Source: Thermosynechococcus sp. HN-54 | Lineage (GTDB): Bacteria > Cyanobacteriota > Cyanobacteriia > Thermosynechococcales > Thermosynechococcaceae | Assembly: GCF_023650955.1 (NCBI RefSeq) | Contig: NZ_CP098039.1 | Span: forward strand, 682,001-746,000 | Length of the DNA stretch: 64,000 bases | Direction of reading: 5' to 3' | Shown here: positions 1 to 64,000 of the stretch, one piece after another | Position numbering within the stretch: position 1 is the stretch's first letter | Layout: each line of letters starts with the position of its first letter | The notes under the pieces: generated by a model | Seen by the model: the letters and a program-made list of their open reading frames with translations, nothing else | What the model was told of the DNA's origin: nothing | The model's database searches: none | Made by a program: the position numbers and the translations under genes

Positions 1-461
1 CCCACGGTTTAGTGGATCTGCGGGTGCAGGCCACAGGCGACACCCATATTGATGACCACCACACCAACGAGGATGTGGGGATTACCTTAGGAATGGCGCT
101 GGATCAGGCGTTGGGCGATCGCCGGGGTATTAATCGCTTTGGCCACTTTGTAGCGCCGCTTGATGAAAGCCTCGTGGAAGTTGCCCTAGACTTTTCTGGG
201 CGTCCCCACCTCAGCTATGGGTTGCAGATTCCCACCCAGCGAGTTGGCACCTATGATACGCAACTGGTGCGGGAATTTTTCGTTGCCTTGGTGAACCACA
301 GCCGCATGACGCTGCACATTCGCCAACTGGACGGCATTAACTCCCACCACATTATTGAAGCAACCTTCAAAGCCTTTGCCCGTGCCCTACGGATGGCGAT
401 CGCCATTGACCCGCGCCGCAGTCAGCAGATTCCCAGTTCTAAGGGGGTCATTCAAGCCTAG
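1..461 (+). CDS. hisB: Imidazoleglycerol-phosphate dehydratase, 3' part
   Basis: Histidine biosynthesis: dehydrates imidazole glycerol phosphate to imidazole acetol phosphate in the cytoplasm. The gene runs in from before the window; the frame is open from base 3 and the stop is TAG at 459-461. About 152 C-terminal residues are visible. Both manganese-binding histidine/glutamate motifs of the family are present: DDHHTNED near the visible start and SHHIIEA later. The C-terminus [10 protein letters not shown] is typical of bacterial HisB. The stop codon interlocks by 4 nt with that of the convergent J-domain gene. The true start lies outside the window. Confidence 0.96.
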
Positions 462-1282
462 GTATGGACATGGCCATCGGGCATAATTGCTCCCGTAAGG
501 CGCGCGCCAGTGAGCTTAACCAAGAGGCGGTTGCCTTGGCTCATTTTGGCTCCGCGGAGATCAGCCCCCCGCAGATCGGCACCACTTAAGTCAGCCCCAA
601 TGAGATTGGCCTCTTGCAGGTCAGCATAGCTGAGATCCGCTTGCAGTAAATTGGCACGGAACAGATTGGCATGGCGCAGGTTGGCGCGGTGGAGAATCAC
701 CCGATGCAAAAAGGCATCACTGAGATCGGCATAGCTGAGATTGGCATGGCTGAGATTGCGCCCTTCAAAGTCCTTTTCACTCAGGTTTGCCCCCTGTAAA
801 TTGATCCCCGACATATCCTTGTGGGGCGGCGTCGTGCGGGGTGGCTCTGGAGGCGGGGGCGCGGCTGTGCGTTGGCGCTGATAGGTGCCGTAGGTATGGT
901 TGTGGTGTTGGCTATAGGCTTGGTGCGCGCTTTGCTGCGGTTCACGGGGTGGGTGATAGCTGCGATAGGTGTAGGGATTTGACTGATAGCGCGGCGGGGG
1001 TGAGGAATGATAGGTTTGCCGCTGGCTAGCAGCCCGCTGGGAGGTTTGGCTGCCGTGTCTGGCAATATGCTGTCGCAGTTGCTCGCGCGCTTCATTGAAC
1101 TGCTTAATTTTCTCTTGTGCCTTTTCAATGAGGCGGGTGTTGTCCTTGGGGATGCGATCGGGATGCCAAATAAACACCAAATCCCGATAAGCCCGGTTAA
1201 TTTCCTCTAGGGTTGCCCCCGGTTCTAACTCCAGTACCCGATAGCAGGTGTCCAAATCGAGCATTTTCTGACGGCTTATCAT
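458..1282 (-). CDS. J-domain protein with C-terminal pentapeptide repeats
   Basis: 274 residues in three parts. Residues about 8-75 form a DnaJ J-domain with the HPD motif at 40-42 that stimulates DnaK ATPase. Residues about 80-157 are a low-complexity linker rich in Q, H, Y, S and P. Residues about 158-268 are pentapeptide repeats of A(D/N)LxxA type, which fold as a right-handed beta-helix. There is no zinc-finger or classical DnaJ C-terminal domain, so this is a specialised co-chaperone that presumably delivers DnaK to partners of the repeat helix (inference). Translation could instead start at Met7 (1264). Upstream of it lies the divergent ftsH. Confidence 0.85.
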
Positions 1283-1392
1283 GGATATTGATGATCTTAA
1301 CCATGGGACTGCTCACCTAGGGTTGCGAAAGAATGCGTTAGTATGAACTTATGTAAAGACTTTTCACATTTCCTAGCGGAGGATGGCGATCG

Positions 1393-3231
1393 GTGAATAA
1401 ACAATGGCGAAATGCAGGTTTATACGTTCTTCTTGCAATCGTGGTGCTGGCCTTGGCCACTGCCTTCTTTGATCGCCAACCCACGACCAAACAAACTTGG
1501 CCCTACAGTGAGTTCATTGAACAGGTTGAAAATCAGCAAATCACCAAAGTCAGTATTACCCCGGACCGCTCGCAAGCCCAAGCCATTACCCAAGATGGCA
1601 CGCGAGTGCTAGTCAATCTGCCTAATGATCCTGAATTGCTGGACATTCTCACCAGCAACAATGTGGACATCGCCGTCTTGCCCCAAAGCAATGATGGCTT
1701 CTGGTTCCGTGCTCTAAGTAGCCTCTTGGTTCCTATTGGCCTGTTGGTGCTGCTGTTTTTCCTGCTGCGGCGCGCTCAAGCGGGTCCCGGCAACCAAGCA
1801 ATGAACTTTGGTAAGTCGCGAGCACGGGTGCAGATGGAACCCCAAACCCAAGTGACCTTTAATGATGTGGCTGGCATTGATCAGGCCAAGCTGGAACTGG
1901 GCGAGGTCGTGGAATTCCTCAAGTATGCCGATCGCTTTACGGAAGTAGGCGCCAAAATCCCCAAGGGCGTCCTTCTTGTCGGTCCGCCCGGAACAGGCAA
2001 AACCCTCCTTGCGCGCGCGGTGGCTGGTGAAGCAGGCGTTCCCTTCTTCTCGATTTCCGGTTCTGAGTTTGTGGAAATGTTTGTGGGGGTGGGTGCCTCG
2101 CGGGTACGTGACCTTTTTGAGCAAGCCAAGGCCAATGCCCCCTGTATTGTCTTTATTGATGAGATTGATGCTGTCGGTCGCCAGCGCGGTGCCGGCCTAG
2201 GGGGAGGCAATGATGAACGGGAGCAAACCCTCAACCAATTGCTGACGGAAATGGATGGTTTTGAGGGGAATACCGGCATCATTATTATTGCTGCAACGAA
2301 CCGTCCGGATGTGTTGGATGCAGCCCTGTTGCGGCCGGGGCGTTTTGACCGTCAAGTGGTGGTGGATCGTCCCGATTACAAGGGTCGCCTCGATATTCTC
2401 AAAGTCCATGCCCGTGGCAAGACCCTTGCTAAAGATGTGGATCTGGACAAAATTGCGCGGCGCACCCCTGGCTTTACCGGTGCGGATCTGTCGAACCTAC
2501 TCAATGAAGCGGCCATTCTTGCTGCCCGCCGTAACCTTACCGAAATCTCGATGGATGAGATTAACGATGCCATTGATCGCGTCCTCGCAGGGCCTGAGAA
2601 GAAAGACCGCGTCATGAGCGAACGTCGCAAGAAGTTAGTCGCCTACCATGAAGCCGGTCATGCCCTCGTGGGTGCCCTCATGCCCGACTACGATCCCGTG
2701 CAAAAGGTGAGCATTATTCCCCGTGGACGCGCCGGCGGTCTCACATGGTTTACCCCCAATGAGGATCAGATGGATTCCGGCCTCTACAGCCGCTCCTACC
2801 TCCAAAACCAAATGGCTGTTGCCCTTGGGGGGCGCATTGCTGAGGAAATTGTCTTTGGCGAAGATGAGGTAACCACGGGTGCTTCCAACGACCTGCAACA
2901 GGTGGCACGGGTGGCACGGCAAATGGTGACTCGCTTTGGTATGAGCGATCGCCTAGGGCCTGTGGCTTTGGGACGGCAAACGGGGAATGTCTTCCTTGGC
3001 CGCGATATTATGGCAGAACGGGACTTCTCCGAGGAAACGGCTGCCACGATTGATGACGAAGTGCGCAACTTGGTGGAGCAAGCCTATCGCCGTGCCAAAG
3101 AGGTGTTGGTGAACAACCGTCACGTCCTTGACCAAATTGCCCAAGTGCTCATTGAAAAAGAAACAATCGATGCCGAGGAACTCCAAAGCATTCTTGATCG
3201 CAACGACGTGAAGATGGCAACAATTCCCTAG
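1393..3231 (+). CDS. ftsH: ATP-dependent zinc metalloprotease FtsH
   Basis: Membrane-anchored AAA+ protease for membrane-protein quality control; in cyanobacteria FtsH complexes degrade photodamaged D1. The 612 residues have the full family layout. There is a transmembrane helix at about 8-25, a lumenal/periplasmic segment, and a second helix at about 107-127. Walker A GPPGTGKT is at 197-204 and Walker B FIDEID at about 254-259. The second region of homology (TNRPD to RPGR) is near 303-317. The zinc site HEAGH is at 419-423. The start is GTG, preceded by a GGAGGATGG Shine-Dalgarno region at about 1378-1386. A cyanobacterium has several FtsH paralogues; which one this is cannot be decided here. 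Confidence 0.97.
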
Positions 3232-3286
3232 GATTGACCTTTGCGATCGCCCCAAGGGTCGTGCTAATGTAGTATTCCTTGGGACT

Positions 3287-3357
3287 GCGGGCATGGTTTA
3301 ATGGTAAAACCCTAGCCTTCCAAGCTAGAGACGCGGGTTCGATTCCCGCTGCCCGCT
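3287..3357 (+). tRNA. trnG-UCC: tRNA-Gly (anticodon TCC)
   Basis: A 71-nt cloverleaf. The acceptor arms GCGGGCA (3287-3293) and TGCCCGC (3350-3356) pair perfectly. The D-arm contains TGGTTTAATGGTA. The anticodon stem CTAGC/GCTAG encloses loop CTTCCAA, giving anticodon TCC. The T-arm is CGGGTTCGATTCCCG. The discriminator base is T, and no CCA end is encoded. Confidence 0.97.
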
Positions 3358-3400
3358 TAAGACTCAAAACCTCCAAAACCACGCTATTTAGGGCACTTCA

Positions 3401-3429
3401 GAGATTCTGAGAGGCTCTCTCATAGTCTC
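3401..3429. other. Imperfect hairpin between tRNA-Gly and menD
   Basis: GAGA + TGAGAG pairs with CTCTCA + TCTC around a GCT loop, with a 3-nt symmetric internal bulge. There is no T-tract, so it is not a standard intrinsic terminator. It may be a processing or weak termination structure downstream of the tRNA, or lie in the menD leader. Function is inferred only from position. Confidence 0.4.
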
Positions 3430-3508
3430 AAACTGGATTTAGAACCCTATTCTATTGGTGGCGTATGGCTAGGCCACGTAGGCTAGGATAGAACTTCTGG
3501 ATTGATGG

Positions 3509-5197
3509 ATGATTCTCACTGAAAATCTAAATGTCCTCTGGGCGAGCGTCCTCTTTGAAACCCTCTACCGGTTGGGACTGCGGACAGTCGTTCTCTCGCC
3601 AGGATCACGTTCGGGACCGCTAGCGATCGCGGCTGCTGCCCATTCCCATCTTGAGGCCTTGCCAATTCTTGATGAACGCTCGGCAGCTTTTTTTGCCCTT
3701 GGCCTTGTCCAACAGCAGGGACGACCGGTTGCTCTTGTCTGCACTTCAGGCACTGCTGCTGCTAATTTCTATCCCGCGATTATTGAAGCAAGCCTCAGTC
3801 ATTTACCGTTAATTGTGCTGACCGCCGATCGCCCCCCCGAATTGCGCTTTTGCCAAGCGGGGCAAGCCATTGATCAGGTGCATCTCTATGGTCACGCGGT
3901 ACGTCACTATCGCGAACTGAGTCTGCCGGAACTTGCTTTGCTGCCCTATCTGCGGCAAACCCTCTGCCATAGCTGGCAAACTGCCCTCTGGCCAGATCCG
4001 GGGCCAGTACATTTGAATATTCCCCTGCGGGATCCCCTTGACCTGCGATCTGAGGCAAATTTTCATGGGGCACTGCCAAAGAACTTTTTTGATCAGGTGC
4101 AGCCCTTTGTGCCGCCTCGCGTTGTCACGTCTCTCCCTTGGCAAACATGGCAACAGATGCAGCGGGGGTTAATTATTGCAGGGCCTAGTCATGGGGTGGA
4201 TTCTCTGGCGGAAGCTACCGCGATTGATCGCCTGAGTCGGTTTCTGCAGTGGCCAGTGCTTGCCGATGCCCTCTCCTCAGCACGGGGACTGCCCCACGGT
4301 ATTACCCATTACGATCTGCTGCTGCGAGATGCCCACCTACGGGAATACCTGCGTCCTGAGGCAGTGATTCAACTGGGACCGCTGCCCACCAGTAAAGCTC
4401 TGCGGGAGTGGCTGAGTACCTGCGATCCCCTGATCTGGTGCCTTGACCCCACGGGAGATAACAACAATCCCCTCCATGGCCGCTGTCAGACGTTGGCGAT
4501 CGCCCCCCAATCGGTGGACTGCCCCCCCGACCCCCTGCCCCCCAACCCCTACCTCAAGGACTGGCAAGACCAAGACCAACGAGTGCATGAGCAACTGAAG
4601 CGGACATTTGAGGCCATTGATTGGTTCTGTGAGGCCAAGTTGATTTACCATCTGCCGCAGTGGTTGCCATCGCAAACGGCAATTTTTGTTGCCAGTAGTA
4701 TGCCTGTGCGCGATGTTGAGAGTGTTTGGCGGGTCAGCGATCGCCGCCATCGCTTTTACTTTAATCGGGGTGCCAACGGTATTGATGGCACATTATCTAG
4801 TGCTCTCGGGGTTGCCCATCGCGGTCAACCGACCCTCTTGATCACTGGGGATTTGGCCTGCTTGCACGATACCAATGGTTGGCTGATCACGCCCCAGTTG
4901 CAGGGGTGTCTAACTGTACTGCTGATCAATAATAACGGCGGTGGTATCTTTGAGCACCTACCGATTCGGCAGTTTGATCCACCCTTTGAAACCTTTTTTG
5001 CCACACCCCAAGCGGTCAATTTTGCGCAGCTTGCAGCAGCCTACGGCATTCCCTATCACTGCTTGCAGAACTGGGCGGATGTGCAAACCCAACTTTCCCT
5101 CGACCCTTGGCCAAAGATACGACTTTTGGAATTCAAGAGCGATCGCCAGCAAAATGCCCAATGGCGACAGCAGGTACTGGCTCAGCTTGGGATTTGA
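3509..5197 (+). CDS. menD: MenD, SEPHCHC synthase
   Basis: Thiamine-diphosphate enzyme that joins 2-oxoglutarate (after decarboxylation) to isochorismate, the first committed step towards phylloquinone, the photosystem I quinone. The 562 residues match the family length. The N-terminus has the conserved SPGSRSGPLA segment. The C-terminal ThDP domain has GDLACLHDTNGW followed by LLINNNGGGIF, the metal/pyrophosphate-binding motif. It starts at ATG 3509. No other men genes are adjacent, which is usual for scattered cyanobacterial biosynthetic genes. Confidence 0.96.
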   Translation: MILTENLNVLWASVLFETLYRLGLRTVVLSPGSRSGPLAIAAAAHSHLEALPILDERSAAFFALGLVQQQGRPVALVCTSGTAAANFYPAIIEASLSHLPLIVLTADRPPELRFCQAGQAIDQVHLYGHAVRHYRELSLPELALLPYLRQTLCHSWQTALWPDPGPVHLNIPLRDPLDLRSEANFHGALPKNFFDQVQPFVPPRVVTSLPWQTWQQMQRGLIIAGPSHGVDSLAEATAIDRLSRFLQWPVLADALSSARGLPHGITHYDLLLRDAHLREYLRPEAVIQLGPLPTSKALREWLSTCDPLIWCLDPTGDNNNPLHGRCQTLAIAPQSVDCPPDPLPPNPYLKDWQDQDQRVHEQLKRTFEAIDWFCEAKLIYHLPQWLPSQTAIFVASSMPVRDVESVWRVSDRRHRFYFNRGANGIDGTLSSALGVAHRGQPTLLITGDLACLHDTNGWLITPQLQGCLTVLLINNNGGGIFEHLPIRQFDPPFETFFATPQAVNFAQLAAAYGIPYHCLQNWADVQTQLSLDPWPKIRLLEFKSDRQQNAQWRQQVLAQLGI

Positions 5198-5208
5198 GTT
5201 GCGGTGCC

Positions 5209-5568
5209 TCAGTGGCTATGGATGTGGTGGGAGAGCAACTGCTCCTCTAGGGCAGCAATCTGGTTGTAGGCAGCAGTGAGTTGTGCCGTCAGCCGTTGAA
5301 TTTGCACCTCTGGACTCAGGGGGCGATCGCCACTGAAGTTACGCGCCTGACCATAGTCATCATCCACAAGAATATCCTTGTGCTCTGGGGTACTCACCAA
5401 AGGGCGAGGTTTCGGCAGGGAATTTTGCTCAGCAGGGGCTGCCGGCAGAGGCTTGAGCCGCCCTTCCTCTAAGGCCTTAGAAACCTTTTGGTTGAGTTGT
5501 TCAACGATCTGGTACAGGGCATCAATTTTGTTACTCAGAACCAGAATCTGCTTATGTAATAAATCCAC
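5209..5568 (-). CDS. Small coiled-coil protein, unknown function
   Basis: 119 residues, not recognised as a named family. Residues about 1-37 are a heptad-rich helix (HKQILVLSNKIDAL and following). A proline-rich linker with PKPRPL comes next, and residues about 85-112 form a second coiled-coil segment ending HHIHSH. There is no signal peptide or membrane segment, so it is probably cytoplasmic and oligomeric. It ends 11 nt from the convergent menD stop. Conservation among cyanobacteria is likely but was not checked. Confidence 0.7.
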   Translation of the reverse strand: MDLLHKQILVLSNKIDALYQIVEQLNQKVSKALEEGRLKPLPAAPAEQNSLPKPRPLVSTPEHKDILVDDDYGQARNFSGDRPLSPEVQIQRLTAQLTAAYNQIAALEEQLLSHHIHSH

Positions 5569-6017
5569 GGGTCAAATCCTCTCGCGGTGGAATGCTGTAG
5601 TTGTCAACTCAACTGCTTCTAGGGAAAATAGCGGTGCGAGGCATCGCCAACCCTAGGCACTAGAAATACGCTTGATAGAGTAGGCATTTTCCCCAGAGTA
5701 GGGTGCCCAGAGTCAGGAGCATCGAGTGCGGAGACCAAGCTTGCCGAGAAACAGGGGTATTGCTATAGATCCAGCCTAGGGAAAGTCACTGGCCAATGGC
5801 AACTTTTTTCAAGAAGACTTAAGCCAAAGTAAACTTTTGTAAAAGCTTGGATTATCATTTTGTAAAAGCTTGGATTATCAATGCAGAACACCTGCCGACC
5901 AGCAATATTCCTAAAGAAATTCACACTTGGCTGAGCGAGGTCAGCTAGCTTCGACTCTTTAACTTGTTGTTTGATGTTGCTTGCTCAATCAACTGTCCTA
6001 GCTTTTGGAGACAGACG
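5569..6017. other. Long intergenic region
   Basis: About 450 bases without a convincing gene. It serves the divergent coiled-coil gene and the SbcC-like gene, so promoters for both should lie here. The only clear structure is the perfect 23-bp tandem duplication listed separately. The GC-rich half at about 5690-5770 did not match any ncRNA I can recognise (tmRNA, SRP RNA, 6S RNA). Confidence 0.5.
5835..5880. repeat. Perfect 23-bp tandem duplication
   Basis: Two adjacent identical copies (5835-5857 and 5858-5880), each beginning TTTTGTAAAAGCTTGGA and ending TTATCA. The sequence is AT-rich and lies about 140-180 nt upstream of the SbcC-like start. It could be a recent slippage duplication or paired operator half-sites. 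Confidence 0.85.
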
Positions 6018-8780
6018 GTGGAAATTCAGCGACTCACTCTAAAAAACTTTAAGACCCATCAGGATCGCACCTTTGAGTTTCTGCCGGGGGTAAACGTCAT
6101 TTGCGGTGAGAATGGTGCGGGCAAAACCAGTATTTTTGAAGCCATTGCTTGGGTACTATTTGATGCGACATCGGGTTATGGGAGTGGCTTTAATAAGGCC
6201 ATTATTCGCAAGGGCAGTAAGCGTGCCGAAGCCGCAGTTCAGTTTATCTCCGCAGCAGATGGTCGCTCCTATGTGGTGCGCCGCAATACACAAACGGGCT
6301 ACTCGATTGTTGATCCCCAAGTGGGGGAACTCGGTTTGTCGGTGCGTGAGGATGTTCAGCTATGGTTGCAGGAGCATCTTGGTATCTGCAGTTCCCTTGC
6401 CCTCAAGGATCTCTTTGAGCAGATCATTGGCATTCCCCAAGGAATGATTACGGCGGATTTTCTCAAGGCACCTGCCCAGCGGCGCCAAGTTTTTGAACCA
6501 ATTTTGCAGGTGAGTGATTATCGCCAAGCTTTTGACAATGCCCTTGCCCTCGTGAATTTTTCCCAAGAGCAGGTGGTGTCCCTAGAGCGTCAGTTGGCTG
6601 TCCAAAAACAGGAACTGGTCACGCGATCGCAATATGAACAACAGGCAACAGCCTTGGCAGCGGAGCTAGAGCGCGATCGCCAACAGTGCGAGGAGTTGCA
6701 GCGACAATGTAACGCCTTGGCCGCCGAAAAACAGCAATATGAGGCCGCTGTTGAAGCGCTCAACCGTCTTGAGCAAACCTGCCAACGCCTCGAAGCCCAA
6801 CTCCGTCAGCAGGAGGAATTGTGTCGCGATCGCCAGCGGCAATTGACTGCTGCCCGCGAAAGTCAAGCCCAGTGCCAGCAACTGCAATCCGACTACGATC
6901 GCTATCGGCAGCAGGAAGCACACTATCAAGCTCTAAACCAGCAATTGCGGGGACGCGCCGCCCTTGAACAGGAAATCCGCAAGCTTGAGCAACAGCAACA
7001 ACAGATGGCTACCCAACTGGCCAGTATCGAGAGTCAACGCCAAGCGATCGCCACCATTGCCAGCCAACTCGCTGCCCTTGAACCCCAAATTGCCGCTGCC
7101 GACGCCCTCGATGCCCAAATTGCTCCCCTTGAGGCGCGCTACCAGCAAGCCCAACAGGCAGATCAAGAACTGCGCCACCTCAAGCAACAGGCAGCAACAC
7201 TACAAACCCGCCTTGAAGACATTGCTCAACAGGTGCAAGCCCTAGAGCAACAGCGTCCCTTAGCCGCCACCTTAAGCGCTAAACAGGCAGAGCGGGAGCG
7301 ACTCCAAGCCCAACTTAGCCATGCCACCGCTGCCCATGCCTTTGCTGCTACCCTCAATCCCATTCTCAAGACAGCGCAAACCCAAGCCATGGAAACTGAT
7401 CCCCTCGTAAAGGTGGCGATCGCCGAACTCACTGCCGCTCAGCAATTTACGCTAGTTCGCCCTGCCATTGAACAGGGGCTGACGGCACTCCAACAGCTTC
7501 AGCACAACTACCGTTGGCTCTTGGATCAGTTGATCGCCCTGCGGCAAACCCTCACCGATCCCGAAGCCATTCCCGCCCTCACGCGTACCCTAGAGCAGTT
7601 AGAAGCAGACATTGCCCTTGCTGCCGCTGCAGAACGATCCCTCCTGCAAGCCCAAGCCCTTGAAGAAGAACGCCGCCGTTTACAGGCAGATCTCAGGCAG
7701 TTGGGCGATCGCCAGCAAGCCCTACAACCCCTGAGCCAAGAACTCGCTGATCTCGAACGCCGCCTGAACAAACTACGCGAAGAACGAGCCAACCTTGGTC
7801 AACCCCATGCCCAGCGGCAACTGTTACTGGAGCAGCAGGCAGCAGCCCCCCAACTGGAAGCAGACTACGAGCGTTTGTGCAGCGAACAAGCCACCTTACA
7901 AGCTTGCCTCACCCCCCTCTATGAGGAACGCCAACACTACGCCACTCTCGAAGAACAGCGGCAACAGCTTAGCGATGAGCTAGCTAGACTACGTCCCAGC
8001 TATGATACCTATCTCCAACACCAGCAGCAGGCCGCCCAGGTAGAGGCCTACGAAACCGCCTTGAGGACAGCCACGCAAACCGCCCATGAGTTGAAAGCTG
8101 CCCTTGCCAAAGCCCAAGCAGAGTACAAAGCTCAAGAGCAGGGGGTGGATTTAGCCGCTCTGGAGGCCGTGCGCGATCGCTACGAAAACCTCCACCGCGA
8201 GTATCAACGGCTCCTTGGTGCAATTCCCGAAAAGGAAAAACAGTACCAAAGCTGCCTTGCCAGCCTCAAACGCCTTGATGAAGTCGCCGCTGAAACGGAA
8301 AAGACACTGCAAAAGCTGATCACGGCACAAAAACATCACTCTCTGATTGAGACTGCCCGCGACATTTTCAAAAAGAGTGGCCCCCGCATCAGTGAAGCCT
8401 ACTTGCACACCGTCTCCGCCGAAGCCGATCGCCTATTGCGCGAACTCCTCAATCGTCCCGATGTGGCGCTCCAGTGGACGGCCGACTACGAGATTCAGGT
8501 CAACGAAGGGGGTTACTGGCGACCCTTCAAGAGTCTCTCTGGCGGCGAGCAAATGTGTGCTGCCCTTGCGGTGCGCTTAGCCCTGCTGCGGGTCCTCGTC
8601 AACACCGAAATTGCCTTTTTTGATGAACCGACCACCAACATGGATCAGGTGCGCCGCCAGCAACTAGCCGAGAGCCTCAGTAATCTCAAAAGTTTTCATC
8701 AACTTTTTGTCATTAGCCACGATGAAACCTTTGAAGCCCTCACCGAGCACACCATCCATCTTGAGCGATCGCCCCTTTAA
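6018..8780 (+). CDS. sbcC: SbcC/Rad50-like SMC-family ATPase
   Basis: DNA-repair ATPase with two half-ATPase domains separated by long coiled coils. Numbering from GTG 6018 gives 920 residues. Walker A GENGAGKT is at 30-37. The signature LSGGEQ is near 840-845, Walker B IAFFDEP near 865-871, and the switch SHDE follows. The region between, about 180-780, is glutamine-rich heptads. I chose GTG 6018 because GGAG lies 7 nt upstream and MEIQRLTLKNF is the usual family N-terminus; an upstream ATG at 5964 would add 18 unlikely residues. No CxxC zinc hook was seen, and no sbcD nuclease is adjacent. Confidence 0.88.
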   Translation: MEIQRLTLKNFKTHQDRTFEFLPGVNVICGENGAGKTSIFEAIAWVLFDATSGYGSGFNKAIIRKGSKRAEAAVQFISAADGRSYVVRRNTQTGYSIVDPQVGELGLSVREDVQLWLQEHLGICSSLALKDLFEQIIGIPQGMITADFLKAPAQRRQVFEPILQVSDYRQAFDNALALVNFSQEQVVSLERQLAVQKQELVTRSQYEQQATALAAELERDRQQCEELQRQCNALAAEKQQYEAAVEALNRLEQTCQRLEAQLRQQEELCRDRQRQLTAARESQAQCQQLQSDYDRYRQQEAHYQALNQQLRGRAALEQEIRKLEQQQQQMATQLASIESQRQAIATIASQLAALEPQIAAADALDAQIAPLEARYQQAQQADQELRHLKQQAATLQTRLEDIAQQVQALEQQRPLAATLSAKQAERERLQAQLSHATAAHAFAATLNPILKTAQTQAMETDPLVKVAIAELTAAQQFTLVRPAIEQGLTALQQLQHNYRWLLDQLIALRQTLTDPEAIPALTRTLEQLEADIALAAAAERSLLQAQALEEERRRLQADLRQLGDRQQALQPLSQELADLERRLNKLREERANLGQPHAQRQLLLEQQAAAPQLEADYERLCSEQATLQACLTPLYEERQHYATLEEQRQQLSDELARLRPSYDTYLQHQQQAAQVEAYETALRTATQTAHELKAALAKAQAEYKAQEQGVDLAALEAVRDRYENLHREYQRLLGAIPEKEKQYQSCLASLKRLDEVAAETEKTLQKLITAQKHHSLIETARDIFKKSGPRISEAYLHTVSAEADRLLRELLNRPDVALQWTADYEIQVNEGGYWRPFKSLSGGEQMCAALAVRLALLRVLVNTEIAFFDEPTTNMDQVRRQQLAESLSNLKSFHQLFVISHDETFEALTEHTIHLERSPL

Positions 8781-8786
8781 GCGTAT

Positions 8787-8924
8787 TTAGGCGTAGGCCG
8801 TGTGCAATGCCCACCAAATCAGTGCGGCAATAAAGCCAAGAATCAAAACAGCAGAAATCGCGATCATGGCTGGGCTGTCGGCGCCATCAAACTTCATAAT
8901 GCCGCGATTAAAATCCGTGGCCAT
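8787..8924 (-). CDS. psb34: Psb34-like single-helix photosystem II protein
   Basis: A 45-residue ORF starting MATDFNRGIMKFDGADSP, followed by one hydrophobic helix (about 19-40) and ending HTAYA. The pattern resembles the HLIP-related protein Psb34, which binds CP47 in late photosystem II assembly intermediates of Thermosynechococcus; I recall the sequence as matching but could not search. On the minus strand GGAG lies 9 nt before the ATG, a good ribosome site. It ends 7 nt from the convergent SbcC-like stop. A CRP-type palindrome lies about 126 nt upstream. Confidence 0.75.
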   Translation of the reverse strand: MATDFNRGIMKFDGADSPAMIAISAVLILGFIAALIWWALHTAYA

Positions 8925-9237
8925 AGGAACAAACTCCAAGCACCATTGAATCCACAGTAACCAAATTAATTCTAGGCTGCTTTTCTGGCAGTGGGGTTAA
9001 GGATAACGACTTGTTACGATTTATAGCGCTCCCTAAAAACCCTCTTAAATGTGATCAATATCACAGCACCCCTAGGTGAGACAGGCAAAGGTAGAAGTAA
9101 GCCCACAGCCTAGACCACTTGTTGAAGTGTCACGTTTTCTAGCGCTCCTGCCCCAACTAAAGAAAAAGGCAGGGGGTATTGGGGTTTGCAAAGGAGAGAA
9201 TTGCTTGAAGGCTGTTGAAACACGGGGGATACATGGA
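8925..9237. other. Intergenic region between psb34-like and FHA genes
   Basis: A divergent intergenic region. It holds a perfect CRP-type palindrome (9050-9065). The frame of the FHA gene stays open upstream to GTG 9076, but the residues encoded there do not look like part of the FHA domain, so most of it is probably untranslated leader. No other gene seen. Confidence 0.5.
9050..9065. promoter_or_regulatory. Perfect CRP/SyCRP1-type binding site
   Basis: TGTGATCAATATCACA matches TGTGA-N6-TCACA, the consensus shared by E. coli CRP and cyanobacterial SyCRP1, with perfect 6-bp arms. It lies 126 nt from the psb34-like start and 173 nt from the FHA gene start, so it could act on either gene. Confidence 0.65.
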
Positions 9238-9978
9238 ATGAATAGCCTGCAACAAGAACGTCACGTCTTGATTTTGAATACCGTTGGTGGCCGGCGGGCA
9301 ATTGCGTTGGATGCAGCTGCCTACTCCATTGGGCGCGATGAGAGTAACGCCATTGTCATTGACTTTGAAACCGTTTCCCGCCAGCACGCCATTCTCCTGC
9401 GGGTGCCCGTCCCCGGCACCACTAGCTATCGCTATCGCCTTGTGGATGGCAATGCCAATGGTAAGCCCAGTACCAACGGCACCTTTGTCAATGGCAAGCG
9501 CATCACCAGTCATGAATTGCAGCATGGGGATGTGATTCTCTTTGGTCGCAAGGCCAAGGCCTCTTATCTGATGCTCTCAATGGCGGATACTGAGTTCAGC
9601 CAATATCTGCAATCCATTGCCTTCCAGAGTATTAAATCCGATTTGCGGGGTGCTAAGGAAACCTTGGTGGGCATGGAGTTGAGCGGTGAACTGCGGCGAG
9701 CCCCCAACCGTGAATTGGTAGTAGCGGCGGCGACCCAGTTACATAGTGAGCCAGAAGTGGCGAAGGAAACCTTGGCCGGCGAGAACGAAAGCCAGCCCAC
9801 CACCAATAACAAAGAAACCGTTCATGAAAAAGAGAGTCACGGATCAAAAACAGGGCTAGTTGCTCTAGGGGCGATTGCCCTTGTGGTTATTGCCATTATC
9901 GCAGGAGCAGTTTGGCGATCGGGGGTTTCTCCCAGTCAACCGCAGGGATCGCCGCCGGCCACTCAACCCCGAAATTAG
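9238..9978 (+). CDS. FHA-domain protein with C-terminal membrane helix
   Basis: 246 residues from ATG 9238. The FHA phosphothreonine-binding domain covers about 10-115, with GRD at 32-34, SRQH at 47-50 and STNGTFVNG near 77-85. A linker (about 125-200) follows. One transmembrane helix (about 206-227) anchors the protein, so the FHA domain should face the cytoplasm. ATG 9238 is preceded by CGGGGGA, 4-9 nt away; a GTG at 9076 in the same frame would add 54 non-domain residues. It would read out Ser/Thr kinase signalling at the membrane; the partner is unknown. Confidence 0.82.
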   Translation: MNSLQQERHVLILNTVGGRRAIALDAAAYSIGRDESNAIVIDFETVSRQHAILLRVPVPGTTSYRYRLVDGNANGKPSTNGTFVNGKRITSHELQHGDVILFGRKAKASYLMLSMADTEFSQYLQSIAFQSIKSDLRGAKETLVGMELSGELRRAPNRELVVAAATQLHSEPEVAKETLAGENESQPTTNNKETVHEKESHGSKTGLVALGAIALVVIAIIAGAVWRSGVSPSQPQGSPPATQPRN

Positions 9979-10186
9979 CTCAACCGAGATCCTGTATTGC
10001 TTGAATCAATGGTTTCAAAGTATAAACAATCGGGCAGAACAGTCGCTCACTTGAGTCGGTTTGCTAGAATAAAAGAGGTGGTGAAATGCGTTCTATGATG
10101 GCCTGCGCAGTTGCGATCACTCTAAAGTCATGAGTTAAGCGGACAAACAGACAGGCATTTCAAAAGCAAGTTTTAGGAGAACTTGG

Positions 10187-10513
10187 ATGACAAAGCGGGA
10201 TCACAGCAAAGTTTATAATGTCACCTTGGTCAACGAAGCAAAGGGTCTAAATAAAACAATTCGTGTTCATGCCGACGAGTACATTCTTGATGCTGCCGAA
10301 GCTCAAGGTGTTGCTCTGCCCTACTCCTGTCGTGCTGGTGCTTGTGTCAACTGTGCCGGGCGAATTATCAAGGGCACTGTGGATCAATCGGATCACTCCT
10401 TTTTGAAACCTAAAGAGTTGGATGCGGGCTTTGTGCTTCTGTGTGCCGCCTATCCCACGTCCGATTGTGTGATCTCAACCCATGAAGAAGATAATTTACT
10501 GAACTTGACTTAA
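10187..10513 (+). CDS. [2Fe-2S] plant-type ferredoxin (divergent)
   Basis: 108-residue soluble electron carrier. It has CRAGACVNC (C-x4-C-x2-C) and a fourth cysteine in LLCAAYP, the complete plant-type cluster ligand set. The N-terminus (about 8 extra residues, MTKRDHSK) and the tail EEDNLLNLT differ from the main photosynthetic ferredoxin PetF, so this is probably a secondary ferredoxin for a specific reductase. AGGAG lies 7-11 nt before the ATG. It is monocistronic, followed by an inverted repeat. Confidence 0.92.
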
Positions 10514-10527
10514 GCATTGCCTTAAGT
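10508..10527 (+). terminator. Possible weak terminator after ferredoxin
   Basis: ACTTAAG-CATTGC-CTTAAGT: 7-bp perfect arms and a 6-nt loop overlapping the ferredoxin stop, followed by an AT-rich stretch (ATTCATTATTATCTTT). The stem is AT-rich and there is no clean T-run, so it is weak. Confidence 0.4.
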
Positions 10528-10770
10528 GATTCATTATTATCTTTGAGAAATTAATTATCCAACAAGAGGGTGACCACAAGTTTTTCGGTGGGGTTGTTTA
10601 TTAGCTAGAGGGCTACAGTGTTTGATTGCATCTCCACTGATCTTTATCCGATGAGGATGCTGAGCATCCCGCTATCCTAAATTCACAAAGGATGAGTCAG
10701 AATCCTTCGATTCGATCAATGGATTGTTGATTCAGGGATTCATCATCGAACATTAGCTGCCCTGAATAGA
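10514..10770. other. Intergenic region between convergent ferredoxin and glmS
   Basis: No gene seen. Besides the ferredoxin hairpin it contains a second perfect inverted repeat at 10655-10669 (GGATGCT-G-AGCATCC). That repeat has a 1-nt centre, so it would not fold as a hairpin easily and looks more like a protein-binding palindrome than a terminator. Confidence 0.45.
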
Positions 10771-12651
10771 CTACTCAACAGTAACTGACTTAGCGAGGTT
10801 GCGGGGTTGATCCACATCTAAGCCACGGCGGGCAGCAATGTGATACGCCAACAGTTGCAGGGGCATCACCGTCAGGATAGGGGAGAGCAGCTCATCAACC
10901 TCGGGCACGGGTAAGAGGTTATCAAAGGTGTGCTGGGCTTCGGCCTCGTCAAGGGGGGTGACACCAATGAGGCGGGCATCGCGGGCACGGGCTTCTTGGG
11001 CATTGGAGAGGACTTTCTCAAAGACACTGCCGGGCATGGCGATCGTGACCACTGGCACTTTGGCATCGAGCAGGGCGATCGGACCATGTTTCATCTCACC
11101 CGCAGGATACCCTTCGGCATGGATATAGCTAATTTCCTTGAGTTTGAGGGCACCTTCGAGGGCAATGGGAAAGTTGATGCCGCGTCCCAAAAAGATAAAG
11201 TCTTGGGTTTCGGAAAAATCATGGGAGAGAGCTTCAATGTAGCGTTCTTGGCTCTCTAAAATTTGCTCCATCTGGGCGGGTAATTGCCGCAGACCAACCA
11301 CGAGTTCTGCCAAACGGGCGCGATCGCAAGACTGGCGCTGCCATGCTAACTCCAAGGTCAGTAAATAGAAAGCCATCAGTTGGGCAACAAAGGTTTTTGT
11401 GGCGGCCACGCCAATTTCAATACCGGCACGGGTATCAATAATGTGGGGAACCAGATGCCCAAGACTACTTTCTGGACGATTCGTAATCCCCAACAAGCGG
11501 GGTTGAAGGTTGCCCTGCAAGCCTTGGCGGCGTTTCAGTTCCATCTCTAGGGCCGCAAGGGTGTCTGCTGTTTCCCCGGATTGGGTGACACCAATGGTGA
11601 GAGTATTGGGCAGCAGCGGCGGCGGCGCATAGCGAAACTCTGAGGCATATTGCACACTGGTGGGAATCTGGGCAATTTGTTCAAGAAGATATTTACCGAC
11701 AAGGCCAGCGTGCCAACTGGTTCCACAGGCAACAATTTGAATGTGCTGGAGATTTTCGAGGAGGCTGGGGTCTAGGTTCAACTGCACAGGGCTAAAGGGA
11801 CTGTCAATTTCCCAATCGGCTCGTAAGTAGTCCTCTAAACAGGTGCGCACTACCCCCGGCTGCTCATAGATTTCCTTGAGCATGTAGTGTTTGAAGCCCT
11901 GCTTCTCCACCATGACCGGGTTCCAGTTGAGGGTGCGGGGCGTTTTGCCTAGGCGATGTCCCTCAAAGTCATAGACTTCAACCCCTGTGGGCGTCAGCCG
12001 AGCGAGTTCACCATTTTCTAGGGGCAACACAGCACGAGTGTAGGGAATGAGAGCTGGGGTATCGGAGGCACAGAAGAATTCCCCTTGGCCAAAACCAATC
12101 ACAAGAGGCGCCTGTTGCCGAGCCACAATCAGTTCATCGGGATAGTCAGCACAAATGACGGCGATCGCGAACGCGCCTTCCAATTGATGTACCGCTTGGC
12201 ACACGGCCTCTAAAAGTCCGTTGGCGGTAGGGGTCTCAGGCAACGCTTCCGCAATCAGGTGAGGGATAACTTCTGTATCGGTCTCGGAGCGGAAAATGTG
12301 CCCCCGCCCTTGGAGTTGCTCCCGCAATTCGCGGTAGTTCTCAATAATACCATTTTGCACGACGGCTAGGCGATCGCGACTATCCCGATGGGGGTGGGCA
12401 TTGTGCTCTTCAGGTTTACCGTGGGTTGCCCAACGGGTGTGGCCAATGCCAACATGGGCAATAATGTCAAGTTGTTCGACCTTCTCAGCCAAGTTGTGGA
12501 GTTTGCCCTTGGCGCGCACACAGAGGAGTTCCCCCTCATTGAGTGTGGCAATGCCAGCGGAATCATAGCCGCGATATTCCAGCTTTTGCAGCCCCTGAAG
12601 CAGGACTTGGGCTGCTCGCTGTGGGCCAATATAACCAACAATGCCACACAT
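10771..12651 (-). CDS. glmS: Glutamine-fructose-6-phosphate aminotransferase (isomerizing)
   Basis: Makes glucosamine 6-phosphate from fructose 6-phosphate and glutamine, the entry to peptidoglycan and LPS amino sugars. 626 residues. Cys2 of MCGIVGYIG is the glutaminase nucleophile. The N-terminal Ntn domain has GHTRWATHG. The two SIS isomerase domains follow (CGTSWHAG; GRGINFPIALEGALKLKE). The C-terminus LAKSVTVE is the conserved tail that enters the active site. GAGG lies 9 nt before the ATG. No GlmS ribozyme-like leader was recognised. Confidence 0.97.
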   Translation of the reverse strand: MCGIVGYIGPQRAAQVLLQGLQKLEYRGYDSAGIATLNEGELLCVRAKGKLHNLAEKVEQLDIIAHVGIGHTRWATHGKPEEHNAHPHRDSRDRLAVVQNGIIENYRELREQLQGRGHIFRSETDTEVIPHLIAEALPETPTANGLLEAVCQAVHQLEGAFAIAVICADYPDELIVARQQAPLVIGFGQGEFFCASDTPALIPYTRAVLPLENGELARLTPTGVEVYDFEGHRLGKTPRTLNWNPVMVEKQGFKHYMLKEIYEQPGVVRTCLEDYLRADWEIDSPFSPVQLNLDPSLLENLQHIQIVACGTSWHAGLVGKYLLEQIAQIPTSVQYASEFRYAPPPLLPNTLTIGVTQSGETADTLAALEMELKRRQGLQGNLQPRLLGITNRPESSLGHLVPHIIDTRAGIEIGVAATKTFVAQLMAFYLLTLELAWQRQSCDRARLAELVVGLRQLPAQMEQILESQERYIEALSHDFSETQDFIFLGRGINFPIALEGALKLKEISYIHAEGYPAGEMKHGPIALLDAKVPVVTIAMPGSVFEKVLSNAQEARARDARLIGVTPLDEAEAQHTFDNLLPVPEVDELLSPILTVMPLQLLAYHIAARRGLDVDQPRNLAKSVTVE

Positions 12652-12690
12652 AATCTTAGACCTCGTAATCTGAGAGAAATTGGGAGTGCT

Positions 12691-12996
12691 CTAACGACGG
12701 CTGGCAAACTGCGGCAGTTCCACCTGTGACCGTTTTAGGGGGAGTCGCGAACGGGAGGCAAATCGTTCTTTCGTGAATTCCGCTTGCCAAGGTTGAATGC
12801 CAATGGGTTGAATCGAACGGGGACGGGAAACCGCGGGCATTGCGATTTCGTCTAAAGGTTTCGCGGAGGGTCTTAAGGGGACTTGAACCCGATGAATTGT
12901 TCGGTGCCAAGACTGTTCAATTTGGCGGCGAGAATTGGCGATCGCTTGCCATTCTTGGTCATCCATGTTCCACTCTACTTTGTGCCACTCACTCAT
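12691..12996 (-). CDS. Small basic hypothetical protein
   Basis: 101 residues from ATG 12996 (MSEWHKVEWNMDDQEW). It is not recognised. It is rich in arginine, proline and glutamine with no membrane segment, and ends LPQFASRR. An upstream in-frame ATG (13023) would add nine residues including a cysteine pair, and MDDQEW at 12966 is another possible start. It lies 39 nt upstream of glmS on the same strand and could be cotranscribed with it. Confidence 0.55.
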   Translation of the reverse strand: MSEWHKVEWNMDDQEWQAIANSRRQIEQSWHRTIHRVQVPLRPSAKPLDEIAMPAVSRPRSIQPIGIQPWQAEFTKERFASRSRLPLKRSQVELPQFASRR

Positions 12997-13016
12997 CACC
13001 CAACACCCACACCTTA

Positions 13017-13232
13017 ATGACATGTTATTATTCGGATTTTTATGAACTAGATTATCGGAATTTTAACAAAACGCAAGCTTTGGCCAAAAACTGTCACAGG
13101 ATGCTAGGGAGACAGCCCGTAACTGCCGTCACTTGCTGTGTTGAGCAACTACGCCAATCCGCTACCGTCCATGCGCTTTTAGTGCAACTTAAGACACTTC
13201 AGAAACTGGTACGTGCCTTTCTAGAGGCTTGA
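13017..13232 (+). CDS. Doubtful 71-residue ORF
   Basis: Begins MTCYYSDFYELDYRNFNK and ends in an amphipathic helix, LLVQLKTLQKLVRAFLEA. It has three or four cysteines and no recognised domain. There is no clear ribosome site before ATG 13017. It occupies an otherwise empty 355-base gap before murE, where the remainder (13233-13351) shows nothing else. Confidence 0.3.
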   Translation: MTCYYSDFYELDYRNFNKTQALAKNCHRMLGRQPVTAVTCCVEQLRQSATVHALLVQLKTLQKLVRAFLEA

Positions 13233-13351
13233 ACTCCTCTCGCAGAATTCCTCATCCACCTATGCAGGGGGGGTTCATTTCCGTATCTTTCACAGGCGAG
13301 TGCCGTAGTGCCACAATACCCTAAACGGCCTATCACTGGAGATGGACAGCC

Positions 13352-14845
13352 ATGAATCTACGGGAACTCCTGAGGGCGGCAGCAATTACCCCCAGCTTTG
13401 AGCATCCTGCCCTCGATCAAGAGGTGAAGTCCCTGAGTACGAATTCTTGGGAGTGTCAGCGTGGCTCGTTGTTTATTGGTATGCCCGGCACGCGGGTGGA
13501 CGGGGGCAATTTTTGGCCGAGTGCCTTGGCAGCAGGGGCGATTGCCGCAGTCGTATCTCCCCACGCTAAACCCCCTGAAGGGGATGCCTGTGTGATTGTC
13601 GTGCCCGATGTTGAACGGGCTTGTGGCCGGCTAGCTGCAGCATTTTATGGTTATCCCAGTCAGCATCTCAGCCTCTTGGGGGTTACGGGCACCAATGGCA
13701 AAACAACCACCACCCACTTGGTGGAGCACCTCCTCAATCATGTGGGCTATCCAACGGCACTCTTGGGCACACTCTACAGTCGGTGGCCGGGACACTGTGA
13801 AATTGCCAGTCATACGACGCCCTTTGCGGTCACCCTTCAGGAACAATTGGCGGCCGCAGTCGCAGCAGGCTGTCGGTTTGCGGTCATGGAGGTGAGTTCC
13901 CATGCCTTGGCGCAGGATCGGGTGTGGGGCTGCCAGTTTGAGGTGGCGGCTTTTACCAACTTGACCCAAGATCATCTGGACTATCACCGCGATCTGGAGG
14001 ACTATTTTGCCGCTAAGGCCAAGCTCTTTACTGCTGACTATCTCAAGGGTCGAGCAATTCTCAATGGGGATGATCCTTTTGGCCAGCGACTGGCTCAACA
14101 GTTGCCTCGCGATCGCTACTGGATCTATGGCCTAAGCGGGGATGCCGATTTTCGGGCTGAGGATCTCAACTATCGCGTCAATGGCGTGACGGGCACAGTC
14201 CATACCCCCATGGGTAGCGGCACCCTAGACTCGCCCTTGGTGGGACAGTTTAATGTCGCCAATGTGCTGGCGGCGATCGCCATGGGCGCAGCGGTGGGAC
14301 TCCCCCTAGAATCGATGCTCAAAGCCATTCGCGACTTTCCGGGGGTGCCGGGTCGCATGGAGCAGGTGCGCCTCAGCCCAGAACAGGACATTACTGTACT
14401 GGTGGATTATGCCCACACCCCCGATAGCCTCGAGAACTTGCTGAAGGCGGCTCGTCCCTTTATTCCCGGCAAGCTGATCTGTGTCTTTGGCTGTGGGGGC
14501 GATCGCGATCGCACGAAACGTCCCCAAATGGGAGCCATTGCCGCTCGCCTTGCGGATCAAGTGGTAGTTACATCCGATAATCCGCGCACTGAGGATCCTC
14601 GCCGCATTCTCGATGACATCCTTGCCGGTATCCCGCCGCAAACACCGATGATTGTTGAGGTCGATCGCCGCCAAGCGATTCTCCAAGCGATTCTGACAGC
14701 GGCGCCCGGTGATGGGGTGATTATTGCGGGTAAGGGCCATGAGGACTACCAAATCCTCGGCACTGAAAAAGTCCACTTTGACGATCGCGAGGAGGCGCGA
14801 AATGCCCTCAAAGAGCGACTCAAACAACGACCAGATCAAGGCTAA
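13352..14845 (+). CDS. murE: UDP-MurNAc-L-Ala-D-Glu:meso-diaminopimelate ligase
   Basis: Cytoplasmic ligase that adds the third residue to the peptidoglycan stem peptide. The 497 residues match the family. The ATP-binding loop GVTGTNGKTTTTH is at about 110-122. The sequence DNPRTEDPR contains the DNPR motif that marks meso-diaminopimelate rather than lysine specificity. GKGHEDYQ lies near the C-terminus. GGAG lies 10 nt before the ATG. The next gene follows after 17 nt. Confidence 0.97.
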   Translation: MNLRELLRAAAITPSFEHPALDQEVKSLSTNSWECQRGSLFIGMPGTRVDGGNFWPSALAAGAIAAVVSPHAKPPEGDACVIVVPDVERACGRLAAAFYGYPSQHLSLLGVTGTNGKTTTTHLVEHLLNHVGYPTALLGTLYSRWPGHCEIASHTTPFAVTLQEQLAAAVAAGCRFAVMEVSSHALAQDRVWGCQFEVAAFTNLTQDHLDYHRDLEDYFAAKAKLFTADYLKGRAILNGDDPFGQRLAQQLPRDRYWIYGLSGDADFRAEDLNYRVNGVTGTVHTPMGSGTLDSPLVGQFNVANVLAAIAMGAAVGLPLESMLKAIRDFPGVPGRMEQVRLSPEQDITVLVDYAHTPDSLENLLKAARPFIPGKLICVFGCGGDRDRTKRPQMGAIAARLADQVVVTSDNPRTEDPRRILDDILAGIPPQTPMIVEVDRRQAILQAILTAAPGDGVIIAGKGHEDYQILGTEKVHFDDREEARNALKERLKQRPDQG

Positions 14846-14862
14846 CGTGCCACAATAGGGGA

Positions 14863-16359
14863 TTGTTGTCGCAAAGCGAGCAGATTGTGATTGAGGCAGA
14901 GGTTCACCGCCAATTACGAGCATTTTTACGCAGCAGTGGCGATCGCCAGTGGCCTCACCATCTGACATTGGCGCGGTTGGTCGCCCGTGCCCTGCGCTTG
15001 CGGCGGGGGTGCTTACTTCAGGTGACCCAGCGGGCAGTTTTGCAGCACCGCTATGGCCTCAGTTATCTGCTGCCCCTGCTGTTGTACCCCGAACCGGCGC
15101 TGCTGGTTGTCCCCCAAGAACGACTGCCGCGGCTGCTGCATCAAGAAATTCCTGAACTCCTCACCTTTCTTGCCGTCACTAAACCAATTCAGCATAGCCC
15201 CTGCCCGCAGCCGGCCTTTGAGGGAGTACTGGTGATGAGCTTAGAGGACTGGTGTGCCCAAGCCACTGCTCACCCCAACGTCGTCACCCTGATCGATGGC
15301 ATTGAAACCCTGCCGCAAATTGCCCAGCAGCAGATGACTTGTACAATCACCACCCGCGATTGGGAACATTTGAAACTGGCGCTTCCCGGTGCAGTTGATA
15401 CCATTCGACAGGTCTATGCTCAGTTGGTGCAGCATCTCTTGCAACGGCCTCACAACCCCTATGGCGATTACCTGCTGACGCCAACGGAACAACAACCGCT
15501 GCTTGAGTTACTCAATCAATGCCCCCAAGGGCTGCCCCCCCAATGGTCACAACTGCGCGAATACCTCAACCGCAGTGACACGGTCATCTGGGGACGCCGC
15601 CACCCGACGGTGGGCTACTTTACGCTTCAGGGGCATCCCCTGAATTTGCGCCCCTATTTCCAGAGCCTTTGGTCGCAAGCGCCCTTTGTTCTGATTGGTA
15701 GTGGGCCGGAGACGGACCCGCCCTTGGCCTATGTGCAACAGGAATTGGGCATCTCTCCCCAAACGACGATTAAATTTGCTGGCGATCGCCACAGCGAAGC
15801 GATTACGCTCTCCATTGCTGAAGATTTACCGCTGCCCAACACCCCAGAATTTGCCCCAGCCGTCCTGCGGCGTCTCTACGATCTCATTGGCACGATTGGC
15901 CATCAGCGAGCCGTGATCCTTGTCAGCGATGTGCCGCTGCGGGAGCAGTTGGCGACTCAACTGGCTGCCCTCTACGGTTCACGGGTACAGGTGGAGACTC
16001 CAACCCTTGACACAAATACGATTCTCGTGACTGGCGAGACCTTTTGGTTAAATCATGGCCCCCAGTTGCCCTGCCCCGCCCTTCTGGTGTTGACGACGTT
16101 GCCTCTCCCCTCACCGGAAAAGGCAGTGGTGAGTGCACGGATTGAATGGCACAAACAGCAAAAACAGGACTGGTTTCGTCAGTATCTCTTGCCAGAGTGC
16201 TTGACGATATTGGATCGCGCCCTTGCGCCTGTGCGTCAGGATGATACCTTAGTGGCGATTTTGGATCGCCGGCTCACGGAGCGCAGCTACGGCCGAGAAA
16301 TTCTCCAGAGCCTGAGTCCCTACAACCGCGTTAGCGATCGCGCCCGATCGCCACGTTAA
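14863..16359 (+). CDS. DinG-like helicase C-terminal domain protein, ATPase motifs lost
   Basis: 498 residues. The last about 130 resemble the XPD/DinG helicase C-terminal domain. Examples are VLTTLPLPSPEK, WFRQYLLPECLTILDRAL, and ILDRRLTERSYGREILQSL. The expected QxxGRLIR motif reads LDRALAPVRQ, and no Walker A or DEAH box was seen in the N-terminal half. It therefore looks like a cyanobacterial DinG relative without helicase activity (inference). The start is uncertain: TTG 14863, TTG 14866 or GTG 14887; AGGGGA lies just ahead. The end overlaps convergent larE by 29 nt. Confidence 0.7.
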   Translation: MLSQSEQIVIEAEVHRQLRAFLRSSGDRQWPHHLTLARLVARALRLRRGCLLQVTQRAVLQHRYGLSYLLPLLLYPEPALLVVPQERLPRLLHQEIPELLTFLAVTKPIQHSPCPQPAFEGVLVMSLEDWCAQATAHPNVVTLIDGIETLPQIAQQQMTCTITTRDWEHLKLALPGAVDTIRQVYAQLVQHLLQRPHNPYGDYLLTPTEQQPLLELLNQCPQGLPPQWSQLREYLNRSDTVIWGRRHPTVGYFTLQGHPLNLRPYFQSLWSQAPFVLIGSGPETDPPLAYVQQELGISPQTTIKFAGDRHSEAITLSIAEDLPLPNTPEFAPAVLRRLYDLIGTIGHQRAVILVSDVPLREQLATQLAALYGSRVQVETPTLDTNTILVTGETFWLNHGPQLPCPALLVLTTLPLPSPEKAVVSARIEWHKQQKQDWFRQYLLPECLTILDRALAPVRQDDTLVAILDRRLTERSYGREILQSLSPYNRVSDRARSPR

Positions 16360-17146
16360 GTTTGCCACTGCGAAAGCCTTCCAAATCTAAGGTGACATAG
16401 GTAAACCCCAGCGCTTGGAAATGGTTCACCAGCTTCTCTAGATCCGTCATCGTCACAAAGTCGGCAATCTGTTCTTGGGGCACTTCAATGCGAGCCGTAT
16501 CGCCATGACTACGGACACGGCACAACTCCCAGCCCTGCTTGCGCAGGTAGTATTCGGCATTGCCCACCCGTTGCAGCTTGGCAAGGGTAATTTCTTCACC
16601 GTAGGGAAAGCGGGAACTCAGGCAGGGTTGGGCGGGTTTATTCCACCACGGCAGCCCTAGGGATTTGGCAATTTCTCGCACCTCTAGCTTGGTGATCCCT
16701 ACCTCAGCAAGGGGCGATCGCACCCCTCGTTCTTTGGCCGCAGCAATACCGGGGCGATAGTCTTGGAGATCATCGGCATTGACGCCATCGAGGATATAGT
16801 CATAACCCCAAGCTTGAGCCAGCTCCCGCAGGCGATCGTGGAGTTCACTTTTGCAAAAGTAACAGCGATTCACGGGGTTGGCGGCGTAGTTGGGATTGTC
16901 CAGTTCATGGGTTTCAATGAGTTCATGGCGAATACCAATGGCCGCCGCCTGAATGCGGGCATCTTCTAGATCTGCTGGAAACAGCGAAGGGGACACCGCC
17001 GTGACCGCCACAGCGCGATCGCCCAAGACATCCTGAGCCACTTTGGCCACGAGCGTACTATCAATGCCACCAGAGTAGGCAATCAAGGCTTGATCGAGTT
17101 CACCAATGAGATCGCGTAAGGCCGCTAGCTTGTCCACGCCCATCAC
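16331..17146 (-). CDS. larE: LarE-like ATP-dependent sulfur transferase
   Basis: PP-loop enzyme of the LarE family, which inserts sulfur into the nickel-pincer nucleotide cofactor precursor. 271 residues. The PP-loop SGGIDS is at 25-30. Cys95 and Cys98 (RCYFCKS) and Cys175 (QPCLSSRF) form the three-cysteine set seen in LarE proteins proposed to carry a [4Fe-4S] cluster, as opposed to single-cysteine sacrificial LarE. No larB, larC or lactate racemase gene is nearby. ATG is at 17146; Met2 is an equal alternative. Confidence 0.85.
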   Translation of the reverse strand: MMGVDKLAALRDLIGELDQALIAYSGGIDSTLVAKVAQDVLGDRAVAVTAVSPSLFPADLEDARIQAAAIGIRHELIETHELDNPNYAANPVNRCYFCKSELHDRLRELAQAWGYDYILDGVNADDLQDYRPGIAAAKERGVRSPLAEVGITKLEVREIAKSLGLPWWNKPAQPCLSSRFPYGEEITLAKLQRVGNAEYYLRKQGWELCRVRSHGDTARIEVPQEQIADFVTMTDLEKLVNHFQALGFTYVTLDLEGFRSGKLNVAIGRDR

Positions 17147-17296
17147 CGACCGATGTTCCGAGAATGCTGCTCCTACAGTTTAGCTTAGGGATGCGAGAAG
17201 AAGGCTCAAGCGCCCATTAAGCAAATGCTGCGAGTGCTCCCCCCTGCTCTAAAATAAAATCACGAACTGATAACCGCTGATTGCTGGGGAGAACCT

Positions 17297-17437
17297 ATGG
17301 GAATTTTCAATGGCATTATTGAGTTTCTTAGCAATATCAACTTTGAAGTCATTGCCCAACTGACCATGATTGCCATGATTGGCATTGCAGGGCCGATGAT
17401 TATTTTCCTGTTGGCGGTGCGTCGCGGCAATTTGTAG
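17297..17437 (+). CDS. psb30: Photosystem II protein Psb30 (Ycf12)
   Basis: 46 residues, starting MGIFNGIIEFLSNINFEV, with one transmembrane helix (about 18-40) and ending AVRRGNL. This is the Psb30/Ycf12 subunit at the periphery of photosystem II near PsbJ and cytochrome b559. GGGGAGAA lies 4-11 nt before the ATG. The AT-rich TAAAATAAAAT stretch at about 17250-17260 is the likely -10 region. The gene ends 20 nt before the convergent recJ stop. Confidence 0.95.
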   Translation: MGIFNGIIEFLSNINFEVIAQLTMIAMIGIAGPMIIFLLAVRRGNL

Positions 17438-17456
17438 GCCATTGCTTTTTCAAGAA

Positions 17457-19745
17457 TTAGGAAGTCCCCCACGTTTGCGCTAGCCGTGCCAAATCCTTGG
17501 CTTGCAGTTGATACCAGCGTTGCAATCGTGCCAGTTCTTCGGTAATGCTCAAGGTGGGGGCAAATCCTTCGCAACTGTAGCCCAGATGACGCAGAATTGC
17601 CACAAGCGTACAGGGGGCAATCCAATAGGTTTGACTCAAGGCTAAAAGATTGAGGCTGCTCGTTTCCTTGAGGTGACGCTGAATCGAGAGGATGAGAGTT
17701 GTCACCGCAGCGATCGCAGGCTGTTGGCATCCGACATACACGACTTCCGGCTGAGCAATGGCCAATAGCCACCGCAAATGGGTGGAAGAGGGGGGCAGTG
17801 ACCACAAAATCAAGGTACGACAGCGATCGCGGGGGCGATCATAGTGAATGGTTGCCGTAGTTAAGTTGGCCGGTACGTCAGGGCGGCCATAGCCATAGAG
17901 CAAGATATGGTCACGCAACTGCGGTAGCAGCGTTGTCAAGGGGGGCAGAGATTGCCAACGAGGCAGGGGATGATTCGGCGGCTCAGGGACATGCCATGTC
18001 AGTGAGGGTTTAACTCCCTTGAGTTCAAGCTCCACGTAAGTCTCGCCATTCCAAGTGTGTGCCGTTAGGGCATAGGCCACATCCACAGTGGTTGGCAAGG
18101 GAAAAAACTGCCCCCAACGCCAAGCCTTGGCAATCATCCGTCGCCCGTTCTGTTCTAGGGTGAGTTTCAGGTGCTCCCCCTGCTGTCCCATGGGGGCTTG
18201 CTCAAGAATCCTGACCCCGCGACTGCAAAAAACGGGTTGGGGATTCTCACTGCCAAAGGGCTGAAGTTGCTCCACTTGGGCATAAAAGTCCCACGTTAGC
18301 TGGTCAAAGGACACTTCAGCATCAATCGTGACAAGGGGACATAAGTCCTCAGGCTGAAGACAGGTTTGAGCAAAGGCTCGCAGGCGATCGCGCCAAGCCG
18401 CTAAATGCTCTGCCCGCAAACTAAAACCACCCGCAGCCCTATGACCCCCGTATTTCAAGAGAAGATCCTTGGTTGCCTCCAGAGCCTCAAAGACATGGCA
18501 TTCGGGAATACTGCGAATTGAGCCGCGAATCGTGGTCTCATCCTCATAGGTGCCAATAAACACCGGTACGCCGTAGCGCTCCACCAAGCGCGAGGCAACA
18601 ATACCAATCACCCCATGGTGCCATCCGGGCTGGACAATGACTAACACCCACTCCTGCTGCGGATCAAAACCGCTGGCCTCAAGGTGGGCGATCGCCTGCG
18701 CTTCAATCTCAGCACAGAGTTCCTGACGGCGACGGTTCGTTTCCTCACACAGGGCTGCCAGTTCCTGAGCACGGGCTGGATCGTCCGTTGTCAATAGTTC
18801 AATCACCACTTGGGGATCACCAATGCGGCCAATGGCGTTGATGCGCGGGCCTAGACGAAACCCGACTGCTGTGGGTTTAAGAGAGGTCTCCTGCTCAGGT
18901 AAACAGCCGGCCATTTGCATCAGCGCTTGGACACCCACAAGGGAGGAGGTGGGAATGGTTTGCAGCCCCTGCTTGACCCAGCGGCGATTCACCCCTGTGA
19001 GGGGAGCCAGATCCGCAATCGTGCCAAGGGTACAGAGTTCCCGCAAAGGCCGCACCAGTTGCCGCCATTTTCCCAATCGCTGTGCCAAGGATAAAGCAAG
19101 GGTATAGGCCATCCCCACCCCGGCAAGGGTATGGTAAGGGGACGTTGGCGGAACCAGCTTTGGATTGAGAATGGCATGGGCAGGGGGCAGTTGCGCCGGC
19201 ACATCGTGGTGATCCGTTACGATCACGGTTAGTCCTAGTTCCCGTGCCTTGAGAATGGGCTGGAGGGCAGCAATGCCGTTGTCCACCGTGAGAATCAGTT
19301 TCACGCCCCGCTCGTAGCAGTCCTGAACAATCCGCTCATTGATGCCATAGCCTTCCTGCATGCGGGAGGGAATTTCATAGTCAATGTCGGCTCCCAAATG
19401 ACGCAGGGCACGCAACAGGAGAGCGGTACTGGTCATGCCATCGGCATCATAATCGCCACAGATGGTGATCTTGTCGCCGCGGGCGATCGCCCGTTGCAGC
19501 AATTCCACCGCTAAATCAAGGTCGGGAAAGACGGTATTGGGAGGGGGCAGCTCTAGGGTTTCGGGTTCGAGAAAGGCCTGCACCGCTTCAGGAGTCGTCA
19601 GACCCCGCCGCAGATAAATTTCCGCTAGGGAGGGGGTGCAACCCAGCGCACGGATCAGGGCGTCACAACTCTCAGGATCAATGGGCGGGAACACCCAGCG
19701 TTGATGGGGAAGAGCACCCATGATGCGGTGGGGGGAGATAGGCAC
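17457..19745 (-). CDS. recJ: Single-stranded-DNA-specific exonuclease RecJ
   Basis: 5'-3' ssDNA exonuclease for recombination and repair. 762 residues. DHH-family motifs include CGDYDADGMTSTALL at about 96-110 and the VTDHHDVP motif near 180. The DHHA1 part has GGHRAAGGFSL. The protein is longer than enterobacterial RecJ, with a C-terminal extension of about 180 residues after the OB domain that is common in cyanobacteria. It is monocistronic, divergent from the iron-regulated porin. Confidence 0.94.
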   Translation of the reverse strand: MPISPHRIMGALPHQRWVFPPIDPESCDALIRALGCTPSLAEIYLRRGLTTPEAVQAFLEPETLELPPPNTVFPDLDLAVELLQRAIARGDKITICGDYDADGMTSTALLLRALRHLGADIDYEIPSRMQEGYGINERIVQDCYERGVKLILTVDNGIAALQPILKARELGLTVIVTDHHDVPAQLPPAHAILNPKLVPPTSPYHTLAGVGMAYTLALSLAQRLGKWRQLVRPLRELCTLGTIADLAPLTGVNRRWVKQGLQTIPTSSLVGVQALMQMAGCLPEQETSLKPTAVGFRLGPRINAIGRIGDPQVVIELLTTDDPARAQELAALCEETNRRRQELCAEIEAQAIAHLEASGFDPQQEWVLVIVQPGWHHGVIGIVASRLVERYGVPVFIGTYEDETTIRGSIRSIPECHVFEALEATKDLLLKYGGHRAAGGFSLRAEHLAAWRDRLRAFAQTCLQPEDLCPLVTIDAEVSFDQLTWDFYAQVEQLQPFGSENPQPVFCSRGVRILEQAPMGQQGEHLKLTLEQNGRRMIAKAWRWGQFFPLPTTVDVAYALTAHTWNGETYVELELKGVKPSLTWHVPEPPNHPLPRWQSLPPLTTLLPQLRDHILLYGYGRPDVPANLTTATIHYDRPRDRCRTLILWSLPPSSTHLRWLLAIAQPEVVYVGCQQPAIAAVTTLILSIQRHLKETSSLNLLALSQTYWIAPCTLVAILRHLGYSCEGFAPTLSITEELARLQRWYQLQAKDLARLAQTWGTS

Positions 19746-19782
19746 AGCGACAACCCCAATGCTACCTTAGCCAAGACTTGAG

Positions 19783-19818
19783 TTGACAGAGTAAAAGATT
19801 AGAATGATAATCGTTACC
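19783..19818 (+). promoter_or_regulatory. Promoter with overlapping Fur box
   Basis: TTGACA (19783-19788), a 17-bp spacer, then GATAAT (19806-19811) make a near-consensus sigma-70 promoter. The 19 bases at 19800-19818 match the Fur consensus at 15 of 19 positions, centred on AATGATAATC. Fur binding would cover the -10 element, so the downstream porin should be repressed when iron is plentiful. Confidence 0.75.
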
Positions 19819-19915
19819 AAAATTATTCAGCCTTGGTCAAGGGTGCCTCGTCCTTCAGGGTCATTTTGGGAACCCATTCCCTAAGTTTTTTCGGTGTGAG
19901 GTTAGGAGGTCAGTC

Positions 19916-21529
19916 ATGCAAACATCCCTAAGCACAGTCTTGGTTGGTGCCCTTGGCATTCACTATTTCCTACTGCATTCCACAGCGTTTGCCCAATTAC
20001 CCTCTCAGACGCAGCAGCCGCTACCGCCGAGTGCCCCTATGGGACAGGTCACCTCTGTCTCCCAGCTCTCTGATGTGCGCCCCACCGATTGGGTCTATCA
20101 AGCCCTTGCCTCCCTTGTCGAAAAATACGGCTGTATTGCTGGCTATCCCGATGGCACCTTTGGGGGCAACCGTGCCCTGACGCGCTTTGAGATGGCGGCG
20201 GCTTTGAATGCCTGCCTCGATGTGGTGAGCGATCGCTTTGCCACTAAGGAAGATTTAGCCACTTTGCAACGCCTAGCTCAGGAATTTGCCGCCGAACTGG
20301 CCACCCTGCGCGGACGGGTGGATAACCTCGAAGCCCGCACTGCTAATCTGGAGGCCACGCAATTTTCGACAACGACCCAGCTCTCTGTCGATGCCGTGAT
20401 GGCCTTTCAAGCGGGGGGGAATACCCGCCAAGTCGTTGACCCCGTCTCTGGAAATACATTTACTGGGGGCAGCTATAATCCCACCGTGATTAGCAAGGTG
20501 GAAATCAACCTCAATACCAGTTTTCGCGGTACGGACTTACTGACCACCACCCTTGAAGTGGGCAACAATGGGTTGGATACCTTGGGGGCAACGGGGATCG
20601 GCACGAGTGGGCTAATTGCTGCGGGTGCTGTGGATTACGCTGGAGTTGGATCAACCGTCAATCTCTTCCGTCTTTTCTACAGCTTCAAGCCCACAGAGGA
20701 TTTAACGATTGGTGTAGGGCCGCAGTTTTACCCCAGTGATATTGTCGATACCAACAGCTACGCCAACGATTCTTTCGCGGATTTTAGTTCCAATTTCTTT
20801 ATCAACAACCCGCTGATTGTGCCCTACGCCGTCAATGATCCCGGTGGAGCAGGTGTCAGTATTCAATGGAATCCGGGGGGAGGGTTCTTTACCCTGCGAG
20901 GAGTTTACGTTGCTGCTGAGGCGGGAGCACCTACAGGTGTAGCCACAGGGGGCGGTCTGTTTGGCGATCCCTATCAGGGAACTGTGGAATTGGAGTTTGC
21001 CCGTGCCTTTGGTGCCAATGAACAGAACAACTTTGCCGTGCGCCTGCAATATACCAACGCCTCAAGCTTGAACATTTCCCAGAATGCCGGCGGTGTGAAT
21101 GTGGAACTCACCCTTGGCAAGTTTGGCCTCTTTGGTCGCTATGCCTACGCCGATATGAAACTCTATGGGGATGGGGCAACCATTAGTGGCTTGGGGCCTT
21201 TTGCGGTCGATCCGGGAGTCTTTGTCATTCCCGCTGGGGGGCAAGTGAAGACCACGGCGCAAACATGGATGGCGGGTTTGGCTTATCGGGATTTACTCAC
21301 GCAAGGGTCTCTGTTGGCGGCGGCGGTGGGTCAACCCTTTATTAACTCGTTGGCGTCAGCCCCGGGCATCAACGATGCCACCCAAACGAACTATGAACTC
21401 TTTTTCCGCTATCCCCTTAGCGACAACATTGCAATTACACCCGTGCTGATGGCGGTTACCAATGCCAACAATCGCTCCACCAACAGCCCCATTTTCCAAG
21501 GGTTGATCCGCACTACGTTTAGCTTCTAA
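19916..21529 (+). CDS. Iron-uptake porin (SLH + OprB family)
   Basis: Outer-membrane porin of 537 residues. A signal peptide covers about 1-26 (cut near AFAQ). An S-layer-homology domain spans about 52-105 (DWVYQALASLVEKYG, YPDGTF, LTRFEMA) and binds peptidoglycan. A coiled coil (about 115-150) follows. The OprB-type beta-barrel runs to the C-terminal phenylalanine (RTTFSF). AGGAGG lies 8-13 nt before the ATG. The promoter carries a Fur box, which fits the iron-uptake porins of other cyanobacteria. Its stop interlocks with that of the convergent CobW gene. Confidence 0.92.
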   Translation: MQTSLSTVLVGALGIHYFLLHSTAFAQLPSQTQQPLPPSAPMGQVTSVSQLSDVRPTDWVYQALASLVEKYGCIAGYPDGTFGGNRALTRFEMAAALNACLDVVSDRFATKEDLATLQRLAQEFAAELATLRGRVDNLEARTANLEATQFSTTTQLSVDAVMAFQAGGNTRQVVDPVSGNTFTGGSYNPTVISKVEINLNTSFRGTDLLTTTLEVGNNGLDTLGATGIGTSGLIAAGAVDYAGVGSTVNLFRLFYSFKPTEDLTIGVGPQFYPSDIVDTNSYANDSFADFSSNFFINNPLIVPYAVNDPGGAGVSIQWNPGGGFFTLRGVYVAAEAGAPTGVATGGGLFGDPYQGTVELEFARAFGANEQNNFAVRLQYTNASSLNISQNAGGVNVELTLGKFGLFGRYAYADMKLYGDGATISGLGPFAVDPGVFVIPAGGQVKTTAQTWMAGLAYRDLLTQGSLLAAAVGQPFINSLASAPGINDATQTNYELFFRYPLSDNIAITPVLMAVTNANNRSTNSPIFQGLIRTTFSF

Positions 21530-22470
21530 AGGAGACACGCCCTAAAGGCTTGGCGGAGTTGGCGCTCATCAAGGTTACGGCCAATAAAGATGAGTTCATT
21601 GCGCTGATGGCCAAGGGGGCGATCGAGGGGACGACCATCAAAGAGCATATGCACCCCCTGAAAGACAAAGGGCTGGGGCTGCTCCGCCAGATGCAAAATC
21701 CCCTTCATGCGGAAAATATCGGGACCTTGGGTTTGCAGCAAGTGGGTCAGCCACGTTTGCAGCTTGGTGCCATCCAATTTTCCTTCGGCAACAATGGCCA
21801 CAGACCCCACGGATTCATCGTGTTCATGGTGATCTGCCTCAAGGAAGTCTGGGTCAAGTTCGAGGGCACGCTCAAGGTCAAAGCCGCCGACATTGAGGAT
21901 GTACTCCATTGGCACGGCGGCCTGCTGCGTGGAATACACCTTGGCCAAGGGGTTCATGGTATGGATGCGATCGCGCAACTGGGCGAGGTCGGCTTCGCTC
22001 ACCAAGTCCGTTTTATTGAGCAAAATCACATCGGCAAAGGCAATTTGCTCTTGGGCTTCGTCCGCCTCCCAGTGGTAGTGAATGTGCTTGGCATCCACCA
22101 CGGTAATCACGGCATCCAGGTGGGTTTGGCTGCGAATGTCCTCATCCATGAAAAAGGTTTGGATGACGGGGGCAGGATCCGCAAGCCCCGTGGTTTCGAT
22201 AACCAGATGGTCAAACTTGTGCCGTCGCTTCATCAGGTTGCCAATGATGCGGATCAAGTCGCCGCGCACCGTACAGCAAATGCAACCATTGTTCATCTCG
22301 AAAATTTCTTCATCGGTATTGACCACCAGTTGATGATCAATGCCCACTTCGCCAAACTCGTTGACAATGACGGCCACCTTCTTGCCGTGTTCGTGGGTGA
22401 GAATGCGATTGAGGAGGGTAGTTTTACCAGCACCTAGGTAGCCAGTGAGGACTGTGACAGGAACGGTCAT
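21526..22470 (-). CDS. CobW/COG0523-family GTPase metallochaperone
   Basis: G3E-family P-loop GTPase, 314 residues. Walker A GYLGAGKTT is at 10-18. The metal-binding motif CICC is at 63-66, the hallmark of ZNG1/YeiR/CobW proteins. Zinc or another divalent cation is the expected cargo. A histidine-rich stretch (DHHEHDE) lies near 213-219. No cobalamin genes are next to it, so zinc metallochaperone is more likely than cobalamin synthesis. No Zur box was recognised upstream. Confidence 0.93.
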   Translation of the reverse strand: MTVPVTVLTGYLGAGKTTLLNRILTHEHGKKVAVIVNEFGEVGIDHQLVVNTDEEIFEMNNGCICCTVRGDLIRIIGNLMKRRHKFDHLVIETTGLADPAPVIQTFFMDEDIRSQTHLDAVITVVDAKHIHYHWEADEAQEQIAFADVILLNKTDLVSEADLAQLRDRIHTMNPLAKVYSTQQAAVPMEYILNVGGFDLERALELDPDFLEADHHEHDESVGSVAIVAEGKLDGTKLQTWLTHLLQTQGPDIFRMKGILHLAEQPQPFVFQGVHMLFDGRPLDRPLGHQRNELIFIGRNLDERQLRQAFRACLL

Positions 22471-22580
22471 AGGAGCTAAGGATAGTCAAGGACTCTACGA
22501 CCCTATCAAATATCGCTTACGGTCGTTGCGAAAAGGGCTGTAGGATAAAAAAATGCCCAACTATGGAAAGTTGCAAGTCT

Positions 22581-23321
22581 ATGTTGCATCCGCGTTTAGC
22601 TCCTGCCTTTGAGCAGCGCTCTGTTCTCAAGATTATTAGTGGTCTGAATAACTTTGATCGCGATCGCGTGCGGGCAGTGGTCACTGCTGCCGATCAAGGG
22701 GGCGCCACCTTCGTGGATATTGCTGCTGACCCTGAACTGGTGCGTCTTGCCAAGGAATTAACGACGCTGCCCGTCTGTGTGTCGGCGGTGGAGCCATTAC
22801 TCCTGCTGAATGCCGTTGCTGCTGGTGCTGATCTGGTGGAAATCGGTAACTACGATAGCTTCTATGCCCAGGGGCGGGTATTTAGCGCTGAGGAAGTGCT
22901 GGCGTTGACGCGCCAAACTCGCGAGTTGCTGCCCCAGATCATGCTGTCGGTCACGGTGCCCCATACGCTGCCCTTGGATCAACAGGTTGCCCTTGCTGAG
23001 GCCTTGGTGGCCGCCGGTGCCGATATCATTCAAACCGAGGGGGGAACGAGTAGCCAGCCCCACCACAGTGGCACGTTGGGTCTCATTGAAAAAGCAGCAC
23101 CCACCTTGGCAGCGGCCTATGAAATTTCCCGCGCCGTCTCGGTGCCAGTGCTGTGTGCCTCTGGTCTTTCTAGCGTGACGATTCCGCTGGCGATCGCTGC
23201 CGGTGCTGCGGGTGTGGGGGTTGGTTCGGCGGTGAACCAACTCAATAGTGAGGTGGCCATGGTGGCCAGTGTGCGTGCCCTTGCCGAAGCGATCAAAGGT
23301 GCCATTGCCATCCACCGCTAA
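22581..23321 (+). CDS. ycf23: Ycf23 / DUF561 TIM-barrel protein
   Basis: 246 residues from ATG 22581 (MLHPRLAPAFEQRSVLKIIS). DUF561/Ycf23 is conserved in cyanobacteria and red-lineage plastids. Its TIM-barrel resembles nicotinate-nucleotide or phosphoribosyl enzymes (IISGLNNFD; EGGTSSQP; GVGVGSAVN), but its function is unknown. GGAAAG lies 9-14 nt before 22581, and the family starts here; ATG 22563 would add six residues. The downstream methyltransferase follows almost directly. Confidence 0.88.
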   Translation: MLHPRLAPAFEQRSVLKIISGLNNFDRDRVRAVVTAADQGGATFVDIAADPELVRLAKELTTLPVCVSAVEPLLLLNAVAAGADLVEIGNYDSFYAQGRVFSAEEVLALTRQTRELLPQIMLSVTVPHTLPLDQQVALAEALVAAGADIIQTEGGTSSQPHHSGTLGLIEKAAPTLAAAYEISRAVSVPVLCASGLSSVTIPLAIAAGAAGVGVGSAVNQLNSEVAMVASVRALAEAIKGAIAIHR

Positions 23322-23325
23322 ACCT

Positions 23326-24327
23326 GTGGCCAAGCCCTCCCGATTGGCTGTGGCCTGTGCCAACCGCCTTTTTGAGACGGCGGGCGATCGGGAGCGTTTT
23401 TTAGAAGCACTAATTACGCCGTTGGCTTATCCTGCCACGGTGCTTTGGTGTGGGGAGCCAGCCTCCCCCTTACCTTTTGATGCCCTACCGCCCCTGCCGT
23501 GGCAGCCCCCTTGGGTGAGTCGCTTTGCTGCGGGTAGCCCTACGGGTCAACACCCCCTCCATGGCGCCGGGGCTTATTATTGCTTGGATAGCTCGTCAGT
23601 ATTTGCAGCAGTTCCCCTGCTGACGCTGCCCCAAGAGCCGTCCTTGGTGATTGATGTGTGTGCGGCGCCCGGTGGCAAGAGCCTGTTTGCGTGGCGATCG
23701 CTCCAACCCCGTTACCTCATCTGTAATGAAACCATTGGCAAACGGGTGGGGATGCTCATTAGCAATCTCAAACGCTGTCGAGTGCATCCCGTGGGCGTCA
23801 CCTCTTGGGATAGTGAAGTGCTGGCTGCTGAGTTCCAAGGCACTGCCGATGTCGTGATTGTGGATGCCCCCTGCTCTGGGCAATCTCTGCTGGCGAAGGG
23901 TCAAAAGGCCGAGGGGTGCTTCCATCCTCTGACAATCCGTCACAACCAACGACGACAAAAGCGCATTCTAGCGGCCGCAACCGCCCTTGTGCGTCCGGGG
24001 GGATGGCTGCTCTATAGCACTTGCACCTTTAGCCGCGATGAAAATGAGGACGTGGCGGCGTGGCTCATGGCAAAGTTTCCACAGTGGGTTCCTCAACCCG
24101 TACCAGCACTGGCGGCCTATCAATCCCATCTGGCAGCGTTTCCCTGCTATCGCCTCTGGCCCCACCAAGGAGAAGGGGCGGGTGCCTTTACCATCCTCTG
24201 GCAGCATCAGGGGGCTGGCGAATCCCAACCTTTACCGGAATTGGGCGAACGTCGCGCCTTTGGCGATCGCTGGCGCTGGCACTCCAGTTCCCAACCGGCA
24301 TCGGTAATGGCAACAAAGGCCTCCTGA
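23326..24327 (+). CDS. RsmB/RsmF-like RNA (cytosine-5) methyltransferase
   Basis: SAM-dependent m5C methyltransferase of the NOP2/Sun group. SAM motif I is DVCAAPGGK. The DAPCSG motif and the YSTCTFSRDENED motif carry the two active-site cysteines, both intact. The start is uncertain: GTG 23326 (MAKPSRLAVACANRLFET) gives 333 residues; GTG 23299 is also possible and would overlap ycf23. There is no NusB-like N-terminal domain. The last about 40 codons overlap the convergent flavoprotein-like ORF over 121 nt. Confidence 0.85.
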   Translation: MAKPSRLAVACANRLFETAGDRERFLEALITPLAYPATVLWCGEPASPLPFDALPPLPWQPPWVSRFAAGSPTGQHPLHGAGAYYCLDSSSVFAAVPLLTLPQEPSLVIDVCAAPGGKSLFAWRSLQPRYLICNETIGKRVGMLISNLKRCRVHPVGVTSWDSEVLAAEFQGTADVVIVDAPCSGQSLLAKGQKAEGCFHPLTIRHNQRRQKRILAAATALVRPGGWLLYSTCTFSRDENEDVAAWLMAKFPQWVPQPVPALAAYQSHLAAFPCYRLWPHQGEGAGAFTILWQHQGAGESQPLPELGERRAFGDRWRWHSSSQPASVMATKAS

Positions 24328-25334
24328 TCCAAGTAGCGGCTAAAAATACGACTGCTGGCGATCGCCTCCCCGCCCACTAAGGTAGCTCCCAACAGGTGTC
24401 CTTGGCGGTTGATCACCACCTGCCCCAAACTCTGGCCATTGGCGCTGCAATGCTGAATTTCCCACAGGCGAATCGGTTCTCTAAGGATCTGCTGGGCTTG
24501 GCGAGCATTCCAACCGACACGGGCTATGGGCAGCGGCAAGGCAATCCACCAAGGGTGACGGTAGTAATCAAGGGCAATGGTTGTTCGCTGCAAAATACTG
24601 CGGGCGATCGCAAAGGCCTCAAAGTAGGTCAGGGAGGGCAAATGGTATCCCCGTTGCCAACCGCCACAGGCATAGACCTGAGGATGACTGGTGCGTCCTT
24701 GACGATTGAGCCGCAGCCAACCTTGGCTATCCCGCTGCAGGGGGTGCAAGTTCAAAGGCGTTGGATCGGGCGCTTCACGCCTTCCCTGTGAAGGGATGCC
24801 GAGACCGAGAGCAGTCAATGCCGCATGCAGGCGATCGTTGAACCAAGCATCCTCTGTGGTGACCACTGGAAGGCTCTGCGAATCCGGATCAGGGGTTTGG
24901 CCCGACCAGTAGTGCCAACAGGCCGCCTCAATGCGGCTCAGGGGATCCATGCAATCGGGATCCATCGCCGCAGGCGCATCAAGGAGGAGATAGCCGCGGG
25001 CATACAGGCGATCGCCCCCCACCTGAAAATGACAGCGTGGTTGCCAAACAAATTCCCCTGCCCCTGTGATCACATCTACCCCCACCAGTTCCAAGACCCT
25101 AGGGGCATAGCGTCGCTGTCCATGGGCGAGGTGAGCTTGAAAGTGCTGCCAGTGCTCTCTATCCAACCTTTGGGGGGGAAACTGTGATAACCACCAGCGT
25201 TGCCACTGCCACTGCCACGGCGGATCAGCAGGTGGGATCACAAGACCAATTCGTCCCAAGGCGGCACACCGATAGGCAATGTCCAACCCCAAGGGACTCG
25301 CCGCCACAATCAGCAAATCATAGTCAAAGCGCAT
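24207..25334 (-). CDS. Degenerate FAD/NAD(P)-type oxidoreductase
   Basis: 375 residues. The N-terminal segment DYDLLIVAASPLGLDIAYRCA has the position and hydrophobic pattern of a Rossmann FAD site, but GxGxxG reads AxSxxG. The middle contains VYACGGWQRGYHLPSLTYFEAFAIARSIL, like the FAD/dimer motif of pyridine-nucleotide disulfide reductases. No redox CxxxxC is present. It is probably a derived, non-disulfide flavoprotein of unknown substrate. The 3' end overlaps the convergent methyltransferase by 121 nt. Confidence 0.72.
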   Translation of the reverse strand: MRFDYDLLIVAASPLGLDIAYRCAALGRIGLVIPPADPPWQWQWQRWWLSQFPPQRLDREHWQHFQAHLAHGQRRYAPRVLELVGVDVITGAGEFVWQPRCHFQVGGDRLYARGYLLLDAPAAMDPDCMDPLSRIEAACWHYWSGQTPDPDSQSLPVVTTEDAWFNDRLHAALTALGLGIPSQGRREAPDPTPLNLHPLQRDSQGWLRLNRQGRTSHPQVYACGGWQRGYHLPSLTYFEAFAIARSILQRTTIALDYYRHPWWIALPLPIARVGWNARQAQQILREPIRLWEIQHCSANGQSLGQVVINRQGHLLGATLVGGEAIASSRIFSRYLDQEAFVAITDAGWELECQRQRSPKARRSPNSGKGWDSPAP

Positions 25335-25372
25335 AGGAAATTAAGATAGAAACGACGACACTGGCAGCCCCT

Positions 25373-27964
25373 ATGAAGCCCATCCGCACGTTTAACGTTC
25401 GTCCCCACTTGCCGCAACGTTTAGAACCCCTGCGGGAACTCGCCTACAACCTCTACTGGACCTGGAACACCGAGGCGATCGCCCTCTTTCGGCGGCTCGA
25501 TCCAGAACTGTGGGAGCAAACCAACCACAATCCCGTTGCCCTGTTGGGACGTATTCGCCAAGATCGCCTCTTGGATGCCGCTGCCGACAATGGCTTTTTG
25601 GCTCAGATGGAACGGGTGATCAGCCAATTTCAAGAATATGTCCAGCCTGTGCAGACGTGGTATCAGCAAACGCGCACCGATGCGCCCCCCGGTGAGTGTA
25701 TTGCCTATTTTTCGTTGGAATTTGGCCTGACGGAGTGCCTACCAATCTATTCTGGGGGCTTGGGGGTGTTGGCCGGGGATCATCTCAAATCTGCTAGTGA
25801 CTTGGGACTCCCCTTAGTGGGCGTCGGGCTACTCTATCAAAAAGGTTATTTTTCGCAGTATCTCAGTGCCGATGGCTGGCAGCAAGAACGCTATCCCAGC
25901 AATGATTTTTATACCCTGCCCCTCAAGCTCGTCACGACTCCCCAAGGTCAAGAGCATCGGATTCGAGTGGACTACCCCAATCGAGAAGTCCAAGCACGGG
26001 TTTGGCAAGTTCAGGTGGGCCGGGTTCCCCTGTATCTTTTAGACACGAACTTGCCAGAAAACAGTACCTACGATCAGCAGATCACCGACTACCTCTACGG
26101 TGGGGACATGGACATGCGCATCCATCAAGAGATGTTGCTGGGGATTGGTGGGGTGCGTCTGCTCCACAGCTTGGGATTGCGGCCAACGGTTTATCACATG
26201 AATGAGGGACACTCCGCCTTTTTATCCCTAGAACGGATTCGCCAACTGATCACCGAAGAGCAGCTCACCTATGATGAAGCCCTTCAAGTGGTCAAGGCCA
26301 GTCAGTTGTTTACCACCCATACCCCCGTGCCAGCGGGAATTGATCTCTTCCCTGCCGATAAGGTGACGTACTATGTGGGTCACTATGCGGAGGCCTTTAA
26401 CCTCTCGCAGCAGGAGTTTCTCTCCCTAGGCCGTGTCAATCCAGGGGCTTTTCAGGAACCCTTTAGCATGGCGAATTTGGCTATTCATACCGCCAGTTTT
26501 GTCAATGGGGTGAGCGCGCTCCATGGCGAAGTCTCCCGCCAAATGTTCCAAGGTCTGTGGCCGAATCTGCCGCCGACGGAGGTGCCGATTACCTCGATTA
26601 CCAATGGCGTCCACGCCCGTAGTCGCGTTTCTGAACCATTGCAATACCTACTGGATATTTACCTTGGCCCGCAGTGGTCTGACGCTCCCTTGGCAGATCC
26701 CCTCTGGTCGCGGGTGAGCAGTATTCCCGATGAAGAACTCTGGCGTATCCATGAGATTTGTCGCTATCAGTTGGTGATGTTTGTGCGATCGCGCCTCCAA
26801 CGCATGCTCGCCGAACAGGGTGCCTCCAGTGCTGAATTGGCACAAGCCGCAGAGGTACTGGATCCAACAGCCTTGACGATTGGTTTTGCCCGTCGCTTTG
26901 CCACCTATAAGCGGGCTACGCTCTTTCTGCGGGATGTGGAACGGCTGCGGCGGATTTTATTGGGATCCGTCCCGCTGAAAACAGGCGCCAAACAGCGGCG
27001 TCCCATTGTCCAATTTGTCATTGCGGGGAAGGCGCACCCCAAGGACAATCCCGGGAAGGAATTGATTCAGGAAATTATTCACTTTACCCGCCAAGAGGGC
27101 ATGGCCAACCACATTGCCTTTATCCCGGACTACGATATGCACGTGGCGAAAATGATGGTGGCGGGCTGCGATGTCTGGCTCAATACCCCCCTGCGTCCCC
27201 AAGAGGCCTCCGGCACCAGTGGCATGAAGGCAGCCATGAATGGGCTACCCAATCTGAGTACGTTGGACGGTTGGTGGGATGAGGCAGACTACGTGAAAAC
27301 GGGCTGGGCCATTGGCCATGGTGAAACCTATGGCGATCGCCACTATCAAGATTTAGTGGAAGCCAACGCCCTCTATGAACGGCTGGAGCGGGATGTCATT
27401 CCCCTATTTTACGATCGCGATGAAAATGGTGTGCCGCGTGGCTGGGTGCAAAAAATGAAGGCAGCCCTTGCTCTGAATACACCTCAGTTTAACACCGCGC
27501 GAATGGTGCGCGAGTATGCCCATCGGGGCTATTTCCCCGCCAGCGATCGCTACTTTATTCTCAAGGAAAATAACTATGCCGCAGCCAAGAAACTGGCGCG
27601 CTGGAAAGCCCATATCTTTGAACACTGGTACTCGATTCAGATCATCAGTGTTGAGACCTCTGCTGAGCACAACCTTGAAGTCAATGAAATTCTTGACGTG
27701 AAAGCGGTGATTGCCCTCGGCGCGCTCTCCCCCAGCGATGTACAGGTGATTTTGTTCCAAGGGCGGGTGAATGACGCCGGTACCCTAGAGGAGACCTGCC
27801 CCACCCTGATGACGTTTGCTGGCACGACCCCCGAAGGCCATAGCCTTTACACCGCTGAGATTAGCTATGACAGTAGCGGCCACCAAGGGATTGCCCTCCA
27901 GCTGCTACCACGCCACGCCTATTTGAGTCATCCCTATGAAATGGGACTGGTGTTGTGGGCTTAG
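25373..27964 (+). CDS. glgP: Alpha-glucan (glycogen) phosphorylase
   Basis: Phosphorolysis of glycogen or maltodextrin to glucose 1-phosphate. 863 residues of the archaeal/Thermus-type subfamily with the DUF3417-like N-terminal domain (LREAYNLYWTWN-like segment at 22-33). The pyridoxal-phosphate lysine lies in EASGTSGMKAAMNG. HMNEGHSAF and THTPVPAGID are conserved substrate-site segments. It functions with the debranching-type glucosidase at 33.4 kb and glucokinase at 48.9 kb, though these are not in one operon. Confidence 0.95.
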   Translation: MKPIRTFNVRPHLPQRLEPLRELAYNLYWTWNTEAIALFRRLDPELWEQTNHNPVALLGRIRQDRLLDAAADNGFLAQMERVISQFQEYVQPVQTWYQQTRTDAPPGECIAYFSLEFGLTECLPIYSGGLGVLAGDHLKSASDLGLPLVGVGLLYQKGYFSQYLSADGWQQERYPSNDFYTLPLKLVTTPQGQEHRIRVDYPNREVQARVWQVQVGRVPLYLLDTNLPENSTYDQQITDYLYGGDMDMRIHQEMLLGIGGVRLLHSLGLRPTVYHMNEGHSAFLSLERIRQLITEEQLTYDEALQVVKASQLFTTHTPVPAGIDLFPADKVTYYVGHYAEAFNLSQQEFLSLGRVNPGAFQEPFSMANLAIHTASFVNGVSALHGEVSRQMFQGLWPNLPPTEVPITSITNGVHARSRVSEPLQYLLDIYLGPQWSDAPLADPLWSRVSSIPDEELWRIHEICRYQLVMFVRSRLQRMLAEQGASSAELAQAAEVLDPTALTIGFARRFATYKRATLFLRDVERLRRILLGSVPLKTGAKQRRPIVQFVIAGKAHPKDNPGKELIQEIIHFTRQEGMANHIAFIPDYDMHVAKMMVAGCDVWLNTPLRPQEASGTSGMKAAMNGLPNLSTLDGWWDEADYVKTGWAIGHGETYGDRHYQDLVEANALYERLERDVIPLFYDRDENGVPRGWVQKMKAALALNTPQFNTARMVREYAHRGYFPASDRYFILKENNYAAAKKLARWKAHIFEHWYSIQIISVETSAEHNLEVNEILDVKAVIALGALSPSDVQVILFQGRVNDAGTLEETCPTLMTFAGTTPEGHSLYTAEISYDSSGHQGIALQLLPRHAYLSHPYEMGLVLWA

Positions 27965-27970
27965 GAGAGA

Positions 27971-28282
27971 GTGAGGTTGCGATTAACGGATCAGCAAGTG
28001 CAGCAAATTTGCCAGACGGTGGCGGAGCTAGTGGGTACCGAGGCCGAGGTGTGGTTGTTTGGTTCGCGGGTGGACGATCGCCTGAAGGGGGGCGATGTGG
28101 ATTTGTTGATCCGGCTCTCCCAACCCGTTGAGAATCCTGCCCTTGTCAGTGCTCGACTCAGTGCCAAAATCAGCCGCGCCATGGCGGGTCGGAAAGTGGA
28201 TATTCTCCTCTGGGCACCCAATCTCCAGCCGCAGCCCATTCATGATTGGGCACAACAAACGGGAGTTCGCCTTCGATGTTGA
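27971..28282 (+). CDS. mntA: MNT-domain nucleotidyltransferase antitoxin (MntA)
   Basis: 103-residue minimal nucleotidyltransferase. The GS at 31-32 and DxD at 42-44 (GSRVDDRLKGGDVDLL) form the catalytic motif. In type VII toxin-antitoxin pairs the MntA enzyme inactivates the HepT toxin by AMPylating it. Start: GTG 27971, or TTG 27977 with GGAG about 8 nt ahead. The stop overlaps the start of the HepT gene (ATGTTGA), so the two are translationally coupled. Confidence 0.85.
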   Translation: MRLRLTDQQVQQICQTVAELVGTEAEVWLFGSRVDDRLKGGDVDLLIRLSQPVENPALVSARLSAKISRAMAGRKVDILLWAPNLQPQPIHDWAQQTGVRLRC

Positions 28283-28752
28283 GTCCTCAAGTTCAGGAAC
28301 GGCTGCATCACCTTTGCGAATTGGTGGAGCGAGAAGTGGCACACCTACAGGTGACGGATCAACGCCTCTTTCAGGAGCCATTTACGGCACGCCGAGCGGC
28401 ACAGTTGGAGGAAGATATTGATCTAGCGGAGCGCGTGGATGCTTTTGTGGCCCGCTTTGGTCGCCTTCAGGATACCCTAGGGAGCAAGCTCTTGCCTGCC
28501 TATCTGAGCGCCTTTGGCGAACCAGTGGCAACTTTTTTAGAAAACCTTGACCGTGCTGAGCGGCTTGGCCTTGTGCCTGATGCGGACGCTTGGTTTACGA
28601 TGCGGCAACTGCGCAATCAAATGGTGCACGATTACATTCGAGATGCAGCCATTTTGGCCACTAGTTTGCAGGCCGCCCATGAGTTTGTGCCTGTTTTGAT
28701 TGAAACTGCCGCTCGCTTTTGCCAACGCATCCAACAGGTCTCCCCTTCCTAA
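28276..28752 (+). CDS. hepT: HEPN-domain toxin (HepT-like)
   Basis: 158 residues, all helical. R113, H118 and Y120 form RNQMVHDY, the Rx4HxY motif of HepT ribonuclease toxins. ATG 28276 overlaps the mntA stop by 7 nt. The arrangement (antitoxin first, toxin second, overlap) is typical of MNT/HEPN type VII systems. The following ABC gene starts 8 nt downstream and may be read from the same transcript. Confidence 0.82.
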   Translation: MLSPQVQERLHHLCELVEREVAHLQVTDQRLFQEPFTARRAAQLEEDIDLAERVDAFVARFGRLQDTLGSKLLPAYLSAFGEPVATFLENLDRAERLGLVPDADAWFTMRQLRNQMVHDYIRDAAILATSLQAAHEFVPVLIETAARFCQRIQQVSPS

Positions 28753-28759
28753 ACGGCCT

Positions 28760-31225
28760 ATGCGATCGCCCGCACCCCAAACAGTTGTTGATCTACCCAC
28801 CGTCACCCTCACCCTCGAAAGTCGGGGGCAAACCTTGACCTACCGGCTGAGCCAACCAGAGCATCGCTTGGGGCGGGATCAACAGTGGGCAGATTTCGTG
28901 GTACCCGATGAGCCACCGTGGTTAGTGATTTCTAGCCGCCATGCCGTTTTTAAGCAACAGGGGGCAACCTACTACCTTTTCGATGGCGATGGCAATCAAC
29001 GCCGCAGTACCAACGGCACGTTCTACAATCGGCAGCGCATCGGCCTTGAGGAAGGCTTTGCCCTAGGGGAAACGCGGCGCCTAGAGATTGGCCAAGATCC
29101 GGCCAACAAAGTGCAGCTACTCGTGCAGATAGAGTTTTCGGGAACTGGCAGTCCCCCTCCCTTACCGCAGCAACGCCGCCTTGTCCTGAAAACCCTGAAG
29201 GAATGGCCGCTGACTTTAGGGCGTCAAGCCAGCAACAGTTATCAGCATTGGCAGCTGGATGCCCCCACGGTGTCTCTGCACCACGCCAGCATTGATCGCA
29301 CGAGTGGGGGTCTCTATGTGCTACGGGATCTCGGCAGCAGCAACGGCACCTATGTCAACGACAAACTGCTCACAGCTCCCCACACGTTGCGCAACGGCGA
29401 TCTCATTCGCATTGGGCCTTTTGTGCTTCTTTACCGTCAGGAGACCCTAGAGATCACGGATCAGGGCAGCCATGTTCGCATTGATGCTTGGGGATTGGAA
29501 CGATGGGTGAAAACCCCCGCAGGCGATCGCCCCCTCTTAGCGGATGTCTGCTTTGTGGCGGAGCCAAAGCAACTGGTGGGGATTGTCGGGGGCAGTGGGA
29601 CTGGTAAATCCACACTGCTCAAGGTGTTAATGGGACTTGCCCCTGTTCAGAAAGGACAGGTCTTGCTCAATGGTCTCAATCTGCATCGCAATATCGCTGC
29701 CTACCGCCACCAGATTGGCTATGTCCCCCAGGAGGATATTTTGCATTCTCGCCTAACCGTAGAGGAAGTTCTGAACTATGCGGCGCAACTGCGCTTACCC
29801 GCGGATACCGATGCCCAAACCCGCAAAGCAGCGATTCAGCGAGTGCTCGAACAGGTGCAGTTAACGGGAACAGAACAGCAACTGGTGGCCAATCTCAGTG
29901 GTGGTCAGCGCAAGCGAGTGAGTATTGCTGTCGAGCTATTGGCCAATCCCAAGCTCTTTTTCCTTGATGAACCCACTTCTGGTCTGGATCCGGGCTTGGA
30001 CTTTTTGCTGATGCAGTTGCTGCGAGAATTGGCGGATCAGGAGCGCACGATTGTCTTGGTTACCCATGCCACAAGTCATGTGAACCTGTGCGATCGCCTG
30101 TTGGTGATGGGAGCCGGGGGGCGCCTTTGCTATTTTGGTCCTAGCGATCGCGCGCTTGCATTCTTTAGCCCTTCGAGCGATCGCCCCCTGCAGTCCGTGG
30201 CTGAAATCTATGCCCTCTTAACCCCCGAAAACAGTGCCCAGTGGAGTCAAAAATTTCGCCAATCCGCTGACTATCAACACTACCTTGCCAGCTACCTCAG
30301 CATGGGGCAGCACTATGAGCGCACCAGTGTTCTGGGGGGTGAGAGTCGTCCCAGTGCCGAACCCCCTCCCCAACAGCCGGCACCGCCTCACCTCTATCAA
30401 TGGCGGGTATTGTGTCAACGCCAGTGGCAACTCCTGTGGCGCGATCGCCTGAGCCTTGTCTTAAATCTCATTAGCGTCCCCATAGCGCTGCTGCTCACCC
30501 GCTTTGCCATCGATCGCTCGCCTTTCCTGCCCCAAGATCCCCCCGGCCTGCTGCAAGCGGCGCAAACGCTGCGCATTCTCTTTGTCTTTACCTGTGCGTG
30601 TCTTTGGGTAGGACTCTCTGGCTGGGCACAGGCCTTGATCACAGAGGTGGCCATCTATCGCCGCGAACGCCTTGCTAATCTCAGTCTCTGGGCCTACATG
30701 GCAGCCAAACTCACCCTTGGCAAGGGCATGGCCTTGGTACAAACCCTCCTCATCACCCTTGTCGGACTATTGGCCTTTGGTCTGCCTAGAGGTGCGCTCC
30801 TCCCTTGGCCAGTGGGCTTTGGCATCACCACCTTCTTGACGCTAGTGGCCAGTCTCTGTTTGGGACTTTTGATCTCCGCTGCCGTGAATAACAGCGATCA
30901 AGCCAGCAAGATTTTACCGCCATTGCTCCTACCCCAAATTATTTTCGCTGGCGTCCTCTTTAAGCTCACGGGCGTTGCAACCGCTCTCTCTTGGCTGACG
31001 ATTGGCCGTTGGACGATGGGTGCCTATGGTGCCTTGATTGATGTCAATGGCATGGTGCCACCGCCTTTAGATTTTGGCCTCTTTGAACCCCCTCCCCAAC
31101 CCTTTGACCCCACCCCCGTCTATGCGCCCACTTGGGGCAATCTCCTCTTGAATTGGGGAATGCTAATTCTGCACAGCCTGATTTACACTGGGGTGGCGAC
31201 GTATCTGCAACGGCGCAAAGGCTAG
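28760..31225 (+). CDS. FHA-domain ABC transporter (ABCG-like, fused permease)
   Basis: About 821 residues from ATG 28760. Two FHA domains come first: HRLGRDQQWAD through STNGTFYNRQR, and TLGRQASNS through SSNGTYVNDK. An ABC ATPase follows: Walker A GGSGTGKST, signature NLSGGQRKR, Walker B LFFLDEP. The C-terminus is an ABC-2-type membrane domain with about six helices. The half-transporter plan suggests a homodimeric exporter. The tandem FHA domains imply regulation by threonine phosphorylation. The start was chosen because ATG 28760 begins just ahead of the first FHA domain; an upstream in-frame ATG lies inside hepT. Confidence 0.88.
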   Translation: MRSPAPQTVVDLPTVTLTLESRGQTLTYRLSQPEHRLGRDQQWADFVVPDEPPWLVISSRHAVFKQQGATYYLFDGDGNQRRSTNGTFYNRQRIGLEEGFALGETRRLEIGQDPANKVQLLVQIEFSGTGSPPPLPQQRRLVLKTLKEWPLTLGRQASNSYQHWQLDAPTVSLHHASIDRTSGGLYVLRDLGSSNGTYVNDKLLTAPHTLRNGDLIRIGPFVLLYRQETLEITDQGSHVRIDAWGLERWVKTPAGDRPLLADVCFVAEPKQLVGIVGGSGTGKSTLLKVLMGLAPVQKGQVLLNGLNLHRNIAAYRHQIGYVPQEDILHSRLTVEEVLNYAAQLRLPADTDAQTRKAAIQRVLEQVQLTGTEQQLVANLSGGQRKRVSIAVELLANPKLFFLDEPTSGLDPGLDFLLMQLLRELADQERTIVLVTHATSHVNLCDRLLVMGAGGRLCYFGPSDRALAFFSPSSDRPLQSVAEIYALLTPENSAQWSQKFRQSADYQHYLASYLSMGQHYERTSVLGGESRPSAEPPPQQPAPPHLYQWRVLCQRQWQLLWRDRLSLVLNLISVPIALLLTRFAIDRSPFLPQDPPGLLQAAQTLRILFVFTCACLWVGLSGWAQALITEVAIYRRERLANLSLWAYMAAKLTLGKGMALVQTLLITLVGLLAFGLPRGALLPWPVGFGITTFLTLVASLCLGLLISAAVNNSDQASKILPPLLLPQIIFAGVLFKLTGVATALSWLTIGRWTMGAYGALIDVNGMVPPPLDFGLFEPPPQPFDPTPVYAPTWGNLLLNWGMLILHSLIYTGVATYLQRRKG

Positions 31226-31418
31226 GACAGCCCTTCTAAAAATCCAAGCTTGAGTAATATGGGTGCTTGCAATAGGTTAGGCCAAGGCGGTATTCAAAGA
31301 TACAACGATCCTCCATCAAATAAGCTAGGCTAGCTTGTTAGCTCCATGTCCTGATATTCGTCCTGACAAAGGATCAGCTTTTCCTAATCCACTGCCCACA
31401 GGATTTAGACAAGCCCCT
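31226..31418. other. Intergenic region before the desaturase gene
   Basis: 193 bases with no small gene. It contains the perfect inverted repeat at 31322-31336 (AAGCTAG-G-CTAGCTT), a candidate operator for the desaturase/hydrolase pair. The desaturase start lies about 82 nt beyond it. Confidence 0.45.
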
Positions 31419-32333
31419 ATGACCCCATCAACGAGTTCCTCTAGCCTGCTCTCGGTGGCCGAGTTGCAAGACCTCAATCAACGCAGCGATTGGGCTGGCC
31501 TACGCCAACTAGCCCTGCATTTAGGCATCATCTGTTTGAGTGGTGCCGTATGGCTGACACAACTGGGAGCGCGCTGGTGGTTGGCTATTCCGGCTCTATT
31601 CCTCTATGGCACCAGTTTGGCAACGATGTTTGCGACGCTCCATGAGTGTTCCCACCGCACGGCTTTTGCGACTCAGCGCCTGAATGATGCGGTGGCGTGG
31701 TTGGCGGGGCTACTGTGCTTCTACAACAGTGATTTTTACCGCCGCTATCACAAATGGCACCATCGCTACACGCAAATTCCCGGCAAAGACCCAGAACTCG
31801 ATGACCCCAAGCCGACCAATTGGCGGGAGTATTTGTGGGAACTGAGTGGCTTGCCTTGGTGGTGGGGTAAACTGCAAACCTTCTGGAATCTGCTCCTTGG
31901 TCGCTTGGAGCGCTATCCTTACATTACGCCAGAAGCCCGTCCCGAAGTGATCCGCTCGGCACGAGTGCAAGTAATGGTTTACATGGGGGCGATCGCCCTC
32001 TCAATGACATTGGGCTATCCTTGGTTTCTCTTGGGCTGGGTGCTGCCCCTTGCAGTGGGTCAGCCCGTACTGCGGTTCATTTTGCTGGCCGAGCACACCC
32101 ATTGCAGTCACGATAACAATGGCTTAACCAACACGCGCACGACGCTGACGCTCTGGCCGATTCGTCTGCTGATGTGGAATATGCCCTACCACACGGAGCA
32201 TCACCTCTATCCTTCCATTCCTTTCCATGCCCTTGCCAAGGCACATGCCTTCCTGAAACCCCATTTGACCCACTGCGTTTCGGGCTACTTTCAGGTGCAC
32301 CGCCAAATTGTGGCGCAGTTTCGCTCCGCATGA
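31419..32333 (+). CDS. Fatty-acid desaturase family membrane protein
   Basis: 304 residues with the three histidine boxes of the di-iron desaturase family: HECSH, HKWHH and HTEHH, plus HTHCSHD between. There are four likely transmembrane helices in pairs. ATG 31419 gives the usual short N-terminus (MTPSTSSSSLLSVAELQ); a longer reading at 31335 lacks support. Substrate and bond position cannot be read from the sequence; a fatty acyl or carotenoid/alkane-type substrate is possible. The stop overlaps the start of the next gene as ATGA, so the two are coupled. Confidence 0.87.
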   Translation: MTPSTSSSSLLSVAELQDLNQRSDWAGLRQLALHLGIICLSGAVWLTQLGARWWLAIPALFLYGTSLATMFATLHECSHRTAFATQRLNDAVAWLAGLLCFYNSDFYRRYHKWHHRYTQIPGKDPELDDPKPTNWREYLWELSGLPWWWGKLQTFWNLLLGRLERYPYITPEARPEVIRSARVQVMVYMGAIALSMTLGYPWFLLGWVLPLAVGQPVLRFILLAEHTHCSHDNNGLTNTRTTLTLWPIRLLMWNMPYHTEHHLYPSIPFHALAKAHAFLKPHLTHCVSGYFQVHRQIVAQFRSA

Positions 32334-33334
32334 GCTGGGGGACGTGGCAAACCCCCAACTTTCCCCTTGCCTGTGGCGTGACGTTGCCAACTTTGAAGCT
32401 TGTCTATGCCACCTATGGAGAGTATCGGGGCAACAATGCCATTCTCTATCCCACCTCCTATGGCGCCCAGCACCCTGATATAGATTGGCTGATCCATCCC
32501 GACGGGATCCTCAATCCCCAAGAGTGGTTTGTCATTATCATCAATATGCTGGGGAATGGCCTCTCTACCTCCCCCAGTAATAACCCCCACTGTGGCCTGC
32601 GGGAAGCGGGCTTTTGGTTTACTCATTGGGACAATATCCGTGCCCAAGCCCAACTGCTGGAAGAGGTTTTTGGTATTGAGCGGTTAGCCCTCATTTATGG
32701 CTGGTCGATGGGGGCACAACAGGCCTATTATTGGGGTGTGCATTTTGGCGATCGCGTCCAACGGATTGCTGCCCTTTGTGGCACCGCCCGCACCACGGAT
32801 CACAATCGCCTCTTTTTGGAGAGTTTGCGGGCAGCCTTGACAGCAGATCCCGCTTGGGAGGGTCAGCAGTTTCAGGGTGTTCCCGATCGCGGGTATCGTG
32901 CCTTTAGCTATATCTATGCCAGTTGGGCAGCCTCTCAGGCCTTCTATCGTCAAGGCATTTACCGCAGCTTAGGCTACAGCTCTCTGGCTGACTATATCCA
33001 ACAGGGTTGGGAAGCCAATTATTGCCGTCGTGATCCCCATGACTTGTTGGCCATGATTGACACGTGGTTGCACTGTGATGTCAGTTCTCTCCCTCCCGAT
33101 GGCGATTACGCAGCTGCCCTTGGGCAAATTACAGCCAAAACCCTCGTGATGGCTAGTAGTACCGACCTTTACTTTACCCCAGAAGATTGTCAGGCGGCGG
33201 CGGCTCTGATTCCCCATGCCCGCTTTCAGGTGATTGATTCAATTTGGGGACACCGCGCGGGCAATCCTCGTCAAAACCCGGCGGATGCTGCGGTGATTCG
33301 CAAAGCCGTAGCGGACCTGTTAGCCACGTCCTAA
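32330..33334 (+). CDS. Alpha/beta hydrolase (homoserine acetyltransferase-like)
   Basis: 334 residues, cytoplasmic. The fold resembles MetX/homoserine O-acetyltransferase. The nucleophile elbow is GWSMGAQQA. The acid is in SSTDLYFTPED. The histidine is in IWGHRAGNP. All three triad positions are intact. The first ATG (32330) overlaps the desaturase stop by 4 nt. MetX identity is not certain; family members also act as esterases or thioesterases. Coupling to the desaturase suggests a lipid-related role (inference). Confidence 0.85.
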   Translation: MSWGTWQTPNFPLACGVTLPTLKLVYATYGEYRGNNAILYPTSYGAQHPDIDWLIHPDGILNPQEWFVIIINMLGNGLSTSPSNNPHCGLREAGFWFTHWDNIRAQAQLLEEVFGIERLALIYGWSMGAQQAYYWGVHFGDRVQRIAALCGTARTTDHNRLFLESLRAALTADPAWEGQQFQGVPDRGYRAFSYIYASWAASQAFYRQGIYRSLGYSSLADYIQQGWEANYCRRDPHDLLAMIDTWLHCDVSSLPPDGDYAAALGQITAKTLVMASSTDLYFTPEDCQAAAALIPHARFQVIDSIWGHRAGNPRQNPADAAVIRKAVADLLATS

Positions 33335-33439
33335 CTTTACTTTCCGCATATTTACTTATTGCGATCGCCCGAGCAGTGAAGGAAGATCTAGCGAATGAGC
33401 CAAAATTGTTCTTTCTAAAGAGAGACCGCTGCCGCATCC

Positions 33440-35626
33440 ATGGAGAGTGACGTTGTTTCCCTGTACGGGCGCGATTACATTCCGATTGTCGCCCCACCCC
33501 CGCCCGCCACTAAGATTCAAACCCACCCCAAAACAGTTCCCGTTCTCAAGGACGACGACGTGCTGCTCATCTGTGATGAGTTGGGCAACATCTGCAATGA
33601 CGAGCAGCAAACAGCCATTACAGGCCTCTTTTGTCACGATACCCGCTTCCTCAGTCAAGCGGAGTTGCGAGTGGGTGGCGATCGCCCGGTGCTGCTGAGT
33701 TTTCATTGTACGGGTAGCCATGCCCTCAAGGTGGTGTGCACCAATCCCAAGCAAGCTACTCTACCCGCGGAGGCACTGGCGATCGAGCGATTCCTTGTGG
33801 TGCGCGGTGCCCTTTTTGAAACGATTCTAATTACCAACCACCAAGTACAGCCCGCAGTGGTGGATATTCAGCTTACCTTTGCGGCAGACTTTCAAGATTT
33901 ATTTGAAATTCGTCAGTATGGGGGGGGGCGGCCGCAACGGGGACAGACTTTGCAACCCGTCAGTTGTGAATTGCGCCACACCAAGGGACGCGCTGATCTC
34001 TGCTTTGCTTACCAAGGCCTTGATGGTGCCTTGATGGAGACCCAAGTGCAGTTCTTGGGCACCCCTCCGGATCGTCTTGATGACACCACCGCTACATGGC
34101 ACCTCAAGCTAGAACCGCAAGGCTACCACAGCATTCACTATTGCGTCCGTCCCTTTACCAATGGAGCACCCACGGCTCACGTACCGGTACCCTCCTCCCT
34201 TGCGGCTGCTGATCAAGCGGCCCAACAGGAACGACAACGGTGGTGGTCAGACTGTACGGAAATTATCACTTCAAATCCGCAGTGGAATCGCATCCTACGG
34301 CGGGGGATGGCGGATCTCTACATGCTTTTGCAGTCCTTTGGCCATGGCAAGGTCTTGACCGCTGGAATTCCTTGGTTTGCCACGCTCTTTGGCCGTGACT
34401 CCATCATCTCAGCAATGCAAACGCTGATCTTGAATCCAGCGATCGCCCGTGATACGCTGCGCACCCTTGCCCACTATCAAGGGAAGCAGGTCTGTCCTGA
34501 GCGCGATGAGCAACCGGGGAAAATTCTCCATGAACTGCGTTTTGGCGAGATGGCGCGCAACCGCGAAATTCCCCACACGCCCTACTACGGTACGGTTGAT
34601 GCCACCCCCCTGTGGCTAATGCTCTATGCTGATTACTATGCATGGACAGGCGATCGCACCACCTTAGAGCAGTTATGGCCCCATGCCCTTGCGGCAATGA
34701 ATTGGATTGATCAGCAAATGGCTGCCACGGGCTACCTCACCTACGATCGCAAAGCAGCAAAGGGAATTGATAACCAAGGCTGGAAGGACTCTGGCAACTG
34801 TATTGTCAACCGCCGTGGTGAACTGGCTCACGGCCCCATTGCCCTCTGTGAGGTGCAAGGTTATGTCTATGCAGCGAAAATACGCCTGAGTGCAATTGCC
34901 CAAGAATTTGGCTATGGAGAGTGGGGCGATCGCTGGCGGCAGCAAGCAACGGATCTCAAGGCTCGCTTTAACCGCGACTTTTGGCTTGAACCGGAGGGAT
35001 TTTATGCCCTTGCCCTCGATGGTGAGGGTCGTGCCGTTGATAGCCTCACCTCCAATGCAGGTCAGTGCTTGATGACGGGTATTTGCGACCCCGAGAAAGC
35101 CCAGCGAGTAGGGCAACGCCTGCGGCTGCCGGACTTGTTTAATGGTTGGGGCATTCGTACCCTCAGCAGCACCTCCCCTGCCTACAATCCCATCGGCTAC
35201 CACTTGGGTTCTGTGTGGCCCCACGATACGGGCCTGATTGCTTTGGGGCTGCGTGCCATTGGCGACAGCCACTTTGCGTTAACCTTAGTGGACACCCTTT
35301 TTGATATGGCCTGTCGGCAGCCAGATTTGCGCCCGCCAGAACTGTTCTGTGGGTTCGATCGCCAGACCTATCCCCAACCGGTGCAATATCCAGTGGCCTG
35401 TTCCCCCCAAGCATGGGCGACGGGGAGTCTGTTTCAGTTTATTCAGATCATGGTTTGGCCGCTCGTGGATGCGCCCCAAGGTAAGTTCTCAGTGTATCAG
35501 CCCCTGTTGCCCGCCAGTATTGAGGAACTCCACATCCGTAACCTGCGGGTCGGAGACACTCGCTTTCACCTGCGGCTCTGGCGCAGCGGCGAGAATGGCT
35601 GTGACTGGGAACTGCATTCAGCGTAA
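33440..35626 (+). CDS. Glycogen debranching / amylo-alpha-1,6-glucosidase family enzyme
   Basis: 728 residues. The N-terminal beta-sandwich domain (about 20-270) is of the bacterial GDE N-terminal type (LICDELGNI, GLFCHDTRFLS). The C-terminal (alpha/alpha)6 barrel resembles amylo-1,6-glucosidase, with WFATLFGRDSI, DNQGWKDSGN and WPHDTGLIALGL segments. It probably removes alpha-1,6 branches left by glycogen phosphorylase. It is not of the GlgX GH13 type. Its own promoter is not obvious. The next gene follows after 79 nt. Confidence 0.88.
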   Translation: MESDVVSLYGRDYIPIVAPPPPATKIQTHPKTVPVLKDDDVLLICDELGNICNDEQQTAITGLFCHDTRFLSQAELRVGGDRPVLLSFHCTGSHALKVVCTNPKQATLPAEALAIERFLVVRGALFETILITNHQVQPAVVDIQLTFAADFQDLFEIRQYGGGRPQRGQTLQPVSCELRHTKGRADLCFAYQGLDGALMETQVQFLGTPPDRLDDTTATWHLKLEPQGYHSIHYCVRPFTNGAPTAHVPVPSSLAAADQAAQQERQRWWSDCTEIITSNPQWNRILRRGMADLYMLLQSFGHGKVLTAGIPWFATLFGRDSIISAMQTLILNPAIARDTLRTLAHYQGKQVCPERDEQPGKILHELRFGEMARNREIPHTPYYGTVDATPLWLMLYADYYAWTGDRTTLEQLWPHALAAMNWIDQQMAATGYLTYDRKAAKGIDNQGWKDSGNCIVNRRGELAHGPIALCEVQGYVYAAKIRLSAIAQEFGYGEWGDRWRQQATDLKARFNRDFWLEPEGFYALALDGEGRAVDSLTSNAGQCLMTGICDPEKAQRVGQRLRLPDLFNGWGIRTLSSTSPAYNPIGYHLGSVWPHDTGLIALGLRAIGDSHFALTLVDTLFDMACRQPDLRPPELFCGFDRQTYPQPVQYPVACSPQAWATGSLFQFIQIMVWPLVDAPQGKFSVYQPLLPASIEELHIRNLRVGDTRFHLRLWRSGENGCDWELHSA

Positions 35627-35705
35627 CGAAGCGTAACTAGGCGCGATCGCGCTCGCTAGAGTAGAGGTGGCTTAGTTCCCCAACTGCTGTAAAGGGAGCA
35701 ATCCC

Positions 35706-38423
35706 ATGACCCGAACCACTGCCTACGACATTTGGCGAGCCGGTCATCAGCCCCTGCGCCCCCTCTTTGCCCCCCAAAGCGTTGCTGTCATTGGTGCCAC
35801 TGAAAAAGAGGGCAGTGTTGGCCGCACCCTGCTATGGAATTTGATTCAAACCCCTTTCGGCGGCACCGTCTTTCCCGTCAACCCTCGCCGCAGTTCTGTT
35901 TTGGGCATTAAAGCCTATAGCAGTGTCACGGCTGTACCGGAACCCATAGATTTAGCCGTGATTGCCACCCCAGCGGCAACTGTTCCTAAGGTCATTGCTG
36001 AGTGTGCAGCAGCGGGTGTGAAAGGAGCAATCATTGTTTCAGCCGGGTTTCGGGAAGTGGGGGCAGCCGGACTAGCCCTTGAAGAAGAGATTTTAACCAT
36101 TGCCCGTCAAGCGCGGATGCGCATTATTGGTCCCAACTGTCTGGGTGTCATGTGTCCGCCCACGGGGTTGAATGCCACCTTTGCCGCGACAATGGCGCGA
36201 TCGGGTCATGTCGGCTTTATCAGTCAAAGTGGTGCCCTGTGCACCTCAATTTTGGATTGGAGTTTGCAGGAAAATGTCGGCTTTAGTGCCTTTGTCTCCA
36301 TTGGCACGATGCTGGATGTGGGCTGGGGCGATCTCATTTACTACCTTGGTGATGATCCCCAAACCCGCTGCATTGTCATTTACATGGAGTCCCTAGGGGA
36401 TGCGCGCTCCTTCCTCTCAGCCGCGCGGGAAGTGGCCTATGTCAAGCCCATCATTGTCATCAAAGCGGGTCGAACCGCCGCCGCCGCCCAAGCCGCTGCT
36501 TCCCACACGGGGGCATTGATGGGGTCAGATGCCGTTTTCGATGCAGCACTCGCACGCTGTGGTGTCCTGCGGGTGGAAACCATTGAAGATTTATTTGACA
36601 TGGCCGAAGTCTTGGACAAGCAATCGCGCCCCAAAGGCCCCCATCTCACGATTCTCACCAATGCCGGTGGCCCAGGGGTCTTGGCTACCGATGCCCTGAT
36701 TCGGGCGGGGGGCAAACTAAGTCCCCTCTCTGCGGACACACTAGAGGCACTGAATCAAGTGCTCCCTCCCGCTTGGAGCCATGGCAATCCCGTGGATATT
36801 TTGGGGGACGCCACCCCAGATCGCTACCTCAAGGCGCTGCAACACTGTGAAACCGATGCTAATAGCGATGGTCTACTGGTGGTACTCACCCCCCAAGCAA
36901 TGACGGATCCGCTGGCGATCGCCCAAGATCTCGCCACCTACGCCAAAAACCGTCCCAGTGGTGCCAAACCGATTCTGGCGAGTTGGATGGGGGGCACGAG
37001 TGTCAAAGGTGGGGAAGCGATTCTCAATCAGGCGGGCATTCCCACCTATGCCTATGCTGATACGGCAGCCCGCATCTTTAGCTATATGTGGCGCTATAGC
37101 GATCACCTGCAAGCCCTCTACGAAACCCCCTCCCTCCCCTTGACCACCACCCCGCCCGATCGCGACACCGTTGCTCGCCTTTTTGAGCAAGTTCGCCGTG
37201 AAGGACGTACCCTCTTAACGGAATGGGAAGCCAAGAGTGTCCTTGCTGCCTACGGAATTCCTGTGGTGGAAACCTGTATTGCCCGCAGTGAAGCAGAGGC
37301 GGTGACCGCTGCCAATCACCTAGGGTACCCCGTGGTTCTCAAACTCTACTCCCCAACCATTACCCACAAAACGGATGTGGGGGGTGTGGCTCTCAATCTT
37401 TCCAATGCTGCTGCGGTGAGGACGGCTTACCAACAGATTGAGAAAAATGTCACCACTGCCGCTGGGGCAGGGCATTTTGCTGGGGTGACAGTGCAACCGA
37501 TGATCCCGTGGAAGGGGTTTGAGCTGATTTTGGGCAGTTCCACCGACGCTCAGTTTGGACCGGTGATTCTCTTTGGCACCGGCGGACAGTTGGTGGAAGT
37601 CCTTGAAGATACGGCGATCGCTCTTCCCCCCCTGAACACCACCTTGGCACACCGCCTGATTCAGCACACAAAAATTTCCCGTGCCTTCGCAGGTGTGCGG
37701 GGCTGGCCAGCCGTTAACCTTGCCCTGCTTGAGGATCTGCTGGTGCGCTTTAGTCTGCTGGTGGTGGAGCAACCGTGGATCAAAGAAATTGACATCAATC
37801 CCCTCTTGGTGGCACCCCCCGATCGCCTCGTGGCCTTGGATGCCCGCATGGTGCTCCACAAAGAGGAAAGCACTTTTGTCAAGCCTGCGATTCGTCCCTA
37901 TCCCACCCAATACATCCGTCCGTGGCAGTTGCGCGATGGCACCCCGGTGCTGATTCGCCCCATTCAGCCAGAGGACGAACCCCTGATGCGGCAGTACCAC
38001 GCCACCCTCTCTGAGCAAAGTGTCTATCTGCGCTATTTCCATCTCATGAAACTCTCACAGCGGATTGCCCACGAACGATTAGTGCGAATTTGCTTTGTGG
38101 ATTACGATCGCGAGATGGCGCTGGTGGTGGAGCATCAAAGCCCTGCGGGAACTGAAATTATTGGTGCGGCCCGTCTCAGCAAGGATCACTTTAGTAACAC
38201 GGCCGAGTTTTCACTGTTGATTAGCGATCGCTGGCAGCGGCAAGGCTTGGGTACTGAATTGCTGCACCGTTTGATTCAAATTGGCCGCGATGAGGGTCTG
38301 AGTGCGATTCACGCCTATGTCCTCAAAGACAACGAGGGGATGATCCGCATTTGCCGCAACTTGAACTTTGAGTTTGCTGGGGGTGACGATCCCAGCGTTT
38401 GGTTTGTGCAGCTGAACCTCTAG
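35706..38423 (+). CDS. PatZ-like ADP-forming acyl-CoA synthetase / GNAT acetyltransferase fusion
   Basis: 905 residues. The CoA-binding and succinyl-CoA synthetase-like domains span about 15-470, the ATP-grasp part about 490-700, and a GNAT domain about 740-890 ([14 protein letters not shown]). Bacterial PatZ/Pat proteins of this plan acetylate proteins such as acetyl-CoA synthetase. The stretch [11 protein letters not shown] keeps His267 at the position phosphorylated in true ADP-forming synthetases. A GGAG Shine-Dalgarno lies 8-11 nt before the ATG. Function could be lysine acetylation, acyl-CoA synthesis, or both. Confidence 0.88.
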
Positions 38424-38472
38424 GAGGCATTGAGGTAGGACAATAGTTTCCGTTGAGTCTATTGCAGGAAGC

Positions 38473-39615
38473 GTGAACAAAGGAACCAAGATTGGGGTGA
38501 TTGGTGGCGGTCAATTGGCTTGGATGTTGGCGCTGGCCGCCAAGGAGATGGGACTCTCGCTGTGGGTACAAACACCTGCGGCAACGGATCCAGCCGTCGC
38601 GGTTGCTGAGGGGGTCTGCTATGGGGCGATCGCTGATGGGGCGACCACGGCGCAACTTGCTCAGCACGTTGATGTAATTACCTTTGAGAATGAGTTTGTG
38701 GATCTCGAGGGATTGCAGCACCTTGAGAATCAGGGCGTTTGTTTTTATCCTCGCCTTGCTTCCTTAGCGCCCCTCTTGAACAAGTACCAGCAGCGGCTCT
38801 TTTTAGAGGAACTGGGGATTCCTGTACCTACCTTTAGCTATTTGCGCGATCGCCCCCCAAGCATTCCCTGTGTGATTAAGGCCTGTCGCCATGGCTACGA
38901 CGGTCAAGGGACGTTTGTCATTCAAGATGAGCAGGCATGGCAGCAGTTTCAGCAACGCTGGCCAGAGATCCCGCCCCAAGGGTTTTTGGTGGAAGCCTTT
39001 GTGCCCTATGTCAAAGAACTGGCCATCATGGCAGCGCGATCGCCCCAAGGGGAGATTGCCCTTTATCCCGTGGTGGAAACGCAGCAGGTGGCTGCCATTT
39101 GTCGCTGGGTCATTGCCCCTGCCCCCCTTGACTCCCAAGTGAGTGGGCAAATTCAGCAGATTGCCCGCCAAATCCTAACGGCGCTTGATGCTGTGGGTAT
39201 TTTTGGCATTGAGTTTTTCCTCACGGCCACAGGTGAGGTACTGGTGAATGAAATTGCCCCCCGCACCCATAATTCTGGCCACTATACCATTGATGCCTGT
39301 GTCACCAGTCAGTTTCAGCAGCACCTCCGCGCGATCAGTGGCCAGCCCCTAGGCAGTCCCGCTATGCAGGTACCCGCAGCCGTCATGGTGAATCTTCTGG
39401 GCTTGCCAGAGCCTGAGGTTGATTATGCAGCAAAACGTGAAGCGCTAGCCGCCCTCCCCCATGCGAACCTCCACTGGTATGGTAAGAGTCAAGCCTACGC
39501 GGGTCGCAAGTTGGGTCATGTCACCGTACTCTTGGCACAGCCGGAGGCAGCACGGACAGTGATCCAGCAAATTGAGGCGATTTGGTATGGTACTCCTGTT
39601 GCTGCGACTATGTAA
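38473..39615 (+). CDS. purK: N5-carboxyaminoimidazole ribonucleotide synthase
   Basis: Purine biosynthesis: ATP-dependent carboxylation of AIR with bicarbonate. 380 residues, ATP-grasp fold: GVIGGGQLAWM at 8-18, the ATP-grasp lysine/glutamate region KACRHGYDGQGTF, and EIAPRTHNSGHYT near the C-terminus. The start is GTG 38473 with AGGAAG 4-9 nt ahead. No 6S RNA gene was seen downstream; the next ORF begins 12 nt later. Confidence 0.95.
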   Translation: MNKGTKIGVIGGGQLAWMLALAAKEMGLSLWVQTPAATDPAVAVAEGVCYGAIADGATTAQLAQHVDVITFENEFVDLEGLQHLENQGVCFYPRLASLAPLLNKYQQRLFLEELGIPVPTFSYLRDRPPSIPCVIKACRHGYDGQGTFVIQDEQAWQQFQQRWPEIPPQGFLVEAFVPYVKELAIMAARSPQGEIALYPVVETQQVAAICRWVIAPAPLDSQVSGQIQQIARQILTALDAVGIFGIEFFLTATGEVLVNEIAPRTHNSGHYTIDACVTSQFQQHLRAISGQPLGSPAMQVPAAVMVNLLGLPEPEVDYAAKREALAALPHANLHWYGKSQAYAGRKLGHVTVLLAQPEAARTVIQQIEAIWYGTPVAATM

Positions 39616-39627
39616 ACGTTCCTGCTG

Positions 39628-41163
39628 ATGCGTTCTCACTCCTTTCCTCAGCCTCTGGATCGCGCTGCTCTGAGTGTGTTTTTTGTGGCACTGCTTTTCA
39701 CGCTCCTCCTCTTGTGGGGGGGCGATCGCACCCAAGCTGAAGTACGGGACTTTACTTGGCAAAACCGCGACGTGGGAGCCGACGATCGCGCCTTTATCCT
39801 CTCCTTTAATCGGCTAATGGATTGGTCGTCGGTGGCAGAGCATCTTAAGATTGAGCCAGCTCTTGAGGGCAAGGCCAGTTGGTCGGGGCGCCGTTTTGCC
39901 TACACGCTGACGCAGCCGATTCCCTACGGTCAAACCTTCAAGGTGTCCCTTGAGGATGCCGTTTCGGTGCCCCAAGGTAAGCCCCTCAAACCGTTTCAGG
40001 GGCAGTTTCGCAGTCGCGATCGCGTGCTAGTCTATCTTGGCTCCGGGGTCGAAGAGGGACGCCTCATCCTCTATAACCTGACGCTGCAACAAAAGACCTT
40101 CTTGAGTCCTCCCAATCTGCGGGTGTTTGACTTTCAGCCCTATCCCGCGGGCGATCGCATTCTCTTTAGTGCCGGCGAGCGGGGCCAGCAAATGGGCTTT
40201 GACCCCCAACTGTACACCGTCACAACAGGGCTATACTTCAATGCCCCCGATACGCCGCGTCGTCAACCGCGCCCTGCGGGCGAAATTTCCCTGATCCTTG
40301 ACAACAGCGAGTACCAAAACCTGCGCTTTCAGTTGGCCAATGATGGTAGCAAGATAGTTGTTCAACGGGTGAATCGTCTCCAGCCTGCGGACAGTTCCCT
40401 ATGGCTCCTTGATGAAAATTTTCAGCCCCGCCGCCTCAACCAAGCGGCCGCTGGCGATTTTCGCATTGCCCCCGACAACCAGCACCTAATTATTGCCCAA
40501 GGGCAGGGACTGGCCATTGTGCCCCTTGAACCGGGCAATGGTGAGAGTGACTTTGACTTTTTGCCCCAGTATGGCATGGTGCTGGACTTTAGCCGTGACG
40601 GCCGTCAAGTAGCGGTGGTGAAATTTAACCCCAACTTCTCGCGATCGCTCTATGTGGTGGACATCTTTGGCGAGCATAGGGAATTGCTAACCATCAATGG
40701 CTCAATCATTGCTGGTCAATTTGATCCCAAGGGGGAATTTCTCTATGCCATCCTCACCCGCATTGCAGGGGAGGGCAGTTACCGCGAAGTTCCCTATCTT
40801 GCCCTCTTTGATCTGAAAACCAAGGAATTGTTCAAGCTCAAGGATTTTGACCCCCAGCAGGAACTCTACCTCAGCTTGGCACCCGATGGCCGTACATTGG
40901 CCATTGACTATGTTGAGGGACGGGAAATGCCCGATGCGGTGGACAATAGCGATCTGTATAGCGAGACTGCCCCCGTCAACCCCAGTCCCAGTGATCTGGC
41001 AGAACTGCCCACTGCCCCCCAAGCATCACCCCCGCCACCGCGTCAACTGCCCCCTCAACAGCATCAAATTTGGCTCTTCCCCCTAAAATTAAATCAAGAT
41101 AAAATTGTTGTTGGGATGCCAGAACCCTTGGCACCCGGCTTGCAAGCACGGTGGTTACCTTAA
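39628..41163 (+). CDS. Membrane-anchored or secreted beta-propeller protein
   Basis: 511 residues, not assigned a function. A hydrophobic helix at about 13-31 follows a basic N-terminus and acts as a signal/anchor. An Ig-like SbsA-type domain (about 40-125; FNRLMDWSSVAEHL, WSGRRFAY) is next. The rest is a TolB/WD-like propeller with repeated blades (RLILYN, LWLLDEN, LYVVDIF, LALFDLK). A proline-rich linker (about 460-480) precedes a final strand. It should sit in the periplasm or thylakoid lumen. It is 12 nt after purK. Confidence 0.75.
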   Translation: MRSHSFPQPLDRAALSVFFVALLFTLLLLWGGDRTQAEVRDFTWQNRDVGADDRAFILSFNRLMDWSSVAEHLKIEPALEGKASWSGRRFAYTLTQPIPYGQTFKVSLEDAVSVPQGKPLKPFQGQFRSRDRVLVYLGSGVEEGRLILYNLTLQQKTFLSPPNLRVFDFQPYPAGDRILFSAGERGQQMGFDPQLYTVTTGLYFNAPDTPRRQPRPAGEISLILDNSEYQNLRFQLANDGSKIVVQRVNRLQPADSSLWLLDENFQPRRLNQAAAGDFRIAPDNQHLIIAQGQGLAIVPLEPGNGESDFDFLPQYGMVLDFSRDGRQVAVVKFNPNFSRSLYVVDIFGEHRELLTINGSIIAGQFDPKGEFLYAILTRIAGEGSYREVPYLALFDLKTKELFKLKDFDPQQELYLSLAPDGRTLAIDYVEGREMPDAVDNSDLYSETAPVNPSPSDLAELPTAPQASPPPPRQLPPQQHQIWLFPLKLNQDKIVVGMPEPLAPGLQARWLP

Positions 41164-41165
41164 CA

Positions 41166-41459
41166 ATGGCAGCAGCAACTGGTCGGGTTGTCCTGAATCA
41201 CTCTACCCATATTGAAGGCTTGATTCCCGTCTTGGAAAAATTGGCCAAAGTGGCGGGGATTAGTACACTCACGCCCGGTGTCATTGCTCCTGTCAAAGGT
41301 AAGTCTCCCCATTTGCATCTACGGGTGTCGGTACCAATCAAGGGCGGGTTTAAGCTAATTGCGCGGCGTGGCAAAACGGTGCAGGAGGTGTTTGTCATTA
41401 CCCAACTGAGTGAAGCAGAACTCAAGGCTGCTATTGATGCCGTGCTGGCTTCCAAATAA
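41166..41459 (+). CDS. DUF2103 family protein
   Basis: 97 residues from ATG 41166, two bases after the upstream stop. The DUF2103 family is small and mostly cyanobacterial. It has the conserved LNHSTHIEGLIPVL start and a basic core (PHLHLRVSVPIKGGFKLIARRG). Function is unknown; metal binding has been proposed because of its histidines. A GTG at 41151 would overlap the upstream gene. The following permease starts 4 nt later, so it is likely part of the same transcript. Confidence 0.8.
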   Translation: MAAATGRVVLNHSTHIEGLIPVLEKLAKVAGISTLTPGVIAPVKGKSPHLHLRVSVPIKGGFKLIARRGKTVQEVFVITQLSEAELKAAIDAVLASK

Positions 41460-41462
41460 CCG

Positions 41463-42461
41463 ATGCTCAAATCCATTGGCCAACGTTGGGGGAATGACAC
41501 GAGCCGCCTTGTTCTCAAACGCTTGGGAGAAGCCATCATCACGCTACTGTTAGCCTCTGCCTTGAGTTTTGCCATCATGCAGTTGGCACCGGGGAACTAT
41601 CTGGATAACCTCAAGGCGGATCCGCAGATTTCTTTGGAACGCTTGCAGGAGTTGGAGCGGCAATTTGGCCTAGATAAGTCGCCCATTGAGCAATACTTTC
41701 GCTGGCTGTGGCAGATTATCCGCTACGGCAACTTTGGCACCAGTTTTGTCTATCAGCGATCGGTGGCCTCCCTATTGTGGGAGCGCGTACCGGCCACTCT
41801 CCTCCTCTCTTTTAGTTCCATTCTCCTGACATGGGGGCTAGCTATTCCCTTAGGGATTTGGGCAGCGGTGACCCAAGATCGTTGGAGCGATCGCCTGCTG
41901 CGGGTCATTAGCTACATTGGCCAAGGGTTTCCCAGTTTTATTACAGCGCTGCTGCTCCTGTTTCTCGCTCAAAGTACCCCTTTGTTTCCTGTGGGGGGCA
42001 TGACCAGTGTGTTTTACGATGACCTACCGTGGTGGGGCAAAGTCCTCGACATTGGCTGGCACCTGATTTTACCGACCGTGGCACTTACCCTCACCAGCTT
42101 TGCCGGCTTACAGCGACTGATGCGCGGGAATTTGCTGGATGTGCTGCGGCAAAACTATATTCAAACAGCACGAGCCAAGGGACTCCCGGAATCGCGGGTG
42201 ATCTATGTCCATGCCCTGCGCAATGCCGTGAACCCCTTAATTACCCTGTTGGGCTTTGAATTTGCTAGCCTCCTCAGCGGTGCTTTTATTGCCGAATTTT
42301 TCTTTAACTGGCCGGGTCTCGGTCGGCTCATTTTACAGGCGGTAACTGCCCAAGATCTCTATGTCGTCATGGCCAGTCTCATGATGGGGGCAATAATGCT
42401 GATTGTCGGCAACCTCCTTGCGGATTTACTCCTGAAATGGGCTGACCCTCGGATTAGGTAG
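41463..42461 (+). CDS. Oligopeptide/dipeptide-type ABC permease
   Basis: 332 residues with six transmembrane helices, the DppB/OppB/NikB permease type. The cytoplasmic EAA loop is IQTARAKGLPESRVIYVHALRNA. The N-terminal extracytoplasmic segment PGNYLDNLKADP is also typical. No partner permease, ATPase or solute-binding protein is adjacent, so its partners must be encoded elsewhere, as is common in cyanobacteria. The substrate (peptide, nickel or other) cannot be told. Confidence 0.92.
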   Translation: MLKSIGQRWGNDTSRLVLKRLGEAIITLLLASALSFAIMQLAPGNYLDNLKADPQISLERLQELERQFGLDKSPIEQYFRWLWQIIRYGNFGTSFVYQRSVASLLWERVPATLLLSFSSILLTWGLAIPLGIWAAVTQDRWSDRLLRVISYIGQGFPSFITALLLLFLAQSTPLFPVGGMTSVFYDDLPWWGKVLDIGWHLILPTVALTLTSFAGLQRLMRGNLLDVLRQNYIQTARAKGLPESRVIYVHALRNAVNPLITLLGFEFASLLSGAFIAEFFFNWPGLGRLILQAVTAQDLYVVMASLMMGAIMLIVGNLLADLLLKWADPRIR

Positions 42462-42599
42462 TAGCCACCCTTTCCATAGGGATTGAACACACCCAAAACA
42501 GTCAAAACGGCGATTACTCGCTAATCTACAGTCTCAGCTTTCAATAACCATAAAAACTGTGCTATCGTTGGCCACTAAAAATGTCAGCCTAGAGGTTTA

Positions 42600-43265
42600 A
42601 TTGATCCTTCAACAGCGGCACAAATTGGCCGACTGCTGGGAGCTGATGCGGTGATTATTGGCTCAATTACTCAATTCAATTTGGAGCGATCGGGATCGGA
42701 TGTCAATGTTGACTTTTTTGGCAGCAGTGTTGACAATCGTCGCTAGAGAGCTAGTGTACAGTTGACGGCTCGGATTGTGAACACCACCACTGGCGAAATT
42801 TTAGCGGCCACTGAAGGACGGGAAACCGCAGAGAAGAAGACCGCTGGCGCAAGTGTTTTGGGGACGGGGGCAAGCAGTTTTGGTGAGGCGGCTGATCCAC
42901 TACTATCGGCAGCAGCTGAGCAAGCAGTGAACCAACGGGTCGAGGGGATTGTTCGGCAAGAACCTGCCTTGGCTGCCCTAGCACCGGTGCTTCCCAATGT
43001 TGTGGCTGTGGTGGCCGATGTCTCCCTAGGTCGAGTGATTTTGAATAAAGGGAGTAGAGACGGCTTGCGCCCAGGGATGTTCTTCTCGATTGAACGAGTG
43101 ATTAAGGAGATCAAAGATCCAACAACAGGCAAGTTGCTGCGCCTCGATAGCCAGCCCATCGGTCGAGTTCAAATCACAGAAGTGGATGATGTTTCTGCGG
43201 TTGGTCGTGTTTTGAGTGGTCAAGGTCTTAGGGTTGGCGATCGCGCAAAACCTGTATCAAATTAG
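42600..43265 (+). pseudogene. CsgG-family protein, 5'-truncated with in-frame stop
   Basis: One continuous reading frame (frame of 42603) encodes IDPSTAAQIGRLLGADAVII, then GSITQFNLERSG and further, ending VGDRAKPVSN. It is closely CsgG/curli-assembly-like, as in cyanobacterial lipoproteins of that family. TAG at 42744-42746 interrupts it after SSVDNRR, and the signal peptide and first about 100 residues are missing; nothing coding lies upstream. The downstream part (42762-43265) is still open for 167 codons but would need a TTG start. A single point mutation plus a 5' deletion explains the state. Confidence 0.75.
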
Positions 43266-43403
43266 CCACCAACCCTGAACTAGCATTAAGAACAGGGGGT
43301 TGCAATCCACTTAGGGAGAGGCTATATCGATACTCCTCTTGCTTTAAGGAAGTAGAATCAAACGATATACAATGAAGCGAAGAGCAATCTGAGGCAGTTG
43401 GCC

Positions 43404-43766
43404 ATGAGTCTAAACGTGGTTCATCTAGTGGGTCGTGTCGGCAGTGATCCCGACGTGCGCTACTTTGAATCGGGGAGTGTGAAGTGTCGGCTAACGTTGG
43501 CAGTGAATCGCCCCAGCAAGGATGATCAACCCGATTGGTTTAATTTGGAAATTTGGGGCAAAACGGCTCAGGTGGCTGCTGATTATGTGCGTAAAGGAAC
43601 GCTTTTGGGTATTAAGGGCAGTCTCAAGTTCGATCGCTGGCAAGACCGCACAACGGGGGTTGATCGCTCTACACCGGTCATTTTAGTTGAGCGCATGGAT
43701 ATCCTCAGTTCCAAGCGGGATACGGATCCGAGTGCCGTGCCAGCAGGCTATGTACCAGAAATGTAG
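43404..43766 (+). CDS. ssb: Single-stranded DNA-binding protein
   Basis: 120 residues from ATG 43404 (MSLNVVHLVGRVGSDPDVRYF), with GAGG 9-12 nt ahead. It is the OB-fold SSB core. The C-terminus (SSKRDTDPSAVPAGYVPEM) lacks the acidic DDDIPF-type tail that recruits repair proteins. Cyanobacteria often have this short form; a second paralogue may exist elsewhere. A TATACAAT stretch about 40 nt upstream may be the -10 element. Confidence 0.92.
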   Translation: MSLNVVHLVGRVGSDPDVRYFESGSVKCRLTLAVNRPSKDDQPDWFNLEIWGKTAQVAADYVRKGTLLGIKGSLKFDRWQDRTTGVDRSTPVILVERMDILSSKRDTDPSAVPAGYVPEM

Positions 43767-43820
43767 GGATACAATCGAGTTACTCGTTCGTCAAAGGACA
43801 CGATCCCTCTTGTTGCTGCC

Positions 43821-46055
43821 ATGCCCAATCCTGCCCGAGATCTTTGGCAGTCCATGACCCAGACCGTCACCCAAGCGGTGCAAACGGTACACTCTCGCTT
43901 TGATTGGCAACAGGTCTCCCTGCGGGAAAATGCGCGCACGCCCGAACTATGGGTGGAGTTCAACGGCCAACGGCAAGTTTTTCCCTTAGTGGGCGATCGC
44001 TATATTCTTGGCCGTAGTCAGAGTCGCGCCGATATTATGATTGACGCGGAGATTGTCAGTGGCACCCACGCCCGCCTAAAACGGCTCACCCCCACAGGCG
44101 TCTTTCAAATCCAAGACTTAGACTCTACCAATGGCATCTATCGGCAACGGCAGCGACTGCAAACGGGTGAGCTGCACCATGGCGATGTGATCACCCTTGG
44201 GCCACCGGAGGTCAAAGGCGCCGTTACCCTCCGCTTCCATAATCCACCCCCCCCTTGGGTTCAGGTTCTCACCTACAGCATTTGGGGAATCATGGGCATC
44301 AGCGCCCTTGGGATTGGGTTGCTGAGTGTGGAGGCCAACAAAGTGGCGGTGCGTCCCCTGCCTCCGATTGAGCAAGGCCCGATTATTCTCCTCGATCGCC
44401 AAGGGGAACTGATCAATCCTGTGGAAGATCGCCCCCACCGCGAACTGCAACGGCTCAATGACTTTTCCCCTTACTTAGTCCATGGGGTCTTGGCCTCTGA
44501 GGATGTGCGCTACTACTGGCACTTTGGTGTTGATCCTCTGGGCATGGCGCGAGCGGTAGTTACCAACCTATTAACCCGCCAAACACGCGAAGGAGCCAGT
44601 ACCCTCTCCCAACAACTGGCACGCACCCTTTTTCGCTCCCATGTGGGGATGGATGAGAACCTCGGCCGCAAATGGCGCGAAATGGCGGTTGCCCTGAAGT
44701 TGGAATTTTTCTACAGCAAAGATGAGCTGCTCTTGGCCTACCTCAACCGTGTCTATTTGGGCATGGGCAATCGCGGTTTTGAGGATGCTGCGCAATTCTA
44801 CTTTGATAAGCCTGCCAAAGATTTGACGCTCAATGAGGCGGCCACCCTAGTGGGAATTTTGCCGGCACCTAACCGCTTTAACCCAGTGCGCGACTACGAT
44901 GCTGCCGTGGATTATCGCAATCGGGTGATTTTACGTATGGTGCAGCAGGGCTACATCAGCAAAGAAGAGGGCGATCGCGCCCGCCGCTCCCGCATTGAAA
45001 TTAGTCCCAAGGCGCGAGAATTGCTCACCGCCCAACGCTTTCCTTACTACACAGACCATGTCTATCAAGAACTAGCTCAACTCCTTGGCAATGAACTCGC
45101 TCAAGAGGGCAACCTGATTGTGGAGACAGGCCTAGACTCCCGCTGGCAAGCACTAGCCGAAACAAGTCTGCGCAATTTTATCAGCAGCACTGGCAGCGCC
45201 TATGGGGTTCAGCAAGGAGCCTTGATCACCCTTCAGCCCAGTAGTGGTTTGATTCTGGCCCTCGTGGGCGGGGTGGACTACCAAAAAAGCCAGTTTAACC
45301 GTGCCACCCTTGCCCTGCGTCAGCCCGGTTCTACGTTCAAGGTGTTTGTCTATACCGAAGCCCTCCTGAAAGGCCACACGGCTGGTGAAACCTTTTCCTG
45401 CGCTCCCGTCTTTTGGGAAGGGCAACAATTTGAGGGTTGTCGGGGGGGTGGCGGCGCCATGGATCTGGCCACTGCTTTAGCCCTTTCTGAAAACCCCATT
45501 GCATTACGCCTCGCCCAAGCCGTTGGTTTGGAGGCAACCATTCGATTGGCCAGAGCAATGGGAATTACAACGCCCCTGCAAGCGGTTCCCGGCCTTGTTC
45601 TCGGTCAAAGTGAGGTCACCCTCTTTGAAATGAGTGGTGCCTTTGCTGTGCTCGCCAATGAGGGACAGCGCATTCCACCCCATGCCATTCTCTCTGTGCG
45701 CGATGGCGGCGATTGTAAAAGCGCAAACGACTGGCAGACCTGTCGCCTCATCTATGCGGCTCAAGAGGAAACGCCTCAACGGGTTCTCGCTCCCGCGATC
45801 GCCAACGAAATGACAACGCTCTTGACCGCTGTCGTGAGTCGCGGAACCGGTCGTGCCGCTGCCATTGGCCGCTCCGTGGCTGGCAAAACCGGCACTACCA
45901 ATGATGGTCGCGATCTTTGGTTTATCGGCTATGTGCCCACTGCCGATGTTCTCACTGGGATTTGGCTAGGGAATGATGACAATAGTCCCACTCAAGGCAG
46001 TAGTGGTCTTGCTGCCGCTCTTTGGGGAGAGTACATGGGACAGGCTCTAGATTAG
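43821..46055 (+). CDS. Class A penicillin-binding protein with N-terminal FHA domain
   Basis: 744 residues. The cytoplasmic FHA domain lies at about 45-120 (YILGRSQSRADIMIDAE, SGTHARL, DSTNGIYR). A transmembrane helix follows (about 151-172). The GT51 glycosyltransferase has SEDVRYYWHFGVD and the TLSQQLARTLF motif. The transpeptidase keeps SxxK as STFK, SxN as SEN and KTG as GKTGT. All catalytic motifs are present. It polymerises and crosslinks peptidoglycan; the FHA domain suggests control by Ser/Thr phosphorylation from the cytoplasm. It lies 54 nt after ssb. Confidence 0.93.
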   Translation: MPNPARDLWQSMTQTVTQAVQTVHSRFDWQQVSLRENARTPELWVEFNGQRQVFPLVGDRYILGRSQSRADIMIDAEIVSGTHARLKRLTPTGVFQIQDLDSTNGIYRQRQRLQTGELHHGDVITLGPPEVKGAVTLRFHNPPPPWVQVLTYSIWGIMGISALGIGLLSVEANKVAVRPLPPIEQGPIILLDRQGELINPVEDRPHRELQRLNDFSPYLVHGVLASEDVRYYWHFGVDPLGMARAVVTNLLTRQTREGASTLSQQLARTLFRSHVGMDENLGRKWREMAVALKLEFFYSKDELLLAYLNRVYLGMGNRGFEDAAQFYFDKPAKDLTLNEAATLVGILPAPNRFNPVRDYDAAVDYRNRVILRMVQQGYISKEEGDRARRSRIEISPKARELLTAQRFPYYTDHVYQELAQLLGNELAQEGNLIVETGLDSRWQALAETSLRNFISSTGSAYGVQQGALITLQPSSGLILALVGGVDYQKSQFNRATLALRQPGSTFKVFVYTEALLKGHTAGETFSCAPVFWEGQQFEGCRGGGGAMDLATALALSENPIALRLAQAVGLEATIRLARAMGITTPLQAVPGLVLGQSEVTLFEMSGAFAVLANEGQRIPPHAILSVRDGGDCKSANDWQTCRLIYAAQEETPQRVLAPAIANEMTTLLTAVVSRGTGRAAAIGRSVAGKTGTTNDGRDLWFIGYVPTADVLTGIWLGNDDNSPTQGSSGLAAALWGEYMGQALD

Positions 46056-47122
46056 TGCTCCTTGGGGAAAAAGCGCACGGCTTGAGCAGCCACCTTCACA
46101 GCAGTCCCAATGGGTAAATCCACCTCGAGGGGCTGGCGGGCATGGAGTTCTTGCCCGGAGGGCAGTTGAATACAGTAGCGATACTCGCGACCGAGAAACT
46201 GGCGATCGCGAATCACAAAGCAACTGGTGGCTTCAGTGTCTGGCTGCAACTGGAGATCCTCTTCTCGGATCATCACTTCCCCTTCTCCTTTGGCTAAGGC
46301 ACCCAACAGGGGAAACGTACCAACATCAGTACGCACCTGAGACCCTTCGGCACAGGCAGGCAAAAAGTTGGCTTGGGTAATAAACCCCGCCACAAACCGC
46401 GAGGCGGGCTGGCAATAAATTTCTTGGGGGGTGCCCACTTGTTCAATTTTGCCTTGGCGCATCACTGCCAAGCAATCCGACAGACTCAGAGCTTCCTCCT
46501 GATCATGGGTGACAAAAATCGCCGTTGTCCCTGTGCCCTTGAGAATTGCGCGTAATTCCTCCCGCAGTTGTAGGCGCACTTGGGCATCGAGATTACTGAG
46601 GGGTTCATCGAGGAGAATCACCGCCGGTTGGGGGGCGATCGCCCGTGCCAAGGCTACCCGCTGCTGCTGACCACCGGAAAGTTCATGGGGATAGCGCTTT
46701 TGCATCCCCTCTAGGTGCACCAAGGCCAAAACTGCTGCAACCCGCTCCTGAATTTGCTGCTTACTGAGGCGTTGTTGTTGCAAACCAAAGGCAATATTCT
46801 CGGCCACCGTCAAATGGGGGAAAAGGGCAAAATCCTGAAAGACCATGCCTAAAGACCGCTGTTCAGGAGGGACAAAGACATTTGCCGCTGCCACACAGCG
46901 CTCGCCCACCCTAATTTCCCCGGCATCTGGCGTGTCCAGACCCGCAATTAAGCGTAGTAACGTTGTCTTGCCGCAACCCGAAGGCCCCAACAGCCCCAGA
47001 ATTTCCCCCTCCTGAACCCAGAGGCTAACATCGTGAATCGCGGGAAAGCGACCAAAGGACTTGTATAAATGCTCAACTTGGACGGCTGTTTTCAGCGTTG
47101 GCATCAGGGAAAGTGTGGTCAT
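46052..47122 (-). CDS. ABC ATPase, ferric-iron/FbpC-FutC type
   Basis: 356 residues from ATG 47122 (MTTLSLMPTLKTAVQVEHL). Walker A GPSGCGKTT, the Q-loop in VFQDFALFPHLTV, signature LSGGQQQRVALARA, Walker B VILLDEP, and H-loop VTHD. A C-terminal TOBE-type regulatory domain covers about 245-356. Residues such as VPPEQRSLGMVFQDFALF match the ferric (FbpC) branch. A longer start (47179) is less likely. No permease or binding protein is adjacent. The stop interlocks with that of the PBP. Confidence 0.88.
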   Translation of the reverse strand: MTTLSLMPTLKTAVQVEHLYKSFGRFPAIHDVSLWVQEGEILGLLGPSGCGKTTLLRLIAGLDTPDAGEIRVGERCVAAANVFVPPEQRSLGMVFQDFALFPHLTVAENIAFGLQQQRLSKQQIQERVAAVLALVHLEGMQKRYPHELSGGQQQRVALARAIAPQPAVILLDEPLSNLDAQVRLQLREELRAILKGTGTTAIFVTHDQEEALSLSDCLAVMRQGKIEQVGTPQEIYCQPASRFVAGFITQANFLPACAEGSQVRTDVGTFPLLGALAKGEGEVMIREEDLQLQPDTEATSCFVIRDRQFLGREYRYCIQLPSGQELHARQPLEVDLPIGTAVKVAAQAVRFFPKEH

Positions 47123-47288
47123 GATCACCCAGAAAGTGAACCGCCTGCAATCAGTAAAGCTATGGAGCACCCACTGCATTAGGAATTATTTGCAGTAATT
47201 AGTGCTCCTCATATTTTGGCACAAAAGTCCTCGCTTGTTGCAGAGATTTTGCAATTGCTACGGCTACTTCCTAGGCTGCCCCTCTCAC

Positions 47289-47756
47289 CTAGCTGGCATT
47301 GAGAATTCGCTGCACAATTTGCAGACCCGTGACTGCTTGCCAGCCAAAGAGGATCACCAGAAACAGGTTGAGGGTCATGTGCAGCGCGCGCGCCACCTCA
47401 CTGCCTTTTTGCATAAAGGGGGTCAAACTCGCAGAAATCGCAATCAGTGCCGTCATCGTTAGCCCGACAATCAAGTGGGGGCCGACAAAGAGCTTGCCAT
47501 TATTGATGTAGGTGACCGCCATCCCACCAATCGTACCCATGACCATCAAGGCCAGTAGGATGGCGCCAACTTGGTGGTGTTTGATATTTACCTTCGATTG
47601 GATCAGTGCTTTCTTTTCCTCGCCGCTGAGGGAGCGTAGGCGACGGGTTTGAATCCCCAGATACATGGCATACAGGGTCAGAGCGAAGAGAACCCACATC
47701 AGCACTGGGTGGGCAAATGTAATGACGGGTTTAAGGGGTGCAGGAATCTCAATCAT
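47289..47756 (-). CDS. DUF4079 membrane protein
   Basis: 155 residues with four transmembrane helices: HPVLMWVLFALTLYAMYL, QVGAILLALMVMGTIGGM, PHLIVGLTMTALIAISAS and LHMTLNLFLVILFGWQAV. Conserved histidines sit at the helix ends (HP, KHHQ, PH, LHM), reminiscent of cytochrome b561-like proteins, but heme binding is not proven. It is common in cyanobacteria and unknown in function. Confidence 0.87.
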   Translation of the reverse strand: MIEIPAPLKPVITFAHPVLMWVLFALTLYAMYLGIQTRRLRSLSGEEKKALIQSKVNIKHHQVGAILLALMVMGTIGGMAVTYINNGKLFVGPHLIVGLTMTALIAISASLTPFMQKGSEVARALHMTLNLFLVILFGWQAVTGLQIVQRILNAS

Positions 47757-47918
47757 CGTTTCATGAACAGAACTCGGCAGGCAAAGAATCTATCGAGAGT
47801 TTGCTTCTCATATCCTACAGGTTTTGGTCGGAGTTCCCCATCTGCTCTAAAGATGGCAAAACGTTAGACTGAGAGCAGGACATCTCCTTCGGTGTGTCAA
47901 TCCTTGGGAACACGATTT

Positions 47919-48851
47919 ATGATGAAAACTTTTTGGCAACGTCTCAAATCCGTCACGGCAATTGTGGCAGTGGGGGTATTGATTGCCCATCTTGTCCTTG
48001 ACAGTGGTGCAGCATGGGCGGCTCGCAGTGGCGGGCGTGTCGGGGGTGGCTCCTTTAGTCGGCCGGCACCCACTCGTTCCTACCGTGCCCCTCGCAGTGA
48101 TTATGGCTATGCCCAGCCGGTTCCGGTCTATGGCGGTGGTTTTGGCTTTCCCTTCCTGATTCCTTTCTTTGGTTTTGGGGGTGGCTTTGGTGGCCTATTC
48201 ACGATCATCATGATTGGTGTGCTGGCAAATATCTTGATCTCCACCTTCCGCAACTTCCGCAATAGCAGTGATGAGTCAGAGATCTACCAAGATAATCCGG
48301 TCGTCTCGCTGCATACGCTGCATGTGGGATTGCTTGCCCAAGCGCGTGAACTCCAAGAGGAGCTGAATCAACTGGCGCTCACCGCCGATACCCAAAGTCC
48401 CGAAGGTCTGACCAAAGTGCTGCAAGAGGCAACCCTTGCTCTGCTGCGGCATCCCCAATACTGGGTCTATGCCCATGCCAGCAGCCAAGAAACCAAGCTG
48501 TTGCAAGCAGAAACCGCCTTTAACCAACTGGCGCTGGCAGAACGCAGCAAGCTGAGCGCGGAAACCCTCTCAAATTATCGCCGTGAGATTAAGCAGATGG
48601 CGATCGCCCCTGTGGTGAGCAATGATGTGGGTGAATACATTGTTGTAACTTTGGTGGTGGCTGCCACTGGCCGCTTGAAATTGCCCGCAGTCAATAATGA
48701 CCTCGAGCTACGGCAAGCCCTACAACAGTTGGGAGGCATTGGTAGCGATCGCCTCCTAGCCGTCGAACTCCTCTGGCAACCTCAGGCAATTGGCGACACC
48801 CTCACCGCCGAGGAACTGCTGCTGGCCTATCCCCAACTAAAACACCTGTAA
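47919..48851 (+). CDS. DUF1517 membrane protein
   Basis: 310 residues from ATG 47919 (MMKTFWQRLKSV). A signal or membrane segment (about 9-33) is followed by a glycine/serine/aromatic linker (GGRVGGGSFSRPAP; FGFPFLIPFFGFGGGFGGL), then a second hydrophobic segment (about 85-105). The soluble DUF1517 domain (about 125-310) includes ALLRHPQYWVYAHAS. The family is found in cyanobacteria and plastids, with no established activity. A nearby ATG at 47922 is equivalent; an upstream ATG at 47892 would add nine residues. Confidence 0.83.
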   Translation: MMKTFWQRLKSVTAIVAVGVLIAHLVLDSGAAWAARSGGRVGGGSFSRPAPTRSYRAPRSDYGYAQPVPVYGGGFGFPFLIPFFGFGGGFGGLFTIIMIGVLANILISTFRNFRNSSDESEIYQDNPVVSLHTLHVGLLAQARELQEELNQLALTADTQSPEGLTKVLQEATLALLRHPQYWVYAHASSQETKLLQAETAFNQLALAERSKLSAETLSNYRREIKQMAIAPVVSNDVGEYIVVTLVVAATGRLKLPAVNNDLELRQALQQLGGIGSDRLLAVELLWQPQAIGDTLTAEELLLAYPQLKHL

Positions 48852-48858
48852 AGGCTCA

Positions 48859-49842
48859 TCAAGCCCCCTGAGCCGCCAAATGGACTGTGCCCCGTAATCC
48901 CACTTCTGGATTGGTAATCACAGCAACGTACAACTGCTCCATCAGGGGGCGAAAGCGTCCCTTCTGCACAAACCCTTGGAGAAACGTGCCATCAGTCATT
49001 TTCGGCAGGATTTTCGGGGCAATTCCCCCAGCAATTAGCACTCCCCCCAAGGGCAAACTTTTGAGAGCAAGGTTGCCAGCCTCTGCCCCGTAGGCTTCGA
49101 CAAACATCCGCAAGGCTTCCGCACACAGGAGATCTCCCTCGAGGCCGTATTGACTGACCACGGCGGCGCGATCCTTGACATCTGCCATGGCTGCTGCCAC
49201 CGCTAGAGATTCAGGGGCAAAGTTCACACCCCTGAGATAGTCGTAAATCGCCACTAGCCCCGCACCAGAAACCACCCGCTCCACGGAGACTCGCTCGTAG
49301 GTTTGCCAGAGATAGCGCAATAGACCCATTTCCTGTTCATTACGGGGGGGAAAGTCGGTGTGGCCGCCCTCAAGGGGCATCACTTGATAGCGATCGCCCT
49401 GCCAAATCATTAGTGCTTCGCCTAAACCGGTTCCTGCCCCCAATAGGGCAATCGGCGCTTGGGGACGCCGCGGACGATCCTGAAGCACGACAAAATCCTC
49501 TGGCGGCAGCACCAACGAGCCATAGGCCACGGCGGCAAAATCATTCAGCAGCGTCACGCACGGGATCTGCAATGCCGTTTCTAATTCGGTCCCACTGACG
49601 TGCCAGCCCAAATTGGTGACCTGAGCCACTTGGTCAATCACTGGTCCCGGAATTCCCAGACAAGCCCGCTGGGGATGCACAGGACTCTCCTTGAGGAAGG
49701 TTTGCAAAAGGGTTGTCAGGTCGGGGAAATCGCGGCTGGCGTATTTAGCCCTGTGGAGCAAATGCCAATCACTGCCCACCACATCCCACAACTCAACGAG
49801 AGTTTTTGTGCCACCCACATCGGCACCGAGCACAACGGTCAT
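48859..49842 (-). CDS. glk: Glucokinase
   Basis: ATP:glucose phosphotransferase, 327 residues. Phosphate-binding ADVGGTKT is near the N-terminus. LLNDFAAVAYG and LGAGTGLGEA bind substrate, and EGGHTDFPPR is part of the sugar site. The type is COG0837 glucokinase rather than ROK. It is 10 nt downstream of purC, probably in one operon. It would feed glucose from glycogen breakdown into glycolysis. Confidence 0.95.
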   Translation of the reverse strand: MTVVLGADVGGTKTLVELWDVVGSDWHLLHRAKYASRDFPDLTTLLQTFLKESPVHPQRACLGIPGPVIDQVAQVTNLGWHVSGTELETALQIPCVTLLNDFAAVAYGSLVLPPEDFVVLQDRPRRPQAPIALLGAGTGLGEALMIWQGDRYQVMPLEGGHTDFPPRNEQEMGLLRYLWQTYERVSVERVVSGAGLVAIYDYLRGVNFAPESLAVAAAMADVKDRAAVVSQYGLEGDLLCAEALRMFVEAYGAEAGNLALKSLPLGGVLIAGGIAPKILPKMTDGTFLQGFVQKGRFRPLMEQLYVAVITNPEVGLRGTVHLAAQGA

Positions 49843-49852
49843 TGCCCACCCC

Positions 49853-50587
49853 TTACAAACTGACGCTATGGGCTAACACTCGCTGCATCACGAGGGCGTA
49901 GGCATCCTCAATGGCACCCAAATCTTGGCGAAACCGATCTTTATCGAGAATGCGCTTTTGAGGATCGCTTTCATCTTGATTCCAGAGGCGGCAACTGTCG
50001 GGACTAATTTCATCTGCTAAGAGAATCTCGGCCGTCGGACTGCGGCCAAATTCCAGCTTAAAGTCCACCAAGGTAATGCCACACTCGGCAAAAAAGCGAC
50101 TGAGATGGGTATTCACTGCCAAAGCCATTTCCCTGATGGTTGCGACTTCCTCATCTGTGGCAATCTGCAATAGGCGCAGGCGATCGGGGGTTAGCAGAGG
50201 GTCGCCAAGATCATCATTCTTGAGGTAAAACTCCACTAGGGGGGGATCGAGTTCTAGCCCCAAGGGCAATCCCGTCTGCCGACAGAGGCTTCCCGCTGCC
50301 CGATTGCGCACCACCACCTCAAGGGGAATAATCTCCAGCCGCCGAATGTGCATCTTGTTTGGCGCCACTTGGGCAATAAAATGGTTGGGGATGCCCTGAG
50401 CCGCTAGATACTGAAATAAATGGCTGGCGATCGCGCAGTTCATCACTCCCTTGTTTTGGATCGAGCCGCGCTTCTGAGCATTAAAAGCCGTGGCATCATC
50501 CTTGAACTCCGCCAGCAAGATGTCTGAATCCGCTGTGGCATAAATAATTTTTGCCTTGCCTTCGTACAAGGGAGAGAACTGAGTCAT
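49853..50587 (-). CDS. purC: SAICAR synthetase (PurC)
   Basis: Purine biosynthesis: ligates aspartate to CAIR. 244 residues, complete. Motifs: LYEGKAKIIYA at the N-terminus, EVVVRNRAAGSLCRQTG and VDFKLEFGR in the core, LADEISPDSCRLW near the C-terminus. ATG 50587. It leads a two-gene operon with glk. Confidence 0.97.
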   Translation of the reverse strand: MTQFSPLYEGKAKIIYATADSDILLAEFKDDATAFNAQKRGSIQNKGVMNCAIASHLFQYLAAQGIPNHFIAQVAPNKMHIRRLEIIPLEVVVRNRAAGSLCRQTGLPLGLELDPPLVEFYLKNDDLGDPLLTPDRLRLLQIATDEEVATIREMALAVNTHLSRFFAECGITLVDFKLEFGRSPTAEILLADEISPDSCRLWNQDESDPQKRILDKDRFRQDLGAIEDAYALVMQRVLAHSVSL

Positions 50588-50727
50588 AAAAAGAGGTGCG
50601 TCTAAAAGCCAGATCTAGCCTAGCAAAGGCAGTCCCCCAATCCACAGCAGCTTGCTATAGGATAATCCCAATGACTAAACCCCTCTTCGGCAACTTGGCA
50701 TAGACTGACGGCAGGAGATAGATAGCG

Positions 50728-51525
50728 ATGCCTCACCTCAGTAATCAACAGGCAGAAAAACTGGCAGAAATTGGTGCCTTCCTCCGCGACAAGCGACTCG
50801 AACTAGGTCTGAGCCTTGAGGAGTTGGCCGCCAAAACGTTGGTGCGCCAGTCAATCCTTGCAGCCATTGAAAATGCCAGCCTAGAGGAGTTGCCCGAGCC
50901 CGTTTATACCCAAGGATTTATTCGCCGTTTTGCCGATGCCCTTGGTCTTGATGGCAAAAGTATTGCCGCTAATTTTCCAACAGTGGCTGACCCTGTGGAG
51001 CGCCCCGATAAGCCCAGTGTTCCCAAGGGCGGAATGGGCTGGCAGTTGCGTCCGATTCACCTCTACCTGATGTACTTTGCCCTCGTGGCAGCGGCAGTGG
51101 CTGGGTTGGCCTATCTCTTTCGTCCTCAAGCCCAAAGCATCACTGATTTAACCCCCGCACCTACTCCTACCGCGTCCCCCAGCCCCACCCCCACAGTAGC
51201 GGCAACGCCGACGCCCAGTCCCACTACCCCTGAAATGCTTGAGGTCAAGTTGTCCCTCTCCGATGCCTCGTGGCTCGAGGTGGAAGCCGATGGTCGAGTT
51301 GTCTATGCCGGTATTTTAGAGTCGGGGACAGAGCGCAGTTGGCAAGCCAAGGAACGTTTAATTGTCCGCACGGGGAATGCTGGCGCTGTCAAGGTGAGTG
51401 TCAATAATGGCCCGTCCCAACCGATGGGGCAACTGGGAGAAGTTACAGAAAAAGAATTTCTAGCGAGTCAGGCCACTTCAGAGACCACCACGTCAACGGC
51501 ACCTAAGCAGACGGTTGCGAACTAG
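50728..51525 (+). CDS. RodZ-like HTH membrane protein
   Basis: 265 residues. The N-terminal Cro/RodZ helix-turn-helix (about 10-75; LRDKRLELGLSLEELAAKT) is followed by a transmembrane helix (about 109-128). The proline/threonine-rich periplasmic linker (about 135-172) and a DUF4115 domain (about 173-240; VKLSLSDASWLEVEADGRVVYAG) come next. RodZ links MreB filaments to the wall-synthesis machinery. AGGAGAT lies about 8-14 nt ahead. It is 9 nt before the AAA/WD40 gene. Confidence 0.82.
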   Translation: MPHLSNQQAEKLAEIGAFLRDKRLELGLSLEELAAKTLVRQSILAAIENASLEELPEPVYTQGFIRRFADALGLDGKSIAANFPTVADPVERPDKPSVPKGGMGWQLRPIHLYLMYFALVAAAVAGLAYLFRPQAQSITDLTPAPTPTASPSPTPTVAATPTPSPTTPEMLEVKLSLSDASWLEVEADGRVVYAGILESGTERSWQAKERLIVRTGNAGAVKVSVNNGPSQPMGQLGEVTEKEFLASQATSETTTSTAPKQTVAN

Positions 51526-51534
51526 GTCAGACCC

Positions 51535-54500
51535 ATGGATGCCGCAACGACTTATCAGGTGGGCGGAAGCTTGCCCACCACATCGGCAGTGTATGTCCGA
51601 CGTCAAGCGGATGCAGATCTGTTGGCTGCCCTCACCGCTGGCGAGTTTTGCTATATTCTCAATTCGCGGCAAATGGGCAAATCTAGCTTGCGGGTGCAAG
51701 TAACGCAGCAATTGATGACAATGGGGTACCGCTGTGCTGCCCTCGACATTACCAAAATTGGCAGCCAAAATATTCAACCCGAGCAGTGGTATGCCAGCTT
51801 TGTTGGTGCCCTCATTCAGGGATTTCAGTTAACCGATGTGGTCTCCTTGCGCTCTTGGTGGCGCGATCGCCAGCTTGTGTCGCCCATTCAACGCCTCAGC
51901 GAATTTGTTGAAGAGGTTCTCCTAGCCCATACGCGGGAGCCACTGGTCATTTTTATTGATGAAATTGACAGTCTTTTGAGCTTGCCCTTTTCCACCGATG
52001 ATTTTTTTGCTTGGATCCGCGCTTGTTACAACCAACGGGCGGACTGTCCCGACTATCAGCGGTTAACCTTTGCCCTTTTTGGCGTCGCCACCCCCGATCA
52101 GCTCATTCAGGATAAGCAACGCACCCCCTTTAACATTGGCTGTGCCATTGATTTACAGGGATTTACCCTTGCAGAAGCCACACCTCTCCTCAAGGGCATT
52201 GCCCATCTCAGCGATAGCCCCGATCAACTCTTAGCGGAAATTCTCAACTGGACAGGCGGTCAGCCCTTCTTGACCCAAAAACTCTGTCGGCTGCTGCAAC
52301 ACCACGGGTCATTTATGCCCGCGTCAACCCTATCCCAGCAGTTAGCACAGTTTGTTCAAGAACATCTTCTTCAAGACTGGGAGCGGCAAGATGAACCCGA
52401 ACACTTGAAAACGATTCGCAACCGTCTCCTTGCCGATGAACAGCGCATCGGTCGTCTCTTGGGTCTCTATCAGCGCGTTTTAGAAACGGGTGGTATTCCT
52501 CTTGATGGCAGCAGTGAGCAGCGTGCCCTTGCTCTCACCGGACTGGTGTGCCAGCGCCAAGGCAAATTGCAAGTCTTCAACCCCATCTATGCCCATATCT
52601 TTGATGCTGCGTGGGTGGAGCAACAACTGGCGCAACTGCGCCCCTACAGTGAGGAGTTTCAAGCGTGGCTGCGCTCTGGGGGGAGGGATAGTTCTCGGCT
52701 GCTGCGGGGACAGGCCCTTGAAGAAGCATTGCTGTGGGCCAGTGGCAAAAGCCTCAGTGATCTGGATTATCAGTACCTCTCTGCTAGTCAAGAGGCCAAC
52801 CAAAAGGCGATTCAAGATACCCTCTTCCTCGAGCGCCAAGAAAAGGAAGCCATCAGCGCCGCCAATCGGATTCTGGAAGCAGCTCGCCGCAAAGCCAGTC
52901 GTCTAACTCAGCGGGCCCTCATGGCGCTGGGCATTGTTTCTGTGATTTCCTTGGGGGTAGCCGCGATTTTGGCTAAAACCCACGCTGATTTGCAAGCCAG
53001 CCAAGAAAGTTTAGCCCTTGAGCAAACCAGTAACGATCTCCTAGAACAATTTCAAAGCCAAGAGTTGCCTGCTCTGTTGGCAGGAATTCAGGCAGGACGT
53101 GACCTAAAACGATTGGTGGGCGATCGCCCCCTGAGCCAATACCCAACCACACGCCCCCTCTTTGTGCTCAATTTTTTCCTCGATCACATTCAAGCCCGTA
53201 ACCAATGGCAGACCCAGAACACTCCCCTGATAGCTGCTTTTTTGGGCAGGAATGACCAGCAGTTGAGTATTAGTGAAAGCGGCCTAGTTGAATTTTGGCG
53301 GGTAAATGGGGAGCGACTCAATGCCCAATCGCTAGATATTGGCAATGTCAAACTGGCACGGATTAGCGTTGCCGGCGATCGCGTCGGTCTCCTCAATGAC
53401 AAGGGCGAAATTTCTCTATGGCGTGTAGAACCGCAAAAACTCGTCCTTGAGTGGCGTTTACCTGCCTTACCGATCAACAACTTCCGCTTTAGTCCAGAGG
53501 GTCAAGAGTTGGCGGCCACCACCACCACGGGAGAGATTCTTCGCTGGAGTATTGAGGGGGAATTATTGGCCACCATTCCCACCCCCAGCCAGACGATCAA
53601 TAGCTTGAGTTATGCCATCAGGGGCGATCGCTTGGCCACCGCTGATGAAGACGGATGGATTCGCGTCTGGTCACGCCAAGGAGCACGCCTAGCAGCGTGG
53701 CAAGTGCAAGCCGATGTCCCCATTCCCCAAACCAGCTTGACCTATCTCAGTAATGGCCAGTTGGCCACGGTCGGTAAAGATGGTACCCTCCGCCTCTGGA
53801 ATGCCAAGGGGCAACAAATCAATCAATGGCGTGTCAGTGCGGCGCCGGTGTATTTTGTGGGCACCTCCCCTGTGGGCTATCGTCTATTAACCTTGAGTAC
53901 AGATAATACACTGCGACTTTGGCAGCCAACGGGTGAACTGATTGCCGAGTTGCGCGGTCATGAACGCTTGATCAATACTGTTAGCTTTAATGCAACGGGT
54001 TCAGTGCTCCTCAGTAGCGATCGCGGTGGGCAGATGACGCTGTGGTACCTCGATCATCACCGCACGGAACAGTGGCTTGCCCATCAAGACAGTATTTGGA
54101 CACTGGCCTTGGATCCCCAAGCAGCCACGCTGGTCAGCGGAGGCAAAGATGGTCGTGTCAAGCACTGGCAACGGGATGGCACCCTCCTTGCGACAACCCC
54201 TGTCCTCGATCCTGAAGGCATTAACCAAGTGCTCTTTAGTCCTAGCGGTCAACAGGTGGCGATCGCCACCAAGGGTGGAAAATTGGTGATCTGGAACCTT
54301 GGAGATCGATCCCAACAAACATGGCAACTGGCCAGCGAAGCTCCCCTCTACACTGTGGCCATGGATCCCCAACAGCGGTATTTAGCGGCGGGGGATGAAA
54401 AAGGCACGATTTATCTCATTGACCTCCAGCAGCCCCAGAACATTCAAAAACACAAAAGTGAAGGGGAAATTTGGAGCCTCAGTTTTCACCCGAAGTTGCC

Positions 54501-55026
54501 CCTGTTAGCGAGTACTGGGTCTGCGGGCACCATTGAGGTTTGGGATGTTGCGGGCGATCGCCTTGCCTATCGCTTGAATCCAGATGCAGGATGGCTGACT
54601 AGCCTTGAATTTAGTGCCAATGGTCAATTCCTTGCGGCGGCTGGCGAAAGCGGCTCAGTCTATTTGTGGTCAATTCACGGCAAAAGTGCCCCCGGCAACC
54701 CCCGTGTCTTCCGTGCTCACCAGCGCAGTATTGTCAGTCTGAGTCTTAGTCCGGATGGTGAAATGATTGCCACCGCTTCCCCCGATCGCAGTGTGCGGGT
54801 TTGGAACCAAAGGGGTCAGCTCATCACCCTGATTGATCGCATGTCTGCCATTCCCTACAGCGTTGATGTGAGTGGCCAAGACAAGCTTTATGTAGCGATC
54901 GGTACCGAGGACGATGAGGTCTTAATTAGCCCGCTGGCTAACCTAGAGCAATTGCTGACAGGCGCCTGTGACTGGCTCAAGGACTATCGTCAACAAAATC
55001 CCAGCGTTGCTCAGGCGTGCCCCTAA
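51535..55026 (+). CDS. AAA-like NTPase / WD40-repeat protein
   Basis: 1163 residues. The N-terminal AAA-like (AAA_35, STAND-related) NTPase covers about 5-380: Walker A NSRQMGKSS at 43-51, Walker B VIFIDEIDSLL. A hydrophobic helix (about 463-483) may anchor it to membrane. Thirteen or so WD40 blades form one or two propellers (about 560-1140; repeated LRLWNAKG, LRLWQPTG, VKHWQRDG, VRVWNQRG). Cyanobacteria carry several such proteins; some STAND/WD40 proteins act as sensors. It follows the RodZ-like gene by 9 nt and is probably cotranscribed. The stop interlocks with ycf54. Confidence 0.85.
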   Translation: MDAATTYQVGGSLPTTSAVYVRRQADADLLAALTAGEFCYILNSRQMGKSSLRVQVTQQLMTMGYRCAALDITKIGSQNIQPEQWYASFVGALIQGFQLTDVVSLRSWWRDRQLVSPIQRLSEFVEEVLLAHTREPLVIFIDEIDSLLSLPFSTDDFFAWIRACYNQRADCPDYQRLTFALFGVATPDQLIQDKQRTPFNIGCAIDLQGFTLAEATPLLKGIAHLSDSPDQLLAEILNWTGGQPFLTQKLCRLLQHHGSFMPASTLSQQLAQFVQEHLLQDWERQDEPEHLKTIRNRLLADEQRIGRLLGLYQRVLETGGIPLDGSSEQRALALTGLVCQRQGKLQVFNPIYAHIFDAAWVEQQLAQLRPYSEEFQAWLRSGGRDSSRLLRGQALEEALLWASGKSLSDLDYQYLSASQEANQKAIQDTLFLERQEKEAISAANRILEAARRKASRLTQRALMALGIVSVISLGVAAILAKTHADLQASQESLALEQTSNDLLEQFQSQELPALLAGIQAGRDLKRLVGDRPLSQYPTTRPLFVLNFFLDHIQARNQWQTQNTPLIAAFLGRNDQQLSISESGLVEFWRVNGERLNAQSLDIGNVKLARISVAGDRVGLLNDKGEISLWRVEPQKLVLEWRLPALPINNFRFSPEGQELAATTTTGEILRWSIEGELLATIPTPSQTINSLSYAIRGDRLATADEDGWIRVWSRQGARLAAWQVQADVPIPQTSLTYLSNGQLATVGKDGTLRLWNAKGQQINQWRVSAAPVYFVGTSPVGYRLLTLSTDNTLRLWQPTGELIAELRGHERLINTVSFNATGSVLLSSDRGGQMTLWYLDHHRTEQWLAHQDSIWTLALDPQAATLVSGGKDGRVKHWQRDGTLLATTPVLDPEGINQVLFSPSGQQVAIATKGGKLVIWNLGDRSQQTWQLASEAPLYTVAMDPQQRYLAAGDEKGTIYLIDLQQPQNIQKHKSEGEIWSLSFHPKLPLLASTGSAGTIEVWDVAGDRLAYRLNPDAGWLTSLEFSANGQFLAAAGESGSVYLWSIHGKSAPGNPRVFRAHQRSIVSLSLSPDGEMIATASPDRSVRVWNQRGQLITLIDRMSAIPYSVDVSGQDKLYVAIGTEDDEVLISPLANLEQLLTGACDWLKDYRQQNPSVAQACP

Positions 55027-55343
55027 ACACTTGCGAGGGAAGCGAGGGGGTTAGGCACTTCCTCACTGGTGAATTGTCCCATCAGCACATACTCTAAGCG
55101 CAATTTCAGCCACTGGATAAACTGCTGATTGGTGGAAATAATAGCTGCGGCGGGCTGCGGACAACGCGCCTTCTGTTCAGCAAACTGGGGCTGCTCTAGA
55201 AAGGCTGGTTCTGGCACTAGCCAAAAATCAATCTCTTTGCCTTGCTCCCGATAGTGACGCTGTCGCTCGCGAAACACTTCTTCAAGGGGTTCTTCCTCAG
55301 TCAAAAACTTTTTGCTTGCGAGAATGTAATAGTACGTCGCCAT
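55023..55343 (-). CDS. ycf54: Ycf54, Mg-protoporphyrin ester cyclase accessory protein
   Basis: 106 residues with the family pattern MATYYYILASKKFL, EIDFWLVPEPAFLE, CPQPAAAIIST and WLKLRLEYVL. Ycf54 is needed for the oxygen-dependent cyclase that forms protochlorophyllide. The cyclase gene itself is not here. Convergent with the AAA/WD40 gene, sharing 4 nt at the stops. Confidence 0.93.
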   Translation of the reverse strand: MATYYYILASKKFLTEEEPLEEVFRERQRHYREQGKEIDFWLVPEPAFLEQPQFAEQKARCPQPAAAIISTNQQFIQWLKLRLEYVLMGQFTSEEVPNPLASLASV

Positions 55344-55475
55344 AGGGATCTATGCAAAACCACAACATATTCTATACAGATTTCAGCTTACCATAGGGGG
55401 AACCCCTGCCTCCATAACGCTCTAGTTCTGAAGTTTTCTGAAGTTTCTGGTGGGAGCGATCGCTCTTCCTAGCCC

Positions 55476-56381
55476 ATGCACCGCGACTCCCTCTTTTACC
55501 AACTGTTTGCCCAGCTACCTCAGACCCTCTTTGACCTCTTGGGCATACAGACTCCTCAAGGGTATCGTTTTGACTCAGTCGAGTTGAAGCAAACCGCTTT
55601 TCGCATTGACGGCGTCTTTCTCCCCCCTGACCCCTCAGGAACGGTCTATTTCTGTGAAGTGCAGTTTCAACGGGACACGACCTTCTACGAACGTTTCTTT
55701 GCTGAAATCTTTCTCTACTTGCGTCTGTACCGCCAGACCTTCTCTGATTGGCAAGCCGTGGTCATTTATCCCGATCGCCAAGCAGAACAAGAGTGTTTTG
55801 AGCCGTATCAATTGTTAGTGAATAGCGATCGCCTGCGTCGAGTCTATTTGAATGAACTGGGATCACTTGAAGGGTTGCCATTCAGCCTAGCCCTGATGCA
55901 GCTCACAGTATTATCCGAAGCAGAAATGCCAACAGCAGCGCGGATGCTGGCAGAGCGCACTCGCATAGAGGCAGTTCCAAGGCCAGAAGTCATAATGGAG
56001 TTGATCACAACCATTGTCCTGTACAAGTTCACCAAGCTGAGTCGGGAGGAGGTGCTGCGGATGCTGGGGTTCACCACAGAAGAGCTGAAGCGGACGCGAT
56101 TTTATCAAGAGGTTTATGCTGAGGCACAAGAGGAAGGGTTACAACAGGGATTACAGCAGGGGCTACAGCAGGGGCTACAGCAAGGGCTACAACAGGGATT
56201 GCAACAGGGAGAGGTACTTGTTGTCTTGAGGCAGTTAAGACGGCGGTTTGGCGATTTACCGGCTGACCTTGAAGAACGCATTCGTCAGCTTTCTCCTCAT
56301 CAAGTCGAAGCTCTCGCAGAAGCACTCCTAGACTTTACTGACCTAGGGGAAGTGTCTGATTGGCTCGATCGCTCCGCCTAG
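55476..56381 (+). CDS. Rpn/PD-(D/E)XK nuclease-like protein with GLQQ repeats
   Basis: 301 residues. The N-terminal region (about 1-160; FRIDGVFLPP, YFCEVQFQRD) has the D...ExQ pattern of Rpn recombination-promoting nucleases (DUF2887-like). Residues 221-244 are six perfect GLQQ repeats. The C-terminal tail (about 250-298; LRQLRRRFGDLPADLEERI, LTDLGEVSDWLDR-like) resembles DUF4351. Many cyanobacteria carry multiple copies of this family. It begins with a poor ribosome site, and the GC profile does not stand out. Confidence 0.82.
   Translation: MHRDSLFYQLFAQLPQTLFDLLGIQTPQGYRFDSVELKQTAFRIDGVFLPPDPSGTVYFCEVQFQRDTTFYERFFAEIFLYLRLYRQTFSDWQAVVIYPDRQAEQECFEPYQLLVNSDRLRRVYLNELGSLEGLPFSLALMQLTVLSEAEMPTAARMLAERTRIEAVPRPEVIMELITTIVLYKFTKLSREEVLRMLGFTTEELKRTRFYQEVYAEAQEEGLQQGLQQGLQQGLQQGLQQGLQQGEVLVVLRQLRRRFGDLPADLEERIRQLSPHQVEALAEALLDFTDLGEVSDWLDRSA
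56136..56207 (+). repeat. In-frame 12-nt tandem repeat (GLQQ x 6)
   Basis: Six successive 12-nt units, each encoding GLQQ, with only synonymous changes (ggg/gga, tta/cta/ttg, caa/cag). Copy-number change by slippage would keep the frame and only lengthen or shorten the linker. Confidence 0.9.
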
Positions 56382-56498
56382 AATATAGTGCCTTGATTGC
56401 TGTTCGAGGGGGATAACATACCCTAGCCGCAAGCGGGGTAACATCCACTGTTAAAATTTGTGATGGGTTATTCATACGTGCAGCATTTTTGCCCTTAG

Positions 56499-57248
<750 letters not shown>

Positions 57249-57261
57249 GCGCCTTGGAGTA

Positions 57262-60003
57262 GTGCAGCAACCCATGACCGACGCGATTACCCTCCCCAGT
57301 CAATACGATCCCAAGCAAACCGAGGCCAAGTGGCAACAGCTTTGGGAACGAAGGGGTGTCTTTCATGCCGACCCCAACCATCCCGGCAAACCCTATTGCA
57401 TTGTCATTCCCCCTCCCAATGTCACCGGTAGTTTGCACATGGGGCACGCCTTTGAGCACGCCCTGATTGATGTGCTGATTCGCTATCACCGCATGATTGG
57501 CCGCAACGTTCTCTGGCTACCGGGGACAGACCATGCCAGTATTGCCGTCAGCACAATTTTGGATCAACAGTTGCAGGCGGAAGGCACCAACCGCTTTGCC
57601 TTGGGACGCGAGGCCTATCTGCAGCGGGCTTGGGCGTGGAAAGCGTCCTCCGGCAATACCATCGTCAGCCAAATTCGTCGCTTGGGACTGTCGGTAGATT
57701 GGTCGCGGGAACGCTTCACCATGGATGAGGGGCTATCGCGGGCGGTGCTGACCGCTTTTAATCGCCTCTATGAAGCGGGACTGATCTATCGCGGTAAGTA
57801 TTTGGTGAACTGGTGTCCCGCCAGTCAATCGGCGGTCTCGGATTTGGAGGTGGAAAACCGTGAGGTGCAGGGGCATCTTTGGCATTTGCGCTATCCCCTG
57901 ACAGATGGGTCGGGTTATCTGGAGGTGGCTACAACTCGCCCAGAAACCATGTTGGGGGATACAGCGGTGGCGGTTCACCCGCAGGACGATCGCTATCGCC
58001 ATTTGATTGGCAAAACGCTGCGCCTTCCCCTGATGAATCGAGAGATTCCGATTATTGCTGATCCCCTCGTCGATCCCACCTTTGGCACCGGCTGCGTCAA
58101 GGTCACCCCCGCCCATGATCCCAATGATTTTGTCATGGGGCAGCGCCATCACCTACCGATGATTCACCTGATGAATAAGGATGGCACGCTCAATGAGAAT
58201 GCTGGGGAGTTTGCCGGTCTGGATCGCTTTGTGGCGCGTAAACAGGTGGTGGCTCGCTTAGAGGCGGAGGGCTTTTTGGTGCGGGTGGAAGATTACAAGC
58301 ACACGGTTCCCTATAGCGATCGCGGCAAAGTGCCCATTGAACCACTCCTGTCCACCCAATGGTTTGTGAAAATTCGTCCCCTAGCGGATGCCACCCTCAA
58401 AGCCTTAGATAAAAAGCATTCCCCTCGCTTTATCCCCGATCGCTGGGCAAAGGTCTATCGCGATTGGCTCGTGAACTTGCGGGATTGGTGCATTTCACGG
58501 CAACTCTGGTGGGGGCATCAAATTCCCGCTTGGTACGTGGTCAGTGAAACCAATGGCGAAGTGCGCGATGACACGCCCTTTGTCGTGGCCATGGATGCGG
58601 CGGCTGCCCGCGCCAAGGCGATCGCCCAATTTGGCGAGGATATTGAACTCCAGCAGGATCAAGATGTCCTCGATACGTGGTTTTCCTCTGGCTTGTGGCC
58701 CTTTTCCACCTTGGGCTGGCCCGATGAGACGGCGGACTACCGTTGCTACTACCCAACCACCACCCTTGTTACTGGCTTTGACATCATCTTTTTCTGGGTG
58801 GCGCGGATGACCATGATGGGGCAGTACTTCACCGGTAAAATCCCCTTCCGCGATGTCTATATCCACGGCTTGGTGCGGGACGAAAACAACAAAAAAATGT
58901 CTAAGTCGGCCAATAATGGCATTGACCCGCTGGTTTTAATTGAGAAGTACGGCACGGATGCCCTGCGCTATAGCTTGGTCAAGGAAGTCGTGGGGGCAGG
59001 CCAAGATATTCGCCTAGAGTACAACCGTAAAACCGATGAATCAGCAACTGTCGAGGCGGCTCGCAACTTTGCCAATAAACTTTGGAATGCCTCCCGTTTT
59101 GTGCTGCTCAATCTAGAGGGACAAACCCCCGCCCAGTTGGGAACACCGCAGCGACGGGACTTGGCAACGAGCGATCGCTGGATTCTCAGTCGCTACCACA
59201 CGGCTATTCAAACCACCCGCGAACGCATTGAAAGCTATGGCCTTGGGGAGGCAGCCAAGGGACTCTACGAATTCATCTGGGGGGATTTTTGCGACTGGTA
59301 CATTGAACTGGTGAAGCCCCGTTTGCAAGGGGAAAACGCCAAAGCCAAGCGCACAGCGCAACAGGTACTTGCCATGGTTCTTGATGGCACCCTGAAGCTG
59401 CTGCATCCTTTTATGCCCCATATCACCGAGGAGATTTGGCACACGCTGCATCAGGTGGGAGAGAACGAGGTTCTGGCGGTACACCCCTACCCGAAAGTGA
59501 ATCGCCGCGCCATTGATCCAGATCTTGAGGCTGAATTTAGCCTTGTGATTGAAACCATCCGTACCCTTCGCAATCTGCGGGCAGAGGCGGGCATTAAACC
59601 AGGACTGTATATTGCCGCCCTGATTGAGGCCAGTGCGGAAGAAGCGCCGATCTTTGAAGCCGCAGCGGCTGATATTCGACATTTGGCTCGCTTGGAAGCT
59701 CTGACCATTGGCAGCGGACTGCCAATTCCGCAGCAGGTGTTTAGCGGTGTCGTTGGCCAGAGTGAGGTGCTCATTCCCCTAGCGGGAGTTGTGGATGTCG
59801 AGGCCTTGGTGGCCAAACTCCAGAAAGAGGGCGATCGCCTGACGAAGGACATTCAATCTTTAACCGCTCGCCTCAACAACCCCAACTTTGTCAACAAAGC
59901 CCAACCCGATGTGGTGGCCACTGCCCAAGCCCAACTTGCCGCTGCTCAGCAGCAACTGACGATTATTGAACGCCGACTCCAGTCCCTGACGGCCCATGCC
60001 TAA
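57262..60003 (+). CDS. valS: Valyl-tRNA synthetase
   Basis: Class I aminoacyl-tRNA synthetase, 913 residues. The HIGH-type motif appears as HMGHA in [11 protein letters not shown], and KMSKS as KKMSKSANN. The tRNA-binding coiled-coil C-terminal arm is present. A GTG start at 57262 or ATG at 57274 ([14 protein letters not shown]) are both possible; the GGAG at 57256-57259 fits neither spacing well. The last codons overlap the start of the small L7/L12-like ORF (ATGCCTAA). Confidence 0.96.
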
Positions 60004-60166
60004 CCCCAGCCCTGATGAGCCGCCCAAGATCATTATTCCCACTGCCGCCATGATGGCCGTTGAGGCGGGGCGACTGATTGAGGCGATTAAAATCACCCAA
60101 GCGCGGTTAGGGGTGGACTTAAAAACAGCACAGCAAGCTGTTGAGACCTATTTGCGCGATCGCTAG
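59996..60166 (+). CDS. 56-residue ribosomal L7/L12 C-terminal-like protein
   Basis: ATG 59996 overlaps the valS stop by 8 nt, and TAG is at 60164-60166. Sequence features: [15 protein letters not shown], then a helical [20 protein letters not shown] followed by [14 protein letters not shown]. The segment resembles the alpha-beta helices of the L7/L12 C-terminal domain (IKAVREATGLGLKEAK-type) that binds translation factors. Function is unknown; coupling to valS suggests a translation-related role (inference). Confidence 0.6.
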
Positions 60167-60212
60167 CTTTTGACTCAGTACACTCCGTACACTTCCCGAC
60201 AATAGAGTTGCC

Positions 60213-60244
60213 AAATAAAAAATAGGGGGGTGCTTTCCCCCCTT
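60213..60244 (-). terminator. Rho-independent terminator of the rbc operon
   Basis: On the minus strand, GGGGGG (60242-60237), a 6-nt loop and CCCCCC (60230-60225) are followed by TATTTTTTATTT. The stem is pure G:C, and the T-rich tract is directly adjacent. It lies 40 nt past the rbcS stop. Confidence 0.85.
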
Positions 60245-60283
60245 GAGTTCAATTCAGCCGCATGAATTGACGGTGTCTAGCGC

Positions 60284-60640
60284 TTAGTAGCGATAGCCGC
60301 TATAGCCGCTGTTGGCCTGATTGGGCTTGTAAACAATAAAACTCATCACTTGGCACTGCTTAATATTGTCAAAGGCAACAACCCGAATGAAGCAGTTGGG
60401 ATATTCCGAGCGGCACTGCTGCACTTCGTTGAGCACCTCTTGGGCATTGGTGCAGTTAAACAGGGGCAGCTTCCACATCGTCCAGTAACGAATTTCAGCA
60501 TCAGAGCTTTCATTGAACTCCACACAGGGGTGGTAGCCCTGATCAATCGCGTACTGGATTTGGCGAGCAATTTGGGCGTCACTGAGGGGAGGCAGGTAGG
60601 AGAAGGTTTCGTAACGACGCTCTTTAGGCAGTGTTTTCAT
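60284..60640 (-). CDS. rbcS: Rubisco small subunit
   Basis: Small subunit of form IB Rubisco, 118 residues. [21 protein letters not shown] is shortened here to the typical start [24 protein letters not shown] is also characteristic. No CcmM-like SSUL or transit peptide. AGGAACC lies 6-12 nt ahead of ATG 60640. It is 30 nt downstream of rbcX and ends the operon. Confidence 0.98.
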
Positions 60641-60670
60641 AGGTTCCTCAATTGGTTCACAGTCAACAAA

Positions 60671-61051
60671 TTATTCAGGGGTTTCTGGGTTGCTGCCCTC
60701 AACGTTGACTTCCGACACTTGGGTCATCCGCTCCAGTTGTTGACAGCGTTGTTGCAAGTTGGCCTGCTGGATGCCCGCACGCAGCATTTCCGGTAGGTAG
60801 TCCGCCACCATTTCCGCGAGATGTTCGCGTACTGTGAGAATGCGAAAACCGAGATCGGGCTGTTCGCGAAAGAGGGCTTCCAAGTAGCGTTCACCATCTT
60901 GGACACTTTCTTGACTCGTGAACTGGTGTAGCCAGAGCGATCGCGGTGGATCGGTTTCGGCTAGTTGCCCAATCACGGTTCGCACGGCCTGATAGGTCAG
61001 ATAACTCATCAGGGTTTTGGTGGTTTGCTTCGCAATGTGCTTGACATCCAT
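60671..61051 (-). CDS. rbcX: Rubisco assembly chaperone RbcX
   Basis: 126 residues. RbcX is a homodimeric chaperone that binds the C-terminal tail of RbcL to assemble the L8 core. It has the N-terminal MDVKHIAKQTTKTLMSYLTY and the helical middle (GERYLEALFREQPDLGFRI). A C-terminal acidic tail (EVNVEGSNPETPE) is present. Located between rbcL and rbcS, the usual cyanobacterial order. The gap to rbcL is 53 nt. Confidence 0.95.
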   Translation of the reverse strand: MDVKHIAKQTTKTLMSYLTYQAVRTVIGQLAETDPPRSLWLHQFTSQESVQDGERYLEALFREQPDLGFRILTVREHLAEMVADYLPEMLRAGIQQANLQQRCQQLERMTQVSEVNVEGSNPETPE

Positions 61052-61104
61052 AGACCTACGGGGAAATCGTTGCCGTAGCTCCGATTGAACCCCAACTGCA
61101 TCAC

Positions 61105-62532
61105 CTAGATCGTGTCTTGCGCTTCAAACTCGAACTTAATTTCTTTCCAGAGTTCGCAGGCCGCAGCCAGTTCTGGACTCCAGCGAGCCGCTTCGCGGAT
61201 AATGTCGCCGCCTTCGCGCATGAGGTCACGACCTTCGTTCCGAGCTTGGATACAGGCTTCAAGAGCGACCCGGTTTGCCGTTGCCCCCGGTGCATTCCCC
61301 CAAGGGTGACCCAGTGTGCCACCACCAAATTGCAGCACGGCATCATCACCGAAGATTTCCACAAGGGCAGGCATGTGCCAGACGTGAATCCCACCGGAGG
61401 CCACGGCCATCACACCCGGCATCGAAGCCCAGTCTTGGGTGAAGTAAATGCCACGGGAGCGATCCTGCTCAATGTAGTTTTCCCGCAGCAGATCCACAAA
61501 GCCTAGGGTCACGGCTTTATCCCCTTCGAGCTTACCGACCACGGTACCGGTGTGGATGTGGTCACCGCCGGACATCCGCAAGCACTTGGCCAATACCCGG
61601 AAGTGCATCCCGTGGTTTTTCTGCCGGTCGATCACAGCGTGCATGGCGCGGTGAATGTGCAACAGCATGCCATTGTCACGGCACCATTTCGAGAGGGTGG
61701 TGTTGGCGGTGAAGCCAGCGGTGAGGAAGTCATGCATGATGATGGGCATTTCCAGTTCTTTGGCGAACTCTGCCCGTTTTAGCATTTCTTCGCAGGTGGC
61801 GGCGGTCACGTTCAGGTAGTGGCCTTTGATTTCACCGGTTTCTGCTTGGGCTTTGTGAATGGCATCAGCAACAAACAGGAAGCGATCGCGCCAGCGTTGG
61901 AAAGGCTGGGAGTTGATGTTTTCGTCATCCTTGGTGAAGTCCAGACCACCGCGCAAGCATTCGTAAACGGCACGACCATAGTTTTTCGCCGACAGACCCA
62001 GTTTCGGCTTAATGGTGCAGCCCAAGAGGGGACGACCGTATTTGTTCAATTTGTCGCGTTCCACTTGGATACCGTGGGGTGGCCCTTGGAAGGTTTTCAG
62101 GTAAGCCACAGGAATCCGCAGGTCTTCAAGGCGCAGAGCTTTGAGGGCTTTGAAACCAAACACGTTCCCCACAATGGAGGTCAGCATGTTGGTGACAGAG
62201 CCTTCTTCAAAGAGATCCAGCGGGTAGGCAATGTAGGCGATGAACTGATTGTCTTCACCCGGCAGGGGTTCGATGTCGTAGCAGCGACCTTTGTACCGCT
62301 CCAAGTCCGTCAGCAGGTCAGTCCACACGGTGGTCCATGTACCTGTCGAGGATTCTGCGGCAACGGCGGCAGCAGCTTCTTCAAAGGGCACGCCCGGCTG
62401 CGGGGTTACACGAAAGGCCGCTAGAATATCGGTATCTTTGGGGGTGTAATCAGGGGTGTAGTAGGTCAGGCGGTAGTCTTTTACCCCTGCCTGATACCCA
62501 GCTTTCTGGGATTTGGATTGCGTATAGGCCAT
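61105..62532 (-). CDS. rbcL: Rubisco large subunit
   Basis: 475 residues, form IB. The carbamylated lysine lies in [33 protein letters not shown], and [11 protein letters not shown] (loop 6) are intact. AGAGG lies 11-15 nt before the ATG. The first gene of rbcL-rbcX-rbcS, ending in the G:C-rich terminator. The 413-base upstream region should contain its promoter and RbcR-type sites. Confidence 0.99.
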
Positions 62533-62945
62533 AGACGTTTTTCCTCTTTAACAGTTAGTGTGCCGAATAGAGCAATCTCTACAGGCAACCTGTGCAATGG
62601 GTAGTGTGAACGCTACGATTCCCCGAAAATGGGGCAAAGTTGAGCAATGCAAAACTCAGCGAGATGATGCAACCATCCGCAAGCCTGTGATATCGTCGTA
62701 GGTCTTATGCTTAAGCATTAGCTTAGTTGATACCCAATGCAATAACTTTTGCTTTGGAGATTCTTAATTATTCTATAGGTTTGGGTTATCAATCTTTAGA
62801 GTTGTTTATAGGTCTCTAATTAGAGGGGCATAACTATAGTCTTCTTTCTATACAAGCTGAACTGAGAATTGTCTTAAGTCAATTTAATAGTCCTCATCAC
62901 TGGCGATCGCTCTATTGTTTCTGAAAAAAAGAGGGTGGAATTTCT
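62533..62945. promoter_or_regulatory. rbc operon upstream region
   Basis: Shared between rbcL (minus) and rbgA (plus). Contains ATGCTTAAGCAT (62707-62718), a perfect 12-bp palindrome, and CTCTAATTAGAG (62814-62825), another perfect 12-bp palindrome. ATTAG-CTTAG-TTGAT (62717-62731) is one mismatch from the LysR-type RbcR motif ATTA(G/A)-N5-(C/T)TAAT. GTAG-N8-CTAC (62601-62616) is close to, but longer-spaced than, an NtcA site. No -10/-35 pair is clear enough to call. Confidence 0.5.
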
Positions 62946-63803
62946 ATGAGTCCGATCATTCAATGGTATCCTGGCCACATTGCCAAGGCAGAACGCGCCC
63001 TTAAGGAACAACTGAAACAGGTGGATGTGATCTTTGAAGTACGGGATGCGCGGATTCCCCTCGCCAGTTGCCATCCCCAGATTCGCCAGTGGGCCAGTGG
63101 CAAGCAACGCCTCTTGGTGCTCAATGGCATGGACAGGATTAGCGATCGCGATCGCCAGCAGTGGCTGACATGGTTTGAGACCCAAGGGGAAACCGTCTTT
63201 TTCACCAATGCGCAGCGGGGTGAAGGGATTCGCCGACTCCAACAGGCTGCGGTGCGGGCAGGGGCTGCTATGAATCAACGCCGTCAACAGCGGGGCATGC
63301 AAGTAAGAGCCGTGCGGGCTGTGGTTCTCGGGTTTCCCAATGTGGGCAAGTCAGCACTGATTAATCGCCTTTTGCAGCAACGGGTGGTCGAGAGTGCAGC
63401 TCGGCCGGGGGTGACGCGGCAACTGCGTTGGGTGCGCTTGTCTCCCACCTTGGAACTTTTGGATGCCCCCGGTGTCTTGCCGATGAATTTTAAGAATCAA
63501 GAGGCGGCGGTAAAACTGGCCATTTGTGATGACATTGGCCAAGCTGCCTACGATCCTTGTCGGGTGGCACCGATTCTTGTTGAGCTGATGCACCAGTTGG
63601 GACATGCCGATCGCCTCAGCGATCGCTATGGTTTAGCCGTCACTGACACGGGTGAAACCTATCTTCATGATCTCGCCACTAACCGCTACCACGGCGACTT
63701 GGAACGGGCGGCACGACAACTGTTGCAGGACTATCGCCGAGGGTACTTGGGGGCGATCGCTCTTGAGCGTCCTCCTCAGAACAGAAGCGAGAGCGTAGCA
63801 TAA
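62946..63803 (+). CDS. rbgA: Ribosome biogenesis GTPase RbgA (YlqF)
   Basis: Circularly permuted GTPase that acts in late 50S assembly. 285 residues. G4 comes first as LNGMD (NKxD variant, here NGMD), then G1 GFPNVGKSA and G3 DAPGV. The N-terminal IQWYPGHIAKAERAL fits RbgA. The C-terminal helical domain ends NRSESVA. GGTGG lies 8-12 nt ahead of the ATG, and divergent from the rbc operon. Confidence 0.93.
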   Translation: MSPIIQWYPGHIAKAERALKEQLKQVDVIFEVRDARIPLASCHPQIRQWASGKQRLLVLNGMDRISDRDRQQWLTWFETQGETVFFTNAQRGEGIRRLQQAAVRAGAAMNQRRQQRGMQVRAVRAVVLGFPNVGKSALINRLLQQRVVESAARPGVTRQLRWVRLSPTLELLDAPGVLPMNFKNQEAAVKLAICDDIGQAAYDPCRVAPILVELMHQLGHADRLSDRYGLAVTDTGETYLHDLATNRYHGDLERAARQLLQDYRRGYLGAIALERPPQNRSESVA

Positions 63804-63806
63804 TTT

Positions 63807-64000
63807 ATGAAAACACTGATTATTACTGTGGGGAACCGGCAAGTTGGCTGGCGGTGCCGCGATGGCATTATTCGCAGTTTTGGGGCGGATGGCTCTCGCA
63901 AGGATCCCCCTCATCTTGATGAACTGTATCAGGAATTTGGCGTCGAACGAGGTTTCCATGATCCTGAGGGAAAGTACCGCCACAATGTGCGCTATCTGAG
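63807..64000 (+). CDS. Unknown protein, 5' part (runs off window)
   Basis: ATG 63807, 3 nt after rbgA, open to the window end; 64 codons are visible. It begins [19 protein letters not shown]. The (I)ITVG start is like the first strand and loop of CARF/Rossmann-type proteins, but nothing more can be concluded from the partial reading. Probably cotranscribed with rbgA. Confidence 0.6.

Follow-up and report, generated by a model that had tools for sequence, protein, structure and literature searches.

The window, by which we mean the whole 64,000-nucleotide stretch of Thermosynechococcus sp. HN-54 DNA that was analysed, holds a gap at 8925-9237 that separates two divergently transcribed genes. 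On the left side is a short gene for which we adopt the name psb34, a name that comes from the label given in an earlier, sequence-only reading of this DNA; its product matches no Pfam or NCBIfam model. On the right side is a gene for a protein with a forkhead-associated (FHA) domain, whose C-terminus carries a hydrophobic stretch that, by eye, we take for a membrane anchor. The start of the FHA gene needs some care. A 300-aa open reading frame begins at a GTG codon at 9076, but the open frame ranges from 249 to 300 codons across the genus, and the alignment contains insertions and deletions before 9238, so the longer frame is best regarded as mechanical and the ATG at 9238 as the best, conserved start. 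Between the two genes stands a palindrome of the kind recognized by the cyclic AMP receptor protein (CRP), its last base 172 nt from that ATG. The features of the gap and its flanks are collected in Table 1.

Table 1. Genes and predicted regulatory features at the psb34-FHA gap, in window coordinates.
Feature	Position	Strand	Comment
psb34-like gene	8787..8924	-	Divergent neighbour; probably not a target, being without the site in the three genomes in which it is separated from FHA
psb34-side block AATCGTAACAAGTCGTTATCC	9001..9021	-	Kept with one or two changes at psb34 where the palindrome is absent (L177, L178, L179, L180, L184)
CRP-type palindrome TGTGAT-CAAT-ATCACA, TGTGATCAATATCACA	9050..9065	.	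Proposed operator of the FHA gene
TAGAAG, -10-like element inside conserved block CAAAGGTAGAAGTA	9092..9097	+	26 nt past the palindrome; predicted from sequence
FHA-domain protein gene, 246 aa	9238..9978	+	PF00498, 5.4e-19; start from genus alignment; proposed target

The palindrome has perfect 6-bp arms and is an exact match to the consensus TGTGAN6TCACA, just as the sequence-only reading had described it. It is the single instance of that pattern in the window, and shuffled versions of the window contain a mean of 0.03 (3 of 100 shuffles held one). From the shortness of the gap, the same reading had argued that a chance occurrence was improbable, and this argument is weak as it was stated, given that the genome as a whole shows no enrichment of the exact pattern: the 2.7 Mb contain two exact copies, against four of a control pattern read backwards, so that the mere occurrence of the palindrome is no evidence of function. 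When the fuller pattern TGTGATN4ATCACA is sought with up to one mismatch, it is commoner than the control in all 11 genus genomes, 82 against 30 when summed over genomes that are related and whose counts are thus not independent, and this excess suggests a small regulon. The one other exact palindrome of the genome, TGTGATGATGATCACA (L002 1501-1516; G000:C1:1601596-1601611), sits just 5′ of an open reading frame that is followed by one resembling polynucleotide phosphorylase (assigned by eye), and the form TGTGACGATGATCACA is present in at least five relatives.

Conservation was among the checks that had been proposed for the site, and within the genus it is nearly complete. A search of 58 genomes for the FHA protein succeeded in 55, and the best 30 loci were used. 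An exact TGTGAN6TCACA stands 188-197 nt 5′ of the FHA start in all 11 genus genomes, our own included, which are close relatives and not 11 independent cases. Of the arm bases, 131 of 132 are conserved, with a single A to G change in L014, while the four-base spacer is free to vary (CAAT, CAGT, CAGC, CTAT). Across the upstream alignment 11 of the 12 arm columns are invariant, compared with 49 of the 232 other columns when gap columns are counted. Conserved arms about a free spacer in orthologous promoters are what is expected of a CRP-type operator. A functionless palindrome that arose by chance would suit the unremarkable exact count in the genome (two, not above the four of the control), but near-invariant arms with a variable spacer in 11 genomes, together with the return of the site before the FHA gene in other genera, make that explanation very improbable.

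A site in a divergent gap could belong to either gene, and a natural rearrangement within the genus separates the two. Eight of the 11 genus genomes have psb34 and SbcC across the gap from FHA, and there the palindrome begins 137-198 nt before psb34. In the other three (L014, L015 and L018), which group together as a single clade in the FHA tree (support 100/99), psb34 is found elsewhere, adjoining SbcC, and the palindrome stands 5′ of FHA despite its absence. The promoter region of the separated psb34 is without the palindrome; the sole match at up to two mismatches in the 400 nt scanned has one mismatch and, in all three genomes, lies at about -372, inside an upstream open reading frame. The nearer block AATCGTAACAACTCGTTATC is retained in front of psb34 in these same three genomes. 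Because the site accompanies FHA and is missing from psb34 where the genes are apart, we conclude that it goes with FHA. On its minus strand, the psb34-side block of Table 1 reads TCGTAACAAG-TCGTTATCCT, a direct repeat whose period is 10 bp and which is seen in both the joined and the separate arrangements (five sequences), and which we take to resemble the RpaB-type HLR1 repeat, as would fit a light-controlled gene.

A survey of psb34 itself points the same way. The gene was found in 46 of the 58 genomes, and 30 loci were used; among the 19 upstream regions from outside the genus, each of 400 nt, none has the site at one mismatch or fewer and a single one has it at two or fewer, at -396. It might still be supposed that, where the genes adjoin, the palindrome is a bidirectional operator of both psb34 and FHA, and that cAMP is by this route linked to photosystem II assembly, an arrangement that the proximity of psb34 in 8 of the 11 genomes would allow and with which a minus-strand TATAAA-like hexamer, found in the window 24 nt away from the palindrome, is consistent. 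The hexamer is, however, not retained in the alignment in L012, L013, L016, L019 and L020, and the separated psb34 keeps its nearer block yet not the site, its one near-match lying within an open reading frame, and so, with the 19 outside regions, we hold dual control to be improbable. On the separated-gene genomes and this survey we set psb34 aside as a target. The sequence-only reading had offered a link from CRP either to a photosystem II factor or to a phospho-signalling protein; the site stays with FHA, which favours the FHA half of that proposal, and the psb34 half is not supported. The rearrangement thus turns an ambiguous site in a divergent gap into a specific prediction, with CRP acting on FHA rather than on psb34.

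Beyond the genus, the site recurs before the same gene in part of the family. We surveyed 45 FHA genes, 30 of them from the loci above and the other 15 from 14 additional stretches picked as paralogues or second copies. Among the 34 that lie outside the 11 genus genomes, 5 have the site within 350 nt at one mismatch or fewer and 8 at two or fewer. A subset of 20 family regions, from which 14 rows of paralogues, multi-domain genes and genes of other classes were left out, contains 5 and 7 respectively; the 14 rows left out contain none at one mismatch or fewer and one (L037) at two or fewer. In these 20 regions, 149 controls with permuted half-sites and gap lengths averaged 0.28 matches at one mismatch or fewer, against 5 for the motif; the only control to rival it, GTGAT spaced by 4, reads this very site in a shifted register, and no other control exceeded 3. 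Fifteen of the 20 family regions, some of them second copies, have no site at one mismatch or fewer, and several of those genomes do have CRP.

On the FHA tree, which has 42 rows after three long or multi-domain proteins (L039, L216, L220) were dropped, all 14 rows of a clade that spans four genera (support 93/90, not starred) have the site. One member of this clade, L022, departs from TGTGAN6TCACA at two positions but is a perfect GTGATN4ATCAC. The site is also found in L025, L034 and L217, while most other rows are without it, and as a label on the tree it needs four changes, a number that none of 500 shuffles equalled or bettered. L217 (G025:C8:11800-14300) is a second, divergent FHA copy in a relative with a genome of 8.1 Mb, and has an exact TGTGATGCAGATCACA upstream, at 245 nt from its start.

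A second conserved island of the genus, CAAAGGTAGAAGTA, lies 3′ of the palindrome, and the TAGAAG within it may be the -10 element of the FHA promoter. Its spacing from the site is kept more widely than in the genus. When one hand-picked row was taken for each of 8 lineages, TAGAA at no more than one mismatch was found 26-27 nt from the end of the site in 6 of them (L010, L019, L023, L025, L034, and L217 as TGGAA); L022 has TAGGG there, with two mismatches, and L021 is without the block at this spacing. All 5-mers at offsets of 10-49 were searched alike in the data and in shuffles, and 1 of 300 shuffles reached six lineages. Scans of 8900-9260 for sigma-70 promoters and for terminators returned nothing, the promoter scan being one that needs a -35 consensus which CRP-dependent promoters may lack. 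If TAGAAG is the -10, the palindrome would be centred at about -46.5. In E. coli, CRP sites are usually centred at -41.5 or -61.5, so the spacing here would be in neither the class I nor the class II register and does not by itself assign a class.

Is there a protein in the cell to read such a site? The Crp-type helix-turn-helix (HTH_Crp_2) matches the genome in seven places, four of them over the cut-off, and these four are NtcA (L003, TIGR03697), a PtrA-like protein (L005, below the cut-off of that model) and two related CRP-type proteins. The better candidate, at G000:C1:1659988-1660680, combines a cyclic-nucleotide-binding domain (cNMP_binding, PF00027, 1.8e-23) with the Crp helix-turn-helix (PF13545, 3.8e-16), the pairing expected of the SyCRP1 family, and has a recognition helix of the RExxxR form, RETVTR, that is kept in all of 58 aligned rows. 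These rows comprise 30 loci from our genome set and 28 (L098-L125) of at least 79 in the named genome collection. Its GE and PRSTD, the phosphate-binding cassette of the GE...RS type, are likewise invariant in the 58 rows and include cAMP ligand residues. A CRP homologue, whose absence would have spoken against the earlier proposal, is thus present.

Orthologues of the candidate in the 10 other genus genomes are 93-98% identical; among the matches listed in the wider collection, three Thermosynechococcus records are 97-98% identical and a fourth 80%, and none of the matches listed (at least 79 loci) is from Synechocystis. One of the collection's records, titled Vibrio cholerae strain 35D (L132), falls among Arthrobacter matches at the same identity and may be contaminated or mislabelled. 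Of solved structures the best match to the candidate is 4ev0 (4.6e-29), with catabolite gene activator chains at about 1e-17; against the NCBIfam model of E. coli-type CRP (NF008732) it scores 83 bits, short of the cut-off of 266. All 17 genomes with a scored site have an orthologue of the candidate at 76% identity or more. In G021 and G026, both 87% complete, a relative of FHA is present without a site at one mismatch or fewer (G021 has a two-mismatch match), and there is no close CRP match.

The palindrome might instead be used by another member of the CRP/FNR family, whether NtcA, the PtrA-like protein or L006, the second CRP paralogue, and perhaps in a heterodimer, for all four proteins have a Crp-type helix-turn-helix over the cut-off and L006 shares 41% identity with the main candidate. 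The details of recognition argue otherwise. NtcA sites follow the consensus GTAN8TAC, and the palindrome of the window, like all 17 sites compared, reads GTGN8CAC; L005 has RVTMTR in its recognition helix, near the RVTVTR of NtcA; and in L006 the RETVTR of the main candidate is replaced by SAEEAR. In Synechocystis, SyCRP1 and SyCRP2 do form a complex (PMC13249358), a precedent for the heterodimer, but with these helices as they are we consider one of the other proteins a rather improbable reader of the site.

The genome also has two genes with class III nucleotide cyclase domains, one joined to a CHASE2 domain and the other to an FHA domain, and the catalytic residues of both appear intact, by eye, when read against the motifs of such cyclases. 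The second (L071 1357-2640, minus strand) encodes a 428-aa protein in which FHA and cyclase domains are combined, so that FHA and cyclic nucleotides meet in this genome a second time.

Taken together, the sequence comparisons argue, with a probability that we would put at roughly 0.74, that the palindrome is a genuine CRP-family operator which serves the rightward FHA promoter and most likely answers to the protein at G000:C1:1659988-1660680. When cAMP rises, a CRP dimer would bind at 9050-9065, just upstream of the FHA promoter, and the bound protein would alter transcription of the FHA gene, probably as an activator, and would in this way set the amount of a protein that reads phosphothreonine. 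Activation seems the more natural sign since the -10-like TAGAAG is downstream of the site and is not covered by it, an argument from position alone. SyCRP1 is reported to repress CO2-concentrating genes of Synechocystis at high inorganic carbon (PMC13249358), which makes repression of FHA by bound CRP a real alternative within the same reading, though the less likely one given where the site stands.

More tentatively, and at somewhat less than even odds, we suggest that a very small cAMP-CRP regulon is conserved in Thermosynechococcus and its family. The membrane-anchored FHA phosphothreonine reader would be its best preserved member and sigF another, and through this regulon cAMP might set how sensitive Ser/Thr phospho-signalling, and perhaps motility, would be. 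Other one-mismatch palindromes were seen in the genus. The form TGTGGTNNRGATCACA stands before sigF and after a UppP-like open reading frame (by eye) at L094 1265-1280 (G000:C1:570864-570879) and at L096 1239-1254; the sigF assignment is by NF005644 (405 bits, cut-off 261), and the form occurs in at least 9 of the 11 genus genomes and not in G010, adjacency to sigF being established in two. Another lies in a gap near a cysteine desulfurase-like frame (L089 1229-1244, by eye), and a further one, also in a gap, precedes a partial frame with no Pfam or NCBIfam match in its first 386 codons (L090 1277-1292); the sequences of both recur in several genus genomes.

How does this compare with CRP systems that are already described? 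The recognition helix of E. coli CRP follows the pattern RExxxR, as does the RETVTR of the candidate, while the distance from site to -10-like element is about 5 bp longer here than in an E. coli class II promoter. The palindrome itself is that of the E. coli CRP/CAP operators and is also the SyCRP1 consensus (PMC2633013). Among the closest described systems is that of SyCRP1 (sll1371) of Synechocystis sp. PCC 6803, which shares with the present one the consensus, a CRP-family regulator that carries a cyclic-nucleotide domain, and a further paralogue in the genome; its targets, as given in the text consulted of PMC13249358 and PMC9880817, are pilus and carbon-concentrating genes, none with an FHA domain, whereas here the target would be an FHA gene. 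The sequence-only reading did not know a connection of the kind it proposed to be described; on the photosystem side, a CRP link had already been predicted for reaction-centre genes, 14 of them in a set of 12 cyanobacterial genomes (PMC2633013). The same survey predicted 29 CRP sites (p < 0.01) in Thermosynechococcus elongatus BP-1, of the same or a near genus and with the same motif (PMC2633013, Xu and Su 2009); the main-text list of BP-1 genes does not contain tsl0063 (psb34), and FHA occurs nowhere in that main text, although the supplementary tables may list the site. Neither the main text of PMC2633013 nor the text consulted of PMC13249358, PMC9880817, PMC9458560 (on Psb34) and PMC10117731 gives an FHA gene among the targets of CRP. 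As far as this literature shows, then, the FHA gene would be a new target for a known kind of regulator, and the photosystem II angle falls away. Since most predicted cyanobacterial CRP targets are not common to several genomes (PMC2633013), a target that is held throughout a genus and recurs in other genera of its family would be a good entry point to what cAMP does in thermophilic cyanobacteria.
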